A program made the position numbers and the translations under genes. Below, in pieces: positions 1-33,692 of a DNA stretch of 33,692 nt. The notes below the pieces were generated by a model. The model was not told the origin of the DNA. It made no database searches and worked only from the letters and a program-made list of their open reading frames with translations. The first letter of the stretch is position 1; the number at the start of each line of letters is the position of its first letter. The DNA comes from Lewinellaceae bacterium (lineage in GTDB: Bacteria > Bacteroidota > Bacteroidia > Chitinophagales > Saprospiraceae). The stretch is taken from assembly GCA_947459655.1 (NCBI GenBank), contig CANHEE010000021.1, positions 1 to 33,692 on the forward strand, written 5' to 3'.

Positions 1-543
1 CAAAAACAACAGAAATCGAAATAAAAATTGATAGAACCAGCAATTGGTATTTTTTGCTCATAGTATTTGTATTATTCTTTTTTAAAAAGCAGTGTAAATC
101 TCTCAAACTTTAGGACAATTTCAAAATATTATAGACAGATAGCAGTAAACCTTCTATCAGGCTCCATTTGCGACGCCGGATTTACTGCAACGGGCATCCG
201 ATATTTGATTTATTAAGAAATCTGTGACGGATAATTCGCAAATGAGAAAATACTGCGATTGAATCTGTAAATCAGCATATAATGAACATCTTCAGCGAAA
301 CAAACGCAATATTATTAAGTTTATTCCGAAAAAACAAAAGTATGTATTTGCCTGAAAAACACCAATTATTCAGGAGAATCAAACCGTTTCATAAACAAAG
401 AGGCTTTTTTACAATTAAAGTGGGAATATGTTGCTTCTGAGCTATGTTATGATTAATTTTGTATCCGTTTTGCCGGTGCCTGTTCCACACCAGAAAAAGA
501 CCGGATTCTGACAAATCGGCTTCTAAATTTTCTCAAATACAAA
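1..543. other. Non-coding stretch upstream of xth
   Basis: No open reading frame with family resemblance, tRNA, strong hairpin or repeat was found on either strand. The sequence is AT-rich. It presumably contains the promoter of the exonuclease III gene, but I could not place a clean TAnnTTTG box there. A decayed gene remnant cannot be excluded by eye. Confidence 0.5.
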
Positions 544-1317
544 ATGAAAATAATTTCTTACAATGTGAATGGCATTCGCTCTGCCTTGAGCAAAGGCCTT
601 GCGGAATGGATAGCGCAGGGTGATTACGACATCATCTGTTTTCAGGAAACCAAAGCCGAACAGGACCAGATTGACGGTTCGGTCTTTGAGTCGCTTGGTT
701 ATCCATACCAATACTGGAATTCAGCAGAAAAGAAAGGCTACAGCGGAACGCTTACACTCAGCAAAAAGCCTGCAGTTTTTGTATCCAAGGACAGTGGTTT
801 ACCGCACTACGACAGAGAGGGCAGAATTCTGCGAACCGATTTTTCGTCTTTCACCCTTTTGAACTGCTATTTTCCTTCGGGAACAAGCGGGGACGAGCGC
901 CAGGGTTTTAAGATGTTATTTCTACAGGAATTTCACGAATATATCCAGACGCTGAAAAAAGAAAAATCAAACATCATCATTGTCGGCGACTACAATATCG
1001 CACACAACGAAATCGACATCCATGACCCTAAAGGAAACAAAAACAGTACAGGTTTTCTGCCTGAAGAAAGGGAATGGATGACCCAATGGTTTGGCAGCGG
1101 ATTCATTGATGCATTCCGAATGCTGCATCCAGAACGTATTCAATACAGCTGGTGGAGTTTCCGGGCGGCATCCAGATCAAAAAACAAAGGCTGGAGAATT
1201 GATTATCAGTCGGTGAGTGAGCGCCTAAAAGACAGCATCAAAAGTGCTGAGCAACTGAACGATGCTGTGCATTCAGACCACTGTCCGGTTATGGTAGAGT
1301 ACGACCTTTCTTTCTGA
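544..1317 (+). CDS. xth: Exodeoxyribonuclease III (AP endonuclease)
   Basis: A 257-residue exonuclease-endonuclease-phosphatase fold protein of the ExoIII/ExoA family. These enzymes cut abasic sites in base-excision repair and have 3'-5' exonuclease and 3'-phosphatase activity. The family landmarks occur in order: SYNVNGIR at the N-terminus, the metal-binding glutamate in CFQETKA, the catalytic GDYNIAH, the DNA-contact segment WWSFRAASRSKNKGWRIDYQ, and the terminal SDHCPVMVEY with the catalytic Asp-His pair. Length is close to that of characterised homologues (about 250-270), so it looks intact. The ATG at 544 puts the first beta strand directly at the N-terminus. It is followed by a 116-base gap to the next gene and shows no obvious terminator. 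Confidence 0.96.
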   Translation: MKIISYNVNGIRSALSKGLAEWIAQGDYDIICFQETKAEQDQIDGSVFESLGYPYQYWNSAEKKGYSGTLTLSKKPAVFVSKDSGLPHYDREGRILRTDFSSFTLLNCYFPSGTSGDERQGFKMLFLQEFHEYIQTLKKEKSNIIIVGDYNIAHNEIDIHDPKGNKNSTGFLPEEREWMTQWFGSGFIDAFRMLHPERIQYSWWSFRAASRSKNKGWRIDYQSVSERLKDSIKSAEQLNDAVHSDHCPVMVEYDLSF

Positions 1318-1433
1318 ATGCGCTCATTGGGGAATCCGGAAAGCAAACCCAACTTCAGGGAAATTTTTTCGTATGTTTACACTAAGCAACTGAAAAACAG
1401 CATATTTTTACAGTATTGATCTGGCAGAATGGT

Positions 1434-1868
1434 ATGGAAAATAAAGTTTTAAAAGAGCTTTACAACGAAAAAGGCGAGAGGCTGAGTCCGGTTCTGGATG
1501 CTGGCGTGAAGAACTTCCTGATAGATATTGACGGAACAATCTGCGATGACATTCCCAACGAGGAGCCTGAGCGAATGCTAACCTGTCTGCCCTATCCTGA
1601 TGCCCTGAAAATTGTCAATAAATGGTACGATGAAGGCCATATCATCACCTTTTTTACATCCCGTACAGAATCTCACAGGGAAGTAACCGAGGCCTGGCTC
1701 AAAAAACATGAATTCAGATACCACGGACTGCTGTTCAACAAACCAAGAGGTGGAAATTACCATTGGATAGACAACCATATTGTGAAAGCAACTCGCTTCC
1801 GGGGAAAATTTACCGACCTGATTGTCGAAACCCGGGAGGTGGAAGTTTTTCAGGACAAAGAGGAGTAA
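1434..1868 (+). CDS. Small HAD-superfamily protein (often labelled phosphoheptose isomerase)
   Basis: A 144-residue protein with a haloacid dehalogenase layout: motif I DIDGTICDD near residue 27, motif II in FFTSRTE, a lysine in NKPRGG as candidate motif III, and a late IDNH as candidate motif IV. HAD proteins mostly hydrolyse phosphate esters with magnesium. Similar Bacteroidota proteins are, from memory, commonly named phosphoheptose isomerase in databases, but I see no SIS fold, so a HAD phosphatase is the better reading. The substrate is unknown. I chose the ATG at 1434 over an in-frame TTG at 1416 because MENKVLKELYNEKGE reads as the natural start. The bactofilin gene follows after 86 bases. 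Confidence 0.75.
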   Translation: MENKVLKELYNEKGERLSPVLDAGVKNFLIDIDGTICDDIPNEEPERMLTCLPYPDALKIVNKWYDEGHIITFFTSRTESHREVTEAWLKKHEFRYHGLLFNKPRGGNYHWIDNHIVKATRFRGKFTDLIVETREVEVFQDKEE

Positions 1869-1954
1869 TATTTTTTACTCAAAAACTATATTTTTTATGC
1901 TGCCTATCAGCACTTTCTTATAAAGTCCGCAGCGAACCTAAATTACATAAAAAT

Positions 1955-2383
1955 ATGTTTGGAAATAAAAAGACAGAAACCATTCAGGGCAAAGGAGCAG
2001 GCTCCATGTTGCCTGGAAGTGTCAACCTAAACAGTCTGGTGAAAGGCACAATGATAGAAGGGAATGTCTCCTCAGATAGCGATATCCGAATCGACGGAAG
2101 CCTCAAAGGCACTCTCATCTGCAAAGCCAAAGTCATTCTGGGTCCGACGGGAGCAATCGAAGGAGAAATCAAGTGCGTCAATGCCGTCATAGAAGGCAAA
2201 TTTCAGGGTACCATCCACGTAGATGAATTGCTGCAGATACGGGAAACCGCAGATGTCATCGGAGATGTATTTACCAACAAACTCAATGTGCAACCGGGTG
2301 CAAATTTCAATGGTGCGGTAAAAATGGCCTCAGGACCTGCAAAAGCAAACGTCGGTGCGGGTACGTCTGCCCAAAAACAATAG
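1955..2383 (+). CDS. Bactofilin (polymer-forming cytoskeletal protein)
   Basis: A 142-residue protein with the bactofilin signature: repeating hydrophobic/glycine turns such as GTMIEGNVSSDSDIRIDG, GAIEGEI and ADVIGDV, which form a right-handed beta-helix, flanked by disordered ends (an N-terminal KKTETIQGKG segment and a C-terminal Ala/Gly/Lys tail). Bactofilins self-assemble into filaments without nucleotide and scaffold cell-wall or shape proteins at the membrane. The reading frame is open upstream to 1763, but the ATG at 1955 (MFGNKKTE) gives the usual family start. It lies immediately upstream of atpZ (3 bases between stop and start), an arrangement common in Bacteroidota and probably one operon. 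Confidence 0.92.
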   Translation: MFGNKKTETIQGKGAGSMLPGSVNLNSLVKGTMIEGNVSSDSDIRIDGSLKGTLICKAKVILGPTGAIEGEIKCVNAVIEGKFQGTIHVDELLQIRETADVIGDVFTNKLNVQPGANFNGAVKMASGPAKANVGAGTSAQKQ

Positions 2384-2386
2384 GCC

Positions 2387-2608
2387 TTGAACCGGGAAAA
2401 GCCAAACAACTACGCAAAATACTCCGGGATGGCATTTCAGCTGCTGAGCGCCATCCTTTTAGGTGCGTTTGGCGGACAGTGGATTGATAGAAAAATGGGG
2501 AATTCCAAACCTATCGCTACCATCATAGGCTCATTACTAGGCATCTCAACCGGACTATACCTCTCTCTAAAGGATTTCATCAAACCTCCATCAGATTCAG
2601 AACAATGA
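2387..2608 (+). CDS. atpZ: AtpZ/AtpI-family small membrane protein
   Basis: A 73-residue protein with two predicted membrane helices (about residues 14-32 and 43-62) separated by the short loop QWIDRKMGNSKP, the hallmark of AtpZ/AtpI accessory proteins. These sit beside the ATP synthase F0 genes and are implicated in divalent-cation (Mg/Ca) uptake or c-ring assembly. The start is a TTG at 2387, four bases after the bactofilin stop; the next ATG would remove the N-terminal NREKPNNYAKYSG segment. It overlaps the following gene by four bases, so the two are translationally coupled. The ATP synthase genes themselves do not follow. Confidence 0.85.
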   Translation: MNREKPNNYAKYSGMAFQLLSAILLGAFGGQWIDRKMGNSKPIATIIGSLLGISTGLYLSLKDFIKPPSDSEQ

Positions 2609-2988
2609 ATTTTTCCAGTTTCCTCACCCGTCTTGCTGCCATTGCCCTTTCGCTCATCACCATCCAGTATCTGATGAATGGATTTATCCCGGGCTTGACT
2701 GAATATCTGCCCTTGTTCTGGATCAGTCAACTCTTCTTTGGCGTACTCAGTGTTCTGAGTTTTCTGGGAGGACGGCATTTCGCCCGACAAACAAATAAAA
2801 ATGCATTTTCCCGCTTTGTCATGATGCTGATTCTCGGCAGACTTTTCCTTTCCATCGGTGTCATCATTGGTTATTACAAACTAGTCCACCCCGAGTCAAA
2901 ATTATTTCTGGTTCCCTTCTTCATGGTATACCTGTTTTACACTATTTTTGAAGTGCTCTTCCTTTCCGCCATCGGCAGGGAGGCCTGA
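2605..2988 (+). CDS. Small polytopic membrane protein, ATP-synthase-associated
   Basis: A 127-residue protein with about four membrane helices (roughly residues 8-28, 35-55, 70-90 and 98-118). I recognise it by position and look: in many Bacteroidota a gene of this kind lies between atpZ and atpB, and it resembles AtpI loosely. It starts at the ATG overlapping the atpZ stop (ATGA), so it is coupled to that gene. A role in F0 assembly or ion supply is inferred only from synteny. Its positively charged loop, GRHFARQTNKNAFSR, would lie in the cytoplasm by the positive-inside rule. Confidence 0.7.
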   Translation: MNFSSFLTRLAAIALSLITIQYLMNGFIPGLTEYLPLFWISQLFFGVLSVLSFLGGRHFARQTNKNAFSRFVMMLILGRLFLSIGVIIGYYKLVHPESKLFLVPFFMVYLFYTIFEVLFLSAIGREA

Positions 2989-3029
2989 AGACATTACATG
3001 GCCCTTAACCGAATCCCCTCCGGTTTTAT

Positions 3030-3647
3030 ATGATTGAAAGTTACTTCTCCGGTTTTTTAGCGGGTTTTCTGATGTGCCTCAGCCTGGGGACGGTCTTCTT
3101 TGCGATCATTCAGAATAGTCTGGAAAACGGCTACCGCAGTGGTGTGTTGATCTCAGCTGGTGGAATACTAAGTGACTCTATATACATCATGATTGCATTG
3201 TTCAGCACTTCCTTTCTTCCGACAATTGGACACTTCGATATGATACTCAATGGCATAGGAGCCTCTTTTTTACTGGTACTTGGAGCGGCAAGTCTGATAA
3301 AAAAATCTGCTGGCACAGGAAAAACAAGCTCCCGTGGAGGCGGGATGCTGTATTTTTTTGGTCTCGGATTTATGCTAAATACGCTCAATCCGGTGAATTT
3401 CTTTATATGGGCAGCGGCAGCGGCGGCCATCAGCTATTACAATGCCTCGAATACCATCATATTTTTCAGCGGAAGCTTATCAGCGGTATTTGTTACCCAG
3501 TTTGCCTTTTCGTACTATGCCGATTATTTCCAAAGGTATTTTACCCCAAAGCTGATCAACTACGTCAACAGGGTCGCGGGAGCCGTTTTTCTGCTGACCG
3601 GCATCTGGTTGGCCGGAAAAGTCGTTGTCTTTCTCACAGGCTACTGA
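3030..3647 (+). CDS. LysE-family amino acid exporter
   Basis: A 205-residue protein with about six membrane helices and the LysE/RhtB pattern: the N-terminal FLAGFLMCLSLGTVFFAIIQ segment with its proline-less but typical small-residue helix, the GGILSDSIYIMIA helix, and the GFMLNTLNPVNFFIWAAA segment, which carries the family's conserved NP(x)NFF(x)W motif. LysE proteins export amino acids or analogues by proton antiport; the substrate cannot be told from sequence. It begins 41 bases after the AtpI-like gene on the same strand, occupying the place where atpB would be expected. It converges on the next gene with only 33 bases between stops. Confidence 0.85.
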   Translation: MIESYFSGFLAGFLMCLSLGTVFFAIIQNSLENGYRSGVLISAGGILSDSIYIMIALFSTSFLPTIGHFDMILNGIGASFLLVLGAASLIKKSAGTGKTSSRGGGMLYFFGLGFMLNTLNPVNFFIWAAAAAAISYYNASNTIIFFSGSLSAVFVTQFAFSYYADYFQRYFTPKLINYVNRVAGAVFLLTGIWLAGKVVVFLTGY

Positions 3648-3680
3648 AACCGCTGAACTGTCTTGAGGCATTTACTCCCG

Positions 3681-5990
3681 TCAGTTAACCGCATACCACC
3701 TTCCATTCTTCATTACTTCTGATCCGGACTTCTGATAGAGCTCTGAACCCGCGGGAAAAATCATCAGTTCGTCAAGGTGCAGCGTTGAGGTCTTGAATTC
3801 CTTGTTGTGCAACACAAATTCAAATTCTGTACTGTCAGACTGTGGTACAAACTCAAAGGCTACAAATGCCCACTCGCCGTCTAGGGTTAGGATATTGTGT
3901 TGACACCCATGATGCCAAAAATATTTCTGCGAACCCTGGTTGTCGAGTTCCTTGATGAAAAGTTCGGTGTTGGCGTGATTGCCTTTTTTGACATTGAGCC
4001 AGAACTGAAAAATATACTTATCACCAACCCTGACATTCGGCATCTTGCCCCTGTACAACTGTCTGTGCTCGTTCGAGGCAAAGGATAGTGATCCCGCACC
4101 CCGATAATTAACTGCATCTGCATTTTCATCGAAATTCAGGTAGATAAAATTGTTCACGGTGTCCTTTCCCAGTAGTCCCCCTACCGGACGGAGGGCGGTA
4201 TTTTCGGCTTCGGTCCTGATTTCGGCATTCTTTTCCTGAATCAATTCCCTGTATGCTGTCAATGGCAATTCGTAGAGTACAAAACCATTGTTTTCGTGTA
4301 TTTTTTTGCCTTTACCGCATAAGGATGAGTATCGGTTGCCCGTAGCCTTGTGCCATTCCTTGTTTTCAAGCAACATCAGTGGTCGCTGATCGGGTAACCG
4401 GTTCAGCACCGGTGGTTCGCGGTATAATTCCAATCCGAGTGGAATACTGCTGAGCGTCTGCTGCCATGAGGTGCGGCTCATCATCACACCCATTGTGGGA
4501 ATACCGCTGTAATAAGAGGCAAGTAAATCGTAGGCCGGACTTGGATAACCGGCTTCAATGCTCATGTTTTCTGAGCCAAGATGAAAATAGGGCACAGGCA
4601 ATATGGCTTGGAATTTCGTTTTGTCCATGTACGGCAACCAATCGGGGATAGACTCCCCGGTAGAAGTCAGTATTTCGTACATATTGCTGGTTTTGTTTAC
4701 TTTCTCTGCATTTTGTTTGGCTTCGAAAACGCCAACTGCCAGAAAAAGCACCCAGAAAAGTCTGCGGAATTCTACACTTCTGATCTGCCGTCCCCAGTGG
4801 TAAACCGAGTAGAAGCCAAGAATATTGACCACAAAAAAGAACATCCAGGAGAATCGACCCAGGCCCCTAAACTGTTTCAGCGGACCGGTATAAGCCAGTA
4901 AAAAATCAAGTTTTTCAATTTTGAAAGGAAAACCCGTTGAAAAAAGGAACAACAACAGGGAAGCTATGAATGCCGTTTGAAAAAATGATTTTTCCTTCAG
5001 CTTGTCGCCCGGCTCAGCAACACTCAATTTGTTTCCAAAAAGCCAGGAAAGCAACCTAACCAATAAGTACAAGGTAGCAACGAAACCGATGTAGTTGAGG
5101 GATTCAAACTCTTTCTGTGGGTTAATCTTTACAACATACTGATTGAGGAAGTCAAATATAAAATTGCCCTCTTTCAGAAATGTTCCATTGGGCTTGCTGA
5201 CATAGTGCAAAAAACCCCACGGATTGTCGGGTCTGTCGCTCACGTCATTCCCTATTTTCAGCCAGATAAAATTGAAAAAAACAAAAGGCAAAACAAGTTG
5301 CAGCGACCAGTGCTTCAGGTAAAAAAACCAATCCTTGCGATCTTTCAGCACCTTTAGAAAATAAAAAGTACTCAGAAAAAGAGCCGAAATGCCGTAATAA
5401 TAGAAGTGAAGTTGTGGGGCCAATAGCAACAAAAGCATTATTCGGCAGCTCCATTTCGATGCTCTGCTTTCGAATTGCATCAAAAAGTACAACAGCAGCA
5501 ACAGGATAAACATGTAACCCAGCGCATAATGACAGCCGAAACGAAGCAATTGCGGCGATAGCCATGCCACAACGACTGCGCTCACGAGACTGTACCAATG
5601 GGGCAATTCCATCCTTCTGAAAAAGTAATACAGCATGCAACCCGACAACAACAAGGATAACAGCAGCGCGAAATTGAGAACGCCAGTGGTATGGTAGGAA
5701 ATTTCACCGAAGTTAACCTCAAAAAACCGCAGAATATTACTGATCAGCGGCTGATTGTCCGTAAACAGCACATGCTCCCCGTACGGATAATTCATGCTGT
5801 CAAAATGATGATAGGTAGCGCTATTTTTCACGTGTAGTAGCGGCGTGAGGTAGTTTTTCAGTCCATCACCGCCTGCCGACAACATCGTAGTGTCCGGACT
5901 AATAAAAATCGTCCGGAAGTTGGCAAATATTGTCAGAAGCATAACCGCTGTAGTCAGCAGCCAATGCTTCCATGAAATTTCTACGTTCAT
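3681..5990 (-). CDS. Large GT-C-like polytopic membrane protein with C-terminal jelly-roll-like domain
   Basis: A 769-residue protein. Residues 1-420 hold about a dozen membrane helices. The first extracytoplasmic loop carries an acidic GGDGLKNY segment and the SMNYPYGEHVLF stretch, resembling GT-C-fold glycosyltransferases of the DUF6311/YfhO-like type, in which acidic residues in this loop bind the lipid-phosphate sugar donor. Residues 420-769 are soluble and presumably periplasmic. The last 150 or so residues (YLNFDENADAVNYRG to LHLDELMIFPAG) look like a beta-sandwich of the carbohydrate-binding type. A role in moving sugars onto envelope glycans is inference; no substrate can be named. 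It lies 44 bases beyond the terminator of the upstream amino acid permease, so it likely has its own promoter. Confidence 0.65.
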   Translation of the reverse strand: MNVEISWKHWLLTTAVMLLTIFANFRTIFISPDTTMLSAGGDGLKNYLTPLLHVKNSATYHHFDSMNYPYGEHVLFTDNQPLISNILRFFEVNFGEISYHTTGVLNFALLLSLLLSGCMLYYFFRRMELPHWYSLVSAVVVAWLSPQLLRFGCHYALGYMFILLLLLYFLMQFESRASKWSCRIMLLLLLAPQLHFYYYGISALFLSTFYFLKVLKDRKDWFFYLKHWSLQLVLPFVFFNFIWLKIGNDVSDRPDNPWGFLHYVSKPNGTFLKEGNFIFDFLNQYVVKINPQKEFESLNYIGFVATLYLLVRLLSWLFGNKLSVAEPGDKLKEKSFFQTAFIASLLLFLFSTGFPFKIEKLDFLLAYTGPLKQFRGLGRFSWMFFFVVNILGFYSVYHWGRQIRSVEFRRLFWVLFLAVGVFEAKQNAEKVNKTSNMYEILTSTGESIPDWLPYMDKTKFQAILPVPYFHLGSENMSIEAGYPSPAYDLLASYYSGIPTMGVMMSRTSWQQTLSSIPLGLELYREPPVLNRLPDQRPLMLLENKEWHKATGNRYSSLCGKGKKIHENNGFVLYELPLTAYRELIQEKNAEIRTEAENTALRPVGGLLGKDTVNNFIYLNFDENADAVNYRGAGSLSFASNEHRQLYRGKMPNVRVGDKYIFQFWLNVKKGNHANTELFIKELDNQGSQKYFWHHGCQHNILTLDGEWAFVAFEFVPQSDSTEFEFVLHNKEFKTSTLHLDELMIFPAGSELYQKSGSEVMKNGRWYAVN

Positions 5991-6033
5991 TAATTGATCT
6001 ATTTTTTGGAATAATTTGCCCGAGTGATCAAAA

Positions 6034-6065
6034 AAAAGGCCGTTTCTTGGTCGAAACAGCCTTTT
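6034..6065 (-). terminator. Rho-independent terminator of the amino acid permease
   Basis: A 13-base-pair stem (arms 6034-6046 and 6053-6065) with a six-base loop. The single apparent mismatch becomes a U-G wobble in the minus-strand RNA. It is followed on the minus strand by a run of eight T residues and sits six bases past the permease stop. Confidence 0.9.
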
Positions 6066-6071
6066 CAGATT

Positions 6072-7565
6072 TTAATTCAATTTGCTGTGATGCCTGCTGT
6101 AACCGAAGTAGATACATAGGCCCGCTATCATCCAACCAATCGCCACCTGCAAGGTGAATACGTCTATTGCTACAATCATACCCAGACAAATGATGGCGCC
6201 CAAAGGAGCCACCAACCATGCCATCGGTGTACTGAAAGGTCTGACCATATGCGGCAGATTTTTACGCATAATCAAGACACCCAGACAAACCAGCACGAAT
6301 GCCAGAAGGGTACCGAAAGAGGTCAGATCGCCCGCCATGTGGCCCGGAATAAATGCTGCGAAGGCAGCAACAAAAGCAAATACAATCCAGTTGGATTTGT
6401 GTGGTGTATGATACTTGTCGTGCACATGTGAGAAAATTTCAGGCAACAAGCCGTCTTTTGACATCGAGAAAAATACCCGCGATTGCCCTAACAACATCAC
6501 CAGAATCACTGATGAAAAACCGGCAAGAATAGCAATCGTCACAAGGGTCGAAAGCCACTCATAACCCGGCATATGTGCCGATATTGCATAGGCCACAGAA
6601 GCTTCTTTCCCTTTTGAAGGGTCTGCAAACTCACTCCAGTTGGCAACACCGGTTAAAACATGCCCGAACAAAATATAAAGGATGGTACAAACCAGCAGTG
6701 ATCCAAGGATCCCAATCGGCATGTCTCTCCCCGGATTTTTTGCCTCCTGCGCCGTAGTGGATACAGCATCAAAACCGATGAATGCAAAAAAAACGATGGC
6801 GGCACCACCCAGAACACCACCATAGCCGTGCTTGAAAAACCCGGTGTAGCTAAGTACAGTATGACCTTCAGCATCTATGACCGGAACTGTATCTGCCGGA
6901 ATGAAATATGGACTGTAGTTTGCCGGATTGATAAACTGCCAGCCGATAAAAATGAACACCAGTACAATGGCAACCTTTAGGAAAACAATAATAGCATTGA
7001 CCAATGCCGATTTATCAGTGCCGCGAATGAGCAACATGGTCATAATCAGTAGAATAAAAAGTGCAGGAAGATTCATGTACCCGTGCAAAATCTGACCATT
7101 TTCACCAATCATGGTTTCCATAGGTGAGTGACACCATTCGTAGGGTATAGCACCACCCAATAATTTATTCAGATACTCGCTCCAGGCAATGGCAACGGTT
7201 GCTGCACCAAGTGCGTATTCCATAATAAGTGCCCAGCCGATAATCCAGGCAATCAGCTCACCCATGGTGATGTAGGCATAAGCATAAGCAGAACCTGAAA
7301 TGGGAACGGAAGCGGCGAATTCAGCGTAACACAATCCGGCCAGCGCGCAACCAACGGCTGCAACGATAAAAGACAAGGTCACGGCCGGTCCGGCTGCCTG
7401 GGCAGCTGCACTTGCTGTGCGAACAAACAAACCGGCACCGATAATTGCCCCAATACCCAAAGCCACCAAATTGGTAGCTGTGAGCGTCCTCTTTAACCCC
7501 TTTTCAGTATCTGCAGCGTGTTCCAGTATGGCTGCCAGCGATTTTCTTGCCCAAATGTTCGACAT
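6072..7565 (-). CDS. APC-superfamily amino acid permease (cationic amino acid transporter-like)
   Basis: A 497-residue inner-membrane transporter with 12-14 predicted helices. The first helix has the diagnostic APC motif GIGAIIGAGLFV, where the unwound helix binds the substrate amino-acid backbone. Helix 6 carries FFAFIGFDAVSTTAQEAKNP, typical of the CAT/YfnA subgroup (amino acid-proton symport), and a long N-terminal cytoplasmic leader (WARKSLAAILEHAADTEKGL) also fits that subgroup. The ATG at 7565 is the natural start. The gene ends in a strong terminator. Upstream is the divergent lpxC-fabZ gene, with about 230 AT-rich bases between the starts. The exact amino acid is unknown. Confidence 0.9.
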   Translation of the reverse strand: MSNIWARKSLAAILEHAADTEKGLKRTLTATNLVALGIGAIIGAGLFVRTASAAAQAAGPAVTLSFIVAAVGCALAGLCYAEFAASVPISGSAYAYAYITMGELIAWIIGWALIMEYALGAATVAIAWSEYLNKLLGGAIPYEWCHSPMETMIGENGQILHGYMNLPALFILLIMTMLLIRGTDKSALVNAIIVFLKVAIVLVFIFIGWQFINPANYSPYFIPADTVPVIDAEGHTVLSYTGFFKHGYGGVLGGAAIVFFAFIGFDAVSTTAQEAKNPGRDMPIGILGSLLVCTILYILFGHVLTGVANWSEFADPSKGKEASVAYAISAHMPGYEWLSTLVTIAILAGFSSVILVMLLGQSRVFFSMSKDGLLPEIFSHVHDKYHTPHKSNWIVFAFVAAFAAFIPGHMAGDLTSFGTLLAFVLVCLGVLIMRKNLPHMVRPFSTPMAWLVAPLGAIICLGMIVAIDVFTLQVAIGWMIAGLCIYFGYSRHHSKLN

Positions 7566-7759
7566 AAAATGAATTTGTTTGACTGATTCTAAATGATTTA
7601 GCTAAATTTTATTCTTAAAAAAAAACAAAACAAGTGAAATAAAACGGGATTGCAAATAAATTTGAAATTAAATTTTAAATATGTCAGGCAAAACGCACTT
7701 ACGTCAACGGAGTGTTAAGTTTTTTGTCCAAATCCCCGTACAATCAGCACCTTTTTTAC

Positions 7760-7767
7760 TACCTTTG
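7760..7767 (+). promoter_or_regulatory. Bacteroidota -7 box upstream of lpxC-fabZ
   Basis: TACCTTTG matches the TAnnTTTG consensus and lies 30 bases before the chosen ATG. No -33 TTTG box is found at the normal 19-20 base spacing, so this is a single-element call. It also argues against the longer in-frame start at 7681. Confidence 0.5.
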
Positions 7768-7797
7768 CTCCCGTATCTGACGGATCATATACTGAAA

Positions 7798-9201
7798 ATG
7801 AAACAGCAAACAATCAAAAATGCAGTCTCGGCCCAAGGGATTGGACTACATACCGGTGCCACTGTTAAGCTGACGCTGCATCCCGCCGAAGCAAATCACG
7901 GCATCAAATTCAGGAGGAGCGACCTCGATGGCGAACTTACCCTCATCGCTGATGCCGCAAAGGTTGTGGCGAGCAACAGAGGGACAGTCATTAAAGTTGG
8001 GGAACACTCCGTCAGCACCGTTGAACACCTCCTTTCCGCTCTGACGGGTATGGAAATAGATAATGTGCTGGTTGAAATTGACGGGCCGGAAGTACCCATA
8101 CTGGAAGGAAGCGCAAGCCCCTTCGTTGCACTGATTGAATCAGCCGGTACTATAGTGCAGGAAGCAGACTGCGATTACCTCTGCATCAATGAGCCCCTTC
8201 ACTTCAAGGATGAAAAAACCGGAGCCGAGTATTACGCCCATCCCTCCGACGAATTTCAGGTGACCGGCATCATCGACTTCCCTTCAAAATATGTGGGTCA
8301 GCAGATTGCCATTCTGGACGACATCAAAAATTACAAGTCAGCCATCGCGCCAGCCAGAACCTTTGTTTTTCTGCACGAAATCTCCGGGTTACTCGAACAA
8401 AATCTGATCAAAGGCGGCGATCTGGACAATGCAATCGTCATCGTAAATGAGGTCCCGGATAACGCTACACTTCAGATGCTCGCAGCCAGACTGAACAAAC
8501 CGGGAATAGCGGTCACCGAAGCGGGAATTCTGAACCACAATGACCTTAGATTTCCCAACGAGCTTGCCAGACACAAGACGCTCGATGTCATTGGAGATCT
8601 CGCACTCGTTGGAAAAAAAATCAAGGGCAAAATTACGGCCATCAGACCGGGGCATACTTCAAATGTAGAGTTTGCTAAGTTTTTGAAAAAATACCACCAG
8701 GAGCAGCTGAAAGACATTCCAAAATACGACCCGAATACTCCCCCTGTATACGATGTTACAGGTATTTCAAAACTGTTGCCACACAGATACCCGTTTCTTC
8801 TTGTGGATAAAATTATTGAACTGGGACCGGAAAGGGTTGTAGGAGTCAAAAATGTAACATTCAACGAGCAGTTTTTTCAGGGTCATTTCCCAAACAATCC
8901 CGTGATGCCGGGTGTTTTGCAGATTGAAGCAATGGCGCAGGTAGGAGGTATTCTCGCGCTGCTCACCGTTGACGACCCGGGTTCCTGGGATACTTATTTT
9001 TTGAAAATTGATGACACAAAATTCAAACAGAAGGTAGTTCCGGGTGATACCCTGATTTTCAAACTTGAACTCCTAGAGCCTATCCGCCGGGGTATCGTTG
9101 TCATGAAAGGATCGGCGTACGTCGGCAATAAACTTGTATCAGAAGCGCATCTTACCGCTCAAATCGTAAGAAGACCATCAAATGAAGCAACATCAGTTTA
9201 G
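7798..9201 (+). CDS. lpxC/fabZ: Bifunctional UDP-3-O-acyl-GlcNAc deacetylase / 3-hydroxyacyl-ACP dehydratase
   Basis: A 467-residue fusion. Residues 1-305 are LpxC, the zinc deacetylase that commits UDP-acyl-GlcNAc to lipid A: zinc ligands are seen in EHLLSA (His77) and in HKTLD (His259, Asp263). Residues from about 318 are FabZ, the hot-dog dehydratase of fatty-acid elongation, with the active-site histidine in LLPHRYPFLLVDK and the glutamate in VMPGVLQIEAMAQ. The fusion is characteristic of Bacteroidota and links lipid A flux to hydroxyacyl-ACP supply. I chose the ATG at 7798 (MKQQTIKNAVSAQGIGLHTG) because it is the LpxC start and lies just after the promoter box. Its end overlaps lpxA by 20 bases. 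Confidence 0.97.
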   Translation: MKQQTIKNAVSAQGIGLHTGATVKLTLHPAEANHGIKFRRSDLDGELTLIADAAKVVASNRGTVIKVGEHSVSTVEHLLSALTGMEIDNVLVEIDGPEVPILEGSASPFVALIESAGTIVQEADCDYLCINEPLHFKDEKTGAEYYAHPSDEFQVTGIIDFPSKYVGQQIAILDDIKNYKSAIAPARTFVFLHEISGLLEQNLIKGGDLDNAIVIVNEVPDNATLQMLAARLNKPGIAVTEAGILNHNDLRFPNELARHKTLDVIGDLALVGKKIKGKITAIRPGHTSNVEFAKFLKKYHQEQLKDIPKYDPNTPPVYDVTGISKLLPHRYPFLLVDKIIELGPERVVGVKNVTFNEQFFQGHFPNNPVMPGVLQIEAMAQVGGILALLTVDDPGSWDTYFLKIDDTKFKQKVVPGDTLIFKLELLEPIRRGIVVMKGSAYVGNKLVSEAHLTAQIVRRPSNEATSV

Positions 9202-10009
9202 TGTTATACACCCGAATGCCAAAATCGGTAATAACGTAGAGATCGGACCGTTCACATACATCGAAGAAGATGTGGTTATCGGGGACGGAACCTGGATAGG
9301 TCCGAATGTCTCGATCATGAATGGTACGCGAATGGGTGAAAACTGCAAGGTTTTCCAGGGTGCCATCATTGGCAGTATCCCCCAGGATCTGAAATTCAAC
9401 AATGAAATAACATACCTGGAAATCGGCAACAACGTCATCATCCGTGAATACTGTACCCTTAACAGAGGAACATCTGCCTCCGGAAGAACAGTCATCATGG
9501 ACAACTGTCTGCTTATGGCTTATGTCCATGTCGCACATGATTGCGTCATCCATGAAAATTGCATACTCGCCAACAACACCAATCTGGCCGGACACATCGA
9601 GGTGGGAGAGTATGCCATACTAGGCGGATTGACTGCAGTACATCAGTTTGTCAACATCGGTGCACATGCTTTTGTAGGCGGTGGTTCACTGGTGAGCGTA
9701 GATGTTCCACCTTATGTTCGGGTGGCACGTTCCCCATTATCCTATGTGGGTGTCAATTCCGTTGGCCTCAGAAGAAGGGGTTTTTCCAATGAGCAAATCA
9801 ACAATATCACCGATATTTACAGAGTGCTTTTTGTCAAAGGTTTCAACCACAAAACCGCCATGCAAATCATCAAAGACGAAAAGGAACCCTCTGTTGAAAA
9901 AGAACTAATTATTGATTTTATTGAAAACCAGTCCAAACGAGGAATCATAAAGGGCTTCCGGAGCGTCACCAGCACCAAGATTTTATCCAATGGAAATACA
10001 GTTGCGTGA
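9182..10009 (+). CDS. lpxA: Acyl-ACP--UDP-N-acetylglucosamine O-acyltransferase
   Basis: A 275-residue left-handed beta-helix acyltransferase that performs the first step of lipid A synthesis. The hexapeptide repeats run from residue 8 (IHPNAKIGNNVEIGPF) to about 190, and the catalytic histidine sits in YVHVAHDCVI. The segment LRRRGFSNEQI and the following helical C-terminal domain are typical of LpxA. Slightly longer than the E. coli enzyme (262), it looks complete. The start overlaps the lpxC-fabZ stop by 20 bases, and its own end overlaps the next gene by 20 bases, indicating a tightly coupled lipid A operon. Confidence 0.96.
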   Translation: MKQHQFSVIHPNAKIGNNVEIGPFTYIEEDVVIGDGTWIGPNVSIMNGTRMGENCKVFQGAIIGSIPQDLKFNNEITYLEIGNNVIIREYCTLNRGTSASGRTVIMDNCLLMAYVHVAHDCVIHENCILANNTNLAGHIEVGEYAILGGLTAVHQFVNIGAHAFVGGGSLVSVDVPPYVRVARSPLSYVGVNSVGLRRRGFSNEQINNITDIYRVLFVKGFNHKTAMQIIKDEKEPSVEKELIIDFIENQSKRGIIKGFRSVTSTKILSNGNTVA

Positions 10010-10616
10010 TGTCGGCAAGCGATTTCGACTGGAGTGGATTTTCAGAAACTTCAGCCACGATTTCACACCCAATCAACATACCGCCCTACTGGGTCCTAAT
10101 GGCTCGGGTAAGTCTACACTGATGAAAGTCATTTCGGGGCATCTCAGTCCCTCAGCCGGGAAGGTGCATTACCTGAAAAGTGAAACCGTACAAGCCATCG
10201 AAACGGACAATATTTACAGGCACATCAGCTTTGCAGCACCATACATTGAACTCATCGAAGAATTTACCCTCACGGAAATGTTGGATTTTCACCGCAGATT
10301 CAAGAGCTTTCAGCATAATCTCGACAACAAAGCACTGATAGAAATACTGGGCTTCGAAAAATCAAAAAGCAAGGAGCTCCGCTTTTTTTCCTCCGGTATG
10401 AAACAGAGATTAAAACTTGCTCTGGCTATCTGCTCTGCTTCTCCCGTTCTATTGCTCGATGAACCAACCACCAATCTTGATGCTCAGGGTGCTGCCTGGT
10501 ACCGTGAAATTCTGCTGCAGTTCTGCCAGAACCGCACAATCGTCGTCGCAACCAATGCAGAATCGGATTTTTCTTTTTTCTGCGAGACACAAATAAATGT
10601 ATTTGACTACAAATAA
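9990..10616 (+). CDS. ABC transporter ATP-binding protein without adjacent permease
   Basis: A 208-residue nucleotide-binding domain: Walker A GPNGSGKST (from residue 35), a signature region reading FFSSGMKQRLKLA (an SSGMK variant of LSGGQ), and Walker B VLLLDEPTTNLD. It shares its first 20 bases with the end of lpxA, so it belongs to the lipid A operon. No membrane component lies nearby, so the partner permease must be encoded elsewhere. A link to lipid A or lipoprotein export is inferred from position only. The late switch histidine is replaced by an asparagine-like segment (VVATNAESDF), which may lower ATPase activity. Confidence 0.85.
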   Translation: MEIQLRDVGKRFRLEWIFRNFSHDFTPNQHTALLGPNGSGKSTLMKVISGHLSPSAGKVHYLKSETVQAIETDNIYRHISFAAPYIELIEEFTLTEMLDFHRRFKSFQHNLDNKALIEILGFEKSKSKELRFFSSGMKQRLKLALAICSASPVLLLDEPTTNLDAQGAAWYREILLQFCQNRTIVVATNAESDFSFFCETQINVFDYK

Positions 10617-10655
10617 ATTCGCCTATTTTTACGTCTGTACTGCACAAAAAATGTA

Positions 10656-11552
10656 ATGATGAAATTTCGCATATTGTTTTTTCTCTTCTCATTGGTCTAC
10701 TTTTTTGCAAATGCACAAAACAGTTCTCCAGTGAGTGATGGCAGCTATGCTCCATGGCACAGCAGTGATCCTGCTGCAGAACATTACTGCTATACTCTGC
10801 CTGCGACTACCGTAGTATATTCAAAACCAAATCTGAATTCGAAGGTCATTTCCCGGTTGCCTGTGGCTACAATGGTCAGAATAGAGCAGGTTACGATTGA
10901 TACCATGAAAAACAGCGGATTTTCAGCTCCCTGGTGCGTGGTAAGTTATGAACAGTATGGGAAAACACACAGTGGTTACCTTTGGGGTGGAGACCTGGCA
11001 TTTGTAACATTTGAAGTCAACGAGAAAAGCGATAGCATCAGAAATGGACTGGTTTACCTTGCAGGTGTTCTGAAAGCGGAAACCGAAAAAAACATGTGGA
11101 CGCTGCTGGTTAAAGTAGCAAGAAACAATACCGAAATCGCACAAACAGAAATTGTAACTGAAGCAGAGCCAAACTATTTCGCCAGCTTATACCACTATGG
11201 CAATCTCGACTATGATAATGTCGTCGATGTCTTGGAATTCAAGAGCTATTTTCCTTCAAATGGTTACCCATCCAGTGAAAATCTGCTGTTTTTTACAGGA
11301 AACGCCCTGAACCGGGTGCTGGAAACTTCAGACGTCTCCGATGTTAACATCTACGATTCCCAGGATTACCTGCTTTCATGCGACAAAGGAGGTATCCGCA
11401 ATCACGTTATTGTCGCTAATAACGCATTTACAGTAGAGGAAGTAGAAAAATCAAATGGGAAAACCGAGCGGGTGACCACAAGACATAAGTTTAACATCGA
11501 ACTGTATAAATGGGATGGAAAGACGCTGATTAAAAAGGATGAAATGAATTGA
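10656..11552 (+). CDS. Secreted protein with SH3-like domain, function unknown
   Basis: A 298-residue protein with a clear signal peptide (MKFRILFFLFSLVYFFANAQ, so the second ATG at 10659 may be the true start). After a short linker, residues 48-115 look like a bacterial SH3 domain: the YTLPATTVVYSKPNLNSKVI segment is the usual entry to an SH3b repeat (x-V-x-S-x-P-N-x-x-S-x-V-I), which often binds peptidoglycan peptides. The remainder (about 120-298) is beta-rich and unrecognised. Likely periplasmic. It starts 39 bases after the ABC ATPase gene on the same strand and ends at a bidirectional terminator. Confidence 0.65.
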   Translation: MMKFRILFFLFSLVYFFANAQNSSPVSDGSYAPWHSSDPAAEHYCYTLPATTVVYSKPNLNSKVISRLPVATMVRIEQVTIDTMKNSGFSAPWCVVSYEQYGKTHSGYLWGGDLAFVTFEVNEKSDSIRNGLVYLAGVLKAETEKNMWTLLVKVARNNTEIAQTEIVTEAEPNYFASLYHYGNLDYDNVVDVLEFKSYFPSNGYPSSENLLFFTGNALNRVLETSDVSDVNIYDSQDYLLSCDKGGIRNHVIVANNAFTVEEVEKSNGKTERVTTRHKFNIELYKWDGKTLIKKDEMN

Positions 11553-11577
11553 TTCCTACTCCTACCCGGAAACATAA

Positions 11578-11609
11578 GAAAAAGCCATGCAGTTGTGCGT
11601 GGCTTTTTC
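11578..11609. terminator. Bidirectional terminator between convergent genes
   Basis: A 13-base-pair stem (arms 11578-11590 and 11597-11609, one G-U wobble) with a six-base loop. A and T tracts on the two flanks make it usable from either strand, serving both the SH3-like gene and the DUF5683 gene, whose stop codon overlaps its edge. Confidence 0.85.
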
Positions 11610-12244
11610 TATTTTACTCGGAAGCAAACACCCACCGCAGGCCGCATACTCATTACATCGATCGTGGGTTTGACACTCATCGTGAGGTTGTCACTGACAT
11701 CAAAGGATTTCAGATGTGCAGTGACAAATGCATCGGCTACGGCGAACAGGTGGGCTGCCCCCATCCAGATAAATGAGCGCTCATAGTTGTTGCGGTAGTT
11801 GTTTTTCTGCCGAAAAAAAGCACTGATATCAGTGGTTTTGTAGGATTCAGGTACCTTATATCGGTAAAGTGTGGCTGGCAGTGGCTGGTTTTTTACCCTA
11901 AGTTCGTAAATGTCTTTGTAAAAAAAATAGATTCTTCTCGACTGAAGATGCGTGTAAACGGTGAAACCGTAGGCACCATAACACAGAGGAAGTTTCCACC
12001 ACACGCCTTTTTTATTGTATATCTGACCCGCGCCCGGAATAAATACCGACAACAATGCGGCTTTTTTAGGCTCACTCCACCGGTAAACGGGAGCAAATAT
12101 GCTTTTTTTTCCGGTACTGTCAATCGGTTTTTTAGTTGACTGAATAGCGGGTGGAATGCTGTCAGCAGCGCTCTCTAAGGGCGATACGGCTCCACTTTTC
12201 TGCAAAGCAGTGAGGAGGAGAAAGACGAAGAGCGCGTACCTCAT
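11609..12244 (-). CDS. DUF5683 family protein
   Basis: A 211-residue protein with an N-terminal signal peptide (MRYALFVFLLLTALQKSGA) followed by a low-complexity Ser/Pro/Lys linker and then the DUF5683 core: WSEPKKAALLSVFIPGAGQIYN (the SxxxPGxGQxYN motif) and the KKGVWWKLP and RNNYERSFIW segments, with two membrane-associated stretches. The function is unknown; the family is common in Bacteroidota. I chose the ATG at 12244, one base after the dnaJ stop, over an in-frame TTG at 12253, because the signal peptide then begins correctly. It shares an operon with grpE and dnaJ. Confidence 0.75.
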   Translation of the reverse strand: MRYALFVFLLLTALQKSGAVSPLESAADSIPPAIQSTKKPIDSTGKKSIFAPVYRWSEPKKAALLSVFIPGAGQIYNKKGVWWKLPLCYGAYGFTVYTHLQSRRIYFFYKDIYELRVKNQPLPATLYRYKVPESYKTTDISAFFRQKNNYRNNYERSFIWMGAAHLFAVADAFVTAHLKSFDVSDNLTMSVKPTIDVMSMRPAVGVCFRVK

Positions 12245-12245
12245 T

Positions 12246-13418
12246 TTATCCAAAGATGTCTTTCATTTTTTCAAAGAACCCGCGTTCTGCCTTTGCACCT
12301 GCCGCAGTCGGATTGAAGTTTGGCATGTTTTTCAGCTTTTCCAGTAAAATGCGTTCCTCATCTGTAACGTGCTTTGGAGTCCAGATATTGACATGTACCA
12401 GCAGATCGCCGGTTTCGTAACTCTGTACTGCAGGAACGCCTTTCCCTTGCAATCTGAATATCTTACCGCTCTGCGTCCCGGCAGGAATCTTGATTCGCAC
12501 CTTTCCGTCGAGTGTAGGCACCTCAAGTTGTGTACCCAGCGCTGCATCTGCTATATTGATGAACAGCTCATACATGATGTTGTTGCCATCCCGCTGAAAG
12601 TGCTCGTGTGGCTCTTCTTCAATATACACCCTCAGGTTGCCTGCAGGACCACCGCGCTTACCGGCATTTCCCTTCCCACTGACCTGCAATTCCATGCCTT
12701 GGGCAACGCCAGCGGGAATCCGGATTTCTACCAGCTCTTCTCCAACCACATAGCCATCGCCCCGGCAAGTTGAGCAATGGGATGTAATCTGCTGTCCGGA
12801 GCCGTTACATGTCGGACAGGCTGATGTGGTCTGCATCTGGCCAAGAAAGGTGTTCCTCACCTGACGCACATATCCCGAACCCTGACAGTTCTTACAGGTG
12901 CTGACGGAATTGCGGTCCTTGGCACCCGAGCCGGCACAGGAGTTACAGGTAACCTGTTTTTTTACTTTTATCTTTTTGGTTACACCTTTGGCAACCTCTT
13001 CAAGCGTCATTTTTACTTTGATTCTGAGATCAGTACCGCGCTCTCCCTGTTGCCGCTGGCCACCACCGTTTCTGCGACCGCCACCGAAAAACTGCTCGAA
13101 AGGACTTCCGCCATCACCGAAAATATCTCCGAACTGGGCGAAAATGTCCTCCATGTTACCGCCCTGGAAACCGCCGCCACCCATATTCGGATCGACACCT
13201 GCATGACCGAGCCTGTCGTACCTGGAGCGCTTGTCCTTATCGCTCAATACCTCATATGCCTCAGCCGCTTCCTTGAATTTTTCTTCGGCAGCCTTGTTGT
13301 CCGGATTTCTGTCCGGGTGGTACTGCATGGCAAGTTTGCGGTACGCTTTTTTCAGTGTATCGTCATCAGCAGTTTTGGGAACGCCCAAAACCTCATAATA
13401 ATCTCTTTTTGATGCCAT
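12246..13418 (-). CDS. dnaJ: Chaperone protein DnaJ (Hsp40)
   Basis: A 390-residue type I DnaJ. The J domain (residues 4-70) contains the HPD tripeptide in [10 protein letters not shown]. It is followed by a Gly/Phe-rich linker, four zinc-binding CxxCxGxG-type repeats ([32 protein letters not shown]; residues about 160-225) and the two C-terminal substrate-binding beta domains. It recruits and stimulates DnaK to refold proteins. It starts two bases after the grpE stop, so the two are one operon. No dnaK or hrcA lies in the window. Confidence 0.97.
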
Positions 13419-13420
13419 TG

Positions 13421-13957
13421 TTAAGCTCCAACCACTACTTTGGCGTAGCGGATTATTTTATCATTTAGAATATAGCCTTTCTCGACAGTATCGATAACCT
13501 TTCCTTTCATTTCTTCGCCCATCGCCACCTCGGTAATTGCTTCGTGGAGATCCGCGTCGAACGCACTGCCGGTAGACTCCATTGGTTTTAGTCCTTTCTG
13601 CTGCATTATCGTCTGTAATTTATGGAATATCAACTGCATCCCCTCATTTACTGCTCCGGCGCTGTCCGCTCTTTCGAAATCATCCAGTATTGGCAAAAGC
13701 GCCGTTATCATTTCCCTTGAAGCACCGCTGATGTAATCCATGCGCTCTTTGCTGCTACGTCGCTTGAAATTTTCAAATTCTGCGAGCAGGCGAAGGTATT
13801 TGTCTTTCATTGCTGCCAGTTCATCTGCACCGCCGGCATTATTTTCAGCCGCCTCTTCTGTCGTATTTTCTGCGGTTTCAGTGTCATTTTGTTCTACCAG
13901 CGTATCTTCTGAATTGTCCATTTCCTCCGGATTCAGCTTTTCGTGATTACTTGTCAT
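13421..13957 (-). CDS. grpE: Nucleotide exchange factor GrpE
   Basis: A 178-residue protein: an acidic disordered N-terminus (residues 1-50, rich in Glu/Asp/Asn), a long coiled coil (about 50-95, [20 protein letters not shown]), then the GrpE beta domain with [21 protein letters not shown] and the end motif [19 protein letters not shown]. GrpE is the ADP-release factor of DnaK and a thermosensor. The frame is open to 14029, but the ATG at 13957 ([12 protein letters not shown]) is preferred because the longer N-terminus has no GrpE character. Confidence 0.95.
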
Positions 13958-14055
13958 ACCTCTAAATTTTTTAAAATAATTTTTCAAAACTGCATACAAA
14001 TTAACATACGACGTGTCCAAACCAAACACACCATCTTGCCTCGCAAATCAATTCT

Positions 14056-14063
14056 CAAATATA
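14056..14063 (-). promoter_or_regulatory. Probable grpE-dnaJ promoter -7 box
   Basis: On the minus strand the box reads TATATTTG (TAnnTTTG) about 100 bases before the grpE ATG. At the -33 spacing the sequence is TGAC rather than TTTG, and it lies within a cluster of TG(T/G)CAG repeats (14082-14114), so regulation may be non-standard. Confidence 0.5.
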
Positions 14064-14081
14064 CTGCCATCTGCTTTTTTA

Positions 14082-14114
14082 TGTCAGTTTGGCAGATTTT
14101 TCAGCATCTGGCAG
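14082..14114. repeat. Cluster of three TG(T/G)CAG hexamers upstream of grpE
   Basis: TGTCAG at 14082-14087, TGGCAG at 14090-14095 and TGGCAG at 14109-14114, all in the same orientation. They flank and overlap the -33 region of the grpE promoter and could be a binding site for a heat-shock regulator or alternative sigma factor. This is inference from position. Confidence 0.35.
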
Positions 14115-14160
14115 GACAGTGCGGCACATTTTTATTGATGAACACGCTTTCAATGCGCTT

Positions 14161-14697
14161 TCAATCCTGATTTGTTTCCCTGAGCACTTGCGAAATCAGT
14201 TCAGATTCATAACCCTTTTGCAGCGCATACTGAAATAGCTTTTGATTTTTCCGGAAAGCATCTTCCTCCGCTCCAAGCGTCCTGCTTTTTTTCAGTAAAA
14301 GTTGCTTAAGATTATCCAAATAAACCTCATTGTCAATCTCTTTCATCGCCTTTCGAATACAATAGGCAGAGACCTTTCTGACTTTGAGTTCATTCTCAAT
14401 TTTTATTCGCCCCCACTTCCTGATATGACATTTTCCACGCGTAAAGGCACAGGCAAAACGGTCTTCGTTAAGAAAGTTTTCCTCTATCAAAGCGCTAATT
14501 ACCTGCTCCAGGGTCTCGCCGTACACGCCCATATCCAACAATCGGGAACGAACCTCAGCATGCGACCTTTCCTGATAAGCGCAAAAGCGTTGCATGCCGC
14601 TTAGCGCTGTAGCATAGTCTGTGTACTTTTTCTTGTGATTCACCGGGAGAGCATTAGAGGGCGAATGTCGCAAATTTCCTGCAAACAGGAACGGCAT
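14161..14697 (-). CDS. recX: RecX-family regulatory protein
   Basis: A 178-residue protein with the RecX pattern of repeated three-helix bundles: ALSGMQRFCAYQERSHAEVRS in the first repeat, then LIEENFLNEDRFACAFTRGK (the conserved NEDRFA core) and WGRIKIENELKVRKVS in the second. RecX binds along RecA filaments and blocks strand exchange. The first 18 residues do not look like RecX, so translation may start at a GTG near 14643 (VNHKKKYTD). No recA is adjacent, and it lies between grpE and the RND adaptor on the same strand. Confidence 0.88.
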   Translation of the reverse strand: MPFLFAGNLRHSPSNALPVNHKKKYTDYATALSGMQRFCAYQERSHAEVRSRLLDMGVYGETLEQVISALIEENFLNEDRFACAFTRGKCHIRKWGRIKIENELKVRKVSAYCIRKAMKEIDNEVYLDNLKQLLLKKSRTLGAEEDAFRKNQKLFQYALQKGYESELISQVLRETNQD

Positions 14698-14713
14698 TTT
14701 TTGTTCGTATGGC

Positions 14714-14721
14714 CAAATCTA
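14714..14721 (-). promoter_or_regulatory. Possible recX -7 box
   Basis: On the minus strand TAGATTTG fits TAnnTTTG and lies 16 bases before the ATG at 14697. No -33 TTTG is found at the right spacing. If used, it would give a leader of only about ten bases to that ATG. Confidence 0.3.
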
Positions 14722-14778
14722 AATGGTCCGGACACTTTTATTCCTTTGCCCGTTGAAGGAGTTGCCGTTCTTGCATGG

Positions 14779-16161
14779 TCATTTCTTTTTATCGGTCTGT
14801 TCCTCCCTGAAAATGAGGTCATCACTTTTCAGTTTTCTGGAAACCGCTTCATAGGGACCACTCACGACCTCCTGTCCTTCGTTAAGGCCTGAAATAATCT
14901 GAATGTAATTGTCGTCCTGAATACCTGTTTTCACTTCCACCATTTTTACGATGTTGCCTTCCGTTACAAAAACCACTTCACGGAAGTCGTTGCTGACGGT
15001 GGTTTTTTCCTCGCGCTGCATCTGCCAGTCTTCCTTTTTGTCCTTTTCTGCGATTTCCCTGTCGCGGGTGGTGACAGATTGTATTGGAACGCTGAGTACG
15101 TCGTTGACCTCATCGGTGGCAATTTCTACAGCAGCGGACATGCCCGGACGGAAAGGATGGATTCTGCCCTGGTTGATCAAATCGGCATACGAGGAAGGAT
15201 CTATCCTGATTTTTACAATAAAATTGGTAACCTGATCGGAAGAAAGTGTCGCTCCGGTAACGCCGGTATTGCTGGCAGAATTCGCAATCTGATAGACTTT
15301 ACCGGTAAACTTGCGGTTGGAGTAGGCATCGATTTCAATTTCCACCACATCACCAAGACTCACTCTCGGGATGTCGTTTTCACTTACATCAACCTGTACC
15401 TCCATGCTTTTGAAATCGGCAATGCGCATGATTTCGGTACCGGTCATCTGTATGGTGCCGACCACGCGCTCTCCTTTTTCGACATTCAGTTTGGAAACGA
15501 TTCCCGATGAGGGTGCATAGATGGATGTTCGCTTCAGATTGGTTTGCAGTTCTTTCAATCCTGCAGCGTTGCTCTGAACATTGAATTCCGCTGCCTTTGC
15601 GGTTTCCTGGGTTGCTGCATAATCTGCCTCTGCTGCCTGCAGAGTTGCCTCAGCTACCTTGAGGTTGTTGGCGATATTGTCAAAAGCCTCCTGCGAAATG
15701 ACGCCCTCAGCCAGCAATTTTTTGTTTCGCTCGTAGATGGTACGGCTGTTGCTTAGATTGGCTTCTGCCTGCGTTTTTCTGGCCAGCGCGTTCTTGATCT
15801 GTGTCCTGGTCTGCATCGCACTTGCCTTGGACGAGTTGAGTCCGGCAACGCCTCTTTCCACACTTGATACGTAGTTGTCGGGATTGATGCGGCACAGTAG
15901 TTGTCCTTTTTGTACTGAATCACCTTCCTGCACAAGCATTTCTACAACCTCGCCCGACACATCAGAGCTGATTTTTACCTCTACTTCGGGAAAAACCTTT
16001 CCACTGCCGGAAACCCGTTCACGAATGGTTCTTTTCTGGACCAACTCAGTTGTTACCTTCTCTCCTTTGGGTTTTGATCTGACTTTCCAGCCCGCATAAC
16101 CCAGCAGCAGTACGACCACTGCCACCAATCCCCATATCCAGCGTTTTTTTATTTTATCCAT
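14779..16161 (-). CDS. HlyD/MacA-type efflux periplasmic adaptor subunit
   Basis: A 460-residue membrane-fusion protein. Residues 8-25 form an N-terminal anchor helix (WGLVAVVVLLLGYAGW). The first half of a biotinyl-lipoyl-like domain follows (SSDVSGEVVEMLVQEGDSVQ), then a long alpha-helical hairpin rich in Ala/Glu/Asn (about 100-210), the second lipoyl half (IYAPSSGIVSKLNVEKGERV), and beta-barrel and membrane-proximal domains. Such adaptors bridge an inner-membrane ABC or RND pump to a TolC channel. Neither partner is encoded here, so the gene stands alone. It is divergent from mntR, sharing the 253-base region with DtxR-type half-sites, so metal control is conceivable but unproven. Confidence 0.87.
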   Translation of the reverse strand: MDKIKKRWIWGLVAVVVLLLGYAGWKVRSKPKGEKVTTELVQKRTIRERVSGSGKVFPEVEVKISSDVSGEVVEMLVQEGDSVQKGQLLCRINPDNYVSSVERGVAGLNSSKASAMQTRTQIKNALARKTQAEANLSNSRTIYERNKKLLAEGVISQEAFDNIANNLKVAEATLQAAEADYAATQETAKAAEFNVQSNAAGLKELQTNLKRTSIYAPSSGIVSKLNVEKGERVVGTIQMTGTEIMRIADFKSMEVQVDVSENDIPRVSLGDVVEIEIDAYSNRKFTGKVYQIANSASNTGVTGATLSSDQVTNFIVKIRIDPSSYADLINQGRIHPFRPGMSAAVEIATDEVNDVLSVPIQSVTTRDREIAEKDKKEDWQMQREEKTTVSNDFREVVFVTEGNIVKMVEVKTGIQDDNYIQIISGLNEGQEVVSGPYEAVSRKLKSDDLIFREEQTDKKK

Positions 16162-16196
16162 GATTCAATGCTTGCTTGATTTACTCAATTTTTAAA

Positions 16197-16204
16197 CAAA
16201 AATA
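16197..16204 (-). promoter_or_regulatory. Possible -7 box of the adaptor gene
   Basis: On the minus strand TATTTTTG fits TAnnTTTG and lies 35 bases upstream of the adaptor ATG. The -33 element is not recognisable. Confidence 0.35.
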
Positions 16205-16281
16205 GGTTAATAATTTGCGTTTTTGACCTTTTTATCGCTTTAATCTCAAAAATTAACGACCAAAATTGAAAATAGACAACT

Positions 16282-16295
16282 TTAGACATTGCTAA
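16282..16295. promoter_or_regulatory. Inverted repeat TTAG-N6-CTAA, possible second DtxR/MntR site
   Basis: Perfect four-base arms TTAG (16282-16285) and CTAA (16292-16295). Together with flanking bases they read TTTAGAC then CTAATC, the same two half-sequences that are contiguous on the minus strand of the box at 16347-16360. It lies between the two divergent promoters. Confidence 0.35.
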
Positions 16296-16343
16296 TCACA
16301 AACTGGCAGTTGACAAGGCCGGATAAACAAAGAGAATATAAAT

Positions 16344-16374
16344 TTTGATTAGTCTAAATCTATTTTTATATTTG
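16344..16374 (+). promoter_or_regulatory. Near-perfect promoter of the mntR-mntH operon
   Basis: TTTG at 16344-16347, a 19-base spacer, then TATATTTG at 16367-16374. This is the Bacteroidota TTTG-N19-TAnnTTTG consensus. It ends 40 bases before the mntR ATG. Confidence 0.8.
16349..16357. promoter_or_regulatory. DtxR-type core operator TTAGTCTAA inside the mntR promoter
   Basis: A perfect palindrome around a central T. The classic DtxR operator has the core TTAG-S-CTAA, so this differs only at the central base. It sits in the spacer between -33 and -7 of the mntR promoter, where a bound metal-loaded repressor would exclude RNA polymerase. Autoregulation of mntR-mntH is inferred. Confidence 0.6.
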
Positions 16375-16414
16375 CCTTATTATATATTTTATAGCAATTA
16401 AAAAGTAATAGCGG

Positions 16415-17086
16415 ATGACGCTTTCGCAAACAGAGGAAAACTACCTCAAGACCATCTACATGCTTACTGAAGCAGAAAGCAGGACTGTCTCCACAAATGG
16501 AATCGCCGCCCAGATGAACACGGCTGCTGCCTCTGTAACCGATATGATCAAAAGGTTGGCTGAAAAGGGTCTGATCCACTATGAAAAGTACCGTGGGGTT
16601 TCATTGACCGATGCTGGCGATCAGAAAGCGCGCTCCCTGGTGAGAAAGCATCGACTCTGGGAAGTTTTTCTGGTTCAGTGGCTGCATTTTTCTTGGGATG
16701 AGGTTCACGATCTGGCCGAACAGCTCGAACACATTCAGTCAGAAGAACTGGTCGAACGCCTGGATATTTTCCTGAACTACCCAAAATTTGATCCCCATGG
16801 CGATCCAATTCCCGATAATGAAGGCAACATCACCGAAAGGAGGCAAATTCTGCTCTCCAACATCGAAACGGGCAACGGAGGCGTTACCGTAGGTGTGAAT
16901 GAGCACAGTCCACCTTTTCTGCAATACCTTGACCGCCTGGGTATCAACATCGGCACGCGAATAGACGTCATTGAGGTTTTTGAATTCGACGGATCCAGGA
17001 AGGTGATGCTGAACAACGAAACCGAAACTATGCTTTCGGGGAAAATCTGCGAGAATATCTATTTAAAAACCTTAAATCCTAGATAA
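16415..17086 (+). CDS. mntR: Metal-dependent DtxR/MntR-family transcriptional regulator
   Basis: A 223-residue repressor. Residues 1-60 form the winged helix with recognition helix AAASVTDMIKRLAEKG. Residues 72-140 form the metal-binding dimerisation domain, and the C-terminal part (about 150-223) looks like a FeoA/SH3-like domain. Aligned by eye on DtxR, the ligands are His79, Glu83, His98, Glu102, Glu105 and His106; Glu at 102 in place of cysteine is the manganese-type choice, as in MntR. Asn9 replaces DtxR Met10 (MntR Asp8). It begins 40 bases after a strong promoter carrying a DtxR-type palindrome and ends one base before mntH. Confidence 0.9.
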   Translation: MTLSQTEENYLKTIYMLTEAESRTVSTNGIAAQMNTAAASVTDMIKRLAEKGLIHYEKYRGVSLTDAGDQKARSLVRKHRLWEVFLVQWLHFSWDEVHDLAEQLEHIQSEELVERLDIFLNYPKFDPHGDPIPDNEGNITERRQILLSNIETGNGGVTVGVNEHSPPFLQYLDRLGINIGTRIDVIEVFEFDGSRKVMLNNETETMLSGKICENIYLKTLNPR

Positions 17087-17087
17087 T

Positions 17088-18974
17088 ATGGGCGACCACA
17101 AACATGCCTCACTAAGTGAAGTCCACGAGTCTGTAGAAACGTCCGATAAAAGAGGCTTCTGGAAAAGGCTGCTTGCATTTATGGGACCGGCCTACCTCGT
17201 GAGTGTCGGTTATATGGATCCCGGCAACTGGGCCACCGATTTGGCGGGTGGAAGCCAATTTGGCTACCAACTCATCTGGGTTCTCCTGATGTCCAATCTG
17301 ATTGCCCTGCTTTTACAGAGTTTTTGTGCTCGACTCGGCATCGTCAGGGGACTGGACCTTGCACAGGCATCGCGGGCCACCTATCCAAAGTTTATCAACA
17401 TCAGTCTGTATATTCTCGCCGAAGTGGCAATTGCGGCATGTGATCTTGCCGAAGTGGTGGGAATGGCCATCGGACTCCAACTGCTTTTCGGTTTTCCACT
17501 GCTGCTGGGCATTTGCATTTCAGTACTCGACACCTTCATCATCCTTTTTCTTTTGCACTACGGCATCCGAAAAATGGAAGCCTTTATCCTGTCATTAGTG
17601 GCCATTATCGGATTGTGTTTTTTGGGTGAACTGATTTTTGCAGCCCCTAAAATGAGTGAAATTGCTACCGGCTTTATTCCCTCAATACCTGGACATGATG
17701 CACTCTACATAGCGATAGGTATCATCGGTGCGACTGTTATGCCACATAATCTTTACCTACATTCTTCACTGGTACAGACCAGAAAATTCCAGAAAACCAA
17801 AGAGGAAATCGGAAAGGCCATCAGGTTCAATATCATTGATTCTGCCATCGCACTGAATTTCGCGTTCTTCGTTAATGCATCGATACTGATTCTTGCCGCC
17901 ACAGCCTTCTACAAAAACGGAATGTTTGAAGTGGCAGAAATCCAGGACGCCTACCGCTTGCTTGAGCCAGCACTGGGCAGCAAATGGGCACCGATTTTGT
18001 TTGCGGTTGCACTGATTGCTGCCGGACAAAGTTCTACCATCACCGGTACCCTGGCGGGTCAAATTGTGATGGAAGGCTACCTGAATTTGCGTATCCAACC
18101 TTGGCTGCGACGCATCATTACAAGGATGATTGCCATCGTTCCCGCCTTTCTGATCATCTATTTTTCAGGTGAAACAGCTACAGGAAAATTACTGGTAGGC
18201 AGTCAGGTCATTCTCAGTATGCAGCTCGGTTTTGCAGTAATTCCATTGATTCACTTCGTGAGTGACAAACGAAAAATGGGAGAATTTGCCATCAGCAATA
18301 CCCTCAAGGCGCTGGCATGGTCGAGCGCAATAGTCATCATCGGACTCAACATCAAGCTGGTTTACGAAGTATTGTCCGCCTTTATTAGCATTGATTCACC
18401 GAATCAGTGGATTTTCAAGTTCACACTTGTTCCACTGGCTATTTTAGCCTTGCTACTGATGGTCTTTGTATTTCTGGAACCATGGCTCATTACCATTAGG
18501 AAAGAAAAATTTACCCAGCTGCACAGCGGATTTTTGCCATTGGATATTCCACAAAAAATTGATATTTCGTTCAGAAAAATTGCAGTCTCCGTCGATTTTT
18601 CTTCCGTAGATTCCAAAACCATTCAGAACGCCCTGGCCCAGGGAGGAAGAGATGCCGAGTATCTGATTGTCCACGTAGTGGAAACAGCAGGCGCACGGTG
18701 GTTGGGCGATGAAATAAAAGACCACGAAACGGAAACGGACAGGGAATTTCTGAAAAAATACGCAGACGACCTGAACACTGCCGGATACCGCTGCACCTAC
18801 GAAATTGGTTACGGAAACAGGAAAATGGAAATTCCAAAAATCGTCAATCGCTTCGGTGCCGATCTGATGATAATGGGTGGACACGGTCATCAGACTGTAA
18901 TGGATTGGATTTTCGGAACCACCATTAGCGAGGTGAGGCACCAGCTCAATATTCCCGTATTGATTGTCCGCTAA
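17088..18974 (+). CDS. mntH: Nramp divalent metal transporter fused to a universal stress protein domain
   Basis: A 628-residue two-part protein. Residues 20-460 are an Nramp (MntH) transporter with about 11 helices: helix 1 carries the metal-binding GYMDPGNWATD and helix 6 carries ATVMPHNLYLHSS, the DPGN and MPH motifs that coordinate Mn(II) or Fe(II) during proton-coupled uptake. Residues 495-628 are a cytoplasmic UspA domain, from KIAVSVDFSS to a nucleotide-binding loop GGHGHQTVMDWIFGTT that fits G-2x-G-9x-G-S/T, so it probably binds ATP. The tail may gate transport by nucleotide; that is inference. It starts one base after mntR and ends at a terminator, giving a two-gene manganese-homeostasis operon. 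Confidence 0.93.
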   Translation: MGDHKHASLSEVHESVETSDKRGFWKRLLAFMGPAYLVSVGYMDPGNWATDLAGGSQFGYQLIWVLLMSNLIALLLQSFCARLGIVRGLDLAQASRATYPKFINISLYILAEVAIAACDLAEVVGMAIGLQLLFGFPLLLGICISVLDTFIILFLLHYGIRKMEAFILSLVAIIGLCFLGELIFAAPKMSEIATGFIPSIPGHDALYIAIGIIGATVMPHNLYLHSSLVQTRKFQKTKEEIGKAIRFNIIDSAIALNFAFFVNASILILAATAFYKNGMFEVAEIQDAYRLLEPALGSKWAPILFAVALIAAGQSSTITGTLAGQIVMEGYLNLRIQPWLRRIITRMIAIVPAFLIIYFSGETATGKLLVGSQVILSMQLGFAVIPLIHFVSDKRKMGEFAISNTLKALAWSSAIVIIGLNIKLVYEVLSAFISIDSPNQWIFKFTLVPLAILALLLMVFVFLEPWLITIRKEKFTQLHSGFLPLDIPQKIDISFRKIAVSVDFSSVDSKTIQNALAQGGRDAEYLIVHVVETAGARWLGDEIKDHETETDREFLKKYADDLNTAGYRCTYEIGYGNRKMEIPKIVNRFGADLMIMGGHGHQTVMDWIFGTTISEVRHQLNIPVLIVR

Positions 18975-18990
18975 TGTCATTCAGAAGGGT

Positions 18991-19030
18991 GGAAAAGACC
19001 ATATATCTTGCCATGCAGGGTCTTTTTTTC
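18991..19030 (+). terminator. Terminator of the mntR-mntH operon
   Basis: An eight-base-pair core stem (AAAAGACC at 18993-19000 with GGTCTTTT at 19019-19026), extendable at the base through a GG/CC pair, with an 18-base loop and a seven-T run. It lies 17 bases after the mntH stop. Confidence 0.75.
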
Positions 19031-19049
19031 CATCAATTTTGGAAAAAAA

Positions 19050-19081
19050 TTTGGTTCTGTCGCAAAACCCGTTTACCTTTG
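19050..19081 (+). promoter_or_regulatory. tRNA-Phe promoter
   Basis: TTTG at 19050-19053, a 20-base spacer, and TACCTTTG at 19074-19081, 26 bases before the mature tRNA. This fits the Bacteroidota consensus. Confidence 0.75.
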
Positions 19082-19107
19082 CATCGCTTTTTGAAAAAGC
19101 AGGGTTT

Positions 19108-19180
19108 GGTGCGGTAGCTCAGTTGGTAGAGCAAAGGACTGAAAATCCTTGTGTCGGGGGTTCGATTCCCTCCCACACCA
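19108..19180 (+). tRNA. tRNA-Phe (anticodon GAA)
   Basis: A 73-base cloverleaf ending in the discriminator A, with no encoded CCA. The D stem is GCTC/GAGC, the anticodon arm AAGGA-CTGAAAA-TCCTT has GAA at positions 34-36, the variable loop is GTGTC, and the T arm is GGGGG-TTCGATT-CCCTC. The acceptor arms GGTGCGG and CCACACC pair except for C5 against A68, an unusual mismatch. It has its own promoter and a terminator follows. Confidence 0.95.
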
Positions 19181-19183
19181 CAA

Positions 19184-19224
19184 AAAAGAGAGAGTTAGTG
19201 TCCAGTACATTAACTCTTTTTTTT
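19184..19224 (+). terminator. Terminator after tRNA-Phe
   Basis: A hairpin with AGAGTTA (19191-19197) pairing TAACTCT (19211-19217), flanked by an A tract and a run of eight T residues, four bases past the tRNA end. Confidence 0.75.
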
Positions 19225-19262
19225 GTTTGCATCAAAATCCTCCATTTTCCGTTATAGGTGCT

Positions 19263-20210
19263 ATGGATGTTACAATTGTCATACCGCTGTTCAATGAGGA
19301 AGAGTCCCTGCCCGAACTGCTCTCCTGGATAGAGCGGGTTACAGCAGAGAATCACCTCAGCTATGAAGTCATCATGGTAGATGACGGAAGCACCGACAAG
19401 TCTTGGGAAATTATCCGGCATTTGAGTGCTCAAAATCCACATGTCAGGGGAATAAAGTTCCGCAGAAACTACGGCAAATCTGCCGCGCTGCATGTGGGAT
19501 TTCAAGCTGCCCAGGGAGAAGTAGTAATCACCATGGACGCCGACCTGCAGGACAGTCCCGATGAAATACCCGGATTGGTCAAAATGATTAGGGAAGAAGA
19601 CTACCACCTCGTCAGCGGATGGAAGCAAAAACGCTACGATCCGATTTCGAAAACAATTCCGACGAAATTGTACAACTGGGCCACCCGCGCACTCCATGGT
19701 GTTCACCTTCACGACATCAATTGCGGACTCAAAGCATACAAAAAGGAAGTAGTTAAAAACATAGAGGTATATGGCGAAATGCACCGCTACATACCAGTCA
19801 TCGCCAAGTGGGCCGGCTTCAATAGGATAGGAGAGAAAGTCGTTCAGCACCAGGCCAGAAAATATGGGGTCACCAAATTCGGACTGGAGCGTTTCGTTTT
19901 CGGACTGCTTGATCTGCTATCAATAACCGTGGTCGCTCGCTTCGGAAAGAGACCCATGCACTTTTTCGGAACCATCGGTGTAGCAATGTTTGTAATCGGA
20001 CTCATCTCGGTGACTTTTCTCGGTGTGGATAAAATGGTCAGCTTGTACATGGGAGTAAAGGCGCCGCTCGTCACGACCCGTCCATGGTTTTACATCGCAC
20101 TGACTACCATGATTATGGGTACCCAGCTGTTTTTGGCGGGCTTCCTTGCCGAACTGATTGCGCGGCAAAATCCAGATAAAAATAGGTACGAAGTAGAGGA
20201 GAGGATGTAG
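19263..20210 (+). CDS. GT2 glycosyltransferase (polyprenyl-phosphate sugar transferase-like)
   Basis: A 315-residue GT-A fold transferase of the DPM1/ArnC/GtrB type. The N-terminus MDVTIVIPLFNEEESLPEL is the family start, followed by the nucleotide-binding VDDGSTDKSWE and the metal-binding DADLQDSPDE (DxD). The C-terminus has two membrane helices (about residues 236-258 and 275-300). These enzymes move a sugar from a nucleotide donor to undecaprenyl phosphate for later transfer by GT-C enzymes outside. The frame is open back into the tRNA, but the ATG at 19263 is the proper start. The gene sits 82 bases after tRNA-Phe. Confidence 0.9.
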   Translation: MDVTIVIPLFNEEESLPELLSWIERVTAENHLSYEVIMVDDGSTDKSWEIIRHLSAQNPHVRGIKFRRNYGKSAALHVGFQAAQGEVVITMDADLQDSPDEIPGLVKMIREEDYHLVSGWKQKRYDPISKTIPTKLYNWATRALHGVHLHDINCGLKAYKKEVVKNIEVYGEMHRYIPVIAKWAGFNRIGEKVVQHQARKYGVTKFGLERFVFGLLDLLSITVVARFGKRPMHFFGTIGVAMFVIGLISVTFLGVDKMVSLYMGVKAPLVTTRPWFYIALTTMIMGTQLFLAGFLAELIARQNPDKNRYEVEERM

Positions 20211-20265
20211 GCCGCAAAAACGCCTGAAATTCCATACTGTCCGGCATCCGGCAAGATAATTTGCT

Positions 20266-20273
20266 TACCTTTG
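20266..20273 (+). promoter_or_regulatory. -7 box upstream of the isomerase gene
   Basis: TACCTTTG fits TAnnTTTG and lies 38 bases before the ATG. A -33 box at correct spacing is not clear. Confidence 0.5.
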
Positions 20274-20311
20274 CCAACAGAATTTGAACTAAAAAATCTA
20301 AATTTCTTAAA

Positions 20312-21304
20312 ATGAAAATGCACGAATTGGTCAGCCGCTTTCCTTCCCAGCTCGAAGAGGCGCTCGAAATAGGAAAAAAAGCCGTCATAAACAAACCGAA
20401 AGGCACCATACGAAATGTATACGTTTCGGGATTGGGAGGCTCCGGTATCGGTGGAAATTTTGCACAGGAATTCATCCGAAACGAGGCAAAAATTCCCTAT
20501 GTGGTCGGAAAATCATATGATATCCCGAAATGGGTAGGCAAAAATACATTGGCCATAGCATCTTCTTATTCCGGCAATACAGAGGAAACACTGGCGGCAT
20601 TTGACGATATGCTCAAAACCGGTGCGAAAATCATCTGCGTATCCTCTGGAGGGAAATTGATTGAATTGGCCAAAAAACATGGACTGGACTATATTCAGGT
20701 GCCCTCCAATTGGCCATCACCAAGAGCATGTCTGGGTTATTCCGTAGTAATGCAATTGAGCATTCTGAACAAGCTTCGCCTGATTTCCGCCAAATCACTC
20801 AAGCAGATGACATCTTCCATCGCTCTGCTGAAAAGAGAAGAAGAGGATATCAAAAAACGTGCGATGAAAGTTGCTGCACAACTTGAAAACAAAATACCAA
20901 TCATATACACTACTGATAGGATGGAGTCTGTAGCAGTACGATTCCGACAGCAAGTCAACGAAAATGCCAAAATGCTGTGCTGGCACCATGTCGTACCTGA
21001 AATGAACCACAACGAGCTGGTAGGCTGGAAAATACCGAACAACGACCTGGCTGTGGTCTATTTCCGCAACAAGGACGATTATGAACGCAATGCGGTGCGG
21101 ATAGAGATCAACAAAACCATCATCAAAAAATGCACCGGCAACATCATTGAACTCAACTCAAAGGGTAGGAATCTGATTGAAAGGGCAATGTACTTTGTCC
21201 ACCTCGGTGACTGGATTTCCTGCTACCTCGCTGACCTCCGCAAGGAAGACAGCATAGAGGTCAAAGCCATTGATTTCCTCAAAGGGGAACTGGGGAAGAT
21301 ATAG
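20312..21304 (+). CDS. Bifunctional phosphoglucose/phosphomannose isomerase (SIS domain)
   Basis: A 330-residue two-SIS-domain protein matching the bifunctional PGI/PMI family known from archaea and Bacteroidota. Landmarks are VSGLGGSGIGGNF at about residues 38-50 (phosphate loop), SSYSGNTEET (sugar-phosphate binding), and the C-terminal half with VNENAK (candidate catalytic glutamate) and PEMNHNELVGW (catalytic histidine). It would interconvert glucose-6-phosphate, fructose-6-phosphate and mannose-6-phosphate, feeding both glycolysis and mannose-containing glycans. Start at 20312; a second ATG at 20318 is also possible. It ends in a bidirectional terminator shared with nadA. Confidence 0.9.
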   Translation: MKMHELVSRFPSQLEEALEIGKKAVINKPKGTIRNVYVSGLGGSGIGGNFAQEFIRNEAKIPYVVGKSYDIPKWVGKNTLAIASSYSGNTEETLAAFDDMLKTGAKIICVSSGGKLIELAKKHGLDYIQVPSNWPSPRACLGYSVVMQLSILNKLRLISAKSLKQMTSSIALLKREEEDIKKRAMKVAAQLENKIPIIYTTDRMESVAVRFRQQVNENAKMLCWHHVVPEMNHNELVGWKIPNNDLAVVYFRNKDDYERNAVRIEINKTIIKKCTGNIIELNSKGRNLIERAMYFVHLGDWISCYLADLRKEDSIEVKAIDFLKGELGKI

Positions 21305-21311
21305 TTTTCAC

Positions 21312-21345
21312 AAAAAGAGCGCTGTTTTTAACAACGCTCTTTTTT
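21312..21345. terminator. Bidirectional terminator between isomerase and nadA
   Basis: A ten-base-pair stem (21312-21321 with 21335-21344) continued past one mismatch by TGTT/AACA and a short loop, with A and T tracts on the two sides. Confidence 0.88.
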
Positions 21346-22352
21346 TACCCCAGCAATCCCGCTTTGGCCGATATTTCCATCATGCGGTCGATGGAGGCTA
21401 TTCCCTCGCGAATGACACTTTCCGCTAATAGTATTTCTGGCATTTCGTACTTCAGACAGAGGTACAGCTTTTCCATCGTGTTGCGTTTCATGTGCGGACA
21501 TTCATTGCAGGCACAGTTGTTTTCCGGCGGGGCGGGAATAAAGGTCTTGTCCGGTGATGCCTTTTCCATCTGGTGTAGGATTCCTGCCTCTGTTGCTACG
21601 ATAAAGGTCTTGGAAGGACTTTTCATCGTGTACTTCAGCAAACCGGTAGTGGATCCGATGTAGTCTGCCATTTCCAGCAGGGGAGCCTCGCACTCCGGAT
21701 GGGCAATGAACTCCGCATCTGGATATCTTTCCCTGAGTTTTACGATTTTTTCGCGGGAAAATATTTCGTGTACCATGCAGGCTCCATTCCATAGCACCAT
21801 GTCTCTTCCCGTTTTTTTCATCAGGTAGGCTCCTAGGTTTTTATCCGGAGCAAAAATAATCTTCCGGTCTCTGGGGATACTTTCAATGATCTGGACAGCA
21901 TTGGTGGAAGTACAGCAGATATCCGTCAGCGTTTTCAGCTCTGCGGTGCAATTGATGTAACTCACCACAATATGGTCGGGATATTTCTCTTTAAACTTAC
22001 GGAAAAGTTCGGGCGGACAGGAATCGGCCAGTGAGCAACCCGCTTTCAGGTCGGGAAGCAGCACCTTTTTTTGAGGAGAAAGCATCTTGGCGGTTTCTGC
22101 CATAAAATGCACACCCGCAAAAACGATAATGTCGGCAGCGGTTTCGGCGGCCTGCTGCGAAAGTCCGAGACTGTCTCCGATGTAGTCTGCGATATCCTGA
22201 ATCTCGCTTTCTTGGTAATAATGCGCAAGAATAACCGCATTTTTTGATTTTTTGAGTGCGTTGATTTCCGCAACTAGATCCAGTTGCGGATCAATTTCAA
22301 GATCCAGAAATCCGTTTTTTGTGAGTTGCTCCCTGGCCTGCTGTAATTCCAT
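21345..22352 (-). CDS. nadA: Quinolinate synthase A
   Basis: A 335-residue enzyme of NAD de novo synthesis: it condenses iminoaspartate with dihydroxyacetone phosphate to quinolinate using a 4Fe-4S cluster. Ligand cysteines are seen in [10 protein letters not shown] (Cys106), WNGACMVHE (Cys192) and CNECPHM (Cys285). The substrate-binding [19 protein letters not shown] segment (residues 43-61) is intact. The length is typical. It ends in a shared terminator and begins at an ATG 13 bases after the upstream gene's stop, so it is probably cotranscribed with the DUF4369-like gene. No nadB or nadC is present in the window. Confidence 0.97.
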
Positions 22353-22365
22353 GATGTAAGTTTTT

Positions 22366-23781
22366 TTACTGTTTTGGTGGATTCAGGAATGCTGATTTCA
22401 ACAATCGCTCAAGATCTTCAGCTTTGATGTTTTTTCCAATGATCTTTCTATTTTCATCGAGAATATAGATGACAGGTAACTCAGTGACGGCATATTTACT
22501 CTTTACTAATTTACTGTTTTTTTCATCCAGAAACAGGTGTTTCCACCCGAAATCAATGGTACCTACCTCATCTTTCCATTCCTGATATTTCATGTTTGTG
22601 GCAATGGCAAAAATATCGACCCCTTTGTCCAGGTAGATTTTCATGGCATCGGCAACGATTGGCGTCCTGGCCGTACAGGCACTATCTGTGGTGTTGTAAA
22701 AATACAATACAGCATACTTGTTTTTGAAAGTGCTTAGGGCAACCAGACTATCTTTTTGATTTTTAAGGCTGAAGTCGGGTGCAATTTTGTTCAGCAGGTT
22801 GGGACGGTACAATGTTGCCTTCTTTTTCAGTCGTGCTATTGTAGCTTTGTCGGCCAGCGACTTGTCTTTTTTATAGTAGCTGTCTACCAGGTGGACCAGG
22901 ATGTTGTCTGAGCCACCGGTTTTTCTGATTTCCGCCTGCTTGGCCATCCACTCAACACCCATTCTGTACAGTTCCCTGTTGGGCTTGCAGAGGATCATCA
23001 GTCTGTCGAATGCCTGTACGATTGAATCGGGACGCACGCTGGTATACTGTTCAAAATAATTGGAAAATTTGGACGGCATCACCCTGGTATAGACCAATCT
23101 CTGGTCTTTGAAATCAAAGTCGTCCCAATAATGCCGATTGAGCCATACGAAATATGGGATATTGGGCTTGCCTTCATAGGTCATTTTACTTAGGGTAGCA
23201 GGCGGCTGCGGAACAATCTTGGTTTTGATGATCTTGGTGATGAACAGATCAGGATATTTTTTGTAAAATTCCGTTTCATATTCTTTTGCAATTTTGCTGG
23301 ATTCCACCATACTTTTTTCAAGTTCCTTCAGCTCCTCCTTCTTGTTGTCTCCACGACGAATGGTTTCCAACATGGATTTGAATTTCTGCTGTTCGGACTG
23401 CTGTCTTTTGTTGAATTTCTGATACTCCAGATAAGCTGTATTCTCAATCGACCCCTCGACCACCGTACTATCCAGCAACGCGTAAGCGTGGGTCCGGAAA
23501 TTTTGTCTGTACTCTTTGTTGATGATGAAATCAATCATGCCTATCCCTTTGATGTAGAAATAGTACTGACCATCATGTAGTTTTTTATCTCCCCTAAAGG
23601 TTACCTTTCCCACTGCAGAATCCATCCTGACAGTATCCAGAATAATAGTAGATTCTCCCTTGTAGTAACCGAACTCGCAGATTTTGGAAGGACATCTTTT
23701 TACATAAAAATTCAGTTCATAACCCTGGGCGAGAACTCTTCCTGCTGTGAAAAAAAGGATTAAAAAAAGCAGATTTTTCAT
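22366..23781 (-). CDS. Secreted thioredoxin-fold protein (DUF4369/DUF5106-like) with altered active site
   Basis: A 471-residue protein with a signal peptide ([20 protein letters not shown]), an N-terminal beta domain of DUF4369 type (about 21-115), a helical DUF5106-like middle (120-330) and a C-terminal thioredoxin-like domain (about 333-465). The latter starts [10 protein letters not shown] and has the cis-proline segment [10 protein letters not shown]. Where relatives have CxxC after the first strand, this protein reads DSAC at 366-369: the second cysteine is kept and the nucleophilic first one is gone. It therefore cannot form the usual internal disulfide, and may be a non-oxidoreductase or a mixed-disulfide partner. 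It shares strand and spacing with nadA downstream. Likely periplasmic. Confidence 0.75.
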
Positions 23782-23816
23782 TTTTCGGAATATAAAATTA
23801 GTTAATCAAATACAAA

Positions 23817-24590
23817 TTAAAAACGGAGGTGACGAACAGTCTGAGCCTTGTTGATCAGCTGGTTTAGTGAGTCTATTCCAATCTTTATGTGGTTCTCCAC
23901 ATAATTTGACGTGACTTTTTTGTCGCTCTCATCGGTCTTGACTCCCTCAGGTATCATCGGAATATCGGAGACCAGCAGCAACGCTCCGGCCGGGATATGG
24001 TTTTTGAAAGCACACACAAAAAGTGTAGCCGTTTCCATATCTACGGCCAGACATCTGATGTCTCTGAGATATTGTTTAAAGTCTTCTTTATGTTCCCAGA
24101 CTCGGCGATTGGTGGTGTAGACTGTGCCGGTCCAATAGTCAAGATCATAATCTCTGATGGTGGTAGAAATGGCTTTCTGCAATGCGAAGGCAGGAAGTGC
24201 GGGAACTTCCGGTGGCATGTAGTCATTGGAGGTACCTTCCCCCCTAATAGCAGCAATCGGCAGGATTAAATCACCTACCTTGTTTTTGTCGGCGCGTATC
24301 CCACCGCATTTTCCCAAAAACAGCACTGCTTTGGGCATGATCGAAGTCAGCAAATCCATAATGGTAGCAGCATTGGGACTACCCATACCGAAATTGATCA
24401 TGGTGATGTCGCCTGCTGTGGCACACTGCATGGAACGGTCCTTACCTTTGATCTCCACATCATACCACTCCGCGAACATGGTCACGTAGTTGCTAAAATT
24501 GGTCAGTAAAATGTAGGATCCGAACTCGTTCAGCTGCATCCCGGTGTAGCGGGGTAGCCAGTTCTCAACTATTTCCTGTTTCGTTTTCAT
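23817..24590 (-). CDS. amn: AMP nucleosidase (short form)
   Basis: A 257-residue member of the PNP/MTA phosphorylase fold, close in appearance to the short Bacteroidota AMP nucleosidase that hydrolyses AMP to adenine and ribose-5-phosphate. Motifs are ITMINFGMGSPNAATIMDLL (phosphate-binding loop), FLGKCGGI, the ribose-binding AVDMETATLF and the catalytic-acid-bearing LLVSDIP. It lacks the long N-terminal extension of the E. coli enzyme. A nucleoside phosphorylase activity is possible, but the N-terminal MKTKQEIVENWLPRYTG and the overall layout favour AMP nucleosidase. It starts 41 bases past the mtgA stop on the same strand. Confidence 0.85.
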   Translation of the reverse strand: MKTKQEIVENWLPRYTGMQLNEFGSYILLTNFSNYVTMFAEWYDVEIKGKDRSMQCATAGDITMINFGMGSPNAATIMDLLTSIMPKAVLFLGKCGGIRADKNKVGDLILPIAAIRGEGTSNDYMPPEVPALPAFALQKAISTTIRDYDLDYWTGTVYTTNRRVWEHKEDFKQYLRDIRCLAVDMETATLFVCAFKNHIPAGALLLVSDIPMIPEGVKTDESDKKVTSNYVENHIKIGIDSLNQLINKAQTVRHLRF

Positions 24591-24631
24591 TTGTCAGTTC
24601 ATTTTATTGAAAACCCTTTTAGTTCTGCAGA

Positions 24632-25381
24632 TTATTCCTCTTTTGGCATCTGGACTTCATCGTCTGAGAGGTCGATGCCATCAATCCAGTACCGCATCTG
24701 GTGCACAATCCACTGCTGTTTCTTTGCAATATAGGGTCCCGGATTGACCGGCGACCACTTTCTCGGATTGGGCAGAATGGATGCGATGCCGGCCGCCTCC
24801 TGTCTACTCAAGTCGGCAGCGTGTTTTCGGTAGTAATGCAAAGAAGCAGCCTCAGCACCGTAGACACCATCTCCCATTTCAATGACATTCAGATATACCT
24901 CCATGATGCGTCGTTTCGACCAGAAAGTTTCGATCATGAAAGTAAAATACACTTCAAAACCTTTTCTGACCCAGCTTCTTCCCTGCCAGAGAAACACGTT
25001 TTTGGCAACTTGCTGGCTGATGGTACTGGCGCCCTGAACAGGTCTGCCCTTGCGTTTGCGTTTTTTATTATTTTCAATAGCTTTTTGAATGGCTTCAATG
25101 TCAAATCCGTTGTGTTCCTCAAAATGCTGGTCTTCAGAACAGATTACAGCAAGCACCAGATTATCGGATATTTCCTCCAGGGGCACCCAATCTTTTCTAA
25201 AAAAAATGGGCTTTCCGGCGCTTTTTTGTTCGACCATTCTCACCACCATCAAAGGTGTAAAAAAGACGGGAACAAGGCCGGTCAGCAAAACCCAGACAAA
25301 GGTGATTCCCAAAAACCACAGGGCAACTTTCAGTACCAGCGCACCGATGCTTTTGCGAATTTTCCTGAAATCAATTGCCAT
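24632..25381 (-). CDS. mtgA: Monofunctional peptidoglycan glycosyltransferase
   Basis: A 249-residue GT51 enzyme polymerising lipid II into glycan strands. After an N-terminal anchor helix (about 16-40) the core motifs appear in order: CSEDQHFEEHNGFD (with the catalytic glutamate), GASTISQQVAKNVFL, the second catalytic-region SKRRIMEVYLNVIEMGDGVYG, and AGIASILPNPRKWSP. No transpeptidase domain is present, so it is monofunctional. It is bordered downstream by AMP nucleosidase (41 bases) and upstream by a separate terminator-ended gene. Confidence 0.95.
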   Translation of the reverse strand: MAIDFRKIRKSIGALVLKVALWFLGITFVWVLLTGLVPVFFTPLMVVRMVEQKSAGKPIFFRKDWVPLEEISDNLVLAVICSEDQHFEEHNGFDIEAIQKAIENNKKRKRKGRPVQGASTISQQVAKNVFLWQGRSWVRKGFEVYFTFMIETFWSKRRIMEVYLNVIEMGDGVYGAEAASLHYYRKHAADLSRQEAAGIASILPNPRKWSPVNPGPYIAKKQQWIVHQMRYWIDGIDLSDDEVQMPKEE

Positions 25382-25477
25382 AATGACTTGCCTGTTTTCC
25401 TGACGATAAATAGGGATGCAAGATACGAAAGGCTGCAGATATCCTGTTGCTTTTAACCATTTTATAACGAAAACAGA

Positions 25478-25514
25478 AAATCCCGGGATTTCCGAAAAGG
25501 CAAACCCGGGATTT
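25478..25514 (-). terminator. Terminator of the Lys/Ala-rich protein gene
   Basis: A perfect ten-base-pair stem (AAATCCCGGG at 25478-25487 and CCCGGGATTT at 25505-25514) with a 17-base loop, followed on the minus strand by TTTTCTGTTTT. Each arm also holds the self-complementary CCCGGG. Confidence 0.8.
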
Positions 25515-25537
25515 GTGAAACCTGTCTACCGATAGGC

Positions 25538-26080
25538 TTATTTTTCCTTTTTCACATAAGTTTTGTTACCATTGGCGTTGATGTAGTACACACCGCCTTT
25601 TGCTCCCTGATAAAGTGTTCTTCCTTTCTCATCTTTCCCGAACACCTTGTCCGACTTGGCTACTTCTTTTTCGGTAGCGGGTGTCGCTTTTTCAGCCTTT
25701 ACTTTGGTCTCCTTGGCGGGAGCAGCAGCTTTTTCCTTCACTGTCTTTGTGTCTTTGGCAGGTTTTGCCTCCGCTTTAGCAGCAGGTGCTTTTGTCTCCT
25801 TGGTTGAAGGCTTATCTTTCTTAGCATCGGCCGCAGACTTGTCCTTAGCAGCTTTTGGCGCTTTCGAATCGGTAACCTTTGCCTCTTTAGCGGGTTTTGA
25901 TTCCGCTTTGGCCGCAGGTATCTTGGTTTCTTTTGTTGCAGGCTTATCGGCCTTGGTAGCTTTGGTTTCCTTCGCAGCTTTCGCCTTTGGCGCTGCGGGT
26001 TCCTTCTGAGCCTGTGCACTGAAAGTCGTAAAAAGGAAAGCAATAAATGTCAGAACGATAATTTGTTTAATGGATTTCAT
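25538..26080 (-). CDS. Secreted Lys/Ala-rich repeat protein with PBCV-basic-adaptor-like C-terminus
   Basis: A 180-residue protein with a signal peptide (MKSIKQIIVLTFIAFLFTTF, cleaved near residue 24), then about 120 residues of low-complexity Lys/Ala/Pro/Glu/Thr resembling histone H1 tails. Within it a block recurs 44 residues apart (starting DKPATKETKIPAAKAE at 45 and DKPSTKETKAPAAKAE at 89), with matching similarity in the DNA at a 132-base offset. The last 30 residues (about 149-177) read GRTLYQGAKGGVYYINANGN followed by KTYV, close to the PBCV-specific basic adaptor motif (GRxIYxGxxGGxYYxxxxGxKxYV). The function is unknown; binding of an acidic polymer or surface attachment is a guess. 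It is terminated by its own strong hairpin. Confidence 0.7.
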   Translation of the reverse strand: MKSIKQIIVLTFIAFLFTTFSAQAQKEPAAPKAKAAKETKATKADKPATKETKIPAAKAESKPAKEAKVTDSKAPKAAKDKSAADAKKDKPSTKETKAPAAKAEAKPAKDTKTVKEKAAAPAKETKVKAEKATPATEKEVAKSDKVFGKDEKGRTLYQGAKGGVYYINANGNKTYVKKEK

Positions 26081-26162
26081 TTTAAGAAAATTAATAAATT
26101 AACAATGATAATTCTAAATGGACAAAACCAGTAATCTAATGAAATAACAAAATGGACTATCA

Positions 26163-27161
26163 TCAACCATTTTCAAGCGTATGCCAGAGCAGATCTTTCA
26201 GTTCCTGTATCCCCTGTTCGGCAATGGCAGAAATAAAAATGTGTGGGATGTCTTTTGGCAATTCCGGCTCAATCAGGTCTTGAATCAGTTCGTCATCAAC
26301 AAGATCGCATTTGGTAATGGCGATGATGCGCGGCTTGTCCAGCAATTCCGGATTGAACATCTCCAACTCCTTGAGCAAAATATGGTACTCTTTCACGATA
26401 TCATCGGCGTTGGAGGGTATCATAAACAACAACACAGCATTGCGTTCAATATGCCTCAGGAAGCGGTGCCCGAGTCCTTTACCCTCATGGGCGTTCTCGA
26501 TAATTCCCGGGATATCGGCCATGATGAAGGAGCGGTGTCCCCGGTAACTGACAATTCCAAGATTGGGGACAAGGGTTGTAAAAGGGTAGTCGGCAATCTG
26601 TGGTTTTGCGGCAGACATCACAGACAAAAGTGTAGACTTTCCGGCATTGGGAAATCCTACCAGGCCGACATCGGCAAGCACCTTCAATTCGAGGGTGACC
26701 CAGCCTTCGCGGCCTTGCTCACCGGGTTGAGCATACTGTGGCACCTGATTGGTGGGAGATACAAAATGCTGGTTTCCACGGCCGCCACGGCCACCTGCAA
26801 ACAACACTCCGGTTTGTCCGTGTTCAGTAATCTCGCCCAGTTTCTCTCCGGTTTCCTCATCGACGATGATGGTCCCGAGCGGCACATCGACCACTACATC
26901 TTCACCATCTGCACCGGTACAGTTTTTCCCGGAACCGTTTACGCCATCCTTGGCGAGGAGGTGTTTGCGGTAGCGCAGATGCAGCAATGTCCACAGATTT
27001 TCATTGCCCCTGACAATTACTGAACCCCCTTTTCCGCCGTCACCACCATCCGGACCGCCCATTGCGGTCATGCCATCACGATAAAAGTGAACGGAACCGG
27101 CTCCGCCCTTGCCTGACCGGCAAAAGACCCGGATGTAATCGATAAAATTCTGTTCTGCCAA
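26163..27161 (-). CDS. obg: GTPase Obg/CgtA
   Basis: A 332-residue essential GTPase of ribosome (50S) maturation and stress signalling. Residues 1-158 are the glycine-rich Obg fold ([15 protein letters not shown] and similar). The G domain follows with G1 GFPNAGKST, switch [13 protein letters not shown]3 DIPGI, G4 ITKCDL and G5 ISAIAEQ. The variable C-terminal domain is essentially missing, as in other Bacteroidota. The start is a TTG at 27161 ([13 protein letters not shown]), supported because no upstream ATG fits and this is the conserved beginning. Confidence 0.95.
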
Positions 27162-27193
27162 AGTTTTTTATTGCTGTTTTCTGATGTTCTTAA

Positions 27194-27290
27194 GTGCTGC
27201 AAAAATAAGCAATTTTGCACATATATGCGCTGATTCGGGCATTATTGTCAAATTTACCGGATTGACCATAAAATGTGTAATTTGCAGCAC
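27194..27290. repeat. Nested, mutually exclusive inverted repeats upstream of obg
   Basis: GTGCTGCAAA (27194-27203) is perfectly complementary to TTTGCAGCAC (27281-27290), 77 bases apart. TGCAAAA (27198-27204) is also perfectly complementary to TTTTGCA (27213-27219) with an eight-base loop, so the left arm can pair with only one of the two partners at once. Chance is not excluded for arms of this length. Confidence 0.4.
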
Positions 27291-27385
27291 CGAAGCAGAT
27301 TTGCGTTTCCGGACTTGATTTCAATTTCGTGCAATTCGAGTCGTTCGCGAATAAAAATAAAAACTGACGCCATCCCAAAAGTACC

Positions 27386-27424
27386 GTCATTTCAGGCAGA
27401 AATTACTGTCATTCCGGTCTGAAA
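27386..27424 (+). promoter_or_regulatory. Two 17-base direct repeats with 22-base period upstream of the GCS2-CBS promoter
   Basis: The copies at 27386-27402 and 27408-27424 agree at 13 of 17 positions, with conserved ends GTCATT and GAAA. The 22-base step is two helical turns, and the second copy ends nine bases before the -33 box: a layout typical of a tandemly bound activator. No regulator is identified. Confidence 0.4.
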
Positions 27425-27433
27425 ATGAATATA

Positions 27434-27465
27434 CTTGCATTTCTTTACACTTAACGATATATTTG
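27434..27465 (+). promoter_or_regulatory. Promoter of the GCS2-CBS gene
   Basis: CTTG at 27434-27437 (one base off TTTG), a 20-base spacer, and TATATTTG at 27458-27465, 22 bases before the ATG. Confidence 0.65.
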
Positions 27466-27487
27466 TATATCAAACAACATACAAACT

Positions 27488-29416
27488 ATGGGAATACAGA
27501 AAGCTGGAGTGATGGAAGGTGAAGCCTTACAACATTTCGTAACACACCTACTGAAAGATGTAAAGGCACTAGAATACATGCTGGAGCACGATATGTTTGA
27601 AACCGATACCATGCGTATCGGTGCCGAGCAGGAAATGTGTCTGGTCGACAACAGAACATACAGGCCGGCATCCATCAACATGGAGGTACTCGACAAAATG
27701 AAGCAATACCCATGGTGTGTCACTGAACTGGCCAGATTCAATTTGGAGACCAACCTTTCACCCCAGGTTTTTTCCGGAAAAGCCCTCAGCCTAATGGAGG
27801 AGGAAAACCGACGGAACCTGGAAATCATTCAGGAACACCTCAACGATTTTGATGCGCGCATCATACTTACAGGCATTCTTCCTACACTCCGGAAATCAGA
27901 TCTCGGACTCCACAACCTCACACCCAAAGAGCGCTATTTTGCTTTGGTCGAGGCCATCAACAGTAGTTTGCAGAAAAGAGCCATAGAATTCAAACTGGAT
28001 GGCATTGATGAATTGTCCATCTCCCACGATTCTCCGCTGATTGAGGCCTGTAACACAAGCTATCAGGTTCACCTGCAGGTCTGTCCCAACGATTTTGCAG
28101 CCATGTACAATATTTCACAGACACTCGCCGCACCGGTGATTGCCATTGCAGCCAATTCTCCGATGGTGTTCGGAAAAAGGTTGTGGCATGAGTCGCGAAT
28201 TGCGTTGTTCCAGCAGGCGCTTGACACACGCTCGTCCAACGACCACATGCGCGAACGCAGTCCGAGGGTAAATTTCGGAAAAGGCTGGCTGCAAAACTCG
28301 ATACTCGAAATATACCGCGAGGATATCTCAAGATTCCGCGTTTTACTTGGCGGTGATGTAGATGAAGATTCCATAGAAACCATTCGAAAGGGTAAAATCC
28401 CCAAACTGCGTGCCCTGCAGCTGCACAACTCATCTGTGTATCGCTGGAACAGACCTTGCTACGGCATCAGCGACAACGGCAAACCACACCTCAGAATCGA
28501 AAACAGAATTCTGGCCGCCGGTCCGACCGTCGTGGATGAAATTGCCAACGCAGCTTTCTGGCTTGGAGCGATGGTCGGAATGAAAGAGGCGTACGGCGAC
28601 GTGACCAAATTGCTCTCCTACGAAGACATCCGAGATAATTTCGACAAAGCCTGCAAATTTGGGATAGACTCTAAATTCAACTGGATCAACGACACCAAAA
28701 TCTCCGCAGTTGATCTCATCAAAGAGGAACTCGTCCCACTGGCGATAAAAGGGCTGGAAATGCAGGGAATTGATAGGGATGATATCAGTAAATACATCGG
28801 CATCATAGAAGGCAGGGCAAAAAAACAAATGAATGGCGCCCGCTGGATGCTCAGAACATTCACCAAACTGAAAAAAGAAACATCCGTCGATGAGGCCATC
28901 ACCATCATGACGGCAACAATGATTAAAAACCAAAACCTGTCCAAACCTGTGCATACCTGGGAAGAACCAAGCGAAGGCGATATTGAGGAATATCGTCCAA
29001 ACCACCTTCATGTGGAAGAATTTATGGAAACCGACCTGTTTACAGTCCACAAAGACGATATCATCGATCTGGTTGCAGAAATGATGAACTGGCGCAAAAT
29101 CAGGTACATGCCTGTGGAGGACAACAAAGGACAGCTTATCGGACTCGTTACTTCAAGAATTCTTCTGCGACACTATACACAGAAGGAAAATGCACTCGCT
29201 GATAAAAAACAAACGGTAGATGACATCATGATCCGGCAACCAATCACCGTAAGTCCCGGCGCCACCATACTCGAAGCACTGAACATCATGCGAACCAACA
29301 AAATAGGTTGCCTTCCTGTGGTCAAAAACAAGGAACTTATTGGCATCATCACTGAGGTGGATTTTCTGCGGATTACGGGACGGCTCCTCAACAGGGTTGC
29401 AGGCAAGAAAAAATGA
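27488..29416 (+). CDS. GCS2-family carboxylate-amine ligase with C-terminal CBS pair
   Basis: A 642-residue fusion. Residues 20-480 belong to the glutamate-cysteine ligase family 2 (GCS2) fold: the metal/ATP-binding IGAEQEMCLVDN (44-55), FNLETNLSPQVF (84-95), DSPLIEACNTSYQVHLQV and ENRILAAGPTVVDEIANAAF. Residues 508-575 and 578-635 are two CBS motifs (TVHKDDIIDLVAEMM... and ITVSPGATILEALNIM...), which typically bind adenosine nucleotides and control enzymes or channels. It likely makes a gamma-glutamyl or similar amide bond under energy-charge control. Whether the product is gamma-glutamylcysteine is unproven; no gshB neighbour exists. The promoter and direct repeats upstream suggest individual regulation. 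Confidence 0.88.
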   Translation: MGIQKAGVMEGEALQHFVTHLLKDVKALEYMLEHDMFETDTMRIGAEQEMCLVDNRTYRPASINMEVLDKMKQYPWCVTELARFNLETNLSPQVFSGKALSLMEEENRRNLEIIQEHLNDFDARIILTGILPTLRKSDLGLHNLTPKERYFALVEAINSSLQKRAIEFKLDGIDELSISHDSPLIEACNTSYQVHLQVCPNDFAAMYNISQTLAAPVIAIAANSPMVFGKRLWHESRIALFQQALDTRSSNDHMRERSPRVNFGKGWLQNSILEIYREDISRFRVLLGGDVDEDSIETIRKGKIPKLRALQLHNSSVYRWNRPCYGISDNGKPHLRIENRILAAGPTVVDEIANAAFWLGAMVGMKEAYGDVTKLLSYEDIRDNFDKACKFGIDSKFNWINDTKISAVDLIKEELVPLAIKGLEMQGIDRDDISKYIGIIEGRAKKQMNGARWMLRTFTKLKKETSVDEAITIMTATMIKNQNLSKPVHTWEEPSEGDIEEYRPNHLHVEEFMETDLFTVHKDDIIDLVAEMMNWRKIRYMPVEDNKGQLIGLVTSRILLRHYTQKENALADKKQTVDDIMIRQPITVSPGATILEALNIMRTNKIGCLPVVKNKELIGIITEVDFLRITGRLLNRVAGKKK

Positions 29417-29448
29417 GCAAATACTGAAATTTCCTCCCCCGAATCGTT

Positions 29449-29456
29449 TACCTTTG
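29449..29456 (+). promoter_or_regulatory. -7 box upstream of the transketolase subunit gene
   Basis: TACCTTTG fits TAnnTTTG and lies 29 bases before the ATG. A -33 element at correct spacing is not clear. Confidence 0.5.
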
Positions 29457-29485
29457 CGGCTTAATCGTACAAAATTTACATTTTA

Positions 29486-30358
29486 ATGGCTAAGCTCAGC
29501 GATTTGATAAATATCGCCTCACAGGTGAGAAGAGACATCGTAAGAATGGTTTACTATGTCAATTCAGGTCACCCGGGAGGCTCACTCGGATGTGCAGACT
29601 TTCTCACCGCGCTTTACTTCGATACCATGAAACGCAAAAAGCGTTTCAATATGGACGGCAGCGGCGAAGATGTCTTTTTCCTCTCCAATGGACACATTTC
29701 TCCGCTTTTCTACAGCGTTCTGGCTCATGCCGGATATTTCAAAGTGAATGAGCTGAACACCTTCCGAAAAATTAACTCCCGATTACAGGGGCATCCCACC
29801 ACACATGAGGGATTACCGGGCGTAAGGGTAGCATCGGGTTCCCTTGGACAGGGTGTTTCCGTGGCCTGCGGAGTAGCCATCGCCAAAAAAATGAACAATG
29901 ATTCCAGCGTAGTTTTTGCACTCACCGGAGATGGCGAATTGCAGGAAGGCCAAATATGGGAAGCACTGATGTTTGCCGCCCATAAAAAACTGGACAACCT
30001 CATTGTAACGGTAGACTGGAACGGACAGCAAATAGATGGTTCAAACGACAAAGTTTTGTCACTGGGCGATCTCCCTGCAAAATTCAAAGCATTCGGGTGG
30101 CAGGTCATCCGCCTGCAAGAAGGCAACAACATGGAGGCGGTACAAAAAACGCTCAGAAGTGCCAGGAGAAAAACCGGAAAAGGTAAGCCCATAGCCATAC
30201 TCATGAATACCGAAATGGGATATGGTGTCGATTTTATGATGGGTTCACACGAATGGCATGGAGTGGCTCCAAACAAAGAGCAGACCCACAAAGCACTTGC
30301 TCAACTGCCGGAAACACTCGGCGATTACGAATATCCCTCAGATCCGCTGAAAAACTGA
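29486..30358 (+). CDS. Transketolase, N-terminal (thiamine-binding) subunit
   Basis: A 290-residue protein equal to the first domain of transketolase. It carries the substrate-site segment NSGHPGGSLGCADFL near the N-terminus, and the thiamine pyrophosphate motif GDGELQEGQIWEAL followed about 25 residues later by the asparagine-bearing VDWNGQQIDG. Split transketolases need a separate C-terminal subunit carrying the pyrimidine and C-terminal domains. Here the gene is closed by a terminator and the next gene is unrelated, so the partner is encoded elsewhere. The protein ends cleanly (SDPLKN), arguing for a genuine split rather than a truncation. Confidence 0.93.
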   Translation: MAKLSDLINIASQVRRDIVRMVYYVNSGHPGGSLGCADFLTALYFDTMKRKKRFNMDGSGEDVFFLSNGHISPLFYSVLAHAGYFKVNELNTFRKINSRLQGHPTTHEGLPGVRVASGSLGQGVSVACGVAIAKKMNNDSSVVFALTGDGELQEGQIWEALMFAAHKKLDNLIVTVDWNGQQIDGSNDKVLSLGDLPAKFKAFGWQVIRLQEGNNMEAVQKTLRSARRKTGKGKPIAILMNTEMGYGVDFMMGSHEWHGVAPNKEQTHKALAQLPETLGDYEYPSDPLKN

Positions 30359-30376
30359 TTTAATAAAAATATGTAC

Positions 30377-30417
30377 AAAGCACCAGCGATTTCAAAACGT
30401 CATTGGTGCTTTTTTTA
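30377..30417 (+). terminator. Terminator after the transketolase subunit gene
   Basis: A nine-base-pair stem (AAAGCACCA at 30377-30385, TGGTGCTTT at 30404-30412) with an 18-base loop and a run of T residues, 18 bases past the stop codon. Confidence 0.8.
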
Positions 30418-30447
30418 TGTCAAAGTAACAAATTTGTTGAATTTTAC

Positions 30448-30455
30448 TACTTTTG
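30448..30455 (+). promoter_or_regulatory. Possible -7 box of the HD-VIT1 operon
   Basis: TACTTTTG fits TAnnTTTG. It lies 125 bases before the HD gene, implying a long leader if used. No matched -33 box. Confidence 0.35.
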
Positions 30456-30580
30456 AAGCGACCGGCAGACGCAAAGACACTTCCGTTGAATCCGCCAGTT
30501 TTCTTTTCAGCCACGAACGCAATAATGGTTTACAATGCGAAACTGTAAATTGTTGAAAAGAAATCATCATACTGATTAAG

Positions 30581-31156
30581 ATGGACTACAGAGCCGTAAA
30601 AAAATATGTGCTGAAGAAGATGGAAAAGGAACTGCTTCCTTTGTACACTTATCACGGAATCCATCATACACTCGATGTGCTGAGGGTCTGTAGGCGTTTA
30701 TGTAAAACAGAGAACATTGGAGAAAAAGATGCAATGTTATTGCAGACTGCCGTTTTGCCACACGATATTGGCTTTACAGTTTCACCAACAGAGCACGAAC
30801 GCAGCGGTTGTTTGATTGCAAAGGAAATCCTCCCGCAATTTGGTTACCACGATGGCGATATCGAGGCCATCTGCTCAATGATTATGGCGACTAAAATACC
30901 TCAGACACCACGATCCTTGCCGGAAAAAGTCATGTGTGACGCCGATTTGGATTATCTCGGAAGAAACGATTTTTTCACTATAGGTCAAACACTTTTTGAG
31001 GAACTGAAGTCACTGGGTGTTATCGAGACCGAGCAGCAATGGAATACCATGCAGCAACAATTTCTGGAACAACACCGGTACCACACCCAAACCACCATCA
31101 GGCTCCGCGAAGCCCAAAAGCAAAAACACCTGAAATTCATCAAAGAACTTTTATAG
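30581..31156 (+). CDS. HD-domain phosphohydrolase
   Basis: A 191-residue protein with the HD layout H...HD...D: YHGIHHTLDVL (His28/His29), TAVLPHDIGF (His61-Asp62) and VMCDADLDYLG (Asp120/122). HD proteins hydrolyse nucleotides or cyclic dinucleotides with divalent metal; the substrate is unknown. It resembles a stand-alone HD module without sensor domains. It ends seven bases before the VIT1-like gene, so the two are likely cotranscribed, which may tie it to metal handling or stress signalling, though only by position. Confidence 0.82.
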   Translation: MDYRAVKKYVLKKMEKELLPLYTYHGIHHTLDVLRVCRRLCKTENIGEKDAMLLQTAVLPHDIGFTVSPTEHERSGCLIAKEILPQFGYHDGDIEAICSMIMATKIPQTPRSLPEKVMCDADLDYLGRNDFFTIGQTLFEELKSLGVIETEQQWNTMQQQFLEQHRYHTQTTIRLREAQKQKHLKFIKELL

Positions 31157-31163
31157 ATACACT

Positions 31164-31868
31164 ATGTCAGGACACCATCATCATCACGAAGAACACCTCG
31201 AAAGCTCAGACATCATCAAGGACGTCGTTATTGGAATGTCTGACGGCCTTACCGTTCCTTTTGCCCTGGCTGCCGGTTTGAGCGGTGCGGTCACAGACAA
31301 TCACCTCATCATTGTTGCCGGCATTGCGGAAATTGCAGCGGGTGCGATTGCAATGGGTCTTGGCGGTTATCTGTCCGGACAAACCGAATTACATCATTAC
31401 CAATCCGAACTTAAACGAGAATACTGGGAAATTGAACACAAACGCGACTGGGAAATCAAGGAGGTCAAAGACATTTTTCTGGAGATGGGGCTGAGCGAGA
31501 CAATTGCCGATGAGGCTACTGCGGAGCTCATCAAAGACGAAAAGAAATGGGTCGACTTTATGATGCGGCATGAGCTTGGTTTGGAAGAACCGGATGAAAA
31601 GCGTGCTACCAAAAGCGCATTCAATATCGGTATTTCCTATATCATCGGGGGTATTATTCCCCTAACAGCTTACTTTTTGACAGATACACCGCATCAGGGA
31701 TTGCTGTATTCGACGGCCATCACACTTGTTTGTCTTTTCATTTTCGGTTACTACAGAAGTAAAATGACCGGACAGCCACTTTGGGAGGGTGCCACAAAAA
31801 CCATGATTATCGGAGCCATAGCTGCTGCGACTGCATATGCGGTAGCCAAAACTTTTGGCGCAGCCTGA
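31164..31868 (+). CDS. VIT1/CCC1-family metal transporter
   Basis: A 234-residue protein with about five membrane helices. The N-terminus is a histidine/glutamate stretch (SGHHHHHEEH) suited to metal binding. Helix 1 carries VVIGMSDGLTVPFALAAGLS, the VIT family signature, and helix 2 GIAEIAAGAIAMGLGGYLSG, both conserved in iron/manganese exporters. A cytoplasmic helical segment rich in Glu/Lys (about 72-145) corresponds to the VIT metal-binding domain. VIT1/CCC1 proteins move Fe(II) or Mn(II) out of the cytosol. It is the second gene of the HD operon and converges on the redoxin gene with only 13 bases between stops. Confidence 0.9.
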   Translation: MSGHHHHHEEHLESSDIIKDVVIGMSDGLTVPFALAAGLSGAVTDNHLIIVAGIAEIAAGAIAMGLGGYLSGQTELHHYQSELKREYWEIEHKRDWEIKEVKDIFLEMGLSETIADEATAELIKDEKKWVDFMMRHELGLEEPDEKRATKSAFNIGISYIIGGIIPLTAYFLTDTPHQGLLYSTAITLVCLFIFGYYRSKMTGQPLWEGATKTMIIGAIAAATAYAVAKTFGAA

Positions 31869-31881
31869 GTATTAAATCACT

Positions 31882-32439
31882 TCACTCCCTCCACTTGATG
31901 TTGCACCCCATACTTGGATACTGCGCGGAGGAGACCTGCTGACCTGCAAGAATAGCATCCAGGGCATCAGACAAATCTTTTCCGGTAGGCTGTATGGCAT
32001 TTCCCGGCCTTGAGTTATCCAGTCTGCCGCGATAGGCAAGTTTTAGTTCGCCGTCAAAAACGTAAAAATCAGGAGTGCAGGCAGCATCGTATGCTAATGC
32101 TACCTCCTGTTTTTCATCATACAAATATGGAAAAGTATAACCACACTTTTCGGCATGAAGCTTCATCAATTCTGGTCCGTCTTCCGGAACCGTGCCAACG
32201 TCGTTGGAGGAGATGGCTATAAATGAAACTCCCTTACTCTGGTACCGTTTTGCAAGGGCAACCATGCACTCGTTAAGGTGAATGACATAAGGACAGTGAT
32301 TGCAGATGAACATGATAACTGTCGCTTTATCAGACTTCATTTTTGCAAGCGAAAGCGGAGAACCACTGATGGTATCTGTCAATGTAAAATCTGGTGCCTT
32401 CGTTCCCAAGGGCATCATATTGGAGGGGGTTAAAGCCAT
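31882..32439 (-). CDS. Thioredoxin/AhpC-TSA family redoxin
   Basis: A 185-residue peroxiredoxin-like redoxin: the N-terminal GTKAPDFTLTDTISGSPLSL leads to the active-site CNHCPYVIHLNE (a CxxC) after the VIMFI strand, then AISSNDVGTVPEDGPELMKL and the LAYRGRLDNSRPGNA segment typical of this Bacteroidota subgroup. No signal peptide is present, so it is probably cytoplasmic. The reductase partner is not in the window. It lies six bases downstream of the outer-membrane protein gene on the same strand. Confidence 0.87.
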   Translation of the reverse strand: MALTPSNMMPLGTKAPDFTLTDTISGSPLSLAKMKSDKATVIMFICNHCPYVIHLNECMVALAKRYQSKGVSFIAISSNDVGTVPEDGPELMKLHAEKCGYTFPYLYDEKQEVALAYDAACTPDFYVFDGELKLAYRGRLDNSRPGNAIQPTGKDLSDALDAILAGQQVSSAQYPSMGCNIKWRE

Positions 32440-32445
32440 TTTGTG

Positions 32446-33225
32446 TTATTTTCTTTTGCCGATCTGCGCCTGAAGGTACAGGTTGAAAAAATAAGGTCGG
32501 TTTTGATTGTTTGCCACCATGATGGGCACATTGCGGGCATACAAATCAGCCGCCAGTCCGACCTCTATGGAGCGAACAAATTCCTCGTACGCACCCCAGT
32601 CAAGGTGAACTCCTACATTTACATGGGCGCCGGGAACGAATCTCATCTCACCAAGTCCCGTAAAAAAAGGAGCCGCACCTGCAATTTTTTCCTTGTTCAG
32701 AAAAAGATTGGCAGTCTCGGGACTGTATTTGATATAGTTGTCAACAACTTTCGTGGTAGAATTTTCGGAGGACCGCAGTTGCAGATAATATGGTTTCAGC
32801 ATGCCCAGTACGGGACCGAAACTGTAACTCATTCCCACAGCAACTCCATGGGCAGCATCCTTCTCAGACAGATAGCGCTTCTCACCCCAACACCCGCGAA
32901 GTTGCCAAAAACTGTTCCGCTTCGCATACATATAGGAATTGGAGGTCTGAATTGTGATGCCCGGTGGACTCACCCTGCTTTCTTTGGGATTGCGCGAATA
33001 GCCGAAATCAATCTTACAAAAAGTAGTTTTATAATAGGTTTTTAGGTCACCCCAGAGGTAACCCACCGACATTCCGTTTGTTTTTCCATCAATCAGAACC
33101 GCATTTTCCTTGTTGTACACAAGACCCTTACTCTGTGGAGATGCCTGACGAATCTGAAAATTCGCTTGGGCACTCACAGCGCTTACAGTCAGTAAACAAC
33201 AAAAAATATGTACAATTCTTTTCAT
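32446..33225 (-). CDS. Predicted outer-membrane beta-barrel protein, unknown function
   Basis: A 259-residue protein with a signal peptide (MKRIVHIFCCLLTVSAVSAQ). The mature part alternates hydrophobic and polar residues with frequent aromatic ends (for example YLWGDLKTYYKTTFCKIDFGY, RSIEVGLAADLYARN and a final FFNLYLQAQIGKRK), consistent with an eight-to-ten-stranded barrel. No family was recognised with certainty. The ATG at 33225 is chosen over an in-frame ATG at 33246 because it begins a correct signal peptide. It is the first gene of a two-gene unit with the redoxin. Confidence 0.6.
   Translation of the reverse strand: MKRIVHIFCCLLTVSAVSAQANFQIRQASPQSKGLVYNKENAVLIDGKTNGMSVGYLWGDLKTYYKTTFCKIDFGYSRNPKESRVSPPGITIQTSNSYMYAKRNSFWQLRGCWGEKRYLSEKDAAHGVAVGMSYSFGPVLGMLKPYYLQLRSSENSTTKVVDNYIKYSPETANLFLNKEKIAGAAPFFTGLGEMRFVPGAHVNVGVHLDWGAYEEFVRSIEVGLAADLYARNVPIMVANNQNRPYFFNLYLQAQIGKRK

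Positions 33226-33692
<467 letters not shown>

Follow-up and report, generated by a model that had tools for sequence, protein, structure and literature searches.

A gene for an exported Lys/Ala-rich protein

We analyzed a stretch of 33,692 nucleotides from a Lewinellaceae bacterium (the window), in which a gene on the minus strand encodes a protein of 180 residues composed of a signal peptide, a basic low-complexity tract, and a conserved C-terminal segment, here called the tail (Table 1). The tail-bearing gene is present as a single copy in its own genome. It is flanked by obgE (26163-27161) and the monofunctional transglycosylase gene mtgA (24632-25381), all three genes being on the minus strand. 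Among 45 tail loci compared for obgE/mtgA synteny, only the window's own loci matched beyond noise; the gene thus lies outside any conserved operon. No sigma-70 or Bacteroidetes-type promoter pattern was found upstream of it. The hairpin on its 3' side is a probable intrinsic terminator: the segment from 25470 to 25540 folds at −25.7 kcal/mol (z = −3.31), and one terminator-like site occurs at the hairpin, shuffled sequences averaging 1.6 over the region.

Table 1. Features of the gene and its product, in positions of the window
Feature	Residues	Positions	Strand	Basis
CDS of the Lys/Ala-rich exported protein (180 aa)		25541-26080	minus	ORF 25538-26080 with ATG start; stop codon 25538-25540
Signal peptide, MKSIKQIIVLTFIAFLFTTFSAQA	1-24	26009-26080	minus	Hydropathy and cleavage-site rule
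Lys/Ala/Pro/Thr-rich low-complexity polycationic tract	25-143	25652-26008	minus	Composition
Internal duplication, copy 1	45-88	25817-25948	minus	24/44 identical to copy 2
Internal duplication, copy 2	89-132	25685-25816	minus	24/44 identical to copy 1
Conserved C-terminal tail	144-180	25541-25651	minus	PF08789, relatives, four-stranded model
PF08789 (PBCV_basic_adap) match	149-178	25547-25636	minus	
Candidate intrinsic terminator: ten-pair GC-rich hairpin, then T-rich stretch, 3' of the gene		25478-25514	minus	

After the top hydrophobic 11-mer of the protein (IIVLTFIAFLF, residues 7 to 17, mean Kyte-Doolittle hydropathy of 3.16), an AQA-type cleavage site occurs at about residue 24. Signal peptides were called here and below with our own hydropathy and cleavage-site rule, and under this rule the protein has a Sec signal peptide with a cleavage site. 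The tract that follows contains 34 Lys and 33 Ala among 119 residues, and the mature protein (residues 25 to 180) has 43 Lys/Arg versus 22 Asp/Glu, giving a net charge of +21. The signal peptide and the basic low-complexity tract described in an earlier note on this DNA were thus both borne out. The 44-residue internal duplication that it also described held in part: the two copies lie precisely 44 residues apart, but the clearly similar core is only 24 residues long (aa 45 to 68 versus 89 to 112, 19/24 identical; 77.8% over 72 nt), with a score that none of 2,000 shuffles of the tract reached.

Lys/Ala-rich proteins resembling histone H1, such as Hc1/Hc2 and AlgP, occur in bacteria. The window protein is like them in being a Lys/Ala/Pro-rich polycation that is probably disordered over its tract, and it differs from them by its signal peptide and its folded tail; neither a linker-histone nor an Hc1 family was among the five Pfam families that matched it at E values up to 10.

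Three other ORFs of the window, all on the plus strand, touch on what follows or stand by themselves. At 31164-31868, 5 kb away from the Lys/Ala-rich gene, lies an ORF that by eye is VIT1/CCC1-like; elsewhere, 9 of 80 loci (the Arcicella/Flectobacillus group) have such an ORF beside their tail gene, which probably reflects clade synteny or chance. The ORF at 10656-11552 encodes a secreted protein with a weak, below-threshold match to SH3_3, a domain that partners the tail elsewhere. The ORF at 17088-18974 is, we take it, an Nramp-type transporter with a long C-terminal extension like a universal stress protein domain.

The tail and its relatives in Bacteroidota

The tail (GRTLYQGAKGGVYYINANGNKTYV; also given as DKVFGKDEKGRTLYQGAKGGVYYINANGNKTYVKKEK) belongs to PF08789, a family named for chloroviruses, where its members are A278L, A282L, and small proteins. 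The profile search scored 23.4 bits on the whole protein (E value = 6.6 × 10−5; curated Pfam cut-off, 20.4) and 28.7 bits on the last 37 residues alone (E value = 1.5 × 10−6), which confirmed the PBCV-type C-terminal motif first proposed from the letters alone. Unlike its relatives, the window tail has Ala in place of the near-invariant Pro of GPxGG. AlphaFold models of 77 tails had four short strands (mean pLDDT of 79). In the viral library BFVD, the best fold matches of the tail model included PBCV basic adaptor proteins with a probability of 0.99 to 1 and a TM score by query of about 0.55 to 0.66, but with E values of only 0.06 to 0.3; Nt.CviQII, a chlorovirus nicking endonuclease, was matched at rank 35 (E value = 0.69). 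The modeled fold would thus be most like that of the chlorovirus adaptor proteins, at weak E values. Because the best values against solved structures were weak as well (E value = 0.18 by sequence; Foldseek E value = 0.84 and VIA-align Z ≤ 4.0 by fold in the PDB), we recognized no solved relative of the tail.

The window tail resembles the viral members of PF08789 in scoring over the curated cut-off, and its four-stranded model may share their fold. The setting of the domain differs: in the passages of PMC3281028 that treat them, the viral members are on protein kinases, and the bacterial form is exported, its fusion partner being either a Lys-rich tract or a secreted enzyme. According to the same passages, the chlorovirus kinases A278L and A282L, which have this domain, are among the DNA-associated basic proteins of the PBCV-1 virion (PMC3281028).

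We looked for relatives at several depths. With the Pfam model (E ≤ 0.001), PF08789 was found among 60 close genomes only in the one that contains the window and, across the phylum, in 13 of 395 genomes; with the window tail as the query (E ≤ 0.01), 23 of the 298 genomes searched within the family gave matches. A profile built from 22 tails marked 43 places in 34 of the 395 phylum genomes. The tail-only survey of these 395 genomes gave 42 distinct frames, of which 26 were Lys/Arg-rich by our count (a K+R fraction of the tract of ≥0.2 and a net charge of at least +5), 16 of the 26 being from Flavobacterium. The search of phage records for the tail found none. Furthermore, a pattern scan of reference genomes yielded 338 relatives among 391 candidate stretches, and the best 80 of the 338, in a ranking that rewards Lys-rich tracts, nearly all combined a signal peptide, a Lys-rich tract, and the tail. 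These 80 loci include Runella, Emticicia, Arcicella, Lacihabitans, Flectobacillus, Saprospiraceae, Hydrotalea, Chitinophaga, Aquimarina, Flavobacterium, Tenacibaculum, and others, as well as two contigs titled Beijerinckiaceae and Ignavibacteriae, respectively. The architecture, which the earlier note had taken to be unusual, is therefore not singular, the same design being found in Saprospiraceae, Spirosomataceae, Chitinophagaceae, and Flavobacteriaceae.

Export is a common property of these proteins. Under one rule for both sets, an export signal was called in 74 of 77 tail ORFs versus 102 of 269 flanking ORFs. Among all distinct tail ORFs, a set of our own selection that includes near relatives and for which we claim no P value, the signal was present in 141 of 152. 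The window protein, being small, exported, and Lys-rich, might on these grounds be an antimicrobial polycation released against other cells. This is the least probable of the readings weighed here: across the best 80 of the 338 loci, neighbors clustered only within clades and no partner recurred across genera, and the presence of the protein in so many genera suggests a general role.

Of 18 chosen pairs, one was absent from the data set; in all 17 others, the tail was more conserved than the tract (median identity of about 97% versus about 66%). We analyzed the tract in 79 of the 80 reference loci, leaving out L124, for which there was only a short wrong frame. In these, tract length ranged from 29 to 201 residues and Lys made up about 35% (median); Cys and Trp were absent from all 79, Lys was far above Arg in 76, and the net charge was positive in all 79, with a median of +17. 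With the sequence of the tail kept and the composition of the tract kept, selection seems to act on tail sequence and on tract composition. Some tracts are close to a balance of Lys with Glu and Asp (net charge per residue of 0.04 to 0.12), which weakens a simple model of charge or DNA neutralization. The drift of the tract in sequence and length and the small net charge of several K/E/D-rich homologues would also suit a disordered protectant or spacer, i.e., a hydrated, charge-rich tract resembling LEA proteins that the tail merely anchors. We consider this improbable, since the net charge is positive without exception among the 79 tracts, reaching +21 in the window protein, and since no part is better conserved than the tail, which makes specific work by the tail likely.

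Nucleases and other proteins that carry the tail

The partners of the tail, whose fusions in Bacteroidota the earlier note had thought worth listing, include nuclease, SH3-like, Rhs-like, lipoprotein, and Lys-rich-tract partners. Some secreted nucleases (Endonuclease_NS, SNase, HNH) share the tail type of the window protein and carry an enzyme domain, which the window protein lacks according to Pfam. Proteins that end in the tail include DNA/RNA non-specific endonucleases (L003, L186, and L015, the last encoded on a Runella plasmid), HNH proteins (L036 and the two-tailed L030), and an SNase protein (L047). Among 36 tail members that are not Lys-rich, again our own selection with near relatives included and no P value claimed, nuclease matches were obtained in 6 at E ≤ 0.01 and in 5 at E ≤ 10−5. 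The control at the latter threshold gave nuclease matches in at least 2 of 105 exported-looking flank ORFs (110 before the removal of five that carried or possibly carried the tail), and both of these are themselves tail linked: the SNase of L061 overlaps the tail gene, and the Endonuclease_NS of L054 is about 0.5 kb off. Moreover, four IMG/VR contigs (L046, L056, L058, and L061) have a secreted SNase whose frame abuts the end of the tail gene or overlaps it.

The gene pair in these four contigs is compact and lies at about 3500-4990 in each. Its tail protein has a signal peptide and a zinc-type motif, C-AITxxGxQCSR-YCWQH (DUF5763-like); a DUF5763 match in Pfam was found in 6 of the 36 scanned tail members.

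Starting from nucleases gave no enrichment. For 30 loci per family, among the best scoring and many from distant genera, the tail was within about 1.5 kb of 0/30 SNase and 1/30 Endonuclease_NS loci, and the non-nuclease control YceI gave 1/30. In addition, no nuclease motif was found in flanks of up to 4 kb at any of the 80 Lys-rich loci, and the nuclease link therefore rests on the other architectures.

Tails also occur without a nuclease part, on SH3, DUF5763, and Rhs-like proteins and on tiny lipoproteins. Bacterial SH3-like proteins end in the tail at L039, L041, and L161; tails are tandem or non-terminal at L030, L161, and L175; and M23 peptidase genes adjoin tail genes on two plasmids. 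One frame, ending at about 1593 of L180, encodes what is by eye a protein of the Rhs-repeat type with a terminal tail, which suggests that the module may cap polymorphic secreted proteins too. A second form of the tail, approximately GPRGGCYYINSNGNKTYVDRSxC, was seen at L050, L051, L054, L060, L062, L064, L065, L067, L179, and L181; its two cysteines could form a disulfide. Most proteins with this form are lipoprotein-like or small and exported, and some are barely longer than the tail itself.

A place at the extreme C terminus of many unrelated exported proteins is what a secretion or sorting signal would have, e.g., a shortened form of the T9SS C-terminal domain (Por_Secre_tail, PF18962), which shares that place on exported Bacteroidota proteins and has 95 matches in the genome. 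That the tail is such a signal is very improbable. The T9SS domain is about 75 residues long, and the window tail has 37 residues and a GG-YY signature. Pfam found no Por_Secre_tail match in the window protein, and hhalign gave a probability of 0.5% between the tail and eight T9SS sorting domains of the same genome. One of the 36 members (by sequence, L071) has a Por_Secre_tail match in addition to the tail. The tandem and non-terminal tails listed above also argue against a sorting signal, as does the presence of the domain on viral virion proteins in the passages cited (PMC3281028).

Possible binding partners outside the cytoplasm

The window protein is an exported, polycation-fused form within the already known PF08789 family, recurrent and not singular. 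We tentatively favor the view that it is an exported, disordered polycation with a PBCV basic adaptor tail that binds an anionic polymer, likeliest nucleic acid, outside the cytoplasm. After Sec export, the signal peptide would be removed and the small folded C-terminal module kept. The Lys-rich arm would then bind and bridge the anionic polymer by charge, much like the tail of histone H1, with a defined contact contributed by the four-stranded tail. DNA or RNA that reaches the periplasm, the surface, or the matrix would be the likeliest polymer. We infer the disorder of the tract, the polyanion binding, nucleic acid as the preferred partner, and the place where the protein ends up. We counted for polymer binding the PF08789 match, the recurrence of the design, the conservation of the tail, the export signals, and the nuclease fusions and overlaps. 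The nuclease links and the precedent of DNA-associated virion proteins in the passages cited (PMC3281028) make nucleic acid the favored target; counted against it were the negative control that started from nucleases, the tail partners other than nucleases, the near-balanced tracts, and fold E values of at least 0.06.

The same arm and tail may possibly bind the envelope rather than nucleic acid, and this is a strong rival: whether periplasmic or on the cell surface, they would hold on to LPS phosphates, peptidoglycan, or acidic exopolysaccharide and give cohesion to the envelope or matrix. The Sec signal leads to the envelope, and a Gram-negative protein with a Sec signal alone reaches the periplasm only. 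The SH3-like proteins and small lipoproteins that carry the tail are typical envelope company, and the M23 peptidase genes beside tail genes on the two plasmids point the same way. An envelope binder leaves unexplained the fusions and overlaps of the tail with three nuclease superfamilies and, within the passages cited, the DNA-associated virion proteins that have the domain (PMC3281028).

A bolder form of the nucleic acid reading is unlikely: a Bacteroidota family of H1-like exported proteins would condense or cross-link extracytoplasmic nucleic acid via a short nucleic acid adaptor that giant algal viruses also have, and the adaptor would also target secreted nucleases. If this were true, one exported system would both protect and degrade extracellular DNA.

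Our full-text literature searches for the PF08789 domain turned up one paper that mentions it by name and no description of the exported tail-bearing family, and among the titles and abstract openings on Lys-rich exported or eDNA-binding Bacteroidetes proteins, we recognized nothing relevant. A widespread exported bacterial form of PF08789, often attached to a polycation and sometimes to a nuclease, would supply a function of the domain that can be tested, the binding of nucleic acid or of another polyanion, and these exported proteins could point to components of the matrix or envelope that have gone unrecognized in a major phylum of the environment.
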